From the NCBI GenBank assembly GCA_010405405.1, contig MU004231.1:675736-739735 (forward strand): a stretch of 64,000 bases of DNA, written 5' to 3'. Numbering within the stretch: the stretch's first letter is position 1; every line of letters begins with the position of its first letter. Position numbers and translations under genes: made by a program. The notes under the pieces were generated by a model. It was not told the origin of the DNA. It did no database searches and saw only the letters and a program-made list of their open reading frames with translations. Origin of the DNA: Microthyrium microscopicum (Eukaryota > Ascomycota > Dothideomycetes > Microthyriales > Microthyriaceae). Positions 1 to 64,000 of this stretch are shown here, one piece after another.

Positions 1-367
1 GTTTATGTGTCGCGAGTCGACAGATGAGGTCCGTGGAACTTAGCGTGTGGTTTAGCAGCTCGATGGCAAATTGCGGTGACTGGAGAGGTGTAGTGGACCC
101 GACGAAGATTCGCAGCGCCGTCGTGCAGGGCGTGGAGAGGAAGTTTGGGATGCTGAGTGTGTAGGGATGCATGGAGGCGGGTGGAGGTGCGGATTGCAGG
201 GCGGAGGTGAAGATGGTGGTTAGGTTGGTGGCGCTTAGGTGGGAGGGGAACCAGATGAATTGCGGGGATATGGTGTAGTTTAGGGTGGGTGTTGTTGGGG
301 ATTGGGGGAGGCAGGTTTGCGCCGTTGTTAGGAGAGGAAGGGTGGTTAGGGGGGTTGTTGGTTTCAT
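1..367 (-). CDS. Hypothetical, probably secreted protein (3' end outside window)
   Basis: An ATG at 367 opens a frame of 122 codons that runs off the left edge without a stop. The N-terminus (MKPTTPLTTLPLLTTAQTC) could be a short, weak signal peptide ending near an Ala-Gln site. The rest is rich in Thr, Ser and Pro, with three spaced cysteines and two NxT/NxS sequons, which fits an extracellular protein. I do not recognise a family. The codons favour C in the third position, unlike the chance ORFs around it, which is the main reason to call it. The C-terminal part and any intron lie beyond the window. Confidence 0.45.
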   Translation of the reverse strand, partial: MKPTTPLTTLPLLTTAQTCLPQSPTTPTLNYTISPQFIWFPSHLSATNLTTIFTSALQSAPPPASMHPYTLSIPNFLSTPCTTALRIFVGSTTPLQSPQFAIELLNHTLSSTDLICRLATHK

Positions 368-1071
368 TTTAGTGATGGTGGCGGAAGTGGTGATGGGCGT
401 GGTGTTGAGGTTTGGTGTATATTTTAGTCGCGATTTCTCTTGATTGTTGTTGACTTTTGGGAAGGAGATTATGGTATAAGATGTAAGTATGATACTATGT
501 TTTTTGTGAGGGGGGAGTTTGAAGAGTAAATATGCAGTGAGTACCAACACTTTGGATGAAGTTTCTATACGAGTCGATGATATCTGAGACTATATGGACA
601 TGGGCATGATATACATTCGCGGCTAAGGTTGACCCTGGCCCAATTGTGTAATGTTCATTGACTTTAGAAGTCCGGTTCGCAACTCCGCTCATTTTGTGCA
701 AAACATCCTGATATCTTCGAACTTGTTATGAAATAATACTTGAAATTTGATTGGTGAGCCGTCAGGCGACGATTTGATATGGTACCAAACTATAATTAAA
801 GACAATGACGTCTGTAGTAGGTCTACTTAAGAAAGCATTGACCGAATTATATCAAGTTTGCTATGACCATTGTGCCCCAAGCTACCCAGATGAAGGGCTG
901 ATTTGGGTACCGACTTTTGGGTTGGCAGGGCGGTCACACTGTGGTCACCTATTCGATGAAAGTCCTAGCTTTGACATTATGATTGATCTGAACTACTTTT
1001 TAATCCGCGTAGATGACCGAGCTCTGCTTAAGCTTTGTTGGTATTGGCTTTGAAACGACTCGAGCAGGAGG
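368..1071. other. Intergenic, no supported gene
   Basis: This stretch holds the upstream region of the left-edge ORF and the downstream region of the peroxidase. An open frame of 82 codons at 805-1053 (+) has no recognisable motif and I do not support it. I see no repeats or RNA genes. Confidence 0.6.
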
Positions 1072-1980
1072 TTACATGATGGTACAGAAACTCGGGGCGT
1101 GTAGAAAGCTTGTTACTGCAGCTTGTACGGCCTGAACAGTCCCAAGACCTACTTGAGATGCTTCTGCAGCTTTATGAGCTTTGGCTGTTAGAAGACCGAA
1201 GATTAGATGGTTCATGTCAGATTGTGTGACTGGCGATGCTGGCGGTTTCCAGCCTTCTTTGTATGGGAGACGTTCTTCCTCTATATCGCAGTCAGTGACA
1301 GCTTTTGTAGCTTCTTGGTAAAGTGAAAACATACCGAAGAAGATTCGTAGATACTCAATTGGACATGTTCCTTCTTTCTTATCTCCCAACATGGCAGTGA
1401 ACAGAGCAGTTTCACCATAGCTAAAGATGAATTCCTTGAGACCATACTCGAGATGCTTCCCAGCTGCTTCATGGGCTTTTTTGCATGCAGTCAATCTATC
1501 ATATCTGGCTTTGCTGGCCAATTCCAAAGTAGTCTCCTTGTTATCGCCATAAGTTGCCATGACACTTTCAAAAATCTCCTTGTTGAAAGAATGGTTATTA
1601 CCAGACATCAGGTCGTCGCGAGAAAGGGAGACATCGTGCTCAATCAGTCCATGTTTGTCAACCATGTCAAGATCGAATGTATGCTTGCTGTGATCTGGAT
1701 TGCCCTGCAAGGCTCCAAGAGTGAAGATGTTGGCTATGCCAGAGTCGAGCTTGATGCTGGTGGTGAGTGCCTTGACTGCCTGCTCTTTTGTGATATCTCT
1801 TCCATTGTGAGGTAGAATGTGGTGATTTGCCAATGCATTGATCATTGGACAAGGCGATCGCACTGAACACTAGTTAGACACTCATGCTTAGCTAATTCTT
1901 GGATACTTGCCGTCGCCTTCACCAGCTGGTTCCCATTTCGTCCAATCAATTTCTGGGTGATCTGATGGTGGTGCTGCCAT
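1072..1980 (-). CDS. Heme-thiolate peroxidase (chloroperoxidase family, Peroxidase_2)
   Basis: Two exons (1980-1911 and 1862-1072) give 286 residues. The N-terminus reads MAAPPSDHPEIDWTKWEPAG, then the family heme-ligand motif RSPCPMINALANH with Cys28 as the proximal thiolate ligand, and the distal EHD triad at about residues 98-100. These are hallmarks of heme-thiolate haloperoxidases/peroxygenases, which use H2O2 to oxidise or halogenate organic substrates. The usual Asn-Ala-Leu-Ala-Asn-His block after PCP is intact. No signal peptide is visible, so an intracellular enzyme is likely, in contrast to many secreted members. The start was chosen because the short first exon restores the typical sequence before GDVRSPCP. 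The single intron (1910-1863, 48 nt) must be GC-AG (GCAAGT donor) to keep the frame; it has a CTAAC branch site. The substrate cannot be inferred, and no biosynthetic cluster surrounds it. Confidence 0.9.
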
Positions 1981-2638
1981 TTGGATGATAGTAGAGTTAT
2001 TAGGTAGCGTCTGGACCGAATCAAATCACTTGGAATGAGGTGTTCTTGTATCAACAATTGATCCGAAATGGGCTATAACTTGAGCTTGAAACTAAACGAT
2101 GGGACTAACCCATCATATCAGTCCACCGACTTCATTTTGTAGTGCTGTTCACAGCTCAGCCCAACGACAGGGATTGAGCGGTCTTACCAGCGTTAATGCA
2201 AGCTGCTGCAGGTCTGACCCCCTTTCAGCGATAGCTTCCATCTGTACAGCTTCATCTTGACAATCATTGGTAGATGCAAGTGAGCACTGAATGCTCTTCT
2301 TGGCACCTCATGCTGACCCAGTTCTTGGTTGATAAGTGCTACCTAGCTGGCAATGGGGTAAATGGTTGGGAAATGCGGCCACAGAGTCTCTGCAGTCTCA
2401 CAAACTGCCAAAGGCAAGCGAACCACAGCCCTCGCGAATACGAGCTCGAATAATGGCCTCTAGATCGAGTTCACAAGCACAGATGCGTCTCTATCGGCAT
2501 CGCCGGCGGCTGAAAAAGAAAAGAGAGACTACAATATCACCGGCTGTACGAAGTCTTCTCTCGATATAGAGCAAAAGTGGTATCATTTGTACATGAGTGC
2601 AATTGCACACATGAGAGACTATGCTTTTTGGGCCATTA
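1981..2638. other. Intergenic: peroxidase promoter and SKI2 3' flank
   Basis: This is upstream of the peroxidase ATG at 1980 and downstream of the SKI2 stop at 2639, both on the minus strand. The only open frame of note, 2336-2569 (+), is 77 codons of low-complexity basic sequence without support. No repeats are seen. Confidence 0.6.
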
Positions 2639-5600
2639 CTACATATACAAGCTTGCCACAGCGCATACATCTCTCTTGATAAGCTCCTGACAAGTCGTCA
2701 TCTTCTGATACAACGCTGGATCGCCAATGATCCTAGCCGCATTCTTGGCCTCACGACAAGTTTCATCAAGTCGACTTATGACACGGACGATTGTGCCCTC
2801 CATAACATCCGTCAAGTCAGTGATGCGATTGAACGACATGCCTCGAGCCCATTCATAAACGACCTCAACCATGCCAAATCGAGGTTGACTGACGAAATCG
2901 TTGCTATCATCGGCGGATTGAATGACCTGCCATTTGGTTTGCACTGAATTGACACGCTCTGATATTTCAATGATCTTGTCACGGCCCTTCTCCAGATTAC
3001 TGGTCAGAGTCGGAACGCTGTCAGTCTTTTCTTGGAAGACAAAGGCTGATAAAAGTGCGACAATCTCTTCAGGTTCATAATCTGCCAGTACATTCTCGAG
3101 AATTAGTTCTGTAAGCACAAGTTCATCGGCAGTGTGAATCTAACAATATTAGCATGTACATCAAGCAAGTGGATTTTGGTCTTACCTCGCAGGCCACCTT
3201 GCCCTTCAATTCGACTCGAGAATGTTCGTCGATGAATCCAAGTTCTTTGAGCACTTCAATTCTCTGTTCATAGTCAGGCAACAATCGTAGATTTTGGTCA
3301 GACATGAGCTGTTGGAGCTCCGCAATGGTCTCCTTGATCAGCCATTCATCATGCTCCGCTGTAAAGTGCTTCAAGAAATTCGGGCATTTCAAGCAAGAAC
3401 AACTAAGTGCAACCTCAACCTCCTTTTCGCGGGCTGCGATAACCTCGCGAAGCTCCATAGCCTTGATTTTTGACCAACTGAATTCATTCCAATCTCGGAA
3501 CTTCCAATTCTGGCAAAGTGGTAATATTTCGTCCTCTGCAAGTTTCTGGGTATTGACCTTTGCATTCAGAAACTTGAGAGGTGATTCAACATTGATCTTG
3601 GCTTGAGTGACTCGTTCAATGTCCTTTGCTGGTACAACACATATACGGAAGCTAATATCCTTGAACTTTTTTGGCAACGGCTCGAAGTATTCAGAGACTT
3701 TAGCAATGAATGGCAATGCGTCTGATCTGTCGCGTTTTGACCTACTCGAAAATTCAATGATTGGTAGAGTTGGTTCTTGTCCGCGGTTGAAGCCTTCTTG
3801 GATGAGCATTCCAACTTTTCGAATGCCTTCATGCTTGAAAACAACCAAGCGCTTTGGTTCAAAAACTCGTCGAGCGAAAGGATGGCCCAGTAGTTTGACA
3901 TGGAGCTCTGAGTTGATGCGCTCATAATTCATGCAAGCTTGATGGAACTTCTCCAAATCAACATCACAAATATCGCACGGTTCTCGCTTAATTTTGGCCA
4001 GGTTAGCTTGAGAGATATTGACTTGTTTCTCGTGCTCTGGAAGTAAAGCTTGTGTAGCATCCTCGCTAAAGCTTCGTTTTATCATCTCCTCAATCTTGAG
4101 GGCTTCTACACGAAGCAGATTTAGAATCATGTTGTATGTCAGGCGGAATTGCGAACGAAGTTTGGTAGGGTCCCCTAGCATCATTTGACGAAGTCTCTGC
4201 ACCGGTGGAGCCTCGTCAGCGCCAGGCGCTACTATGATGACTGTACCAACGGTATCCAGACCTCGGCGGCCAGCTCGGCCAGCCATCTGAGTGTACTCGC
4301 CAGGGAGCAGATCTCTGAACGAACGACCATCGTGTTTCCGATAGCCCGAGAAGACAACAGTTCTAGTCGGCAGATTGAGACCCATGGCGAAAGTCTCCGT
4401 GGCGAACAAGACCTTGACAAGAGATTTGGCAAAGAGAATCTCGACCACCTCTTTGAGGATCGGCAGCATACCGCCATGATGAACAGCGAAACCCCTGCCA
4501 AGCAACTCTCGGAGCTTCAAAATCTGGGGTAATTGACGATCCTCAGGCTTCAAGCGAGCAACTGACTTTTCGATAGTCATGTGGATCGCACTCTTTTCTG
4601 CCGCGGTGCAGTAGTCCATATTGGATAGGGCAGCAGCATTCTCCTCGCATCGTTTCTTGGAAAAGACAAAGATACATGCTGGTAACAGTTCGGCCTTGCG
4701 GAGGTGTTGAACCAAGTTCACCCATACATTACGATCTTGGGCGGCAGTAGTTCGTCCACCACCACGACCAGTTCTTGCGATATTTCCTCGACCAGTGTGG
4801 GACGGCAGACCTCTTCCACGAGATTGCTGAGAAGATCCACCTCTTCCGCCGCCTCCACGCTGTGGTCCACCTCGATTTGGTTGTCCACGATGGTTGGTGC
4901 CTCGGCCTGAGCCTCGTAAATTACCTCCACGGGAAGCAGGCTGCTCTTCATTAAACGCAGGTGCCTTGACCTTGTCTTTTCCTTGAATAACATCATTTGC
5001 GGCTTTCCAGCCCAGTTCAAGGAACTGTTTTTCTGAATTCACAATTTTATGCATTTCCTTGCCAGCCCAAAGGTAGTGTTCCAACGGAATGGGGCGTTTT
5101 AGTGTCGAGATAACATAAATGTCCTTTTTCTTAGTCCGCCCAACCCATGAAGCAAACTCGTATGTGTTTGGCACAGTAGCAGAAAGTAATATGAGGGTTA
5201 CATGTTCTGGTAGCATGATGATCACCTCTTCCCATACTACTCCGCGCTCTAGATCGTTGACGTAGTGTACTTCGTCGAAGATTACAAACTCAACATCACG
5301 GATGATGTCTGCTCCTCGATAAAGCATACTGCGTAGAATCTCGGTAGTCATGATTAGACAGCTGGCTTCTGGTCGAATTTGTACATCGCCTGTGAGAATG
5401 CCAACATCATCGAACTCGTTACGAAAGTCTCGAAACTTTTGGTTACTTAGAGCTTTGATGGGCGAGGTATAGATTGCCTTCGTCATATGTTTTGCAGCCA
5501 GGGCGATAGCATACTCAGCAACAACGGTCTTTCCAGCAGAAGTGTGTGCAGCCACGAAGACAGAATCTCCACTTTCCAAGTGGTAGACTGCCTCCTTTTG

Positions 5601-6557
5601 GAATGTATCCAGCTCAAAGGGCCAGTCGCGAGCCATATCAGGAACAAGTTCTTTGAAGTTTGTGATATCGCGATTCACGTCCACCATATGCGCCCATTCC
5701 CGTCGAGACTTTCGATCTTGATGCATGGACAAATCTCCACGGGGCGCAAGGGCAGGGAATTCGATTGGCAGCAAAGCGTCGATATCTTCATCTCCTGATT
5801 GGTCTTCATCCTCATCCTCATCATCCGCGGCCAAAAGAGCCTCAAGTGTGTTTTGGTTGCCATTAGCATTCGAAGGTGTGGGCTCTGGTTCTTCGTCTAG
5901 AGCTTTTTCGACCTCTTTTGCATCTTTCTTCTCTTCTTCAGAAATCTTCTGCTCGCGTATACCACGAGGTAAGCCAGGCGCAATCTCGAGAAGTCCACCT
6001 TCCGCAGCAAAGTTTATGACCCGGTCAAGTCCCCCTGTCTTCTTTGCTTTGACATTTTCTTCTAGTAGCAGGGCTTGATCCTCAATTGCAGCTATGGCTT
6101 CGACACCATCTAAACCACCTGGCGTGAAAGGAAAGAATCCAGCAGCTCCTCGAACGAACTCTGCCCGATTGGCGGGTTTCCGAAGTATAGACGTAGAGTT
6201 TTTCGCAGTGGCACTGCTAGCCGGGACTGTGATTTCATTGTATCCAGTGACTTTTCCTTCAAGACCTTCACGATTAAATCGTATAACGGTTCTAGTCTGT
6301 GTGGGTGCAATACGAAACAGCTCGGCATGATTGATTGGTGTTTTCCATCGCTCTTGAAGTTGATTTAGCCAGTGCGTGCTGAATGATGGAGATGGTGTGA
6401 GAAACTCGTCTTCCAATTCCTTCTTCAGTTGCTCTTTCGTTTTTCTGACTCGTTTTCTCGGCCTGGATTCGTCCAATATGTCATCAATATAGGCGTCATC
6501 GGTAATGCTGTTGGCTGCCAACTGAAATTTTTCCAGTGCTGAAGCAAGAGATTCCAT
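2639..6557 (-). CDS. ski2: Superkiller DExH-box RNA helicase SKI2
   Basis: Two exons (6557-3186 and 3139-2639, joined across a 46-nt GT-AG intron) give 1290 residues, close to yeast Ski2 (about 1287). The helicase motifs are present in order: Walker A AHTSAGKT (337-344), SPIKALSNQK (365-374), the DEVH box (428-431), SAT (459-461) and QMAGRAGRRG (757-766). An Arg-Gly-rich stretch at about 543-602 lies between the two RecA lobes, as I recall for yeast Ski2. The C-terminal half is the arch plus helical-bundle region, ending in the exon that begins with IHTADELVLTELILEN. Ski2 is the helicase of the cytoplasmic Ski2-Ski3-Ski8 complex, which threads mRNA into the exosome for 3'-5' decay and antiviral defence. 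A palindrome TCACGCGTGA lies about 70 nt upstream of the ATG. Confidence 0.96.
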
Positions 6558-7218
6558 GATCCTGCTATAGACTTTTCAACGACAGTCTAGCATAGGATTT
6601 GGCAATAGTTTGCGGGCGTCCGATATCACGCGTGAATTCGAAGGTGGCGGGCGTAGAGGTATCTGATGGATTTGTTTGTTTTTGGTGGGGTACAATGGTG
6701 AAGCTTCAATATTCAACTGCTGAAAAGTGGTCAGGTGTTTACTTGCTCTGTCTCACAATTCGTGTACTATTTCTGATTTCACTTATTTTCTATTCTCTAA
6801 TTTATTTCTACACTGCTCTTCTAAAAGAACAGCTCCGGTATCTGAATATGATCCTAAGTGTGCCCACAAACTTGGTAAAAGCATGCAGTACCAGACTATT
6901 TTGGGCTTGGTAGAGGGTTCAATATAATTCATAGTTCGTTCACTCGATAGTTGTCCTATTTTTTACCTTACAATAGATAAAGTTGTGCTAATACTATATT
7001 TGACCTGGTTTTGGTCTGCACAAGAACTACATACCAATCAATGTTCACATCAGTGTTAATGGTGCCCGGATCATTCCGACTGGTCAATTCAGCCTTGATA
7101 AGAATTGCTCAATCTGCAATCAGGTACAATCGTCAGGGTCCAAGAGTAGATTAATCGATCTACAATGAGAACTGTATGAAAACCAAGATACACTTGATAC
7201 ACAACAACCCATCGACTC
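6558..7218. other. Intergenic: SKI2 promoter and CSM3 3' flank
   Basis: The perfect palindrome TCACGCGTGA (6626-6635), which includes an ACGCGT core, sits about 70 nt upstream of the SKI2 start. The remainder is AT-rich and holds only overlapping short open frames (for example 6599-6913) that I do not support. Confidence 0.5.
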
Positions 7219-8192
7219 TCAATCGAAATCATCGAACATGCCCATTTCCCGCATGATATCTTCCTCGTCAGCGAACTCCCCTGGCGCAACTGACTGACTC
7301 GGTGCTTGAGTTCTCGTTGGTAATGTAGATGAATTACGAGCCGGGGCAGATTCGAAAGAGTCTGGCTCTCCAGCAAGAAGCGCCTCGAGCTCGTCCTCGT
7401 CTGGTGCCCCGGGAATAGCATCGGAGAATTCTCCTCCATTGGACCCGGCGCGACCGTGCGATGGAGCTTGACTTTTGTCGGTGGGTATACTCAAATTGGT
7501 ATTTGGATCTGGGGGCACTATCGAGCTCCGTGACCCAGGGTCCGGTGATGGCGCATTAGATAGATTGGAATCGCTCCCCAGGTTCGCACTAGACTTGCTT
7601 TCATTTATCCAGTCGGATCGCAATCTCTGCACGTTCTTTTTATGACCAAGCTTTTCTATAATGGCAAGGCCGTCGTGGAATTTGGCACGAGGATATAGCT
7701 CATGTAGCCAAAGTTGGTATGTGCCTAGGAGAAGGGCAACATCGGAAAACTGGACCAAAATCAAGCGTCAGCATCCTTGAATATGGGCATCCTAGCGAAC
7801 TCCATTTCGTACCTCATGTCCCTTGCCTCGGAATTTTATCCTTGATTTTGAGATTCTCTGTAAGGTTGGTATTCCGGCCGCGGAAGTGAGTCTGGAAGAA
7901 TGGAGCATTAGCAAAGGTTGAAACTCAAGGCATTTGCGACTCACCGTATCTCGTCTAGCTTTGGAATTGGAGCCCTCTTCTTCTTTTTGATTTCTACTTG
8001 TTCGTCGATGTTGACCAGATCCTCAGGAAGGCGAGGAGATCTTCCATCACGTCTTATTTGCTCTCCAGTATTATCATTACTGTTGCCCACAGCCTCTGCG
8101 AGCTGATCAAATGTCATGTCCTCGTTGTTCCAAAGCTCGTCTAGATCGTCATGCTCAACCCCAGAAATATGGGTATCCGTGTCTTGCGCCAT
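7219..8192 (-). CDS. csm3: Replication fork protection complex subunit Csm3/Swi3 (Tipin family)
   Basis: Three exons (8192-7945, 7891-7813, 7749-7219) give 285 residues. The Swi3 core starts at the exon 1/2 join (RLTSAAGIPTLQRI, then FRGKGHEFSDVA) and continues through LLGTYQLWLHELYPRAKF and DGLAIIEKLGHKK, the most conserved stretch of the Csm3/Swi3/Tipin family. The C-terminal third is Ser/Pro-rich and acidic, with DEDELEALLAG resembling the RPA-binding segment of Tipin, and ends in REMGMFDDFD. With Tof1/Swi1 this protein holds paused replication forks together and supports the S-phase checkpoint and sister cohesion in the nucleus. The introns are 53 and 63 nt. Two MluI cell-cycle boxes (ACGCGT) upstream suggest G1/S expression. 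Confidence 0.95.
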
Positions 8193-8900
8193 GCTGTGTA
8201 AATAGGGGATAAGGTATTGCGCCGCGAAGAGAGTTCGAATTCGTACGCGTGGGCTTGCTAAGAATCGAATGCGCCGAGACAGAAATTCGGGTAAGGTTGA
8301 TTGTTAAATTCAAAGATGTTGAAAGTGAATCTGGGCGACGCGACGGAGACGCGTTTCTGGAGGGGTTACTCTCTGTCTGTGCGTCAAGCTCGAAAATCGA
8401 CACTTTACTGGAGCGTAAAGCCGCTGTATGGGCACGAGATTATGAAGAAATTATCAGCTAAACTTTGTAGTAACCTGTGCATCCCGATGGTCGCTTCAAA
8501 AATTGACTTTTTGAAATAGCTATCAAGAATTGAGATTATTCTGATCATTAAATCATTAAATGGAGCCATTGAGCTTCACTTCCAAATTGCGCTAGCAGCT
8601 GGGGTCGATTTCTTATTGGCTCAAGTGACTGTAGCTTGCGGCTCAAAATTAGCTCCTTGCGCTTGTGTACTTAGGGCTAGCGCCTATCGAGGTAGCTTAG
8701 CTAAGCTCGTGCTCAGCTCGTCATTGGTTGGCCAAGTGACTAGCTCAGCACCTTCCCCTTTGACAACCTTCACTTCTGAATCGCGCAAACAACTTATTCA
8801 TGCAGACTGGTTAGGCCAACTCCATCAAGATCCTCTCAAGCAACCTGTCGTCATCAATCCACATTCTCCTCTCCTCCCCCATCTCACAAAAAAACATATC
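8193..8900. promoter_or_regulatory. Divergent csm3 / hpr1 promoter with two MCB boxes and a direct repeat
   Basis: This 708-nt region separates the divergent starts of csm3 (8192) and hpr1 (8901). ACGCGT boxes lie at 8245-8250 and 8349-8354, 53 and 157 nt upstream of the csm3 ATG; MBF binds this core in yeasts. Nearer hpr1, two copies of an ATTGG...CAAGTGACT...AGCT unit occur at 8615-8636 and 8723-8745, each carrying an inverted CCAAT box. An open frame in register with hpr1 extends upstream to 8616 but has no ATG before 8901 and is most likely leader. Confidence 0.55.
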
Positions 8901-10972
8901 ATGGCTGTCATGGACTCTCCAAGTGTGGGAGATGCTACGCAGCGACTGAAAGCCTTGATAAAACAAGCCCGCAATATCAAAAACTCTTCAAACTCCATCG
9001 ACCCACCACTCCCCACCGGCGAGTTCTCAGGATCATCTGGACTACCGCCCAATGAAATCAGCGAAAAGACGCACTTCGGCGCTGTTGAGATAGCCGCAAA
9101 GCGCCTCTTTCAGGAGCAGATTGCTAAATTAAACATTCTCAACAACGAATTCGGAGATGTTTGGAATCTCTTTGATATCCTACAGATTCTTGGCGATCAG
9201 GGTAAACATATGCCTAAACCATATCTCCATCCAGCTAACAACAAGGCCACAGAACAATGCGAACCAGTTCTGCTCTGGTATTTAATCGAGGAATTACTTG
9301 ACTCCCAATGCCTCGAGGGTTGTCGAGTAGTTTTCGACTACTTGGAATCCCGACGTGAGCGATTAGTTGCTGTAAGTACCATTGATTTCACTGCATCACG
9401 TTCACTAAGAACTGTAGAAAAATTTCGCCAAGGTGTCACTGGTGATTTTACGCTCTTGCAATGAGCTACTTCGACGACTCTCTAGAGCCGAAGATTCAGT
9501 TTTTTGTGGACGGGTGTTGATATATGTCTTTCAGAGTTTTCCCCTAGGGGATCGAAGCTCTGTCAATCGCCATGGTGACTATAATATTGATAACATCACT
9601 GCTTTTGATCAACTACCATCGGCAAATCTTGATGAGTCGACCAAGGATGTAAAAATGGGAGATGCCGATGCTGATGCTGATGCTGATGCTGCTGCCGAAA
9701 GCACTAAAGAAGTTCAAGAAATTCCCAATCCAAGCAAATCGAAACCCATGGACTTTGATCAACTCTACCCTGTCTTTTGGGGCCTGCAAAAGACTCTTGC
9801 AAATCCTCCAAGAATGTTCGAGCCGGAGCTGCTGGCAGAGTTCAAGAAGAACTTTGAAGCAACCTTGCAAAAGTTTAACAGCGTGGCTAAAGTAGCAGCG
9901 ACGCCTGTCGTCGAACACGGCCGGGGTGTTAAACGAACTGCTGACGAGGCTGAACTCGAAGATTTTGGCAACAACTTCAATCCAAAATACCTAACGAGTC
10001 GAGAGCTCTTTGAACTTGAGGTATGCTACCATTCATAACTTTGAAGTGTCTCATTAACCATTGATTTAGCTTAGCGATCTATCGTTTCAACGACATATCC
10101 TTGTTCAAGTCACCATTCTACTCGACTTTTTGCTTTCCTTCACCGAAAAAGCCAAGAAAAAGTTTCCAAGTAGAACTCATCAAAAGATACAATTCACTCT
10201 TTCAGAAGAAGATGTAAGTCATTGTTATAATAAACTTGTTGTTGATGTTGACTTTTGGTAGACCGAATGGGCACTTCAAACGAAGAAGGACATCAGTGCA
10301 TCACTGAGAGAGGCTGCTGATGGCCCAGCTTTTGCTCGCGTGGTTGAAACAGTCTTGTCTCGGGACAAAAACTGGGTGCGATGGAAGGACAGCAATTGCC
10401 CAGACATCTCGCGTCCGCCAGTCACGCCTGAAACATACCTTCATGCAGCGAACGGTGCAAAGGCGGTCTGTAGCTGGAAGCGACTGCGTAGCAATCCTAT
10501 GGGCGCGCTAGATTTGACGTTCCTCACAGACTCAAAGGAAGCTCGTGCTGAGGATACTCTATCGAGCCCAGCAAGGTAAGTGGAACCTGTCTAGGGGTCC
10601 AAGTGGTGACCGTGCACTGACCCAGATAGATATGCCTTACCAACAGCCCAAACACTCGTGGATCGCGTGGCAAACGCTGAACTAGATCTCGAAATGGCCA
10701 TGGACGAAGCTGAAACGCAACGACTGAAAGAAGAGCAAGCGAGCTACACGTGGCGAGCACTTCGAGTAGTTGCAGCGACCAAGCTCAACTTGTTTGAGAA
10801 ATTGAATAGCCAACCGCTAGTGAACTTGTTCAAAGATGGTGGGGTTGAGCATGGACCAAATGACAACAATGAGAATGACCAAGAAACAGAGGGCGTTGGG
10901 GGCTCTCCAGTCGCTGACATGGCTGAGAATGGAGCAGCTCAGGCTGAAGTGCCTCCTGAGCCATCGAAGTAA
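8901..10972 (+). CDS. hpr1: THO complex subunit 1 (Hpr1/THOC1)
   Basis: Five exons (8901-9371, 9418-10020, 10070-10213, 10262-10575, 10630-10972) give 624 residues, with introns of 46-54 nt. Family signatures include SCNELLRRLSRAEDSVFCGR followed by FQSFPLGDRSSVN across the exon 1/2 join, and FQRHILVQVTILLDFLL with KDKNWVRWKDSNCP-like sequence later. These match the efThoc1/THOC1 family. The protein is a nuclear scaffold of the THO/TREX complex that couples transcription elongation to mRNP packaging and export and limits R-loops. A (Asp-Ala)5 run at about 239-248 comes from a GATGCT repeat at 9664-9693. The tail is acidic and Asn/Glu-rich. The last intron must use the second of two close AGs (10629), because the first gives an immediate stop. 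The ATG at 8901 was taken as the first in-frame ATG. Confidence 0.93.
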
Positions 10973-13900
10973 CGAGCAAGGAATAAAGAGACCTGCTTAA
11001 AGAGACAGTTCCGCTTGTCCGTAATGATCGTGATGGAAATGCTTGGATGAACACGACTATTCTCCCAACACACTGGATGAATTACGAGGGGAAGTCCGGA
11101 CAGTAATCTTAGGCTGGCAGCCGCCGATGGAATGGTGTGGCAGCGGTAGAATCCGCCACTGCACATCATGAGACAAAGTGAAAGGACCCGTGGAAGTAAG
11201 CTGCTGTGACATGCGCAGAGCGTCATCTGTCGAAAGTTTCCTCTCACGCTTCTGGATCGATCAAAAGACGGGGAACACGTGGCGGAGGGTCGCTTGAAAA
11301 GCTAGTGGCGAAGCTCAGTAGACGAAAAGCTAGTACCTCTGTGGATGTTCAGGGCACTTTCGCATTGGGTCGACTCTCAGTCAATGGAAGAACGGGCTCC
11401 GTTGTCAAAGGGGAACTACGATGGGCAATATCGGTCGGCTGAGGCTCTGGACTGCAGGACTGATCTCCGCCGCGGAACATTTTCAGGACTGATGTGGTGA
11501 CCGAGATTGCAGTACTCAAAGCTCAATATCAAACCTGGAGTAAATCAAACTAGCAGCATTGGTCTGATTTGGCGGTGCCTGGCATTGCAATATCAGTGAC
11601 GGCTATCAATATACCGGCGGCAGCTCATTCATGGGGTATGCCAACACAGTGAACCAACCTGATGGAACAAGATTTTCTCGGTGAACGAAAGAACTGGACT
11701 GGGAAATGGCGCTTTTTCTTCCTGGAAGCTCAGAGATAACCTTTGCGTGCTCAATCTTACCATAATGCTCTTAAGAGGAGAAATGTGTTCATGGACCCAA
11801 AAGATAAAACTTCCAACATCAATCTTCGTATCTGATCCTGTTCTGGGCTAGCATCGGCCTAGTCAAGCAGATTCTACCGGCTCTTGTTCAATGGTCAGCT
11901 CAGACTCGCTGGAGGCTTGTTGCGTGTTCTTCCTTGGGTAGATCTACACTATACGTCCTCCACACTAGCAAGAGCAGTTGGTCCACGGCTAAAGGATTTC
12001 AGCCGAAGATGTGCAGATTTGCAGATTTGCAGGATACTGCTAAGCTCAATTCACCCGACGTCTCTCATGGATGGAATAGAACTGCAAGGGCATGCCTTAG
12101 CATCAAGATGGCCGCGGTGATTTGATGATTTGCATGTATGCACAACTGCAGGTTTAAGCTGCACTACCGCATGTTGACTTCTTCGCGTATGCGGCGCGTG
12201 CATCTTGCAGCACCAGATATCCAACCGGCCCTCAGCATTCGCCCTGGTGCTTGGCATCAACAACCCTGGAGCGAACCCTTGCTTCAGAGTGGTGTTGAGC
12301 AGCGAGGGGACGCCTTGGTGATAACTTTCAACAATGTGCTACACTGCCCTCAAAAAAGTCGGCAAAAAAAATATTGGAAATTGACAGGCTTGAATTTTCC
12401 ACAAGCTACAATTATTGATTCTCATCCAGTGTTGTGTCCTGCAAGATTGATGGCTATATTCAACTATGTCGACTTTGATGGGGTTGAGGGCTTAATTTTC
12501 TATGGTCCCCAATTGTCACCATTGAGGCTTCGATGTACCAGTTAATTCAACCAGTTAAGATCCAAGAGCAGCGTGCCTTTCCATTGGCCGGAATGGAGCA
12601 GCTGCCGACCTCCCGACTTTTACTGGTCTGGTGTTTGGTATATTTGCTGCACAGTGCGGGTTTGTCTATGCTATTGGTCCAGGGCAATAGAGTTTGAAAC
12701 GGGGCTGCCTCCGGTCTTCTACATTCTCACTGCAGAAGCGGACGTCTCTCTGGAGCTGGCACAATCCACCCAACCTCAAGTTACCTGCATCTGTTTCATC
12801 AGTTTCCAGAATATAGCCATACACACCCGTGGGCTATCCATTCTCTCACTCCTACTCGCCAAAATCATCCGGCGCGGGCCGGATAAAGGTCTGAGTCTCA
12901 ACTCCCACGTTCCCCAGTGTAGCCCTTTACAGATAGCGTTGTCACTTTTTGCATTTCCATCTCATCGCTTTGGGCTGGCGCTTGCCTCTTTGGGAGCTCA
13001 CGATGCCATCAAGGCTCCTAGCTCTCGGCCCTCGAAGACTGGCCCTTTTGTGCAGGCCTGTCGTCTATCTCAAAAGGCTCAGGGTTCGATTTCACCTCTG
13101 ATTTGCAGTGGAAAATGAGGGAGCACTCAGCCAACTGCGAGTGTGGTTTTTTCGTAGACCACAGCCTGTTGAAGGCATCTGGGCGATGGCTAGCCTCACG
13201 ACGATCAGCCATATGGTCATTTCTCCACCAAATGCAATCTATCGAGTACGTGACGATGCTTGTTGGCTGCCAGGCCACATGGGCAAGCAGAACGGCACTG
13301 GCGTTTCGTGTCGACCCTTGTCTTCTAGAAGGGTTCTGTGCACGTCAGATGGATTTGACTACGATCCCATGGCTGTCTGGCGATCACAGCCCTCCCTGAG
13401 GCTCTTGCACCAACCGGCAACGTCAAATATACAACGTTTCCAAATCGGTCACCGGCGGGGCAACGGTCGCCAGGGTCGTCCTTGGATTGAGCTACGGTCG
13501 GCTTGAAGAGCGTCCTCTTGACGGTGCAAGGACCAGCGCACTCGTAAAGAAACGAGCAGGCTCACAGCACAATGCTCAAGAGCAGATCTTCCAGGGCGAG
13601 AAAATCCTGGCTTTTGAGGTGAAAACCAAAAGATGTGGTCACTACGACCGAGGAAGAGCCAGCGCAGGGCCAGCAGTTTGGAATACGCAAACGCACGAAG
13701 CATGGGTGAATGAAAATAGGCACGATTCACGAAACGAATGTTTTCAAAATGTCAAATTGAACGTGTTGAACTCGATCTGAAATGATTTGTTTATGGTTCA
13801 TAATGCGGTTTGCAATGCTGTTGGGCAGCATGATTGGTAGGCCGCCCTGCCTTTCCTGCTTGCACTGCGCTGTGCGTGCTGCAGCTACCCCTGCGAGCCC

Positions 13901-15104
13901 ACAGCTGCAGCTCTCACCAAGTTCATATGGTTGTCCCCGTCCGGGTCTTTACTACTGAAGCTGCACGGAACACCTACTGATGCTCGCGCTACTTGCTCTG
14001 CCAGCCTGGCTCTCTCGATGCCCATGGTGAAGTGGCGCAGAGTGGTCAGAGATGCGCTATCTCTGCCTACGTTCGGCGTTTACTCCATCTTCAGCATACG
14101 CATGGCCTACAAGATACACCCCCGCAACTCGGAATTCCCAGTCTTGCAAAGGCTTGTACTCCAGCGTCGGTCCCTGCTCTCTAGGCTTGTCTGGCACGTA
14201 TCGCGGTCCTGGTCCATCTCTCTCTCTCTGTCTGGTGCCAGACTCCAGTAGGCCTGATGTGCTTGCGCGCTCTGCTACTGCCCTCCCAAACCTCATCCTG
14301 GCACCACCGCCCCATCGCCGTCCCTTTCCCACCCAGACCCGCCGCTAGAGCTCAGTCTGACCCCGTCTAGTTCCTGTCCATCATTCCCCAGGCTTTATTG
14401 TTCGCAACTGGCGTGCCCCATGTGCTAGTAGGGCACCACCCGCCCGAGGTTGAGAGACCCTGGCAGTCGACATCGATTGTTTCTTGCATCCCAGCGAGGA
14501 ACTGTCAGCCCAGAGCGCGCAAGTAAAACATGTTCATCCTAATCCTCGAAGAATAGCAAAGACTTCTAAGCTCGAGCTCGGGAACAGATATGGGCTGATG
14601 GCCGACTACCGTCCATGAGTTCACGCCCGCCCTTCAATCTGGATCGGCATTTAACAGCCCTCGAGCCGCACTCTATGAAAGATTGAAATTGTCTTTTCAT
14701 TCATTACTACCAATAACTTTCTTTCAACTCAAGTGCATTGGGAAGCAGTTCTCTCGGAAGTTGTTGCAACTTCAGTTTTTGTTGTTTAGTTTTTGGTTGA
14801 GATATCAGACTGCGCATTCAGCCTGCCTGACCTGCTGCAGCCTTACGCCACCACTCCAAAACAGGATCTTACGCCGGCTTCGTACCAGCCATCACAGGAT
14901 CTCGCCTGCTCCTGCGGCAAATCCAGTTGTCCAATCACTCCAGTACACCCTTTCAGTGTTGTGAGTAGCCCTCTTCTCTGGCCCCCTGCCTGCCCCCTCC
15001 CATCATTCATCCTAGTCCTTCTGGTCATGGAATATAAGATGATGGGACTCCCTTTAGGATATCGTCAGTATTCATGATATTCTCCTTTAGTATTCCCAAT
15101 CAAC
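10973..15104. other. 4.1-kb intergenic region upstream of the homeobox gene
   Basis: No supported gene. The longest frames (for example 13108-13506 +, 132 codons) have random-looking composition and no motif. The last 450 nt before the homeobox ATG is pyrimidine-rich, as fungal transcription start regions often are. A plausible 5'-UTR intron runs from GTGAGT at 14961 to CTTTAG at 15090, just before the ATG at 15105. A TC repeat lies near 14219-14232. The length suggests an extended control region or long leader, but that is inference. Confidence 0.5.
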
Positions 15105-16973
15105 ATGACTTCATACATCAGCTACTCATATGCCTCCGAGGCTAACAATCCTTTAAGTTCTATCGATCCTTTCTTACTTAACGACGAAGATCTATCTAGA
15201 TCAAGAAAGCCCTCCATGGTTGAGACCAATATGTTTAATATTCCTCTCTCCCCTCCCACCTCTCCACGCCTGGCTGCTTTCCAGTCAGAGCAAGCCGAGA
15301 ACTCTTGGCAGGAGCATCAATCACAACAAGCCTCTCATGAGAACACTCAAGAGGGTTCAGAGAGCAACAACAACTTGTCTCTCATTCACACAGAAATTGC
15401 CCCAAGTCTCTCGTTAGACACGAAGCCCATGCTTCGCACTCACAAGTCGTTCCCTTATACGCTGAGAACTTCTGGTACCAGTGCTCCTGATACACCTCCA
15501 CTCAATCACTCTGGAGATTCACCAAGCTCTGTTGATGATCTCTCTACTCCTAATCTTGGCGATGTTTCCTCTGTGGAGATGCCAGCGGTTACTTTTGGAG
15601 GATCTGAGCCTACCAGCCCACTTTCAAACATGACACCAACCTCACCCAGAGACGACGACGATCTTAATGGTCTTAACATCTCTCTTGATGGTGAAGATGG
15701 CGAGAAGAAGCCAATGACTGCCGCGGAAATCCGTGCCCAGAAGCGCAAGATGAAGCGATTCAGACTCACTCATAACCAAACCCGTTTCCTCATGAGCGAG
15801 TTTGCTAGACAAGCTCATCCTGATGCTGCTCACCGCGAACGTCTCGCTCGTGAGATCCCTGGCCTTACTCCTCGACAGGTTCAAGTTTGGTTCCAGAACA
15901 GGTACAGCAATTCAAATCCCCCAGTCTCTTCCAATACTAACAATCCCGTAGACGTGCTAAGCTAAAGCGACTTACTAGCGAAGACCGTGACCGCATGATG
16001 CGCTCCCGAGCTCTACCAGATGATTTCGACATGCACCAAGCTTTGCACAGCCCATTCTCTCAGATTCAAAATGTCAACAGCAGCACCCTGTCTTCTCCAA
16101 GTGGATATAGCCCTCTTTCTGCAGGCGATGGCCAATTCCCACAGCGTCCACTCGGACTTGAGCTTCGCAGGATGCCAGAGAACGGACACCACATGTCACC
16201 AATTCCAGGCTACTCACCCTTCACTTTTACTCCGCCTCAATCTAATGATGGTTTATCACCAATATCACCAGGCGGAAACGAGAGCCCATTTTCCTTTAGT
16301 CCCAGCATTGGAGGTCCTGAGCGACGTGGTAATCCCTTCGGAGGCCTAACCTCCCCATCCACGGCCTTTACATCTCACCCGCAAATCCCGCGCCTACACA
16401 TGCACGATGGTCCAAGAAGCCGCCCAGAAGCCTTGTCACCTCTTCGGCCCACCATGTCATACCCTGGCCAAGGAGATATGAGCCCTTCGTCTCCACTAGG
16501 TGGCCCAGAGTCCAATGGACCAACCATGATGCCCTATGGCCTCTCTGGATATTCTTGTTAGTCCCTCGGTGTTGCGAAGCTTTTAGTCGACGTCCAATTC
16601 TGACTGTATGCCTTCAGACCCGAACAGCAATAACAACCCTTCGGGCTTTGCAGCTAATCAGGGGAACAATCCCCGACTACGATTTGGAACTGCCAACGCT
16701 CCACCTCGTCGTATCGAAGTAGGCCCTCCATCAACGTCACGCCCGGGCTACTCTCCTACACGAACGGAGGCACCTCAGTCTAGCACGTTCCCACACTACA
16801 CATCGTCGCCAATGACCTCCAATTCTTTTCCAATGATGAGCTCTGCACCTCATCACGTCACTAGCTTCCCAAACTCGTTTCTGCGTCCCGGTAGCCCCGG
16901 CGATCAGTATTCGACGCTAGGTGACAATGACGACAGCAACGATCAATCCAGCGAGCATTTGACGGCATTCTAA
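15105..16973 (+). CDS. Homeodomain transcription factor
   Basis: Three exons (15105-15901, 15952-16556, 16618-16973) give 585 residues. A homeodomain lies at about 212-273: KRFRLTHNQTRFLMSEFARQ, then a helix-2 block ending IPGLTPRQ, and recognition helix VQVWFQNRRAKLKR with the invariant Trp, Phe, Asn and Arg. The first intron interrupts the codon just after that Asn. Flanks are Ser/Pro/Thr-rich and disordered, with many SPxxSP and TSP sites, and the tail repeats short Pro/Ser blocks. This domain type occurs in a conserved Pezizomycotina family; from memory it is closest to regulators of conidiation or hyphal development (HTF1/HOX2 or RfeB type), but I cannot settle which, so no symbol is given. 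It acts in the nucleus. It is isolated between about 4 kb of non-coding DNA on each side. Confidence 0.92.
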
Positions 16974-19900
16974 ATTCAACCTCAAATCCTACTGGCAGAA
17001 AATGTGTTACGAAGTCCATGCCCTGCGGGAAGGGAAAAACAAAAACGGATTTGAAAAACATGGTGTTCAAAGTATTTTATGACAAGGGAAACACAAATCA
17101 ACCGGCTCGAGCATGTTTGAAGTTTTGAGATACTAGTTTCGTTTTATTCCCCAAGTTTTCTGCATATAGGCCCGAGCGCAAATGTTAATGTACATTTTCC
17201 CTAACTCTACTGTCTCGTCTCTTTTTCGGTGCGCAGTTTGATACTGTTTTGCTATAATTTCATTTTACCCATATTGTCTCATCAAAATAGTCCCTGGTTT
17301 ACAGATGGGAGCTTCCAAAGAGAGATTGTTATATTAGTTGCGGCAGGGCCATTATGTATTAGGTGCCAGCAAAACCCTTCTTGAATTGTGTAAATACATT
17401 GTTTACTCTAGTTGCTACTATATTAGTATGAAGAGAAGAATTGCATAAAATCTACAAAGACCCCTCTTATCTTTCTGTGAATGCTTTCTGACTCCAGTGT
17501 CAACAAACTCAACTCGGGAAATCAAGGTGGTCAATGACATACAGCAAACTCAATGGTGGACAGCAAAGCCGACGATGGAAGCCGAAGGATCCCAATCTTG
17601 ATTATATTGCGACCATCAATGCCGTCAGAATGACAACGATCACGCTTCACATGAACGGCCATGAAGATATGCAAAACCCAGGATGAGCAACGCAGATAGA
17701 GGCAAGTATCATGCCTTGCCAAAAGTCAATCATCACCATGATCCCCAAAACTCTTAACCTCTAAAGCATAATGATACTTTGCACCAGGAGCAGCACTACA
17801 ACCGTAGGGGAACGCATAGCGTGAACTCTCTGTACGAGACTTTGTCTACGCCGCTCTATCCGACTGCGGCGTGCACAGGTAGGGTTGTCCTAGGTCTCAA
17901 CAACAGATCTCTTGGGGCCTTAGGTCTTTGCAACAACGCTGCACCTTCCCATTCGGGCTCTTGGCCGGCCAGGTACGAGTGCAACAAGCTTCACTACTGT
18001 CCGCCGAGGAGCTGAGCACTGGAGCGCAACCACGGAGACCGTTATTCCGGTGGCAGGTTTACCAGCAATTGCAAGCAAAGTCCAGGTAAGCTCTCGAGGC
18101 CGCCAACTCAGCAGAGAATTTGGTGCCTTGCGGACGAAACTGAAAGCAGCAAAGTCTTGCGTGGATTTCGCTCTTTTGCTATTCTTGAAATCCTTGAGGT
18201 AGACCACTCATCCTAAGGACTGCCCAGAATCCCGTTGGGGAGCAGGAATCCTCGCACTTACTTCCGAGGAAACCTATTCTTGCACTCTGAACAGTGGGGC
18301 TTTTCTCTCTTGCGGTATACCCACCAAGAATGCAAACAGGAAGACCTTACGAGATTTGCAAAGGGACGAGGGCCGCCAAAGGATTACGCTCTGAAACACG
18401 ACATCTCCAGCCAAACCATCGTCTGCTGACCAGCCTTTTCACCAATTTGCCCTCGTGCGGTATACCAATATTTCCTCAGAATACGCATAATACAGCCTGC
18501 TATTACATTGGTATGTGTTTCAAGGTCGACGTCTGTCGTTGAAGACAGCATTGATGTCCACGGGTCGTCCGCGCTACTGCATGCCAAACCACGCGTAGAT
18601 TTTACGGTGTTGATCGCCATCGCAGCTTGGCCATGCAGGTTCCACTCGCGTGCGCGAGATGCTATTGTTGTCCAGAGGGAACTATGTGTGTATCCTTGTT
18701 GTCAGCCCCTACGAGAGCACCCCTGGTCCGTTGCCCCCTGGTCTAGGATTGTCGCGATGCAAGTTGCTCGGCTGCTAGCCACATCGGATCATGCAGTCTC
18801 TTCGAGTCAGCGACGTGCATGCCTGGTTGCATGGCTGGCATTGCTGGTTCTATCCAAGTTACTGGTTGAGTGGCTGCGGTTATGGAACACGCGACGAAGC
18901 CGTGGAAGTTTATCAGAGTTGTCTGGCGGTGCAACGTGGTGGTGGATAGGAATGATGCCGTTGGGAATGGGAGGATGGTAGCCTGTCCTTTGGCAATCCT
19001 TCGTTTTGTTTACCAGCCATTTTTGGACATGGAGTTTCCAATGGCCGGAGAGATATTGTTGCCTTGGATTTCTCTGGAGTATTAGCCTTGACGCCTGATG
19101 GAAGTTCTGGTCCTTTGTAATGTGGTGGTCCTCAAGTCGTCCGGGTCTTGTCCCAATTAGGATGTTCGTTTACCTTCCCTTATAGGAAAAGGAGTAGAAG
19201 TTCTTTGAAGATCGATCATCTCTTAGATCATTGGAGACTTCAGTGTCCTCTTGCGACTTGGCTACTGCGACCCTCTCTCCTGAACAAATGTTACTACACT
19301 GCCAAAGGAAATTGGACTCACCTCTATTGGGTACTCTCATCCAACATGCAATAAAATATGCATCTCTTCAGCCAGTAACGTTCTCCAATTCAAATCCAAA
19401 ATCAAGAGATGAAGTTGCATCCCTCCAACGCCACGAGTCGGAGATTTTCCACGTTGTTCAAGGCTGATCCCACCCAAAACGCCACCACCGAAAAGCACCC
19501 AAGGACCAACACCATCCCCATCTCGGAACCGTAGATGACAGGAACCTGGCAAAACTCTACCGTGCTCCAATAATGACGTCCAAATAGGCTCAAGCCGCAG
19601 TCTCGCCCGATGTGCAGTGCTAGTGCTGCTCAAAGTTGGCCGGATGAAGTTGCAGCGTGCAGCTGCAACGAGTCAGACACTGCATCACCAGGGGCTCGCA
19701 TCATCCCACCAACACTTCGCCAGCGGGATCAGAGACAGGCAAGGACAAAATCCACGAGCCCGTTTTGTGGAACAGCGATTTTCACGCCATCGATCGTACG
19801 CACAGCGGGCGCAAAGTAGATCTTATGGAAGGATTTCCTACCTTCGCCTGAACTATCTCTTGGTACGCCCCGCAGGGTGCGTGAATAGTGAGACGTAAGT

Positions 19901-20940
19901 AGCACCAGAATATGCTCACCTGTCACTGTCACTGTCGACACCTCACAGAGTGCCTCAACAGCTGCTGCATCTGCAAAAGAACTGCAAAGATGCCATGCGA
20001 GAGGTAGGAGCCGCATGGAGCATGCCTGGTCAGACGTGCGGCTACGACGGACGGTCGAACCCGATGGAGGATAGGCGGGATTTGCAAGATGTGTTGGCAG
20101 TGAGCGAGTAAGGGAGCCAGGGGATTCGCAAAGGGGTGTGGTAGTGGAGCAACTTTGTTTCAACGACGTGTGCTCGGATTGTGGCGAGTATGCGAGGATT
20201 CGCACAGCGTCCTTGCATTGAGATTCGACTCCACTGGTCTGATCTTCTTTGCTAGGTATGAACCGGGTCCTCGGATTGATATTTTGGAATCGTAAGGATG
20301 GAGGATTGTTCGAAGTGGCAGATGTGTTGCAGTGAGGACTGGAGCATGAATCGCGGAACACGACCGACTTATCAAGGATACCACGTCAAGGTAAGGATGC
20401 TTAAATAAAAGGTGAACAGTATTCGTGTTTTCTGACGTTCTTTTGAGCTTTGCCGTTTCTATGTTGTTAACCTCTTATTCTTGGACGACAACCTCTTCTA
20501 TGGTTGGCAACTCAGACTCGGCCGCTTTTATAAATGCTTTGCCAACCAAGCTCTAAGGCCTTTTTTGCGGGCTTCAACTATTTGACCGTGAAAGACTCGT
20601 CAGATCCTCGCTATCTCTGTTCTACTCAATGACCAGATGAGGTCGCTTCTTTCATTGTGACAAAAGTCTGCTACAGGAACAAACTCTATGCTTGTACTTG
20701 ATTAACACAACTAATCCGTATTCCCCATTAAAATTATATCATTACCTAGCAAAATATGCAGTAATAAACACCTTGTCATATTAGACTTAGAGCATGCTAC
20801 GTAAGACAAACTTACAGATTTTTCATCATCAATATAGACAAATAATAGGCAAAAGGGGTATTGAAGGTGAAGCAATAGGTATAATTGCAAGGGATATATA
20901 GGATACGCTCGCTACAAGAACATCATAATGTCATACAACT
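16974..20940. other. 4-kb intergenic region downstream of the homeobox gene
   Basis: The first 450 nt is AT-rich and probably includes the homeobox 3' UTR. After that I find only scattered frames. The longest, 19729-20361 (-), is 210 codons but is of mixed low-complexity composition with no motif and overlaps open frames on the other strand. The stretch near 20700-20900 is AT-rich and flanks the 3' end of the lipase gene. No repeats or RNA genes were recognised. Confidence 0.5.
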
Positions 20941-23463
20941 TTATTCAACAACAGTCGGTTCCCTCGCCTCCAAATTGGCGGCTTGTTCCTCTTCCAGATC
21001 CTCCACGCTCTCCTCATCATCCTCCCTCACTCCATTCCCATCAACCGAGCCATCAACCGACTCCTCCTCGCTACCACCATTCGAACCATCCCCCTCTACA
21101 TCTGAGAGTTCCGCATCCGAAAAGCGACGGTACTCATTCCGTCTGCGCCTAGCCTTCTCGCCCTCACTAGCACTTTCATCAAAATCATCATCGTCGTAGA
21201 AAACTTGACTCTGCCGCGCCATCTCGACAATCAAGCTATCGCGCCGCGAGTGATCGGGCGAATAAAGTGGTTGTAAGCGCGTCGCAGCATTCGGCAGACT
21301 ACTAGAACTTTGTGAACGCGGGAGGTTGGTGCTGCTTCTAGAGAACCAGCTCTTCACACGGGATGTTAGGCCATTCGTAGGTGTTGACGGTAATGGTTTG
21401 TTGAGTGTTGGGTTAGTGGGCGTGGTCTGCGAATCGTCGGATGATGAGTTGGATTGTTGGTCGATGCGTCGCCTTAAGCCGTTGGAGGGGTTTTTGAGTA
21501 ATGTTTGAATGTCGTCGTCGCTGAGGATGGAGGGTAGATTGGGTCGTTGTTTTGGGCGAGAGGATTTGCGGCCTTGTTCGATAATTTTCTCGAGGCGGAG
21601 GCGATTGCCGATGAACAGGAGTTTGGGCCAGGTGGATAGCTGGCCAGTGTGGAGCATGCGCGCAAGCCGGGTGGTGCTTGGGTCGCTGAGAATGTAGATG
21701 AAATCGCTAGGAATGGATTTGGGCCAGATGGTGATGGTGCCGCTGAATCGTTGGAGCCATAATTGGGACCAGTCTTGGCCCATTGGGCGGGGGAGCAGTT
21801 CCAGGTGTTTGAGGACTTTGAGCCATTTGGTAAGGTCGAGTTTTAGGTATTGCTCAATGGCCGAACCGAGATATCCACCACGCCATCCACGGCCTCTTCG
21901 GTGAGTGACTGGGCGACCGACCGTTCCGCGCGAAGAGAAGAAGAATAGGTTGATATGAGGGTTGACTTGGGAGACGATGGTAAAGTTGACATTGAAGTGT
22001 AAGTTGAGAGCTTTTAAGGGAATGTCGGTTCGAAGAGATCCATCTTTCCACTTATGACCAAAACTATATGGCTCCAATGTACCGTCGCGTTTCTTTCTCA
22101 TGAGAACAATTGGATTCAGTATTCCGGGAACAGCTGCGCTAGCGAGCACGGCGGTCCAGATTACACAGTCTGGACTGGTGAGATAGTTGGCCAATATAGT
22201 TGGCGAGTGAGGGTCGGAGGGGACGCAGGAGATGTTCAGAATTCGGCCAGTTCGTTCGTACGCTTCCTTAAAGGTCATGCTTCCTCGAGTAAACCAACTG
22301 CAACGACGCGCCCAGTCTACACTGTCAAATCGTGCCCCAGTACGCCACCATCTCCTGAACCAAGTCCAGGTAGAATCGTGACAGGCGGAGATTTTGTGAG
22401 CAAGAGCCGGAACCAGTAGCTGCTTGAGCTCATCATCAGTACGCGTAGACAAGAGTGCAGCAACCAAAGCTCCTCCAGATGTTCCGGTGATAACTTGTGG
22501 TAGCAGATCAGCATCCATCAATGCTTTTGCAACTCCAAAATGGTAGTAAGCAAAAGTGGCGCCACCACTGAGACATAGTGCTGTGCGGCCAAAGTTGGTT
22601 TGTATATGCTTCCACATGTGGTGCTTTGTGTCCAATTCCAGCTGTTTTGTCTTTTCAAGAAAAGAGAGTGAAGTTTCTGCCTCATCCACAAAAGACTGTT
22701 GTAAGCCCTTGCATCCGTAGTATGTTTCTGAGTACAGACGTGGACTTTCAAAGCCAGCAAAGTTGTCCCGAATACTAGCTTCAGCCAAAGCGCGAAGCTC
22801 ATCAACTGCTTTAACGCTTGACTCAGCGGTGAGACCCACCTTTTCGTCTGTCTCGGCTTCCTGACGATACACCCGCATATGATTTCGAACTTTTTTGATA
22901 GTCCTGCTGTCATAATACGCATTATCCTCGGTTGTTTTCCAGCGGTCATTTCCCAGGTACGCGTCGAGTTTAGTCGCCGCTCGTACCCAATCTTGATATG
23001 TCATCTGCTCTCTCAGCGATCGACGCAGCACTTCTCTCCGGCCTCTCCATGTTATCCAATGTTCGTATGTAAAGATGTAAAGTCGAGTAAAGAGATAGGA
23101 AACCCCAAGGAATATTATCCATCCGAGGACAGTTAGAAGAAATGGCCACTTAAGGACGTTGTAAAGGTAGCCTTCTCGAGTCTCGTCTCTACCACGAGTT
23201 GGCTTCTTCTTTCTTTTCCGGACTCTTTGACGCACAGGACGCCAGTCGTTAAGAGCGGTCACAAATGTACCTCTAGACACGGGTGTAAGAGCCGTCAAGT
23301 CATCTTGTGATGGTGATGGTTCGGGAGCGGAGAGCGCGTTGGCGAAGGCTGCAATGTCTTCTTCCGGGGTGAAGGCGTTATCCCAGTCTGGAAGAGATGT
23401 AATGTCGTAATGATCAGGATCGGTGGGAGGAGGACCGTCGGTTTCCTTTGAAATGTCCGCCAT
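20941..23463 (-). CDS. Patatin-like phospholipase / triacylglycerol lipase (Tgl-type)
   Basis: A single exon of 840 residues. A membrane-associated hydrophobic segment lies at about 103-130 after a basic run (RKRKKKPTR), followed by the DUF3336-like lead region and a patatin domain. The oxyanion block is LCLSGGATFAYYHFG (297-310), the nucleophile is GTSGG with Ser329, and the catalytic Asp is in KDGSL (Asp474); together they form the Ser-Asp dyad. The family includes yeast Tgl3/4/5 and plant SDP1, lipid-droplet triacylglycerol lipases with acyltransferase side activities. The last 150 residues are Ser-rich, then strongly acidic. No introns are needed. It is oriented tail toward the empty region on its left. 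Confidence in the family is high, in the exact substrate lower. Confidence 0.93.
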   Translation of the reverse strand: MADISKETDGPPPTDPDHYDITSLPDWDNAFTPEEDIAAFANALSAPEPSPSQDDLTALTPVSRGTFVTALNDWRPVRQRVRKRKKKPTRGRDETREGYLYNVLKWPFLLTVLGWIIFLGVSYLFTRLYIFTYEHWITWRGRREVLRRSLREQMTYQDWVRAATKLDAYLGNDRWKTTEDNAYYDSRTIKKVRNHMRVYRQEAETDEKVGLTAESSVKAVDELRALAEASIRDNFAGFESPRLYSETYYGCKGLQQSFVDEAETSLSFLEKTKQLELDTKHHMWKHIQTNFGRTALCLSGGATFAYYHFGVAKALMDADLLPQVITGTSGGALVAALLSTRTDDELKQLLVPALAHKISACHDSTWTWFRRWWRTGARFDSVDWARRCSWFTRGSMTFKEAYERTGRILNISCVPSDPHSPTILANYLTSPDCVIWTAVLASAAVPGILNPIVLMRKKRDGTLEPYSFGHKWKDGSLRTDIPLKALNLHFNVNFTIVSQVNPHINLFFFSSRGTVGRPVTHRRGRGWRGGYLGSAIEQYLKLDLTKWLKVLKHLELLPRPMGQDWSQLWLQRFSGTITIWPKSIPSDFIYILSDPSTTRLARMLHTGQLSTWPKLLFIGNRLRLEKIIEQGRKSSRPKQRPNLPSILSDDDIQTLLKNPSNGLRRRIDQQSNSSSDDSQTTPTNPTLNKPLPSTPTNGLTSRVKSWFSRSSTNLPRSQSSSSLPNAATRLQPLYSPDHSRRDSLIVEMARQSQVFYDDDDFDESASEGEKARRRRNEYRRFSDAELSDVEGDGSNGGSEEESVDGSVDGNGVREDDEESVEDLEEEQAANLEAREPTVVE

Positions 23464-25294
23464 GGCTCACCGTCATTCTTCAAGACGCGATGGTGTATGG
23501 TAGGAGGCGAAAGGGTAGAGCACAGAGGATGGATAGGTCAAACGTGGATTGGATTGTTTTGAGAGACCATAATAGAGAGAAAGGTATTAGTTGTAGTAGT
23601 AGGTAAGGAGACACCGGGCGGATGGTTCGAGGGAGGTGTTGGTGTACCATTCATGTGATCCGATCGGATGGTTCACTGGTACTTCCGCATTTTTGCGATT
23701 CGCGCCTGTGACGTCGGTCCACGTGGAGAGACCTAACCCTGCTACCTCCTACCATCGCCTAGAATTCACTTCTACTCTTTTTCATATCGTAACATATTTC
23801 AATAGTGGTTCTGAAGAGTGAGCAAAGTCGACTTCAAACTCGAAAAAGATCTCGAGGTATATGGGTACGATCTGGAGATGTGGTGCCGGGTTACTCCTGT
23901 TCCATCTACAATATGTCGCGGTTTGCATGTGATAGAAGAGAATAGCTTGAAGACTGAAGTGTTGTAGCGGTACAATGTATTCTTAACTTCATTGTTTTCA
24001 AGTATGTTATTTCAACTGAGAGACTATAATAAACGACACATCCTTGGGAGAAACATCGCTAATAATTCTTTCATTGAATTCATGATTCTCCTGGTTCAAG
24101 TTCCACATATTCTCGGAATGTGGTTTTTTACTCGGAATGTGGAAATGATTCATGGACATCAGAGAAATAGAGGCTCTACATGCTAAACTTGATGCAAAGA
24201 AAGTATACCACTAGCATGTGAGGTACAAAACCTGATTTGAAAAATAGAACCCTTTACTGTGGTCTCATATTCAAGGCCAGTTTGCGCCCGACAAGTTTGA
24301 ATCGATACACGCGGAAACTAAAACCCAATCACAGTCATTTGCGTTTCATAAACATGTTGGGAGACCAAAGATCACACAATCCAAGATCGTGATCTAGTAT
24401 TTTCTTTTCGTAAACCCCGTTTTCTTTTGGTCAAGTCTCATATTTGGCCTCACATTGGAACAATTGGATGTGTACCTGGCAGAAATCAGTGAAGTGTAAG
24501 GGGTTGTAGCCTTGTAGGCCCCTATGTGGAGCAAGAGAATTTATGGCTGGGATAATTAGCCAACAACTTATGTATGATAGTAGTTATTGTTCAGCTATCT
24601 CACAATTGAGGACAGTCAATCCTACTCTAGCTGCAGGTAGTAGCAATATTGAATGATAATATAAGAGGCGTCCCGAGTAGGAGCCTGTAATAATCCAGTC
24701 AGCTGTACAAGCATTGAAAGAAAGACGTGAGATTTTGGACCCCATTTAGTGATTCAACGCCTTTGCAGTGAATTTCAGACTGGCCTGACAAAAGAGGCCA
24801 AACTTGAAACGCGAGCTGGGTTGTTGACAGCAAATCATAAAGCGGCTCAACGGTTATACCCGCCTATTCCTAGTGTTTCTTAAGGAGCTGGAGCTGCATG
24901 GCGGCCTCAGTGGTCTAGCTGCCGTTCATTTTTGGGAGCTTTCCCCCTGACATATGCGCCCCATACTCCTGTAATTGGTGCGCTCGCCACGGACCCCAAG
25001 GATTCTTTGTCTTGAATCATCTCCATTCAACCTCTTGGCTATCCCAATTTGTACGGGAGTGGCAGCGCCTCTCGTGTTGGCATTCGTGGCATTGCATTGC
25101 ATTGCAAACGCCATGAGGCAATCCTGGAAGAAGAGTGAGACCGAAATTCCTCCTCGTCCATCGCTACTCCCCTGTTCAGTGTTGTTTCCTTTCTCCCCAC
25201 AATCAGAATTTCCTACTTAAACTCTCTCTGAAAACTTTCCGTAACACACTCATTTTGTGCTATTTTCTTCATTACCACTTTCGTTATATCCACC
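23464..25294. other. 1.8-kb divergent intergenic region
   Basis: This separates the divergent starts of the lipase gene (23463) and the bestrophin-like gene (25295). It is AT-rich, mainly in 23.9-24.7 kb, and holds only short frames. Pyrimidine-rich sequence at about 25180-25285 precedes the bestrophin ATG. No repeats or RNA genes were recognised. Confidence 0.5.
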
Positions 25295-26834
25295 ATGGGC
25301 GAAGAAGGATCCCACATGGATATTGCTCCACCAAAGGCTACTCTGGGTGCTGAGCGCTCTGCAAGTGTCACAACCAGCACCGCCAATGGCTCCGAAATAC
25401 AGCCAGAAACCATCGACTATGCACCGATGGAAGAACGGAACATCAAGCATCCCTTCAGTCGTGCTCAGACTTCAATTGAGCTTACTGACTACTTTGTAAA
25501 TGCATCCGTTTGCTCGCGTGACCATTCCATATCTGACTTCGACAGGTTGGTCCAAGAAATATGGACAAGCATTCCAAATGGCCAATATTTCTGCGAATGC
25601 ATGGTTCCATCTTGCCCGAAATGCTGCTTCCTCTGATCTCTGTGGCAGCCTGGTCCACTGCCATTCGTTGCATTTCCCAATTTGTGCATCCACTAGGCGT
25701 GAACAACGTCCTCCTTACAGTTCTTGGTTTCGTTGTTGGTTTGGGCCTGAGTTTCCGCTCCTCCACTGCGTACGAGCGCTACAATGAAGGCCGAAAGTAC
25801 TGGTCCCAAGTCTCGTTGGCGTCTCAAAACCTTGCCCGTGTAATCTGGGTCCATGGAATTGAGCGTCCAGAATCTGCAAAAGAAGACCTGCTCTCTAAGA
25901 TTACCGGCATGAACCTGATTGTAGCATTCAGCGTTGCTTTGAAACACAAGCTTCGATTTGAACCATACCTATCAGAGGAGCTCAAAGGCTTTGCAGGCCA
26001 TCTCGACACCTATGCCCGCGAAGCTACCAACGCAGACTCGCCTACCCACAAGCGATCAAGCACCATGAAAGCCGTCGGTGAATATCTGGGTCTCTCATTC
26101 GCAGAGTCCAACCCCATGAAGCTTCTCAAGCGCAGCGACAAGCCCCTTGGCAACCTCCCTCTCGAGATTCTCAGCTATCTCGGCGCCTACATTGACGAAA
26201 TGGTTGCCGAAAAGCAACTCACCGTCCCCATGCAACAAACTCTGGCCTGTAAGTTCTCCCCTTCGCGTTATCCACCACCTAGACTAACATATACCCAGAC
26301 AACAACATCTCCTCCCTCAACGACGCGTTGACCGGTTGTGAACGCATCCTGCACACCCCCCTGCCAATAGCCTACTCCATCGCCATCGCCCAGATCACCT
26401 GGGTCTACATAATCGTCCTGCCCTTCCAGCTCGAACTCACCTTGAAGTGGGTCATGATCCCCGCCTCTGTAATCGCCGCCTACATCATTCTCGGTATCCT
26501 CCTAATCGGCCGCGAAATTGAGAACCCATTCGGCCACGACGTGAACGATTTGCCATTAGACGCCTTCTGTCTGCAAATCGCTTCTGACGTGGATATAATT
26601 GCGAGCCGCAAAAAGCCAAGTATCAAGGATTTGGTTACTGATGTTAACAACAAGTTGTTGTTCCCATTGAGCAATGTTGGGTATGGTGCATGGGCGCAGA
26701 GAAGTGAGCGGGTGATTCGGGAAGAGTTGAGGTTCAAGGCGGAGATGACAATGCATGCGAAGGGCAGCAATAAGGCGGAGGTCAAGCATGTCGAGGTGAA
26801 GGAGATGGAGAAGGTGGGGATGAGCTCGGTCTGA
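25295..26834 (+). CDS. Bestrophin-like (UPF0187 / RFP-TM) anion channel
   Basis: Three exons (25295-25495, 25546-26248, 26299-26834; both introns 50 nt) give 479 residues. The exon 1/2 join restores LTDYFVGPRNMDKHSKWP, the usual entry to this family. Hydrophobic segments are followed by SFRSSTAYERYNEGRKYW, which matches the R-[TS]-x-[TS]-A-Y-[DE]-R-[YW] signature of bacterial and fungal bestrophin homologues. Two more C-terminal membrane segments precede IGREIENPFGHDVNDLPLD, also a family hallmark. Homologues form chloride or anion channels in the plasma or organellar membrane. The soluble tail is Lys/Glu-rich and charged. The ATG at 25295 is the first after the pyrimidine-rich leader. The transported ion in fungi is not established here. 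Confidence 0.92.
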
Positions 26835-27419
26835 AAGGCTGACTTGAAAGGCAGATATTTTGGTGGATTTGGTGAACTTGTATTCTCATAGCGTCGGAGT
26901 CCAGCGAGCCTAGGCTTCGTTAAAAGTGCATTCTGAAATTGTATAACATTGATCAATGAAATGGCGACTCGTCATTCGGCAACAATATCGCGGTGTGTTC
27001 CTTTGGTAAATTGCGTTCAAAGAAAGCATCGTGAGATCGAGTATGGAATTGCTCAGTGTGGTTATGAATAGGTACTATCGCTTTGATGTACGTCTGAATA
27101 GCTGATGTCGAATCTGGAGGCTTTTGTCGCGCTATATTCGCGGCCTATTCAAGTCAGTCCAAACATCTCCTGAGAAGACAAACTCAAGAACCAGCCACAT
27201 CGGATCTCAAAGCAATGCGAGCTTTTCGAGCGCGAGAATACTCCCATCTAGTCTCTGTCTTCAAGTCCATATTAATAAATCAGCAACCTTACTCCATTAT
27301 TAGCATTCGAAATATGTTCATTTCCTACGCATCCGCACTACGCGATAATATGAGTACAAATCCATCAATCCTCTGCACCGCCCTCCCCCATCGCGCTCCT
27401 TATTTTTTCCCTTCCTTAT
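26835..27419. other. Convergent intergenic region (bestrophin-like / atp14)
   Basis: It lies between two converging stop codons (26832-26834 and 27422-27420). It presumably holds both 3' UTRs. I see nothing else supportable in it; an antisense frame at 26480-26956 is a shadow of the bestrophin-like gene. Confidence 0.5.
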
Positions 27420-27908
27420 TTAGTGAGCAGCAGCTGGCTCTTCCTCGTCCTCCACAAACCAGTTCTCCTCAGCAGCTGGTGCTCCATCAGCCGCGTTTCC
27501 TTCAATGTCTGGTTGTTGCGACTCATAGGCAGAGAGTTCGCTTGAAATGTTGCTCTCCTCGGGGCTGGTTGGTGCCTTTGGCAGGGCAAACTTTTGAACG
27601 TGGCCTTCCGAGTCGTTGGCTTTGAGGGGGGTTGGCTTGTAGCCTTGGAGTTCCTTGAGGTACATTTGTTGGACGAGGTCGGCTATGGCACCAGTTAGTC
27701 AAGCGGAACGGTGTGTTGTATTTGGTTGTGGTGTATTACCGGATCGGACAGCGGATGGGGCAAATAGAGTTCGGCGGGTGGTGATTGTGACGGATTGACG
27801 AGTGATGTTGGCGATTATGGGCCGCTGAAAGGTATGATTAGCGGGCTCAATTGCGGGTTTTCAAAGTGAATAAGGACTTACGATGGCCTGTGTATATCGT
27901 GCCGCCAT
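27420..27908 (-). CDS. atp14: Mitochondrial F1Fo-ATP synthase subunit h
   Basis: Three small exons (27908-27882, 27824-27740, 27682-27420) give 124 residues. The N-terminus MAARYTQAIRPIIANITRQS followed by TITTRRTLF is a typical mitochondrial presequence: Arg-rich with no acidic residues. The mature part begins near SADLVQQMYLKELQGYKP and contains GHVQKFALPKAPTSPEE and AYESQQPDIEG, which match fungal Atp14. The tail is acidic (ENWFVEDEEEP). Subunit h is a small peripheral-stalk component of the inner-membrane ATP synthase. The first exon has only 9 codons and the middle one 28, so a short-ORF scan sees only the last exon. The introns are 57 nt each and follow GT-AG. Confidence 0.93.
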
Positions 27909-28634
27909 TTTTGGAGGATGTGAGGAGGGGAGTAGGGGGGATTGAGTTGGAGAGGAGGAGAGTTGTGGTGGTGCAAGATTTGATGATGCTATGAAGTTCG
28001 TTCGGTAAAAGCTAAAAGCTGCAGTAGCAATTGAAGCTCTGCCGAGAGATGGTTCCGCCAGCTTCCGCCAGCTTCCGCTTGGCTCCGCCATGGTTCTATC
28101 TTGGCGTGAATCTGATTATTGGTAGCCGGAAATGCGACCAGATTAAACCCTGTAAGGGCTGCCGGTTGATTCAACTCCTAATGTAATCAAACTGCGAGAG
28201 GGAGCTGACATCTATCAATTGTCCTCTCTTCTTATATCCGCTGTACTTCTCTTCTCCATCTATACTATTAGAACTTCTTACCCTCCTTCTCTTCAATTGC
28301 ATCCACCATTCTATACTGTCTATCTATTCATCCTTCTCCGCATCAACTGGAGCAGGACTCCCGCGAACGGCCGACATACCTCTAATTCAATCTGTATCGC
28401 ATTCGAAACACATACTACCAACCTTGCCGCACCTTCTTGGAACATTCCCTCTGGACACAATACCTTCATACATTGGCCAACTGGCCATCTCCTAGTCTTT
28501 CCACTGCATTGCCGGATAATTCCTAGCCATGGATAGCAATCTCTCACTACCTACCCCGAGCTGACCACACCGTTTCTTGTTGTGAATACTGTACATTATT
28601 ACTTCGATTAGCGCACATCCCCTATCCTGCTACC
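27909..28634. promoter_or_regulatory. Divergent promoter region between atp14 and the M28 gene
   Basis: This is 726 nt between divergent ATGs. Close to atp14, at about 28055-28090, a short imperfect repeat of CAGCTTCCGC occurs. The M28 side is pyrimidine-rich (28217-28340), as in fungal leaders. No defined factor site is claimed. Confidence 0.4.
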
Positions 28635-31360
28635 ATGGCTCCGACGGAAACTTCCTTCTACCGATCACGCTCCCCTCCCATACCTACATACGACGAAGCC
28701 ACATCATCGAATCCACTTCTAGGCGAGCATACCAGCTTAGCCGGTTCCAGTCGTCATGCTGGCTACCAACCGCCCACGGCACAATCAGTTCGGAGCAGTG
28801 AGGACAGCCTTGTACAATTCCGCCGTGACTCGGAAGATTCATTAACTTCACTGGAGAGTGGTACTGACTCTAATTCTCAAGGGCTCCGACGGGATCTCGA
28901 GGACCTGGACTACCAAGACGGCGATCTCGAACTAGAAGAGCTAGGAGATGGCACCACACGGCGGCGCAGAAGACTGGATTCAAGGTGGAAAGGACGGTTA
29001 TTCGATTTACGGAAAAGAGTGGGCAAGTGGAAACAATTTTGGTCGTTCCGGACGCCGCGCTGGCTGGCTGCTGGTGCTACACGGTGGCAATGTCCCTCTG
29101 TCCCAGAGGAATGGCGGAGTGGTGGTTCGGTTATAGGTAGACTGGTCGGTCTCTTCATCTTGATAGGGGCCGGATATGCCCTATTCGCCTTGGCCATATT
29201 CCCGGCGGCACAACAAGAATTAGCATCACTATTCGATGCGGAAAGCGTGCGCGGAATTGCACAGGAGTCGGTGAGCTCAGATCGCATTCGAACATATCTT
29301 CAACATATTACGAGCTTTGATCATGTGGCGGGTACAAAAGGTTCCTTCTACCTGGCTGAATGGGTCAAGGATCTTTTCGTGACGGCAGGACTGGATGAAG
29401 TGAAGCTTAATGAATACGACGTGTATCTTAATTATCCACGAAAAGGCGGGCGGAAAGTCGCAATACTGGACCCTCCGGAGCTCAAATGGGAGGCCGAACT
29501 GGAGGAGGATCCGGTCTACCCGGAAGGTGATGCAGGAAAATCTAATACTCTGGTCTTCCATGGTCATTCAAGAAACGGAACCGTACAAGGGCCATTGATA
29601 TATTTCAATTATGGTTCTCGGGCCGATTACAAGTCTGTCTGTCTTGATAGTGGTATCAATTGTAAAGGCGCAGTGGGTCTCGTCCGTTATGGTGGAACAC
29701 AAGGCGACCGGGCACTAAAAGTCAAGGCGGCAGAGGATTGGGGAATCAAAGGCGTGTTGATATACTCGGATCCAGCAGACGACGGTTTCAAGAAGGGAAA
29801 GACTTGGCCTGATGGACCTGGGCGTCCGGCTGATGGCGTACAGAGAGGAGCAGTGTCACTCATGAGTTGGGTGATAGGTGACGTTCTTACTCCAAATTTC
29901 CCAAGTATACCCGGCCAGAAGCGGATTAGTAAAGATAACAACCCAGGTCTGGTCAACATTCCAAGTTTACCTCTTGCCTGGAGAGATGCGCAAAAGCTAC
30001 TTCAGTCTTTAAAAGGACATGGACAAAAACTACCAGGAGAGTGGCAAGGAGCCGTTCCGGACGTCGAGTGGTGGTCTGGAGATGACAAGTCACCTACAGT
30101 TCTACTTCAAAATGAGCAAGATGAAGTAGAGCAGCAAAGGATATTTAACGTTCTGGGCAAGATTACGGGAATGGAGCAATCAGCCAAAGCTATCATTGTA
30201 GGCAACCATCGCGACTCTTGGTGCTTTGGAGCAGCCGACCCGTGAGTGTTTTCTGTGGTGCTTCTTGACTCGACTAATGGTTTTGCAGAGGAAGTGGCAC
30301 AGCTGTGATGCTTGAAGTCATGGGTATCCTGGGAAGGTTAAAGAGTCAAGGCTGGCGACCACTTCGATCAATTATCTTTGCTTCTTGGGATGCTGAAGAA
30401 TACAACATGATTGGTAGTACAGAATGGGTGGAAGAGCATATTGATCAGCTACGAGGAAACGGCGTTGCCTATCTCAATGTCGACGTTGCTGTATCAGGAG
30501 ACAAGTTCGAGGCCCAGGCATCCCCACTCTTCAAACGAGCCGTACTACGCGTACTATCACGAGTCTCAGATCCTGTACGAAACAAGACCTTTGGTACGAT
30601 CTGGAAAGAAGATCACAGCGCTCTCACAGGGCTCGGAGCAGGCAGCGATTACGTCGCCTTTCAGGATCTCGCTGGAGTCTCCAGTCTCGACTTTGGCTTT
30701 TCTGGCTCCCAATTCCCATACCATAGTTGCTACGAGACCTTTGAGTGGATGGAAAAGTTCATTGACCCCGGCTTCAAATACCACAAAGCGCTTGCAGAAA
30801 TCTGGGTCCTTCTCATCCTTGAATTCTCCCAAGAACTTCTCCTCCCTTTCTCCATGCTCGACTATGCCTCCGCACTCTCCAAATACGTCAAAGACCTACA
30901 AACTTACTCTGAAAAGAACGGCGCCCCCATGCCCGATGAAAAGGGCAATGGTGGTTTCGACCTCCAGCCCATCGCCAAGGCAATCAAAGTCCTGAAGCAA
31001 AACGCACACGAGCTTGAAGACTGGGAAAACTGGTGGTTTGGCCAAGTTTTCGGCTCAGGCGGACTAGAAACCACCGCGCTTGCTCAACAGCGCAGAGACC
31101 ATAATAATCGACTATCTAATTTCGAAACAGACCTACTCGATATCCCACGAGACAATAACAAGGGCCCACATGGCATTCCAGGGCGCGATCAATTCAAGCA
31201 TGTGGTATTTGGGCCGGAGCTATGGAGTGGCTATGATGAGTCGAATTTCCCGTTCATAAGGGATGCAATTGATGCCAGTAATTGGACGCTTGCACAGGAG
31301 CAGGTGGAGAAAACGGCGCGGATCATTGCATCTGCGAGCGAAAAGCTATGGCCAAAGTAA
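28635..31360 (+). CDS. M28-family membrane protein, glutamate carboxypeptidase II / transferrin receptor-like
   Basis: Two exons (28635-30241 and 30289-31360) give 892 residues. The order is a cytosolic Ser/Asp-rich N-terminus with a PPIPTYDEA stretch (14-22), one membrane anchor at about 165-188, a PA-type apical domain, the M28 peptidase domain, and a dimerisation-like C-terminal helical domain. All five positions equivalent to the di-zinc ligands of GCPII are present: His525 (GNHRD), Asp535, Glu572/573 (WDAEE), Asp601 (NVDVA) and His681 (PYHSCYE). It may therefore be an active peptidase, unlike transferrin receptors. Fungal relatives include Vps70 and Tre1/Tre2; Tre1/2 are adaptors for the Rsp5 ubiquitin ligase and carry PY motifs. 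The ATG sits in a good ACCATGG context. It is probably a type II protein of vacuole or Golgi membranes. Confidence 0.93.
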
Positions 31361-31859
31361 TATTTCGGCAATGTGTATATGGATGGGCGATTTTCTTGTG
31401 TAAAGTATTTCATGTTGCGCTCTTGAGAGGAGGTACTCGAGCATTGGCGTTCTGTTGGTTGCGATGCGAAGCTCGCATTGCTGAGATTTGGACCACTACA
31501 AGTGGTTGCGTCCATAGCGCTTTAGAAGTTGTCGAATTTAATCGTCACATGCTACTTTACTCCTTGATGCCGATTGAAATCTGTTAAAGACATTGATCTG
31601 TCTGATGTACTCCAAATGTTGAAATGTCACGATATAAGCGCACGTGCCATTGTTGATCTCCAGTTGTCGATTCAACTTCATTCTCTCTGTACTTTACCCC
31701 ACGAGATCAAAACATTCCGCGACCAACCTTTCCACGTCGTTTCTGTCACCTGTGTACAGGAAACACCGAAAAGAATGATACAATAGCTATCGAACCGGCA
31801 AGCGCATGCGCTGACCTCTATCAACGCTGGATCCCGAACTCGAACTGACCAACCCGCAC
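31361..31859. other. Intergenic: M28 3' flank and MFS promoter
   Basis: This is 499 nt between two genes on the plus strand. Only short frames are present; none is supported. Confidence 0.5.
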
Positions 31860-33536
31860 ATGCCTCGAGACAATGCGGCCGAGAATGCTCCAGCACTCGG
31901 TCGAGGAACCCCAACAACCCACGGGGACACCGCCAACGAGACTCAAGGCCTTCTTCAAGATTCCCGCAGCTCCTCCGAGCATGCATACCCAGAGCACGTA
32001 CATGAATCAACACCAGTTCTCTTCGTTTGGGCGTTGACCGCAACCGCCGCTTTAAGTGGTCTTCTATTTGGCTATGAGTACATACACTCATCCTCATTCT
32101 TTCTTTTGACATGCTAATGGAACTCTACAGCACCGGCGTAATATCCTCCGCCCTCGTCTCGATCCGTTCCTCGCTCGGACATCCCCTCACAACTCTCGAC
32201 AAATCTCTCATCACGTCCATAACCTCTTTCGCCGCACTCCTTGCCTCCCCGCTCGCTGGTCTCTGTGCCGATGCCTTTGGCCGCAAACCCGTCATTCTGC
32301 TTTCCGATGTACTCTTCATAGCCGGCGCCCTGCTACAAGCTTTTGCGCCCAGCGTTTCCACGCTCATTGCTGGTCGTGCCATCGTTGGTTTAGGGATTGG
32401 CGCAGCTAGCGCGTTGACACCGTTGTATATTGCGGAAACTGCGCCGGCGCATTGGCGTGGTAGATTGATTACGGTGAGCACGTTGTTGATCACGAGCGGG
32501 CAGGTGGTGGCGTATGTGATTGGATGGGCGTTGGCGGATATGGGGAGTGGGTGGAGATGGATGGTCGGGCTGGGGGCTTTACCGGCGGTCTTGCAAGTCG
32601 TTGGTTTGATACGCATGCCGGAGACGCCGAGATGGTTAGTTAAGGCGGACAGGCCAGAGCAGGCGTTGGAGGTGCTGAAAAGGATATATGGTGGAGATGA
32701 GGATATGGCAAGGGAGTTGGTCAAAGGGATGGAGAGAGAGATTGAAGAGGAGGGTGGGAAGGATGGAGTCGGTTGGATGAGGAAGTTGAGGATGGTTTTG
32801 AGGGATCTTTGGACGGTGCCGGTTAATCGCAAGGCGCTGACTGTTGCTTGTATGCTACAGGGATCGCAGCAATTGTGCGGATTCGTAAGTTGTGTATCAT
32901 TTGGGTGTTTTCTCGAAAGCTAATGGTTTTTAGAACAGCTTGATGTATTTCTCGGCCACCATCTTCGCCATGACCGGTTTCAAGTCTCCAAGCGGAACTG
33001 CGATCCTTATTGCAGGCTGCAACTTCATATTCACACTCATCGCATTCTCGGCAATTGATCGAATAGGTCGCCGTCGCATACTCCTGATTTCCATCCCCTG
33101 GATGAGCACCGGCTTGCTCGTTAGCGCTTTCGCCTTTACCCAAGTCAAGCTCTTGCCCAACAGCGTTCAAGCACATCAAAATTCCGACGCAGCTGCTCCA
33201 CCCTGGGCATCAGCGTTGCTTGTATCGTCATTACTGGTATTTGTCGCTGCTTATGCTCTAGGTCTGGGCAATGTGCCATGGCAGCAATCAGAACTCTTTG
33301 GTTTACGTGTACGTGCCATTGGGTCTGCACTCGCTACTGCTACGAACTGGGCTTGCAATGCTTTAGTAGGGATAACATTTCTACCTATGATGGAACTCAT
33401 ATCGCCTGCTGGGGCTATGGCTGTATATGCATCAGTCTGTGGCGTGGTATGGGTTGCATGCTGGCTTATTTACCCTGAAAGAATGGGAGTTGGCCTTGAG
33501 GATGTTGGTCAAAGTGATCATGCAGATTATAGATAG
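31860..33536 (+). CDS. MFS sugar/polyol transporter, myo-inositol (Itr) type
   Basis: Three exons (31860-32077, 32131-32884, 32934-33536) give 524 residues. The first join restores LFGYDTGVISSALVSI and the second restores QQLCGFNSLMYFSA, both canonical in the sugar porter family. Other signatures are ADAFGRKPVI, GRAIVGLGIGAASALTPLYI, PETPRWLVKADRPEQAL, DRIGRRRIL and GNVPWQQSELF. The last motif is characteristic of Itr1/Itr2 proton-coupled myo-inositol transporters. Twelve hydrophobic segments are consistent with the sequence, and the N-terminus is cytosolic. It acts at the plasma membrane. The introns are 53 and 49 nt. Inositol is the likely substrate by family, but related polyols are not excluded. 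Confidence 0.92.
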
Positions 33537-33782
33537 CACCTCAATAATATAATATGTATATTTAGTCTTAATAATGACTTCGGATAAGTACACGTGGTGA
33601 GTTTACCAGAGGCATTCCTACAATCGAATTTGAGACAAGGCTGGCCTCAAGGCTGAAGAAGCGCACCCCTGTCGGATCTCAAGTCTTGGCATCCATAACT
33701 TTTCTCAACTCCCAGTCTCCCGTCGCAAACATGCAGTCAATCCATTGATTGAACTCACAACTGCTCGATCAACGACTCAATC

Positions 33783-34842
33783 ATGCCTCCGCGGGTACGC
33801 TTACGATGGCATTCGCCTCAAACCTCCGCCATACCCACCCAGTCCCATCACCTCCTCCCTCATCGAACCCAAATCCGAACGATTCGCTCCATTCGCGAAG
33901 TAGTCAAACCATCCCCCAAACCCTTTGAGAAATACAACAAAGCCATAACTCCCTACGCCCTCTCCTGCACCGCCGCCCTCGCCCGCAAAGAAACCGCCAC
34001 CCCCCACCGCCCCGGCGTTCTCGCGCGCAAAAAGGGCATGTCCTCCATCTTCAACCCGTCCACCGGCAAACTCCAACCCGTCACCATTCTCCAACTCGAC
34101 CGGTGTCAAGTGACCGGGCACAAGCGAGCCGGCCCACACGGCTACTGGGCCGTACAAGTCGGTTATGGATGGCGCGATCCACGCAAGCTCACTAAGGCGA
34201 TGTTAGGACATTTCGGCGAGGTCGGCGTGGCGCCGAAGCAGGAGTTGGCGGAATTCAGGGTGCGGAATTCAAAAGGGCTGGTGCCGGTAGGTACAGAATT
34301 GCACCCGAGTTATTTTCAGATTGGACAGTTTGTGGATACAAGGAGTCAGACGAAGGGAAAGGGGTTTGCGGGTGGTATGAAGAGACATGGCTGGAAAGGA
34401 CAGCCGGCTAGCCATGGACAGAGTTTGACGCATCGGACTATGGGTTCGTCGGGTGGTGGGCAGGGCTCGGGAAGCAGGTATGTTATGGTGATGGGCGCTG
34501 GAAAGTGAGAGAGAAGCTAATGGAGAGTAGAGTTCATCCAGGGAAGAACATGCCGGGGCGGATGGGTGGACAGAGGCATACTATTCAGAATCTCAAGGTT
34601 ATGAAGGTTGATGATGAGAATGGTATACTGGTGGTTATGGGTAAGTTTCGGCTGGCAAGCACAAAGAAATCGAGGCTAATATACATGCAGGTCATGTCAG
34701 TGGTCCAAACGACTGCTTCGTGCAGGTCCAGGACGCAAAGAAGAAGTGGAACCAATTCGAGGAGAAGAATCTGCCGATAATGCCTCCTACACCAGCACAT
34801 ATAACACCAGACTCGCAGGCGCTAGAGCAAGCAGCTGTTTAA
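33783..34842 (+). CDS. mrpl9: Mitochondrial large-subunit ribosomal protein bL3m (uL3m)
   Basis: Three exons (33783-34477, 34531-34640, 34691-34842) give 318 residues. The N-terminus is rich in Arg, His, Ser and Thr with no acidic residues for about 30 residues, as expected of a mitochondrial presequence. The body has ARKKGMSSIF, VTGHKRAGPHGYWAVQVGYG, KGKGFAGGMKRHGWKGQPAS and GQSLTHRTMGSSGGGQGSGS, the last running into RVHPGKNMPGRMGGQRHT across the first join. These are the L3 hallmarks (the GF/GGxxRH loop and the KxMPGxxG motif). It binds 21S-type rRNA near the peptidyl-transferase centre of the mitochondrial ribosome. The second join restores VVMGHVSGPNDCFVQVQDAK. The introns are 53 and 50 nt. 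Confidence 0.95.
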
Positions 34843-35316
34843 ATACTTTCGTACTATACCCAAACCACGCCCGATTGCAACTGACATCCCACCCACTGTC
34901 TTAGATTCGCTCGAGATGACAGCACAAGTGACCTATGGAGAACTGACCCTGATTTTAGAAAGTGTTCCTTGCAGAAAAGATGCATCCCGCGGAACAAAGC
35001 AGCCGTAAAACATCAGCAAGGCTGAACTGAGACATCTCAACTCCGCCAAGGTCACAAGCCACACTACGGTATGAGGACAGTGAAAATTCCAGCACCCATT
35101 AGGCAAAGCTACATTTATTATGACTGGCTACGACTTGTGATGGAAGTATCTGATCATCTGCAATGTTCCGCCACGTTGCGCAGCGTGGGCTATGTCTCTT
35201 CCAGTCTCATCAAAAGTATACACTTGTCTATTATCGCAAAACATTAGACACCATGAATGTACAACCTCTTTTCGTGTCACCGATAACTCTGCGCGACACA
35301 CATCGCTTTGCCTATC
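34843..35316. other. Intergenic: mrpl9 3' flank and promoter of the 602-residue gene
   Basis: This is 474 nt. A frame from 35163 overlaps the next gene in another phase and is not supported. Nothing else is seen. Confidence 0.5.
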
Positions 35317-37269
35317 ATGACGGGTCGCCGCTCGAAGATCCGCCTCATCAATCTACAAGACCAAATAGCCCCTTCACCTGGCAATTACTCGTCGTTTTCG
35401 GTTATTTCGCCAGTATTCTGCATCGAGCGCAAGTCGGAGAATGAAGATGATATAACAATATCAGCAAAGTTCATGCTGCAGGTGGATATTCGAGGTTTTA
35501 TGGATGGGTAAGTTTGAGTAAGTGTTTGCTTGACCGATTACCAACGATTCGCAGCGAAAAGTCTCGCCGCTATCGATTCTTTGACTCCGTTTCGCTTCGA
35601 TATCTGTATTTTCAAGGCGAGAAAGTGGAGTTCTCACCAAAGCACGATGGCATTCAGAAGATGAATGCCACTCTCGATAGTACACAGCAAACATCACTTA
35701 CCCTTGGGGTGAAACCAGGTGGCGGAGGTGTTGCTAGTGGCGATATTGAATATCAGGTTATGAACAGTCGGAAGCTCGTTGTTGCCCGGCCGATGACAAC
35801 TTGGAGATGTGGTGTTGGAATAGAGCCCTGTAAGTGTGGATGCACAAAGGATGAATCATAGCTGACCCTTTGCAGATCAGCCACTTCAAGCAAAGGAGTC
35901 CACTGGTTGGATGAGTCGCTTGGTCAATGCTATAACCACTTCAGATGGTGAGGTGGATGAGAAGGACACGTACCCAAGACATTACTCTCATCATCCACGT
36001 TTTGATGCTTCTATCCATTGGTCATGGCAATCCAACCTCCAACTTCAACAGTGGACGCCGGACTTATACGATACAGTCTCTTGGCCTGTGGTGGTGTCTA
36101 GGACGATTAGCTATCGGGATGTCTTGACAGCTTCTGATAGACGACTTCGGGATATGTTTCATTTCCATTTTGAGGTTGACGTATGTATTTTCAAGGAAAT
36201 ATCCAGACGAAGCAGCTAACAGTTGTTACAGACACAAGTTCGAGAGCTTAGCCACTGGTCAAACATTTTCAAGACTTCAAAGCCTGCTGAGAGTCGCTTT
36301 AGAGACGACACGGGTCATACTAAGCCATCAGATCAGTCTAGATTCCGCATCAGCCTCAATGGATCAGTTCAGGACCACTATATCCCTTCGCGGCGAACCT
36401 GGAACCTACGAGAAGAGCTACTGAAAGAAGTCAATACTACGCGTCGTGATGGGCTTGGAGTGCCGCTTCACTTTGGGAAAGTCAAGATCCATCCTAAGTC
36501 CATGTCTGGCAAATGGAATCGAAACAGCAAGGGAAGTGAAGGCAGAGGGAACCGTAGGAGATTTAGTCATTCAGACGGGCACAGAAATATTATCAGCAAT
36601 CCGAATCGTTCAAGACCTCGAGGCAAATATCTCCCGTCGCCCTCAGATGATGATACTGGTAGATTAGTGGTTATGCCGCACGGCAAAAAGAGATCTCGCT
36701 CTACAGAACTTTCTACTTCGAACTCTCCGAACCGACATCGTAGCTGCTCGAGGGCCTATAACATAGACATGGATGACACTATACACAATGATCCTCGACG
36801 GTCTCAAGCGATGAAGTCCAAGCACGTCCACTTTGGCCCGGTATCTCCAATAACGGATCATGTCTTCTTAGCAGCGCTGTCTCGAGAACAGAATCGACAC
36901 TGTCACATGTTCGTTGAGCGATGCGGGCACCGAAATCATCCTGAACGCGAAGGTAGAAAGAGAAGGAGAACAAGTATGAGTGATGTCCACAGCACACATT
37001 CTCGAAATCCGCGCAACTCCGAACATTGCCCATGTTGGGGAGAAGACTTCATCCACGAACGGGCGACATTACATCGGAAGAAGAGCTTGGAGAGACTCAA
37101 GAATGAAGAGATTTCGCAGTCACGAAATGATGACGAGTCCGATTCTAGTTCTGACAGCGATATGGTCGATGTCATAATGGAAATCGACGAATACCGAGAG
37201 CTGGACAGGTTGAAATTCCAACCCCTGAATCGACTTCTAGACAACATTTTGGGATTCTGGTCGCCTTGA
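35317..37269 (+). CDS. Fungal protein of unknown function, 602 residues
   Basis: Four exons (35317-35507, 35555-35829, 35876-36180, 36232-37269) splice in frame with clean GT-AG introns of 46-51 nt, which is strong evidence for a real gene. I do not recognise the family. The N-terminal 280 residues look globular, with beta-rich stretches (FMLQVDIRGFMDGEKSRRYR, LTLGVKPGGGGVASGDIEYQ) and several Trp residues (HWSWQSNLQLQQW). Residues 340-530 are disordered and basic, rich in Arg/Ser/His/Asn, with clusters such as GKKRSRS and GRKRRRTS that could be nuclear localisation signals. A Ser/Asp-rich acidic patch (DDESDSSSDSD) precedes a hydrophobic C-terminal helix ending in ILGFWSP. The layout suggests a nuclear protein, by inference only. 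It converges on ura5 with just 79 nt between stop codons. Confidence 0.8.
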
Positions 37270-37348
37270 ATATGGCTCTACCACTGACTACTCCAATGAA
37301 TAGACTCTGTTCACAAATCGATATATAAGGCGCATATACATCATATCC

Positions 37349-38077
37349 TCAGTTTGTGGCCTTATACTTCTCCCGGTATTCCTCCAACCTCTTTAGATCT
37401 TCCTGCGACCCAGTGCCTTTAAAGTACTCCACCACATCATCCAGTGTCAAAATTGAAAATACCGGAACACCGTGTTCCTTTGTAACTTCGCCAATAGCAC
37501 TCGGTCTCGGCTTCCCATCGTCCACATCACCCTTAATCTGCTGCCCATCGGGTCCAAACATCGGCGTCTTCTCCAAGCGATCAAACGCCACCACTATTCC
37601 CACCAACTCCCCACCCTCCGCCTTGATAATCTCAATTGCCTCCCTTATCGCGGTCCCCGCTGTAATCACATCGTCGATAATCACCACCCTTTTGCCTTTG
37701 AGGGGCGCGCCAACAATATTGCCGCCTTCGCCATGTGTCTTGGCTTCTTTGCGGTTGAAGCTGTAGCTTACTTTGTCGAAGCGCTTGGGGTCAATGGCGG
37801 CGAGCTTGTCGATGGTCGTGGCGCAGAGTGGGATGCCTTTATACGCTGGGCCAAAGAGAATATCAAAGTCGACTTGCGGAGTTTGGAGGGCGAGAGTGTG
37901 TGCGAAGGCGTAGGAGATGGAGCGGACAAGGTCAGCGCGATTGAAGAGGCCGGCATTGAAGAAGTAGGGTGATATGCGACCGGATTTCAGGGTGAAGGTG
38001 CCGAATTTAAGAGCATCGGCTTCGATACAGGTCTGGAGAAAGGAGGCGCGGTGCGGTGGGAGATTTGACGTAGCCAT
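37349..38077 (-). CDS. ura5: Orotate phosphoribosyltransferase
   Basis: A single exon of 242 residues starting [18 protein letters not shown]; an upstream in-frame start at 38113 is possible, but the usual N-terminus of the family begins at 38077. The enzyme transfers a phosphoribosyl group from PRPP to orotate to give OMP, the fifth step of de novo UMP synthesis, in the cytosol. [19 protein letters not shown] binds orotate. The catalytic-loop block has the typical Lys-Glu-Ala-Lys ([14 protein letters not shown]), and [13 protein letters not shown] is the PRPP-binding loop. The length fits fungal Ura5 (about 225-240). It is convergent with the 602-residue gene and divergent from methionine aminopeptidase 2. 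Confidence 0.97.
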
Positions 38078-38482
38078 GGCGTATTTAGATAGAGGATAGA
38101 TGCTGTAGAACACACTCCGGTGTATGCTAAGGGGTAAAATAGCTGTCCAATTTCGTTGTCGTTTCTTGACTGACTACCAACCCGCCGATTGCGATATGAA
38201 CTCCCACTCTCCTACCAGGTACTATAAAGGCGTTGATCTAGCTTGAGGCGCGCTCGATGCGGTCCGTTGTCATACTTTTGGGTCTGTGAAAGCTCACACT
38301 TTGTATGATTTACAATCAGAAGTTACAAACCAATGAAAATTGAGATATAGAATTTTGGTGTTGCGAACTTGCAACCGTGAAGAAAAACACACCCCACCCT
38401 TGAGCCCCAAAAAACCCCACCAGCCGCTCACACGATCCGTCCCTTGACATCCACAAGAGCTACGAAATCCCAAACCACCAAA
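38078..38482. promoter_or_regulatory. 405-nt divergent promoter, ura5 / map2
   Basis: It separates the divergent starts of two housekeeping genes and must hold both promoters. I see no clear operator; a short A/C-rich segment (38380-38425) precedes the map2 leader. Confidence 0.45.
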
Positions 38483-40077
<1,595 letters not shown>

Positions 40078-40609
40078 AGCAAGACCGCCCCTAGTGTATG
40101 CAATACCTAAAAGAGCAATGAAATAGGAATTTTGAAAGAACTGAAAGAAACCGACGTAGTTGCATACATGGAGTTCTTGTATGAATGTCGAACAAGAACG
40201 AGAGAAATCTAGTTTTATATCTCAGTAGGCGGTGTAGATCCTGCTTCCATTATGATAATGATACATAGGTAATGCTTGAATATGCTTGAATAAAGGAGAA
40301 TGTATTGTGTTCCAGACACTTTACCATAACCTTCAACAGGCTGAACTCGCAGAACTCCCCCATGATTCATGACATCAAAGGCGTTCCGAGGCTCATTCAG
40401 ATGCAGCCATTCCTGCAAACATCCCAATACATATATGCTTGAGCCAATCTTGGAACTCTGTGGCGTTTGCGAACATGCAGCACAGCCCCATGATTTATTC
40501 TGGTATCAGAGCCGCAGAGTGCATGAGAAAACTGAAAAGATAAAAGGGAAGTACCCGCCGTCACCCTCAGCCTGATGAATTTCCATCTTGTGTTCAAACC
40601 CGACCAGCA
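40078..40609. other. Intergenic: map2 3' flank
   Basis: This is 532 nt. The motif TGCTTGAATA occurs twice near 40274-40294. Only short frames are present and none is supported. Confidence 0.5.
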
Positions 40610-41631
40610 ATGGCAACACTGTTGTCAACCACCTGGACAAACCCATGCGGCAATGGCAATATTCCGGAATGGACAAAATGGGCCAGTCCTACTCCAGCAC
40701 CTGTAGCTCCCACACTGTTCTGGGCAGATACGCAGCCGTCTTCATGCTATCCTCCTTCGTTCTCATCAATGGCCTTTGGCAATAGCACTTACAGTCCAGG
40801 TGTTTGTCCCTCTGGTTATGCTACGGCCACATCAACTGTCAATTCGCAGAACAAAGTGACAAATGGGGTATGCTGCCCGTCGTAAGTCGCCTTTAAGCAC
40901 AATTCAGATGCAAACAATGAGAGAAGCTGACCGCGGATAGTGGCTTCTCCTTGTATTCGATCGCTACGTATGGTTTGGATTGCTGGACTTCGTTCTCCTC
41001 CGGATCACCGGGCACTGGCACGCTCCTCTTCGCATCTGGTGGTGGAACGGGAAGTCAAGCTATGGCGTTCACATCTGGGGCGGCCAACGGATATAGTATC
41101 AATATTGCCTGGGAAGAAGCGGATTTCACTAGTTCCGGAGCCTCCAAAACAGCTGGATCATCTGCAAGTAGTTCAGGGTCAAAATCAGGGACCACAGGAA
41201 ACGCTGGCTCAGATGGCAATACTGGCAGCACAGGAGGTGGCTTGAGTACAGGTGGCAAAATCGGCCTCGGTGTAGGTCTGGGAATTGGCTTCCTACTTAT
41301 TGTGATTCTTCTTGTTCTCTGGATCCTGCGTAAGCGGAAGAACGCAAAAAGTAATTCAACCATATGGGCGGACGAGAACGGATCACCAAAGTATGAGGAA
41401 AGCAATCATAACTTTCCTGAGCTGGATGGCAACACAGTCGCAAATGGTCTTGGTCGTTACCGCCCAGAGCTGGATGGAAATGCACGAGCAGAGCTGGACG
41501 GAGTTGCAGGTGGTATGCCAGAACTAGAGACAAGAGGCAATGCTGCTGAGCTTGATGGCAACACTGGACGTGCTATTAGAGAATTGGATGGAGGACCGAT
41601 TCCATCAAAATTGAATGGCCATTCCACTTGA
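40610..41631 (+). CDS. Single-pass membrane protein with cysteine-rich ectodomain and ELDG-repeat tail
   Basis: Two exons (40610-40881 and 40941-41631) give 320 residues. The N-terminal 105 residues hold spaced cysteines (13, 46, 66, 88, 89 and one in YGLDCW). A Ser/Gly/Thr-rich linker (about 153-195) is typical of O-glycosylated fungal surface sensors. A membrane segment at about 197-220 (GLGVGLGIGFLLIVILLVLW) is followed by RKRKN as a stop-transfer. The cytosolic tail carries five ELDG units, plus one PELET and one KLNG variant, spaced 8-18 residues apart. No cleavable signal peptide is evident, so the single segment may act as a reverse signal anchor. The layout resembles Mid2/WSC-like sensors without a WSC domain; the function is unknown. 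The intron is 59 nt. Confidence 0.82.
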
Positions 41632-42173
41632 TGAAAAACCGATGACTGAGATTGATTGTCGAGGTTCAAACAGCCTTGAAGACAAATAAGAAATATATGC
41701 CATACTGCAGTGTACCCAGGCCATGGTCCGTATCGCAGTCAGTCGGAGTACGCCCGTTATCTTTCCATGCGTAGAGAAGTTGTCAGCGGCCTATAGGACT
41801 GTCTACTTAGGTACCTACCTAATTCTCAAGTGAGGAAGATGAATAGCTTCGATGTTGACCGCTACTGGGCGCTGTGACCCGTGGTGTGAGCACAAAAATT
41901 CGATGTTGGACATGTCAGGGGCGGAAGTAGATAAACTATTTTACCATCAGCCCATCAAGATTTTCTAGACTTTTCAGTATGATGATAAGCCGTGGATCTT
42001 CCGACGACTTGAGGAAACAGAGTACGTTATAGAATAGTACAGTCGCTGGTAGTGAGTCAGCGATATAGAAGTATCAGGAGATACCGTATGGGCTAACGTT
42101 TCATTCATGATAAATGTATACGCTAAACTGGGAATTTCAAACACAAATCTGACTACAAGTCCTAGACTTGAAC
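41632..42173. other. Intergenic upstream of the tRNA locus
   Basis: This is 542 nt and AT-rich. No open frame or repeat is supported. Confidence 0.5.
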
Positions 42174-42327
42174 GGTGAGATGGCCGAGCGGTCCAAGGCG
42201 CTAGGTAAGAAACGCACTAGATATTACTGTTTTCAACAGGGCACTAACTAACTCAGGTTAAGGTTCAGGTCTCTCCTCAACTTCCTAGTCATTTCATTAT
42301 GGCGTGGGTTCGAATCCCACTCTCGTA
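42174..42327 (+). tRNA. tRNA-Leu(AAG), interrupted twice and probably decayed
   Basis: A-box (TGGCCGAGCGG at 42181-42191) and B-box (GGTTCGAATCC, 42307-42317) are perfect. The T arm pairs fully (GTGGG/CCCAC), the anticodon stem is CTAGG (42201-42205) with CCTAG (42284-42288), and the short variable arm pairs CAT with ATG. Between the two stem strands lie 78 nt. Removing the 52-nt block 42205-42256 restores a standard loop TTAAGG with U33 and anticodon AAG. A remaining 19-nt block (42264-42282) then sits exactly after position 37, where tRNA introns belong, and AGGTT can pair with AACTT across it. The mature length would be 83 nt, right for tRNA-Leu. The acceptor stem is weak: four Watson-Crick pairs, two G-U and a G-A mismatch, so the copy may be inactive. 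Confidence 0.75.
42205..42256 (+). other. 52-nt spliceosomal-intron-like insertion inside the tRNA-Leu anticodon arm
   Basis: The block begins GTAAGA, contains overlapping CTAACTAAC branch-like motifs at 42244-42252, and ends CTCAG, followed by GT. Its length matches the protein-gene introns of this window (mostly 46-60 nt). The insertion point reads AG|GT, the preferred proto-splice site, and AGGT is present at both borders. Whether it is ever removed is unknown; Pol III transcripts are not normal spliceosome substrates. Confidence 0.6.
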
Positions 42328-42908
42328 AGCATTCTCCTGACTCTCATCAAGTATTTCACTAACAAATTAGATCATTCTTCTCATAGAAACTTCTTTTTTT
42401 GTTTTCCGAGCTACTGGTAGAGTAGGTACGGGCTTTTCGTGCTAATATTCATTGTCAATATAAAGTCTTTTTTTACTTTAATTCACAACGTAACAGTTAG
42501 TTAGTGAATACTGTAGCTATGAGTACTAGCTGTGAAGCTGTGTTCTGCTTTGTTCAGGGCCAACTTAAGAGAGCCAGGACTAGCACCTCGGAATTTTGAG
42601 AGGTTAGTCACCATCTTAGACGTACTAATTTGCATTATTATTAAAGCATAGAATATAACTCAGTTTGATGAATTGCTTGATACAATAATGTCCCGCATTT
42701 GCATTGAGTGCTAGATGCCAAAGTAGCAATTACTAAAGAGCTCTTGTTTATTTAGACCCTAAACTGTACAAGCTCAACTCCCTTTTACCTTCTCTCGACG
42801 CTGTCCCTTTTCACCTTCTCTATACTCTTCAGATCATCCACTCTACACTACACTCACAAACAGCTTGAATACTAGAGCATAGTGGAAAGTTAGCTCCGTC
42901 ATTTCCTC
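42328..42908. other. Intergenic: MYND gene upstream region
   Basis: This is 581 nt and AT-rich. Pyrimidine-rich sequence (42770-42850) precedes the MYND gene start. No other feature is supported. Confidence 0.5.
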
Positions 42909-43682
42909 ATGCCGCCAACAAATCCATCTAGCGACGCGCAACCAGCGCCTTCAAACACAGCACCAGAGACGAAACCGTGCGCCATATGTCAAGCACCGGA
43001 CGCTCGCCGCTGCGCCAAATGCTTGAGCGCGTGGTATTGCTCCAAAGAGTGCCAAACTACGGATTGGAAAAATGGCCATAAGCAGGCATGTAACAAGGAC
43101 AATAAGCCATCCACCGACAAGAAACAAAAGCCAGCGCGCCCACCACCAAAAGGATTATCGCAGCATATCGACAAGCCATTTACACGCTTAGAACACAAAA
43201 CCTTCCTTCATGATCTTCCCGAGAAGGACGTGTACACTCTCTTACTCGATTCCTACCGCATGCGCCAGGAGGACGAGTATAAGTTCGGCGGTGATGCCGA
43301 CGTTGACAGCATCTATGGCGGAGCGCCTCATTCTCTCAAGCCATTCCGCCGCTTCCTTCGTCGGGCGGAAAAGAAATCTGGCATTCTTCCTGCTTGGTGG
43401 GATCAGACGAAGCAAGAGGCCTGTGTTGCGCAAGGTATGGGCGGAGATGAGTGGTCAGATCTTTCTTGCTGTGTTGAGAAGCACGACATTGTTGAGCATT
43501 ACGATGATCCGCAAATGCCGATGAAGCTTCGAATGCTCGCGGAAACTTTCTGCGGGGTTGGACCTTGGGGAACAAGCGGTAAGGGTATGAGACAGATGAT
43601 GATGGCAGCTGAAGGAAATTCGAATACGAGCACGATGAATTTCGATATGAGTAACCTGCAGGTAAGCATTCCAAGAACCTAG
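42909..43682 (+). CDS. MYND zinc-finger protein, N-terminal finger
   Basis: The single open frame gives 257 residues. A complete MYND finger lies at 24-61, with ligands Cys24, Cys27, Cys35, Cys38, Cys44, Cys48, His57 and Cys61 (CAKCLSAWYCSKECQTTDW in the middle). A Lys/Pro-rich linker follows, then a roughly 150-residue region (EKDVYTLLLDSYRMRQEDEY, LKPFRRFLRRAEKKSGILPAWW) that recurs in fungal MYND proteins of unknown function. MYND fingers bind proline-rich partner motifs rather than DNA. The 3' end is uncertain: a GTAAGC donor at 43662 and an acceptor at 43768 would replace the last residues with 46 others (ending at 43909). The decayed locus at 44.4 kb is its relative. Confidence 0.85.
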   Translation: MPPTNPSSDAQPAPSNTAPETKPCAICQAPDARRCAKCLSAWYCSKECQTTDWKNGHKQACNKDNKPSTDKKQKPARPPPKGLSQHIDKPFTRLEHKTFLHDLPEKDVYTLLLDSYRMRQEDEYKFGGDADVDSIYGGAPHSLKPFRRFLRRAEKKSGILPAWWDQTKQEACVAQGMGGDEWSDLSCCVEKHDIVEHYDDPQMPMKLRMLAETFCGVGPWGTSGKGMRQMMMAAEGNSNTSTMNFDMSNLQVSIPRT

Positions 43683-44412
43683 TATTGCGTTAAGAAAAAG
43701 CTTCGCTGCGCTGCCATGACGCTCGAAGATAATCATTGCATCATCTGGAAGAATAGGTTGACTGACAGTTAACAGCTTTGATACATTACTTCTACTGTGG
43801 AAGCGATTCTGTCAACGCCATGGAAAGGGCTGGTATCTATAATTCATACCCGACTATGCAGGGCAATGCTGTACTCATAGACTATGGCATGGTTCTCCAA
43901 ACTTTATAGCAGCTTCAGGGCGGATATCAATCGCCGCCGAGATGGACGGAAGGACTCCGAGTAGACGCTATAAAAAGTGGTAATTTAAGGTTTGCTTGTA
44001 TCTTTCTCTTCGTCTATTTGCACAAAGTGGTTCCATTGTCACCATCACTCTGCAAGATCAGAAACCCAGCGGCATACTCCAGGAGATACTGTATCAATTC
44101 TGTAACATACATTGGGCAAAATCAATGGGATCTCCCTCAGCTTTGCTAGGTCCCACTAGCTACGTTGGTAAAGAATGATCTTTACAAGTTACAATGAAGG
44201 ACATTGCAGGTCAGGTCATATCGTGCCTTCCTTTTCCAGTCTTGGTGTCTCGTGCCTCCCCTTTGACTCTTGAGAATACGCTGCCTCCAATTTTGCAATG
44301 CCTTGACACCACCACTTAGAGACCGGCTGTCTTCTCTCTGGTTTTCCGTCTTAGTTTCTCAAGCCCTCTCTCCTTCAAATCCCCTCCTCAACCCTCATTA
44401 GAAGATGTCATC
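43683..44412. other. Intergenic, with a possible terminal exon of the MYND gene
   Basis: An open stretch at 43769-43909, preceded by a TTGACTGACAG acceptor, could be the last exon of the gene ending at 43682; it encodes ALIHYFYCGSDSVNAMERAG among other residues. The rest, including a pyrimidine-rich leader-like segment at 44220-44410, has no supported gene. Confidence 0.4.
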
Positions 44413-45430
44413 ATGGAGCACTCGGATTCAGTCAAGGCCACACTGGAATCTTCGGAGCAGCCAACTGCTAGCCCCAAACCCCCAAAATGCGTAGTCTGCA
44501 ACAAAAGTGCCTCTCATCGCTGTGCCAAGTGTCACGCTGCATACTGTCCAAGGACTGTCAGATCAAAGATTGGAAGAGCGGCCACAAAATGGATTGCAAG
44601 CAGAACTCCAGCGGATCCGATAGCTCTGACAGCACATCATCCACTCCACCAGCTACGAAGTCCCCCAGTGCACCTCCTAGTCAGAATCGTCCTACAGGTA
44701 TCACGTCTCCCAGCGTAGTTTCCGACAAGAAATCGAGCAGGCCAGAGAAACTTGACAGCAAATCATCTGAGCCACCACCAACAAAGCCTCCCACCGCAGC
44801 TGCTGGCAAGAAAGATCCTGCGAAAATAACGGAACAATCTCGTGGCCGCATGCAAGCTACCTCGATCGGAACAGATGCCACTCAGCAAGTCCAATATGAG
44901 ATTTGCAAATGTCATCGTCACTCTGAATCGTGAGAAAGTGTGAGCGATGATCGCGGAGGTAATGCAAATGCTGTGCATCGCACCTGACGATACCGAGTAT
45001 CCTCGTATGCTTCTGGAGATACACAATGGAGAACGACGCTGGGTGCACAACTTCCTTGTTGAAGCCTTTCTCCTGCGCCGTCATGACAACGACACGTACA
45101 ATGAAACCACAGAGACAAACGAATGCGGCACCCGAACACGGACTAGGACTTCGTTTATGCAATTCCTCAAGCGGACAGAAGAGACTCCTCATGCCCTTCC
45201 GGTATGGTGGGACGGCACTCACCAGGCTCAAACCATCATTCTAGCTCAGAATCCCAAGTTCGACCAACCGATCTACGAGTATGTTGATAACTAGCGAGAC
45301 ACCTATCTGAAAACCCACGAAGAGCAGGGCTTGCAAGGTGGCAAGTCGATTATCATGACCCTTCGGCTGTCCACTAACTGCGTATACGGAAATGACTGTT
45401 GGGGATGGCGCGCTCGATATCTAGGAAGAC
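44413..45430 (+). pseudogene. Decayed MYND-finger gene related to the one at 42.9 kb
   Basis: It starts MEHSDSVKATLESSEQPTAS and enters a MYND finger (CVVCNKSASHRCAKCHAAYC). The frame then breaks: the expected continuation SKDCQIKDWKSGHKMDCKQ is found in the next frame, as if one T were missing at about 44549. A Ser/Pro/Lys-rich linker follows, then a stop at 44931-44933. The C-terminal domain resumes in another frame (44947-45294) with FMQFLKRTEETPHALPVWW, aligning with FRRFLRRAEKKSGILPAWW of the intact gene. DYHDPSAVH at about 45337-45363 aligns with EHYDDPQMP there, but lies beyond a further stop. At least three disruptions suggest an old tandem duplicate. A sequencing error could explain the first break alone, but not all of them. 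Confidence 0.75.
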
Positions 45431-46070
45431 GTATACCACTCACCCCGAACTCTACGACCTCATGAGAAGCTTAGGAGTAGTCAAAATCAAAGGAGTCTTT
45501 TTTCACTGTGCGTGGATGCAAATCAAATGGAGGAAGATGGTGTCTTTTGAGCTCTTTGCGAGTTTGCTGGTATAACGGTGTCCATAGTATGCATGCTTAG
45601 AAGGCAGCACTACTGTATCATTTAGTTCTTAGATAGGCGGGCTACCGTACCAATCAATTCAGTGCGATACATCCAGTATTGCTTATCTCCCCATCGAGTG
45701 CCATTGTGACCACGCATAAGTTGTCTAGGGTCGACGTCCAGTATGTCTCGGACTATCAACCTCAAAGTCTAGTGGCATACAAGCTTCTAATGCCCAGCAT
45801 ATTTGGCGGGATCGTTGTGTGGAGACGAAGATACATCAACAATTCAGATCGTGAAGAGCCTTTATAGTAATCTTTCAATCATATACACTAGCAGAGCCAT
45901 AACTTGCAGAACCCTCTTGCAAGTAAGAAAGCCCGAGCTTCGAATCTAACAATGCCAGCCATGCCTTCGGGGCGTAATGAACAAAAATTCGAACGTCACA
46001 TACACACCCATTCTGTGTCTTCGCTGCAGAGACATGTGCCTAATCCATAGCGCTTACATGAGCGGTGCTT
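45431..46070. other. Intergenic
   Basis: It lies between the decayed MYND copy and the 3' end of the C-terminal-MYND gene. Only short frames are present (for example 45679-45867 +); none is supported. Confidence 0.5.
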
Positions 46071-46896
46071 TCAAACGTTCATCATCATACCCATCGGTTC
46101 GCAGTAAGTCTTGTGCGCCTTCCAGTGCTTCTTCTGGCATGACTACGATTACACATTAGCACTTTTGGTTTTTTGCAAGGACCTGTCCACTTGCCTTGTC
46201 ACAGTACCATACCCGCATGCAGCCGCTACACTTGCGCAGCGGCTGACCAACACCATCTGCTGCGATCTTTCCACAATGGAAGCAACTGGTACCACAGTCA
46301 GCTTTAGTTCAGATAGAATGGAATCAGTCTCACCTTGGGCTGCCGAAGCTACGAGGAGTGCCAGGGATGTATTGGTCTAGTGCCGCAAGAAATTGCGCTT
46401 TTCCTGGAGCGCGAAACGGAGTGTCGCAGATTGGAAGAGCAAAGCCATCAATAGCGTCAATCTTGGAAGTAAGCTCGCGGAGATGGTCAAAGTCATCTTG
46501 CTTGAACGTGGCTCCAGCGGCCATCATCATGGCACCGAGTAGAATGACACGATAGCGTCCATCATCACGAGGACTACCAAAATAATCCGGATTCTTTTTC
46601 TCGACGGCGCGATACTTGGCCATAAGCTCGTCACCAATGCCGGAGTTGAGACGGGTGCGCACGTTCAGGAAGTGCTCCTCCAGACTCTGTTTGTCTTTGT
46701 CCGATTTGGCTTCATTCGGAGTGATCATGTTGGCCAAGTCACTGAGTCGAAGATCTTTCTCGTCGCTCTCAAAGTCGCAGTCGATTTCGCCGGCGACATC
46801 CAGATCGGCGTCACCTTCGAAGAGGCCTGTAAGCGCGTTAGTTTCAAGTCCAATGGAAACAAATAAAGTGGTCTTACGGTGTCCCCAGCGGCCCAT
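46071..46896 (-). CDS. MYND zinc-finger protein, C-terminal finger
   Basis: Four exons (46896-46878, 46826-46334, 46285-46195, 46142-46071) give 224 residues. The N-terminus MGRWGHRLFEGDADLD is restored by the first join. A helical region of about 150 residues follows, with an Asp/Glu-rich start. The C-terminus is a full MYND finger: Cys172, Cys175, Cys190, Cys193, Cys199, Cys203, His211, Cys215 (CSGCMRVWYCDKSCQKKHW). The last intron (46194-46143, 52 nt) uses a GC donor (GCAAGT) and falls between Cys199 and Cys203; without splicing, an in-frame stop removes the last three ligands. The function is unknown; a protein-binding adaptor is the best inference. It differs from the N-terminal-finger gene in layout, so the two are not simple duplicates. 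Confidence 0.86.
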
Positions 46897-47626
46897 TCTC
46901 ACTGTTGATTTCGGTAGCTTTTTGATGGAGGAAAAGACTGATCTTATGGCTTGATGATTTTAAGAGTGATCGAAGAACCGGATGAAGAGACGAAATCAAA
47001 GATCTTCAGCTCTTCGGATTGAACTTGTGATATCGGTGCCTAGAGAGACTTGGGAGCAGGAAGGTGCACCCCGCAGGGTTAGAAGTCGCGAAGCGTCGTA
47101 CTTTCCCTTCATCGGCCGTTGCGCCTGCCATTCTGCGAAGCTTGATGGGAGCTTGAGGAAGGTACATATGTACGAATGTTTCCATTACCCATCCCTCCCC
47201 GCGGTAGCTAACCAAACAGTACGAATGTCGACAGAAAATGAGTTTGCACATCATTTGTGACAATTTTTTGTGCAGATCATTTCGTGGGGTACGGATAAGG
47301 CTGACCATAAGGCTGAGGCTGATCGCCCGCTTGATCAAAGCGCTGACGGTACTTACCACCCCCGATGAAGATATTGAAGCAATTTAATTTCTTCGTAGGC
47401 ACTTAACAATGGCTCGATACAAATTGCCATAACTGTCCTACGGCCAATGTAAGTACCTGAAATGGGTTTAGCACGATTTCGCTATACTGGATCTTATCAA
47501 TTACGACTAATTGAATCTGTTTAAGCTCTCCACGGACTTGTATCCACGAAGAATATAAGGTGGGGTTCACAGCCAACAGATCTAACAGAGGATGTACCTC
47601 ATCACTTTATTCGCGTTTTTTCAGTC
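46897..47626. other. Divergent intergenic region
   Basis: This is 730 nt between the divergent starts of the MYND gene (46896) and the carboxylesterase (47627). No supported gene or repeat. Confidence 0.5.
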
Positions 47627-49349
47627 ATGATGGTTCCAAAGTTGAGCCTTTCCTGCTCCTTGTTTGCGCTGGCGGGTCTCGGCCATTGCTTCGTCCAAGA
47701 GCCAAGGGTTACTCTAGACACTGGCATCTGGAAAGGAGTAGCTCAAAGCGTGAGTTCCAATACTGCATCTGTGCATAAATATCTAGGCATACCGTTTGCA
47801 ACAGTGCCGCTGCGCTTCGGGCCGCCACAGCTCCCACTCGAGTCAAAAGTGGAGCGCAATGCAGACAAACATGCTCCAGCATGTATCCAGGGCTCCATGG
47901 GTTCAACAGGAGGACCTGAAGGTAGAGAGAGCGAGAGCGAAGACTGCTTATATCTCAATGTTTTTACTCCGGCACCATCCAATGCTTCAACTGAAGGGAA
48001 AGCTGTCATGGTTTGGATATTCGGCGGTGGATTGCAGTTTGGAAGTGCTTCCACGCCTACATACGATGGTACTTCGTTCGCAGCAAACCAGGATGTTATT
48101 CTAGTCGCCCCGAACTATAGGACTAATGGTTAGTAGTGGAGTTATGTCAAAGGCGTTTTCTGACTTCATATAGTCTTTGGCTTTCCCGGTCCAATTCCTG
48201 GAGTATCACCAAAAGAAAGAAACCTCGGATTCTTGGACCAACGCATGGCTCTGCAATGGGTGCAGAAGAACATTGCGAAATTTGGAGGCGATCCTAAACG
48301 TGTAACGATCTTCGGCGAAAGTGCTGGTGCAAGATCCGTAGACTTTCATCTCCTGACAAATACAAACAACACACCATTCCGCGCGGTTATCGTGCAGTCA
48401 GGCAGTACACACATCACAGCTGGAAGAAAAGGAAGGATGCCGGCGTCCAACTCATCTTCACTTCCGATGTTCGTGTCACTTGCCAAAAAGCTTGGGTGCT
48501 CGGATGAGGCTACCATGCTCGAATGTACAAGGAAGTTGCCAGTGGCTGATATCAAAAAGGGTCTTGCCGGATTGTCGTTTGGTGCAAGCGAGGATGGGGA
48601 TTTCACAACGGTCAAAGATGCCGAAAAGTGGCGAAGGGACCATCGAGCTGCTAATGTTTCCTTGCTTATAGGGGTAAGTGTGCGATGTAGAGTACGATGA
48701 TCGCCAATTGTGACTGACGATGCTTCTAGACAAATGCAGAAGAAGCCAAGCTAGGCATTGCACCGCGTGGCATGACCTTGGACGCGTATTTGAATGCCAA
48801 CTTTCCAGCCGCATTGAAGCAAGAGATTCTCGCGGCCTATAAGCCTGGACCAGATACCCCATATAAGACGGATTTCGACGCTATCGCAGGAATAGAAACG
48901 GATATTGGATTCACATGTGTGACCTCGAGGGAGTCTAAAGTCAGTGCAGAATCGGGATATCGTAAGTTGACTCGCCCATCATCTGTGGTGTAAGTAAGCT
49001 AACAGACACAGCAACTTGGCGATATCTGTTTAATGCTTCATATCCAAATACCGAAAAGTTCCCGGGCAGCGGCGCCTACCACTCAGCCGAAATCCAGTTC
49101 GTGTTCGGTAACCTGAAAGCTAAGCCACCATCACCTCCTGAAGAGATCTCTCTCATGAAAGTTATGCAGTCGACATGGGCGAAATTTGCAAAGAATCCGG
49201 CTGAAGGTCCGGGATGGGACATGGTTGGGTCCAAGAGCAACGAAGACCTTGGCCATTTCAACTACAATGGTAAGCTAATCTCGGAACCAGCCGTGTTCCT
49301 GGATCGTTGGTGTCGGCAGATTTGGGAGCCCAGGGGCTACGTAGAGTAA
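47627..49349 (+). CDS. Secreted type-B carboxylesterase/lipase
   Basis: Four exons (47627-48128, 48174-48673, 48730-48961, 49012-49349) give 523 residues. A signal peptide is likely at the N-terminus ([21 protein letters not shown]); the start could also be the second Met. The alpha/beta-hydrolase fold follows type-B order: [43 protein letters not shown] (oxyanion hole), [19 protein letters not shown] with FGGDP, and the nucleophile elbow FGESAGA. The probable catalytic His is in [13 protein letters not shown]. Such enzymes hydrolyse carboxylic esters outside the cell. The third acceptor must be the second of two close AGs (49011) to give the conserved PTWRYLF. A few NxS/NxT sites agree with secretion. 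The substrate is not predictable. Confidence 0.92.
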
Positions 49350-52147
49350 AATAGAAAGAGAAAGGACCTACCGCAGGATTTGAGTTTGAAATTGAATTTT
49401 GCAAGATTTTCTTTGGCTTAATGGTCTGTGACAAGCCTTCAAAAGCAAGGTACGGCGAAGTACTGTAGCACTCCTGCAGTGTGCAGTGTTATGCGCATGT
49501 CAAAATCCGGTATCATCGCTTTGATATGCGAAGGCGTTGATTTTTCTTACCGATTGTTGGAACATTGTGTGAGTATTGTAAGCAACATCAAATTGCTACC
49601 AGTGCCTGACCGAGAATTCGAGATATTTGAAGATTTTGAGCTCCAAAGCCCAGACAAGGCGAATATGAGGAGAAGATTCCATAATAATCGCACTGTTATA
49701 TTGACAAGGGGTGTTGGCGTTTAGACCACTTCGTAGAAGCCATAAAACCTTGGCATTAAGTAATATACAATATAACCTTGGGCGCCACCATTGTCGATCA
49801 TTCGAGGAGAAACCAGAGAGTGTTTCTTTCAATTGGCTGTAGTTGAGTTTGCAAATGACGACGTTTAAGCACGATGCAACATTGCATATAATGACTATTT
49901 TTCATGGTCGAAGTTCGAACATCAAATACTTCTTGAGCATTTCTGTCATTGTTATATCATTGAAATGTAGAATCACCCCTTATAGCAGTGACCCAGACAG
50001 GTGGGACCAGCAGATGAGCGGCAGGCTTTGAATCTGGGGCGGACAAGGGCTTTGAAAAGTACCTTGAGAAGATCGTTGCTCCTTTTAGCAGTGGGCAACC
50101 GAAATGTCGTTGTGCCTTTTGCTGCAAAGCTGACGACACCTCTCAAAAACTTCCACGGCCTGTGGATATCAAATCGCACTACAACACTAAAATCTTCATA
50201 GAATGAATATATCAACCATAGCCTTCATCACCCGTCGTCAGTTTTCCTAGTTCTAGGGACAGATGGATCCCACGTTGCGCAGCTTCGGACTCTTTCTAGG
50301 TACCGTGCCACAACATGGGATAGGTTCATCCATCTCCTCGGCGGATACAGGGCATGGCGTTGGCCAGGCGGCTTTCACCTGTCCAGATTCCAGAAGCAGC
50401 GATGGCAAGCGTTTGTTTAAAGTAAGAACACGAGACACAGCAATTTGCGAGACTCGCCAAACCCTGTGCGGAGCAGCTCCGACAACGTATGAGTATATTA
50501 TCAACCACACTACTATGGAAGGAGTCTCTTCCACATTCTCAGGTTACGCGGTAGTTATTTCTCTACTTGTAGCAGAAGTACACGCCGTCGAGTGACAAGA
50601 GTGCAAGAACCAGAACCTGATCAGGGAAAGCGAACATGGTTCAAGACCCATCCCCTGTGAGTCGTCATGGCACAACATAACTTCTGCATATTCGCGCCAT
50701 CCAGTGAACTGGCAGACTGTTGGACATTGAACACAGTGCAGGCACTGGATCAAAACCTTCCCAAAAGATGCGAGGAAAGGCTCCAAGCTTGAAGGTGCCG
50801 CCGGTTAATTTCTTGGAAAAAACAGGGCAAACAGACGTACTGGCTTGATGCTAGTTAATTATGCATTGAGTGCCAGAACAGCGCGTGCAACCACGAAACA
50901 TGTCTTTGCCTCACGTAAAAGTTGCCAGTTTTCAACTGCTTGACTGCTTCCGATAAATGCGAAAAGACTATAACGTCAGCGTGTCCAGCGTTCGCGACTT
51001 CCGTAACCTTTCAAATCTCCATATCCATATCCATATCCATTTTCTTTTCTTTGCCCCCAAGCGTGTCAGACTCGTCGTCTTGAGCCCTTCAAAGGTCTCG
51101 TCATCCACCTATCCACTCTTACGAAAGCATTTGTCTTGATCTTCGAAAAGAACAAACGTCGATCTTCACTAGCACCAACCAACCAATATCTTTTTTTGAA
51201 TTGACGCACGCCTGCGCCGGCCACTGTTTATGGCCCCGTTGCGCGGTTGTTTATTTGACTGGGCGCTCTTGTCAAGTGTGAAATAGGCTGTGTCGTCTCA
51301 GCCTCGTTGACCAAAGAAAAACTGGCAGAACAGCCAGGTTTCAGCGTGCCTCAATTGCACTTTGTAACAATTTTCAACACCCTTCAAAAGCCGAACAACC
51401 CCCGTCTCCAGCTTTCAGTAGTAGCTGGAATAATTACTGACCAGGTTTTGCACTGGTTGATCACTTCATTCATAACTTTTCCAAGAATCTGACAAGGTTG
51501 CCAAGCTCCAGATCGAGACCGCTACGCCTCCCAACACCTCAAGGCTCAAGCAACGCCTTTTCTCACCGGGCGTCTGACCAAACGTGGAGAGCTACGGATC
51601 GAGTCGATCGACAGCCCACCAATTCCACGCCGTTGCGTGCTCATTCTGAATTCAGTCATTCTCGAACCAAAAATACCCGACTGCATAAAGTGCACTGCCT
51701 TGGAAAATTCCCTTCAGGAGTCAGGACAAGTCAAGAATACAACAAGAGCTAATCTGCTTTGGCCAATATTACTAGACCAGTTCCACACAGGTTGCGTTGG
51801 CACGTTAGGCTGCTCAGTCACACAAGTTACAACCTTCAATTCACTGCCATCGTTACCTTTCTTTCTTCTTCCTTCTACCTCCTACCTAAAAACTCCTACG
51901 TTGGCACGAATGCAAAGATCACACTCATTTGATCGCATTTTCTGAGTCCACACTCGATCGAGTAGGCTGAGAAAACTGTTACGAGACAGGCTGCGCCACT
52001 ACTACGACCTCGCTGCTGTTATTTGCTCACGACAGCCACTAGATCGTTAGCATTTCCGCCCCCAGAGCCGCACCACGCCGCACGCCTCCTGTCCGTTGGT
52101 TCGGAGCCCCTACCCAAGGTTGTTGGCACTACTAAGAAAGACTAAAG
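49350..52147. other. 2.8-kb intergenic region upstream of the DUF8004-like gene
   Basis: No supported gene; frames such as 50263-50595 (+, 110 codons) have no motif. A short (CCATAT) repeat lies at 51019-51040. From about 51000 onward the sequence is pyrimidine-rich with AAC/CAA tracts typical of long fungal 5' leaders, with several upstream ATGs before the start at 52148. Confidence 0.5.
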
Positions 52148-55100
52148 ATGGCTTCTGACAGGCGAAAATCCCTGAATCGTCTCTCGGCGCTGTTTTTGCC
52201 TCGTACAAAGACCTTTGATGGCCCAGTTGGTTTATCCAAAGACTCCCCTAGTCCAACTGCACGAAAAGTTCGAAAACTGTCGGCACCATTGCTTACAGCT
52301 ATGTCCTTCTCGTCAAATTGGCCTCTTCCGGAATCCGCAGAGCACGCTGCAGAGACTCAGGTACCGGCCGCTAGTGCATTGGTTAGCCAAACGTCAACGT
52401 CGCCCCCGTCCCATAGAGCTGGACATCTCTCTACCCCAGAAAATGCGCTGATAACATCCCCTCTGGAAAATGGTCCCAAGAGATCCAGTACATTCCCTCT
52501 GGCGGCACCGGAAGTTGTTACTGGACAAGACCAACTTGAGGCACCGATTTCGCCTCCGTTTGCAAATGCGCAACGTCCACGGTCGGCTTCTTCATCAAGT
52601 TTTGTAGGAGGTGGTGGACCTTTGCAGGGAGGAGGAGGGCTTCAACAAGGACTTGGATTCCCAAATGGGCGCGGCCCTGTTCTTCCCAACGTCATTTCGA
52701 CGGGGGTGCACTCGCATTCAACTGCAGACCTGCTTCAACCCCAGCAAAATCAACACCATCGTCTACTAAAGCAGCAAAAAAGTGAAAATGCCCTCCGTCA
52801 CAAGGCCAGTGCTGCTACTTCAGCGAACCGTGCTGTCAGTGCAAACGCTGCTATATTCCAACCATCGCGCGCTGCTCTCATCCCTCCGCTTCCTACAGAT
52901 ATCCCTCTCCCCGTCCAAAACACTTTGCAAAAACCTCCTCTCCAGAAAAAGAAGAAGAGCTGGTTGCCCGGGAAATCCACTTCGAAAATGAAGCATAAAA
53001 AAGAGCCGTTACCCGCCGCCTGGATAGCTGCTTTGGATGAAAAGGTTCCATACAACTTGGCACCCTTGGCGACAGGTTCGAGAGTACGTATCTCATTTTG
53101 ATCGCGGCAACCGAACTAACATATTTACAGATTCCAGAACTCTGGCAAGAGACAGGAAATGTCCTCGTACACCTATTTCCCAAATCTGCGAACAAAGAAC
53201 CTGCAATTCGAATCAATGCCGACCTTATATCATCCAGTTCTGTCCTCACATCCATAGCTCACGGGAACCTCTATAGCTCAGCGAGTGCCCGGCAGTCACG
53301 GTCGAGTTTAGGCCAAGGACCAGTCTCGTTTGACCCGCAAAGTCAACGAATTCAAGCAAACACACCGGGGAGCACTTCCATAAGCAACTCGCCGAATGCT
53401 TCACACACGGATGGATCCGATAATTCGAGAGAGGCAAGAGGCTTAGTTGATGTTGATGAGTCTCAGATGGTCCATCTTTATCTTCCGGTAGAGCTGGACA
53501 ATCCTAATGCCCATCAACTATCTCAGGAAGATGTACAGAAACTCCTTCTGGTTCGAAACCTTTTTGCCTTCCTCGTTGGCACATCATTAATATGCACCCC
53601 GAAATACCCAAGCACCTTCAATGTTTTCTGCCAGATCTCAAATCTACTCTTTCAATATGGGTTCTCCAACATGGACTCTTCTACTTTTGGAGAAGCTGCG
53701 AATAGCAGTTTTGAGCAATACATTCAAGAATTGGGAATTGTGGATGTTCGACATAGCACAGAGCACAATATTCAAGCGCTTGTTCTTGGCGAAAGAATGC
53801 GGTCTTCAGTTCTCTGGAACGAAGCCTTTGTGCACGCAGTTGGAAGATATAACGACATCTATGCGTCACACTCTGAAATATTCAAAGCTCTATCACCCAC
53901 CGGAGTCTCAAGGATTGAGAGAGCGCATATGGATCTCGAAAAGCGCATCATTCGAATTGGCCACCAGATAACCGATTTCGACTTTCCGAGTGTTTTTGCA
54001 GGCATTATGAACAGCCGAATGGCAGAAGAGCGAGAACTTGTTCGCTTCGAGCAATGGAGAACAGCATTCAACCACACACGGAAGTTCATGATAACCTACC
54101 TGAAGAGCAAGCACAAGTCTTGGCCACCTAAGAAGCGGAAGCATGCTGGCTTGAGCGTTCCAGCTCTGAGCCGCACGGTTTTGCAAGGCTTGTACAATGA
54201 CATTGCAGTTATCTATGATCTTTTAGTCGACCGCAAGCATCCGTCATCTCGTCTAAAGATTATGGGAAGAAACGCGCACCCTCACATGGATCGAAGGATC
54301 GAAGCCTTGCGCAAGGTTCTCAAAGAGTATGACGCCTCGGGAAGCCCAGTGTACCCAGTCATGCCATTCGATGCTCCACGTCTGCCACGCATATCACCAA
54401 ATGATGATGATGCTTCCAACCCAAAGAAAGTTGGAAAGAACGAACTTAGTGTATTGCTGAAAGCCAGCTACAACAAGGATACTCATGACGCAAGACATCC
54501 CTTTTCGCAGCTGTGGCAGAGCTTCGAGTTCAGGTCTACGACTGGTATGACAATCGACAAAGTCGCCAACTTCCGACTTGGCGCGTGGCTCTTTTTCTAT
54601 TGCGTTCTTCAGGCTTTGCCCATGCTCACAGTAGATGCACCAGTTGCAAAATACACTGAAGGTGTCGACTATTTCCTTTGCCAACCACCCCGTGGCCGCT
54701 TACAATGGTCCAAAGAAGGCACAGCTTGGGAGTGGTTCCGCGATCCAGTCACTGGAGTCGTGACCCAACTTTCAAAAGACGCCATAGATATGAGCGACGA
54801 GGCCTTATATTGTCTCAGCCACTGTTGGCAGATGAGCGCTATCTGGGAACAAGATTTGATATTGTACCCTGGCAGACCTTCTACGGTCACGTCCGAAGCC
54901 TCACGCACTCCACCAATGTACGCTCAAGGACATCCTTCGTTGCCAACACCGCCGGCAAGCGAATATTCGTCTGAGCCCAGATACAGCGCCACAAGTTCTC
55001 AAGGCCACTTCTCCTTGTATGGCCAGCAGCATCAAGCTCCAGGCCAGATGGAGCCGGTTCAAGAGTCTTATCCCCGGGAATACCCTGGCTCGCCACAATC

Positions 55101-55506
55101 ATACACTCAATTTGAAAGCTCCCCACAACTAACCGCGCATGATCAATCTCCCCGAACCTACGCACAAAATTACCACCAAAGCTCGCCCGATCTCCTCGGT
55201 CTCGAGGCACCCTCACCTTTTGCACAGGACGAGCATCGAGAAATGGGTCAGCCACGATCCCGCAACGGCTCACCCTATGGCCTGAATCGCCGTGGAAATC
55301 GCGAGAGCATTCTCATGATGGGTCTAGAGCGCCTCCCTGTTCCACAGCCTTCCTCGCCCATGAGTCGAGAGCAAAGAAGCGCACGAACAGCTAGCATGAC
55401 GTTTGAAGAGATTCTTGCGCCTCCGCCTGGTGTCCAAGAGCTGGACCAGAAACGGGCGCGTAGTCGATCCCGACAGACAAGTCGAGCTAGTGCGCTATTC
55501 ATCTAA
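52148..55506 (+). CDS. DUF8004-like fungal protein of unknown function
   Basis: Two exons (52148-53083 and 53131-55506, intron 47 nt) give 1103 residues. The first 290 residues are disordered (Ser/Pro, a Gly-rich run GGGGPLQGGGGLQQG, then KKKKSWLPGKSTSK). A globular core follows from about 310 to 760, with DVQKLLLVRNLFAFLVGTSL, FNVFCQISNLLFQYGFSNMD, DFDFPSVFAGIMNSRMAEE and KYTEGVDYFLCQPPRGRLQW. I associate these with a conserved Pezizomycotina family annotated DUF8004; that label is from memory and less sure than the gene itself. The C-terminal 300 residues are again disordered, Pro/Gln/Tyr/Ser-rich, ending with RSRSRQTSRAS. No catalytic motif is seen. The core and its flanks resemble scaffold or signalling proteins, by inference only. 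Confidence 0.85.
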
Positions 55507-56249
55507 TCCTCTGATACGACACCGAAACTGCAAACACCTGGAAGAGAAGTGCGGAAGGACGTAATGGAAGGAATGAGAAGTCAGGGCCTCTCCTATCACA
55601 ACCTACATCTTTATCCCATGGCGACACAAGGAAATTTCCTAGCACTCGGTTTCCATACAAGATACCCTCAGCATCATCGACCTCCAATACCTACTCTTAC
55701 AGTTCCTCATTTTTATCAATAATCCTCTGTCCACCCGGAAGGAAACCTGGTGATTACGTCTCACCCTAATGAAAGTTCCTACCAATGACTCTGTCCTTTG
55801 TTCTATATTTTCCCACAAAAGAGGCATTGGCGAAAAAGTGCATATCATCTGTACAGTTGGAAATCAAATTGGGCGTTTTCTCTATTTTTTTCCTGTATCA
55901 TCATCATATGCCATTTGCCTTTTTGTTCTTTTAGCAATTAATAGCGAGCATTTGACGTCTCTGCATATAGTCTCATAGACTTGAAATTCGAATTTTATAT
56001 CCTTTCGCTGTCTATATAATCATGCGCCGCTTTATGGTGAATCTTGTGAAATCTAGCCTCGGATGCCGCTGACCCGCTTGCGCGCTGCTCCGTTTGCGTT
56101 GCGGGGAGTACCGAGTATCAAGTATTATCAGCATCACTGTATTCGAACATTGTAAATACTTCTTATTCTCTTGGTATCGTTTTGATTCATAGACCGAATA
56201 GATTCAATTGACGACTTGCTCTCAATATAAAAGTGTAGCACCAGCAACG
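55507..56249. other. Intergenic
   Basis: This is 743 nt between genes on the same strand. The second half is AT-rich and holds the SDR promoter. No supported gene. Confidence 0.5.
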
Positions 56250-57613
56250 ATGCCATACGCTCTCAAAGGCCGAACTGTGCTTGTAACAGGTGGCTCACGG
56301 TCGGTCTCTTCCAACAAATCCCTACTGAGATTATGAACAATTCATTGAGACATGGGTACTGACATATTCAAAGCGGCCTAGGTGCAGTCATTTGCGAGAA
56401 GTTCGCCGCTGAAGGATGTAATATCGCCATCAACTACGCCAACGCGGAAGAGCCTGCGCAAAAGCTCTCCGAGAAACTGAAGAAGGAATACGGCATCAAG
56501 ACTCTTGTGCTAAAAGCTGTAACTTTACCCTCTATCGATTCTTGTTCAGTGCGAGAGACTGAAATAGACAGGATTGTGGAGTGATTGCCGAGATTCAACA
56601 GTTGGTTAAAGACACGATTAAGGAGTTTGGCGGATTAGATGTGGTTATTGGAAATGCAGTAAGTGTTTGTTATCATTCATATTTTGTTCAAGTTTCAATT
56701 ATGATATTGTCATCTCGTTTAGACGCTGTCAGAAAATGCTATCATAGTTCGCTTCATGTTTTTAGTATACAGGTTTTCTTGTTACATTTCAGGTCTCCTT
56801 CCTTTTTCTCTGCGAATGCTCTTCGCGTTTTGACGATCTGGTCTGAAGGAAGAACGGCAACATGCTAACGGGAGAGCAAGGGCTGGACAAAGTTTTCGAC
56901 ATTCGGTGACCTCGATGCGCTCACGGAAAAAGACTGGGATAAAGTTGGTATTCATCCATTACATGTCGAGATTGTTTGCTGATGGTGCACTAGTGTTGGG
57001 CAGTGAATGTCAAGGGCCAGATGGCTCTGCTTCGTGCTGCGATGCCAACTTTCAATGCTAACGAACAAGGTGTGTCATTCCGACTGGAAGTAAGGATGGT
57101 TGATGCTCTCCAACATCGGTCTTGATCAGAGTCTAACAACCCTCTGTAAACAGGTGGAGCTTTCATCATAACGTCCTCCATTGCGGGAACATCGACGGCA
57201 GGGTCCAGTATGCCATATAGCGTTACGAAAGCAGCGCAATTGCATTTGATGCGTTGCCTTGCAAGCACCCAGGGTCCTAAGGCCAGAATAAATGCAGTAC
57301 TGCCAGGTCTGCTGCTGACAGATTGGGTAAGCATTTTCGTGCAAGTCCAGATTACTCCGTAGTAGCTGATCTTCGTTTCTCCTGACAGGGTCTACTCTAT
57401 TCGAAAGAAAAGATAGCTCAGATTACAGAAGCGGCTGCTTTAAAGACCGTCACCGATCTTGGCGATTGCGCAGACATGTACGTAACCATCGCCAAGAACT
57501 CCTCGATGACTGGGCAGCGGGTTGCGATTGGTAAGTTTTGAATTCTTCTTCGACTCTGTGACTCGGAGCTGACAACCAGTGAAGACGCCGGAGTGAATAT
57601 TACCGCCTTTTAG
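56250..57613 (+). CDS. Short-chain dehydrogenase/reductase (classical SDR)
   Basis: Eight exons (56250-56299, 56374-56518, 56572-56658, 56881-56943, 56994-57069, 57154-57326, 57389-57530, 57585-57613) give 254 residues, a normal classical SDR length. The cofactor motif TGGSRGLG (13-20) is rebuilt across the first join. GNAG closes the Rossmann half, and the catalytic Ser149, Tyr162 and Lys166 are in ITSSIAG and PYSVTKA. The tail GQRVAIDAGVNITAF needs the acceptor at 57584. The residues after the Gly motif suggest NADP(H). Substrate unknown. Intron 3 is 222 nt, far longer than the others, and the donors of introns 1 and 4 (GTCGGT, GTTGGT) are weak, so several isoforms are possible. It converges on mct1, with about 300 nt between stop codons. 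Confidence 0.85.
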
Positions 57614-57921
57614 TGCAGATAAACTCAATCTTGTATCAAGCGGTTCTCAGTAACTGCCTGTGGTTAGACGTAGTCCAGGAACTGATACAGTCGGTGGAGG
57701 GGGCCATAGCCGTTGGACAATAGCTGGATTGTACGCATTTATCGGCGACTTGTATGCAGACCTCTTGGGTTCTGGGTGTTTTGCCTGAGGCGTTGGTGTA
57801 GACGGCGCGAGTGCAGTCTGTGGTGTAGGATCTTCGTGGTATCTAAAAATAAAACGACGGATCTTAGCCCCCGATCTTTTCAAAAATATCTTGGGTAAAG
57901 GGGTAAACAAAAAGATGTGCG
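57614..57921. other. Convergent intergenic region (SDR / mct1)
   Basis: This is 308 nt between converging stop codons, presumably both 3' UTRs. Nothing else is supported. Confidence 0.5.
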
Positions 57922-59170
57922 CTATGCATGGTGGTCGGCATACTCTTCAGTTTCGTCGAGCGCGCGGATACACTCTTCCGCCTCTTGGGGCGATGTGATT
58001 CCCCAAACACCACCACCTTTGACTTGCCCTTTCATGCCCACCTCTTTGCCAACTAGATTGCGACCAACCTTGCCTGGACCGATACCAATCCATCGTTGTA
58101 CTTGCTCTTCTTGGTCAAGATAGCGGACAGACTCCCACCAGCGAACAGTCTCTGTACATTGGCGAGCAAGTAAGTCTTTAAGATCGGCACGTGATTTGAA
58201 TGGTCGTGCTGTGACGTTGGAGATGCATGGTAATCGAGCTGGAAAGTTGACAATATCTTCGTTCGTGATTGAAGAGGGTGTCATTAGTATTCTTTTCATA
58301 AAATCTTGAGCTGGTCGCATCATCAGACTGTGAAATGGGCTTTCTGATGACAAGCGAACAGCGCGTGGATCATGGCCTCCAAATTGTCGCAGATTGGTGA
58401 GTAGAGTATTAATTTTCTCAATACTGCCGGCCAGCACGATTTGGTTCTTGGAGTTGATGTTTGCGATAAACACCTGTTGCACGCCAGGGACGTCTTCCGA
58501 TGAGTTATACTTGGAGCCCTCGGTACTGAGCCCAATAAACTCATAAATGCCTTTTACTAGTGCTCGTAGACGATTTTCATCTTCTGTGACCAGAGCAACC
58601 ATACCCATTGCGCCTCCTGTAGTCTCTGTAGCCAGTTTTGTTGCGCTTGCCATGACCTCACCCCTCTTTCGGACCATCTTCAAAGCATCCTGGAAATTGA
58701 GATAGCCCCCCGCAACCAGGGCTGCAAACTCGCCCAATGAATGCCCAAGAGTGAAATCGACGCGCTGTTCAGTCCGGAACCCAAATTCGTTTTCAAGAAC
58801 TCGTAATATTATATAGGACGTGGCCATGATGGCAGGCTGAGAGTTTTCTGTGGCGTTCAAACTGGCATTTGGACCTTCCGCTATGATTCGGGAGAGGGGC
58901 ATGCGTAGGACATCATCGACCTCCTCTAGCATGGGTTTGACTGTTCGTGGATATGCTTTGAGCCACGGCTCGATCATGCCTACGCGTTGGACGCCGTGAC
59001 CTATAGACTGTCAGCTTGTGTGGTCCAATCGGCCGAATGCCGTATAGCATACCTGGAAAGAAGATGGCAGTCTTCGGTCGCTTGGAAGGAGGTCCAGAGC
59101 TATAACGAGCAGCATATCTGGTTGCTGGCAGAAGAGAAGAGGCTGGTAGTCTAGCAGCGAGAGAAGACAT
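57922..59170 (-). CDS. mct1: Mitochondrial malonyl-CoA:ACP transacylase
   Basis: Two exons (59170-59053 and 59000-57922, intron 52 nt) give 398 residues. The N-terminus (MSSLAARLPASSLLPATRYA, then ARYSSGPPSKRPKT) is a mitochondrial presequence. The FabD-type fold begins TAIFFPGHGVQRVGM across the join. The catalytic serine is Ser127 in the GHSLGEF elbow, and His263 in ESPFHSLM is the second member of the dyad. The enzyme moves malonyl from CoA to acyl-carrier protein for type II fatty-acid and lipoate synthesis in mitochondria. The QPAIMATSYIILRVLE helix and the C-terminal WIGIGPGKVGRNLVGKE are family features. A few extra residues (GLSTEGSKYNSSEDVPGV) form a loop seen in fungal Mct1 proteins. 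Confidence 0.94.
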
Positions 59171-59809
59171 AGTAGCGAGAATCGGAGCGACGCAGTGAAG
59201 CTGGAGACGGGGCCATGGAACGTATTCGTATGAGGTATATAGCTGAGGGATATACCTTTGACAAAAGCAATGGAGGAGGCTGAAGGTCAGAAGGACAATG
59301 CGAGTTTTGAGTGGAGAAAGGAGTCAGAGCAAAAGACGAGTTGACAGACCAAGAATGGAGAGAGGGGGAAAGATTGAAAGTCACGATGTGGGAGAAGTGG
59401 GAGTTTGGTCATGGCATGCTCAATCGTCGACAAGGACCCAATGTCGACCAACGATGACTGGCTAGACTGATATCTGGGGCGCATCGTGGTCAGCCTTGGC
59501 GTGGGCACGGATCATTCAAAACAGCCAAGACAGTTTGAGCTTGACAGCCCGCAAGCCTGAACATCTCCGCACTCAATCGGAACTTTTCGGCTGCCCAAAG
59601 TCTGGGGTTGATCTTTGAGATGCAGTTTATGCTGTTCTGATCTATCTTACTTTGACTCCAAAAGATGATTTGATTGACATGGTACGGAGGTCTATCTATT
59701 CGCTTGGCATAGCTTTCTCATTTGATTCCTCAGTTCACTTCCTGCTACCATGGATGTCTCCAAGTATAGCCACATAGTTCCCGATAAGAATGCCATCTGA
59801 TAGTTCTGC
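59171..59809. other. Intergenic: mct1 upstream region
   Basis: This is upstream of mct1. At 59692-59949 (-) an 85-codon frame reads GAIGVDWGTPVILSTGWQNY then QMAFLSGTMWLYLETSMVAG; it looks protein-like, but I cannot assign it to a family and it lacks a convincing start. It overlaps the inverted repeat described next. Confidence 0.4.
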
Positions 59810-60022
59810 CAACCGGTGGACAAAATAACTGGCGTGCCCCAATCAACTCCAATGGCTCCCACCAACGCTTCCAAATAGCAAATGCTAAAATACCCACCAC
59901 AATCGATTGATAGTGATGGAATAAACGTAGTCCTTGGGAAATAAAGCACTCGATAACAAAGCGTGGCAGATGGGAGCCATAGAAGTCGATGGGGGCACGC
60001 CAGTTATTTTGTCCTTCGGTTG
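59810..60022. repeat. Inverted repeat, two 52-nt arms with coding-like sequence
   Basis: Arms 59810-59861 and 59971-60022 are reverse complements with 46 of 52 matches, no gaps and a 23-nt perfect core; the spacer is 109 nt. Read outward, the left arm on the minus strand encodes GAIGVDWGTPVILSTGW and the right arm on the plus strand GAIEVDGGTPVILSFGC, 13 of 17 residues alike. This points to an inverted duplication of part of a gene rather than a transposon end; no target-site duplication was identified. Confidence 0.7.
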
Positions 60023-60050
60023 TTCTGCCTATTTTGCGTATTGAGTATAA

Positions 60051-60410
60051 AGACCGGCCTCCTTGATAGAGTATGCTTCAGGGCCATCTTTCATCTACCT
60101 CAGGATTAACCTGATCTACCAGACAAACTCCGAGGAGTTCCGTTTCGACCACACGCGACACTACATGTATCGCTCTATCCCATGGTTTCATTGGTGATTA
60201 CTTGCTCCTCTCCAATATTGGTCTCGTGTCTTTCCCGAGGTCGCAACAACGTCTATTGCGAGCTTGGATATACAAGCAACGCATCTCCCGTACCTTTCTC
60301 GTCATCATCAACAAGTGATCAGCTGCAGGGGCCATGATATCATTGAAGCTGCTATGATGGTGACTGATAGCCATGTCAGAATCACATCGTACACGTCTGC
60401 AAGTACTTGA
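60051..60410 (+). pseudogene. Coding-like relic of unknown family
   Basis: A frame of 120 codons with a single internal stop (TGA at 60195-60197) is in register with the right arm of the inverted repeat. The translation (PSFIYLRINLIYQTNSEEFR, FDHTRHYMYRSIPWFHW, then after the stop LLAPLQYWSRVFPEVATTSI) is aromatic-rich and not low complexity. It could be the remnant of the gene that was partly duplicated at 59.8 kb, or a short exon of a gene with an unseen intron. I do not recognise it, and chance is not excluded. Confidence 0.3.
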
Positions 60411-61320
60411 TGAATGTTACTTGGAATTGGAATCTTGGTAGACTCTTGGATGGTATCAATTGATACATTCCTGGCTATGCCTTGTTTTCTCTTTCAATCT
60501 CGCCCGCTGAAGCTTGGAAGCACTGTATGTACTCAACACCCCTGTTTATATATCGTGGTTGTTACTTTGCGGGGCCCACCTGGGCAAGAACTCCCTCAAA
60601 ATTGGGAAAGAGCAAACAGACCAGAAAGGACCCGTCAAGCTCGACTAAAGTGAGGATTAATTTACATACAAGGTGAGCTCGTAGCGTACTACAAATGGGC
60701 GTTTTCGATATACCCGTACGCCAATCTGAGCAGCAGTCCTTCTCTTCAGATGTTGTGCACTACACTGCCCAAAATGTTAGACCATGAGTTATCTACGATC
60801 AACGAGGTGATGGACGCAGCGCACTTGCTATTCCTATTGATATAAAGTATTAGCCGCTATACTAGATAAGTAGCCTTGAATAGCACGACTTGGTACATAA
60901 CTAAAACTTATAAGAATTAAAAGGTTATTTTTGTGCTCTAATATGCATTGCGACATCGGCGTAGCATAATAATAGTAGAGCTTCATCATGATCTTGACAA
61001 TCCCTGAACAAACCACCCAATGGAGTTGTCGAATAAACATGCGGCTTGATGGGCTTTGTAATATCTATGTCGCTCTACAGTAAAGTCCCAGAGGCTGCTA
61101 AAGTAGCCGTCTAGTGGTAGCATATCATGTCCCAAACTTACAGCTTGATAACTTCGCCAGAATACGAGGCTTCTACACGGGGCAAGTTCAATCCTACCCA
61201 AACACCTCCTAGTACGTCCCACGGCGGCTGAGTTACGTTAAGGCGAGTGATACACTCCCTATGCAGCGCGCATCAGCCAATAGTCGTACAAGATGGTTTC
61301 GCGTAGTTGCATGCTCTTTG
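60411..61320. other. Gene-poor stretch
   Basis: Only short frames are present (for example 60414-60653 +). The part around 60830-60990 is AT-rich. No supported gene. Confidence 0.5.
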
Positions 61321-61374
61321 TCCGCCGAGAGGTTGTTATGCTGTATGTTCCGCCGAGGGGGTTATTATGCTGTA
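61321..61374. repeat. Imperfect tandem duplication, two units of about 28 nt
   Basis: Each unit starts TCCGCCGAG and ends TTATGCTGTAT, with a few substitutions and one indel between them. It lies inside a 168-codon open frame (61261-61767 +) that has no recognisable motif. Confidence 0.6.
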
Positions 61375-64000
61375 TCACGCAACCAGCAGGAACTGATTGC
61401 CAGAAAGAAAGAAAGAAATCAGATGATATTGGCCAATTCTTATTGGCCAAAACCTACCACTGTCGATAATGTCGTTGCGGACGGTTGCACGGAGCCTGGT
61501 GTTGTGGGTGGGAATCGGATGGATTCATGGAATCTGGACGATGTTACTGCATGCTGGATTGAGAGGATTTTCTACACATGGTGTGATTGCGTATGCATAC
61601 GCCCCGTTGCGATGTTGGGTTTTGTTGCTTCGGAAGGATTCTGGAAGCTTTTGCGCAGGTGTCAACGTGTTGTCTTCCCACGAGATGTCATTGGCGATCG
61701 CTTGGTAAATCCATCTGCAGCAAGTATTCAGAAGGAAGTTGATCGCCGCTCCGCAAGGTACCAATGATGAACTCCTATAAAGAAATGACGGACATGACGG
61801 GGGCAAGTGAAGAGAGGTTGAGTTTGGGATACGGCAGCATATTCCATTTGCCGTTGAACGCCGTGTTCAGCACACTTTGTGGCGCTATAGTAGTGACGGT
61901 ATTGGAAAGCTGTTTGCGATCCGCCTCACGATCTTGAGACTTGAGCAAGTCCGGCGCTTATATCACTCATGGGCAGTTCTAAGCGAATTTGTGCTCCCCA
62001 ACGCTGAGTGCAAAGGGAGAACGCATTCAGCAAGAGACACGAACGCGACGACATCGTGGTGTCCGCGCCTCGAAGAAAATGCTCGTTCACACCCCCCAGG
62101 CTGCGCGCTTGTTCAAATCAATCACCCACTCACATTATCCAATCCAAGCGAGGAGCTGGCACATGGTTGCTCAACGTGAAACGGCTACACATCTGAAAGG
62201 TGAAGATAAACCCGATCGCATGGTTTGATAGTTTCGGTTGTGAAATTGGATTGACAGCACTATCCCAAATCCCACGAGGTTCCTCAAGGCGCGGCCCGTT
62301 GGTACTGTTTGCTGGGATCCCACACAGCCAAGGCAGTATTGTAGGCGTGTGGTAATAATAAGCATGAGGAGAGTCAAGCATTGGTGTGAGACTGTGGCAG
62401 ATATGACCCGCTAATCTAATGTGGCCCAAGAACCCCTGAGCGAGCTGGATTTAAATCATTTGAGGCCGTGATCCATGGCCCAAGAGTGACGGTTGGAATA
62501 AAGGGCGAGGAGGGCTTGGGCTGACGTGCATCATTTCAGATTATTGGAAACGGCAGAAGCAAAAGCAAGTCAAAGACTCTGAAGCAGTTCAAGATTCAAA
62601 TGCAGGAAGCGTTTGAGAGCGGTACTGCGTCAACAAGTTCGCTTCTGCGTCAAGGAAGCGGATAATAGACGAAAGCGCGCGGTGAGCGCGAAATGTCGCT
62701 TGAAAGATTGAGTGGTGAATCCTTCTGCCGCTTTGATCCCTTTGTGCATGCAAAGGGAATGAGTTGGCCGCAATGCCCCAAATCCCTCACCGTAAACTTG
62801 TTAGATTATGCAGAATATACATGCAATCAGGGATGCACCGCAGCAAATCTGTCCTTCTGACCATGGCACAATGTCTGCGCCAACGGCGGGCGAGCTGAGG
62901 AGTCGGGCCCGTTTGACAATTGGACAGTCAATTGATTCCGCGGCAGGACTGCACCATAATTCGCGCCAGGCGGCCACGGCGGCAAGCAAGCGACACATAA
63001 AAAGAGGAAACTGGCGCCCGATTTGACTTAGTGGAGACTAGGGGCATCAAAGGCGCATGTTCAGGGAACTGTCAGACATTGACATGCTATCATTCGCTAG
63101 TTGTCTTGGACCTTTCATTCCTTCCCAGATTCCCAGTAGCGGGTCACAATGCAAGTATTCCCGACGGTCGTGTCTTCGGGGATCTTTGGAAGATGAGACG
63201 TTGTGATGGTGAATAATGGATGAACAATGTGCGAAATCACCAATATGTCTCCGCATGGCCTGCTGGGATTAAAAGGCTTGGTCGCAAACTGGGCCATATA
63301 AGTGACTCTCAACTCGCTAATGGAGTTTGTAATGGTCTGGTGAGATTTTCGAGGGAAATCATCTGAAGCCACCTTCCTTGCTCATTCCTTGCTGGTCTTC
63401 ATGAGAATCATTAGTTTGGAACTGCCTTGCCACTCACATCAATAAATCTTTATTGCTTGTCCTAGAGGCAGGGATTCGATGCATAGATTTAATCGCGTTA
63501 CCGCTCGTGCCGCTTTAATCTGCTCGATGTTGGCAATTTGATACCCTTAGATAATATCAGATGATAGATCAAGCGCGGTTTGTCGAAACAGTCCGAGCTT
63601 CAAAAGAGTTTCTAGGATAGCTTTAAGCGCTTGATTGGAGCAAATGCTTTGAGGTGCTTAATTTCTGTATCGTTTGGACCGTGAAAGCAACAGTAATCTG
63701 CAGCCTGAGGAGATTGTGCGGCACAGTAAGTCGGTCGCTTTGGTACATCCGACTCCTTCATCGTAAGCGAAACAACAGCGTGGCCGTCTTGGGGACCGCC
63801 CGGGTTACGCTGTAGAATCTTATCAAAGAGGTTAAGTTTTAACGACCTCTTCACACCATCAGCTATGGAGTTCCTTTTCAACCTCTTGAGTAGTATGAGC
63901 TTCGCGAGGATTCCGGATGAGGTACGAAGGTTATGTCCAAAGACTGCCTTGTTGTTCGTAGTGGCTGTTCGTCAATTATTACCGAAACTCAATCTGGCAT
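61375..64000. other. Gene-poor right end of the window
   Basis: There is no gene I can support in 2.6 kb. Frames of 60-170 codons occur on both strands without motifs. A frame at 63612-63881 (-, 89 codons) near the edge, with TYCAAQSPQAADYCCFHGPN, may belong to something that continues outside but has no start or join I can defend. A GAAA repeat (about 61404-61417) is the only simple repeat noted. Confidence 0.5.

Follow-up and report, generated by a model that had tools for sequence, protein, structure and literature searches.

A candidate nuclear tRNA-Leu(AAG) gene with two putative spliceosomal introns beside an ordinary tRNA intron

The window, meaning the whole 64,000-nt stretch of DNA analysed here, has a GC content of 48% and contains no N. 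Its gene content looks fungal, with a Ski2-like helicase, a phosphoribosyltransferase frame taken for an orotate phosphoribosyltransferase, an M24 peptidase and a MYND protein identified by a Pfam scan. The best solved relative of the helicase is "Antiviral helicase SKI2", a yeast protein. The host is probably a filamentous ascomycete. Two adjoining frames of the MYND zinc-finger type lie downstream of the tRNA described below, one at 42894–43682, which was scanned with Pfam, and one at about 44320–44933, which was judged by eye. Pfam also weakly links 61213–61767 to Picornavirus core protein 2A (E 7.8e-6, 26.4 bits, cut-off 26), possibly by chance.

At gathering thresholds, Rfam matches the window only once, with RF00005 at 42174–42328; at 29.2 bits this match lies barely over the gathering score of 29. 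This score refers to the raw locus and not to the spliced form, and the alignment leaves a 77-base stretch in the anticodon arm unshown. ARAGORN finds no tRNA at the locus with default settings; with introns allowed it reports one tRNA-Leu(aag), using a junction other than the one proposed here. Together, these two results bear out the initial annotation in its claim that the locus is tRNA-derived. The layout, in which both mRNA-type introns are putative, is as follows:

42174..42204, plus strand: tRNA exon a, nucleotides 1–30 (RF00005 and ARAGORN both start at 42174)
42205..42256, plus strand: mRNA-type intron 1, 52 nt, between nucleotides 30 and 31 (intron score 18.3 bits)
42257..42263, plus strand: tRNA exon b, nucleotides 31–37, G + TTAAGG, anticodon AAG (ARAGORN with block 1 removed)
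42264..42282, plus strand: ordinary tRNA intron, 19 nt, at 37/38 (ARAGORN)
42283..42324, plus strand: tRNA exon c, nucleotides 38–69 (RF00005, ARAGORN)
42325..42370, plus strand: mRNA-type intron 2, 46 nt, between nucleotides 69 and 70 (intron score 20.0 bits, strict scan)
42340..42349, plus strand: ACTCTCATCA, copy of the expected mature 3' end, inside intron 2 (matches of this length in 0.6% of 5,000 shuffles)
42371..42374, plus strand: tRNA exon d, nucleotides 70–73, ATCA (finishes the acceptor stem and adds A73; 7/7 pairs, one G-U)
42394..42400, plus strand: T7, candidate Pol III terminator (T-run list)

Exon a holds the 5' acceptor strand GGTGAGA, the D arm, the A box at about 42181–42191 and the first 4 nt of the anticodon stem, while exon c holds the 3' anticodon strand CCTAG, the variable arm, the T arm with the B box at 42307–42317, and TCTC. 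The A and B boxes were read by eye and assigned by their consensus. With the T-run included, the candidate features of a Pol III gene are thus all present in the sequence. If the second block is an intron, the gene on that reading reaches 42374, and the T7 run starts 19 nt past the end of the tRNA. A TTTT within intron 1, at 42230, could stop part of the Pol III transcripts. Position 37/38, where ordinary tRNA introns lie, is occupied by the 19-nt block alone, and the A at position -3 of this intron can pair with U32, as read from the sequence. In contrast, the 52-nt block at 30/31 and the 46-nt block at 69/70 do not fit an ordinary tRNA intron. A product joined at 42204/42257, 42263/42283 and 42324/42371 is expected to contain CTAGGTTAAGG and CTCTCATCA.

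The first block begins with the donor GTAAGA, carries CACTAAC and ends in CTCAG. Its branch site CTAAC places the branch A at 42247, 9 nt before the end, and the acceptor TCAG is the first AG past the branch site. The undeleted locus had been said to lack U33 and to be unable to fold. The first half of this statement holds in the standard register (nucleotide 26 = G42200, stem CTAGG/CCTAG), where no solution with U33 exists; the second does not, as ARAGORN obtains a fold of the raw sequence by shifting the register (stem GCTAG/CTAGT, loop GTAAGA), with nucleotide 26 lost and one 73-nt intron remaining. Single deletions starting at most 12 nt from nucleotide 27 and up to 85 nt long were scanned in both registers for a Leu anticodon, U33, a purine at 37 and five stem pairs. 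Of the 102 solutions, 6 fall in the standard register, and the other 96 use the shifted register without nucleotide 26. Two of the six have GT-AG borders, and only the 52-nt deletion 42205–42256 ends in YAG and keeps AAG; the other, 42205–42262, ends in TAAG and yields the anticodon CAG. In the shifted register the sole GT-AG deletion is the same 52-nt block. Its removal restores a standard CTAGG/TTAAGG anticodon arm with anticodon AAG and leaves a 19-nt remainder exactly at 37/38, just as the initial annotation had proposed and as ARAGORN also finds.

The AG|GT proto-splice site proposed for the insert is the repeat AGGT, and this repeat allows five equivalent deletion registers, one of which is GT-AG. 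A short resemblance of intron 1 to its own exon (CGCACTAG versus CGCTAG) was dropped, the longest exact match to the spliced junction being 4 nt, because every shuffle reaches a match of that length.

The shifted register corresponds to another reading, a single ordinary 73-nt tRNA intron at 37/38 with no spliceosomal part. This is what ARAGORN finds on the raw sequence, it needs no deletion, and the C at intron position -3 could pair with G32, as read from the sequence. However, the mature tRNA would then lack nucleotide 26 and carry G32 and A37, and it scores 30.3 bits against 36.7 bits for the spliced form in the profile described below. It would also reduce the TTAAGG loop, the 19-nt remainder and the signature of an intron to coincidence, and we regard a single 73-nt intron as very unlikely.

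The second block shows the same architecture, with the donor GTAAGC, CACTAAC and the end AATTAG. The branch site CTAAC has its branch A at 42362, 8 nt before the end, and the acceptor TTAG is again the first AG past the branch site. A competing AG at 42386, 24 nt past the branch, scores 21.3 against 20.0 for the end at 42370 when the distance term is left out. The block starts within the 3' acceptor strand, after TCTC, and removing 42325–42370 joins TCTC to ATCA, giving TCTCATC and A73. The raw acceptor stem has four Watson-Crick pairs, two G-U pairs and a G1-A72 mismatch (6/7 pairs counting G-U); after removal of the block, GGTGAGA finds six Watson-Crick pairs and one G-U, that is 7/7. The second block accounts for the weak acceptor stem, which had been taken as a hint of decay of the copy. 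Decay is not needed, since the place of the defect is that of a second mRNA-type intron, and ARAGORN pairs all stems of the spliced form. Repair of the acceptor by itself is cheap, because the raw stem is already 6/7 and many deletions reach 7/7 when G-U is allowed.

Within the second block, ACTCTCATCA at 42340–42349 matches the expected 3' end of the tRNA exactly over 10 nt, and the plus strand of the window has this 10-mer at just one other place. The fold predicted for the 201-nt form before splicing has its acceptor stem closed by the copy, which may be a decoy or a remnant of the way in which intron 2 arose. Alternatively, intron 1 may be the only mRNA-type intron and ACTCTCATCA the true end of the tRNA, the 3' part having been broken by a 21-nt insertion or local duplication in which ACTCTC is repeated. 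The 10-nt copy makes such an insertion a rival to be taken seriously: a match this long arises in the small share of shuffles listed above, and removing the 21 nt likewise gives 7/7 acceptor pairs. The insertion leaves unexplained, however, why the sequence starts with GTAAGC and continues with CACTAAC, the first YAG and ATCA (13 of 1,500,000 simulations, see below), and it offers no known route for removing the 21 nt. A broken 3' end of this kind is therefore judged improbable, and a second intron is retained as the preferred reading of the block.

Spliced at all three junctions, the locus is drawn by ARAGORN as a complete 84-nt class II tRNA-Leu(AAG) with an acceptor stem of 7/7 and an anticodon stem of 5/5 pairs, every stem being paired. 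Material for comparison came from searches for related sequences, in which pattern scans of viral contigs returned 0 fungal relatives and a protein search with the phosphoribosyltransferase frame gave 19 pattern matches, 0 of them confirmed. Two pattern scans of genome contigs gave 0 and 1 match, the one (L001, NZVC01000054.1) being filed as a Maritimibacter MAG and carrying a eukaryote-type tRNA array, not a fungal orthologue. The 8-kb locus of L001 contains 45 tRNA genes according to ARAGORN, several with the eukaryote-type anticodons AAG, AGG, AGT and AAT, and probably represents eukaryotic contamination, or else a large virus, that was binned with a bacterium.

A profile built from eight Leu/Ser tRNAs of L001 was used to score nine forms of the locus. 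The spliced form scores best of the nine, and a plain 71-nt deletion, which keeps the standard register without U33, reaches 33.5 bits, 3.2 below it. Removal of intron 2 is not rewarded (32.9 bits before, 32.8 after); the matches cover only part of the acceptor. Aligned with the two Leu(AAG) tRNAs of L001, the spliced product shows no gap across the anticodon arm. Its predicted minimum-energy fold (-31.2 kcal/mol versus -26.8 for the cloverleaf) is not the cloverleaf, keeping the acceptor, variable and T arms and losing the D and anticodon arms. Among the Leu tRNAs of L001, minimum-energy folding gives the exact cloverleaf for 0/4 and four arms with a shifted D arm for 2/4. Such folding is a weak test, but one that does not speak in favour of the spliced cloverleaf.

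Both blocks were compared with 22 probable mRNA introns of the window, hand-picked from 41 candidate rows (one per junction, <60 nt); this reference set rests on open reading frames and not on RNA, and some members may be wrong. The reference introns measure 46–59 nt with a median of 50, in agreement with the earlier remark that the 52-nt insert has the length of nearby mRNA introns. Their branch distance is 9–12 nt in 21 of 22 cases and 21 nt in one, as compared with 9 and 8 nt in the tRNA, the latter falling just outside the main range. Leave-one-out scores of the reference set span 14.5–24.1 bits and thus bracket both blocks. The donor GTAAGT is found in half of the set (11/22), while the tRNA blocks have GTAAGA and GTAAGC. 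Both blocks accordingly show the hallmarks of U2-type introns, namely an extended donor, a branch site followed by the first YAG, and a length within the host range (52 and 46 nt).

The strict pattern GTAAG..CTAAC..YAG occurs at seven donors in the window (six plus, one minus), two of which lie in this tRNA, against a mean of 0.25 per strand in 20 first-order Markov sequences. For GTAAG..CACTAAC..AG, a pattern chosen afterwards, the two tRNA blocks are the sole matches; shuffles contain 0.09 on average, and at least two in 1 of 100. The weaker of the two block scores, taken as the matrix threshold, is passed by 26 donors on the plus and 14 on the minus strand, the two tRNA blocks included. As about 6 (5.8) chance donors are expected per 64-kb strand under the Markov model, the score alone is not decisive, and the exact position is. 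Composition shuffles reach the score of block 1 in 3 of 200,000 cases, with all five equivalent registers allowed, and that of block 2 in 0 of 200,000.

Position was addressed by replacing each insert with random DNA of local composition (local-Markov simulations), with thresholds set after the blocks had been seen. An equally good intron repairing the anticodon arm (stem, U33, purine 37) arose in 62 of 1,500,000 simulations, or in 7 of 1,500,000 when a Leu anticodon was also required, and one repairing the acceptor with A73 in 13 of 1,500,000. If the two are independent, the probability of both arising by chance lies far under one in a million, even in a genome with hundreds of tRNA genes. 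Chance alone is rejected by the shuffles and simulations together. The locus departs from tRNA structure at two points, and both departures start exactly at GTAAG and end at the first YAG past CACTAAC. The claim of a spliceosomal-type intron in tRNA-Leu(AAG) beside a normal tRNA intron hence draws support from the anatomy and from the chance controls.

Aligned with each other, introns 1 and 2 show no likeness beyond their shared signals, as 21.6% of 1,000 shuffles align as well. They therefore probably represent separate gains during which the exons stayed intact. Neither block has another copy in the 64-kb window, and the reading as introner copies is rejected for this window. A coding-exon reading was likewise rejected, the open runs across the middle exon after splicing being 8–47 aa.

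A nuclear tRNA gene with several introns at unusual positions has a precedent in the red alga Cyanidioschyzon merolae, in which, according to the available parts of the sources, such introns are of the bulge-helix-bulge kind (PMC9602550, PMC3978253). By analogy, both blocks could be tRNA introns of an atypical kind, excised at such motifs by the tRNA endonuclease. In contrast to the algal introns as described there, neither block has a strict motif, defined as a four-pair central helix between two 3-nt bulges: intron 1 forms 3/4 pairs in its best register and intron 2 forms 1/4, and strict bulge-helix-bulge introns were rejected. The test separates poorly, since the ordinary 19-nt intron gives 2 and 3 of 4 pairs. 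The spliceosomal signals GTAAG, CTAAC and YAG are not predicted by endonuclease cleavage, which as an explanation for both blocks is the most improbable of those considered. The nucleomorph tRNAs of Guillardia theta also have unusual ectopic introns, many without a defined bulge-helix-bulge motif; they are set apart from the present locus by their description, which in the available text mentions no spliceosomal signals (PMC3978253).

A closer likeness is offered by the U6 snRNA gene of fission yeast, which is made by Pol III and carries an mRNA-type intron, as far as the available part of the source describes it (PMC10484740). As in the tRNA, a short spliceosomal intron lies in a non-coding RNA made by Pol III, and the U6 case shows splicing of a Pol III transcript to be possible (PMC10484740). 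Unlike U6, the present gene combines two mRNA-type introns with a tRNA-type intron. Moreover, U6 is itself part of the spliceosome, and its intron, thought to stem from reverse splicing near the catalytic bases, is explicable by closeness to the catalytic centre, a link that tRNA does not have. In fungi, the genes for 18S rRNA, likewise a structural RNA, have reportedly also been seen with a spliceosomal-type intron. Unlike tRNA, rRNA is a product of Pol I. The open-licence papers searched yielded no report of a spliceosomal intron in a tRNA gene, and the available parts of PMC12730881, PMC11782384, PMC6461891, PMC12621601 and PMC4494063 contain none.

Taken together, the locus is probably a nuclear tRNA-Leu(AAG) gene of a fungus that contains, besides a 19-nt tRNA intron at 37/38, two spliceosomal introns of the U2 type, one of 52 nt at 30/31 and one of 46 nt at 69/70. 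On balance, we favour a functional tRNA whose Pol III transcript, without a cap or Pol II tail, would need the spliceosome twice and the tRNA-splicing endonuclease afterwards. The mRNA-type introns may also be real yet reside in a redundant tRNA copy which is no longer made or matured and whose exons are intact because the loss is recent. Such a pseudogene is suggested by the TTTT inside intron 1, by the lack of a clear upstream promoter element by eye, by the raw RF00005 score close to its threshold and by the minimum-energy fold. On the other hand, all stems pair once two mutually unlike introns are removed, and the A and B boxes are preserved, as is a T-run at a sensible distance. Separate intron gains with intact exons favour a working gene, and on this reading of the sequence we consider a pseudogene unlikely.

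For a working gene, a processing order can be proposed. RNA polymerase III would use the A and B boxes as an internal promoter and transcribe up to the T7 run, and the spliceosome would take out both mRNA-type introns in the nucleus, as for the fission yeast U6 precursor. Because intron 1 interrupts the anticodon stem and intron 2 the acceptor stem, both introns should be gone by the time the tRNA endonuclease and the 3' enzymes come into play, and neither stem would form until both are out. The tRNA-splicing endonuclease would then remove the 19-nt intron, with end-trimming and CCA addition following. We infer transcription and splicing from the layout, and the order, with the mRNA-type introns out first, from known tRNA processing.

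If this interpretation is true, the spliceosome can act on a short transcript of Pol III that has yet to fold as a tRNA and to have its ends processed, and can do so across short exons (a first exon of 31 nt plus the leader and a middle one of 68 nt including the tRNA intron). Intron gain would then extend to tRNA genes, and the making of one tRNA may need two different splicing machines. Since default ARAGORN finds nothing here and the intron-allowed search gives another junction, gene finders could also miss or mis-read such tRNAs. On the minus strand, 42285–42325 gives a match to the plastid 3' UTR family RF04351 below threshold (27.5 bits versus 68). The matched stretch runs antisense to the T arm of the tRNA, which suggests that the RF04351 model may contain a tRNA end.
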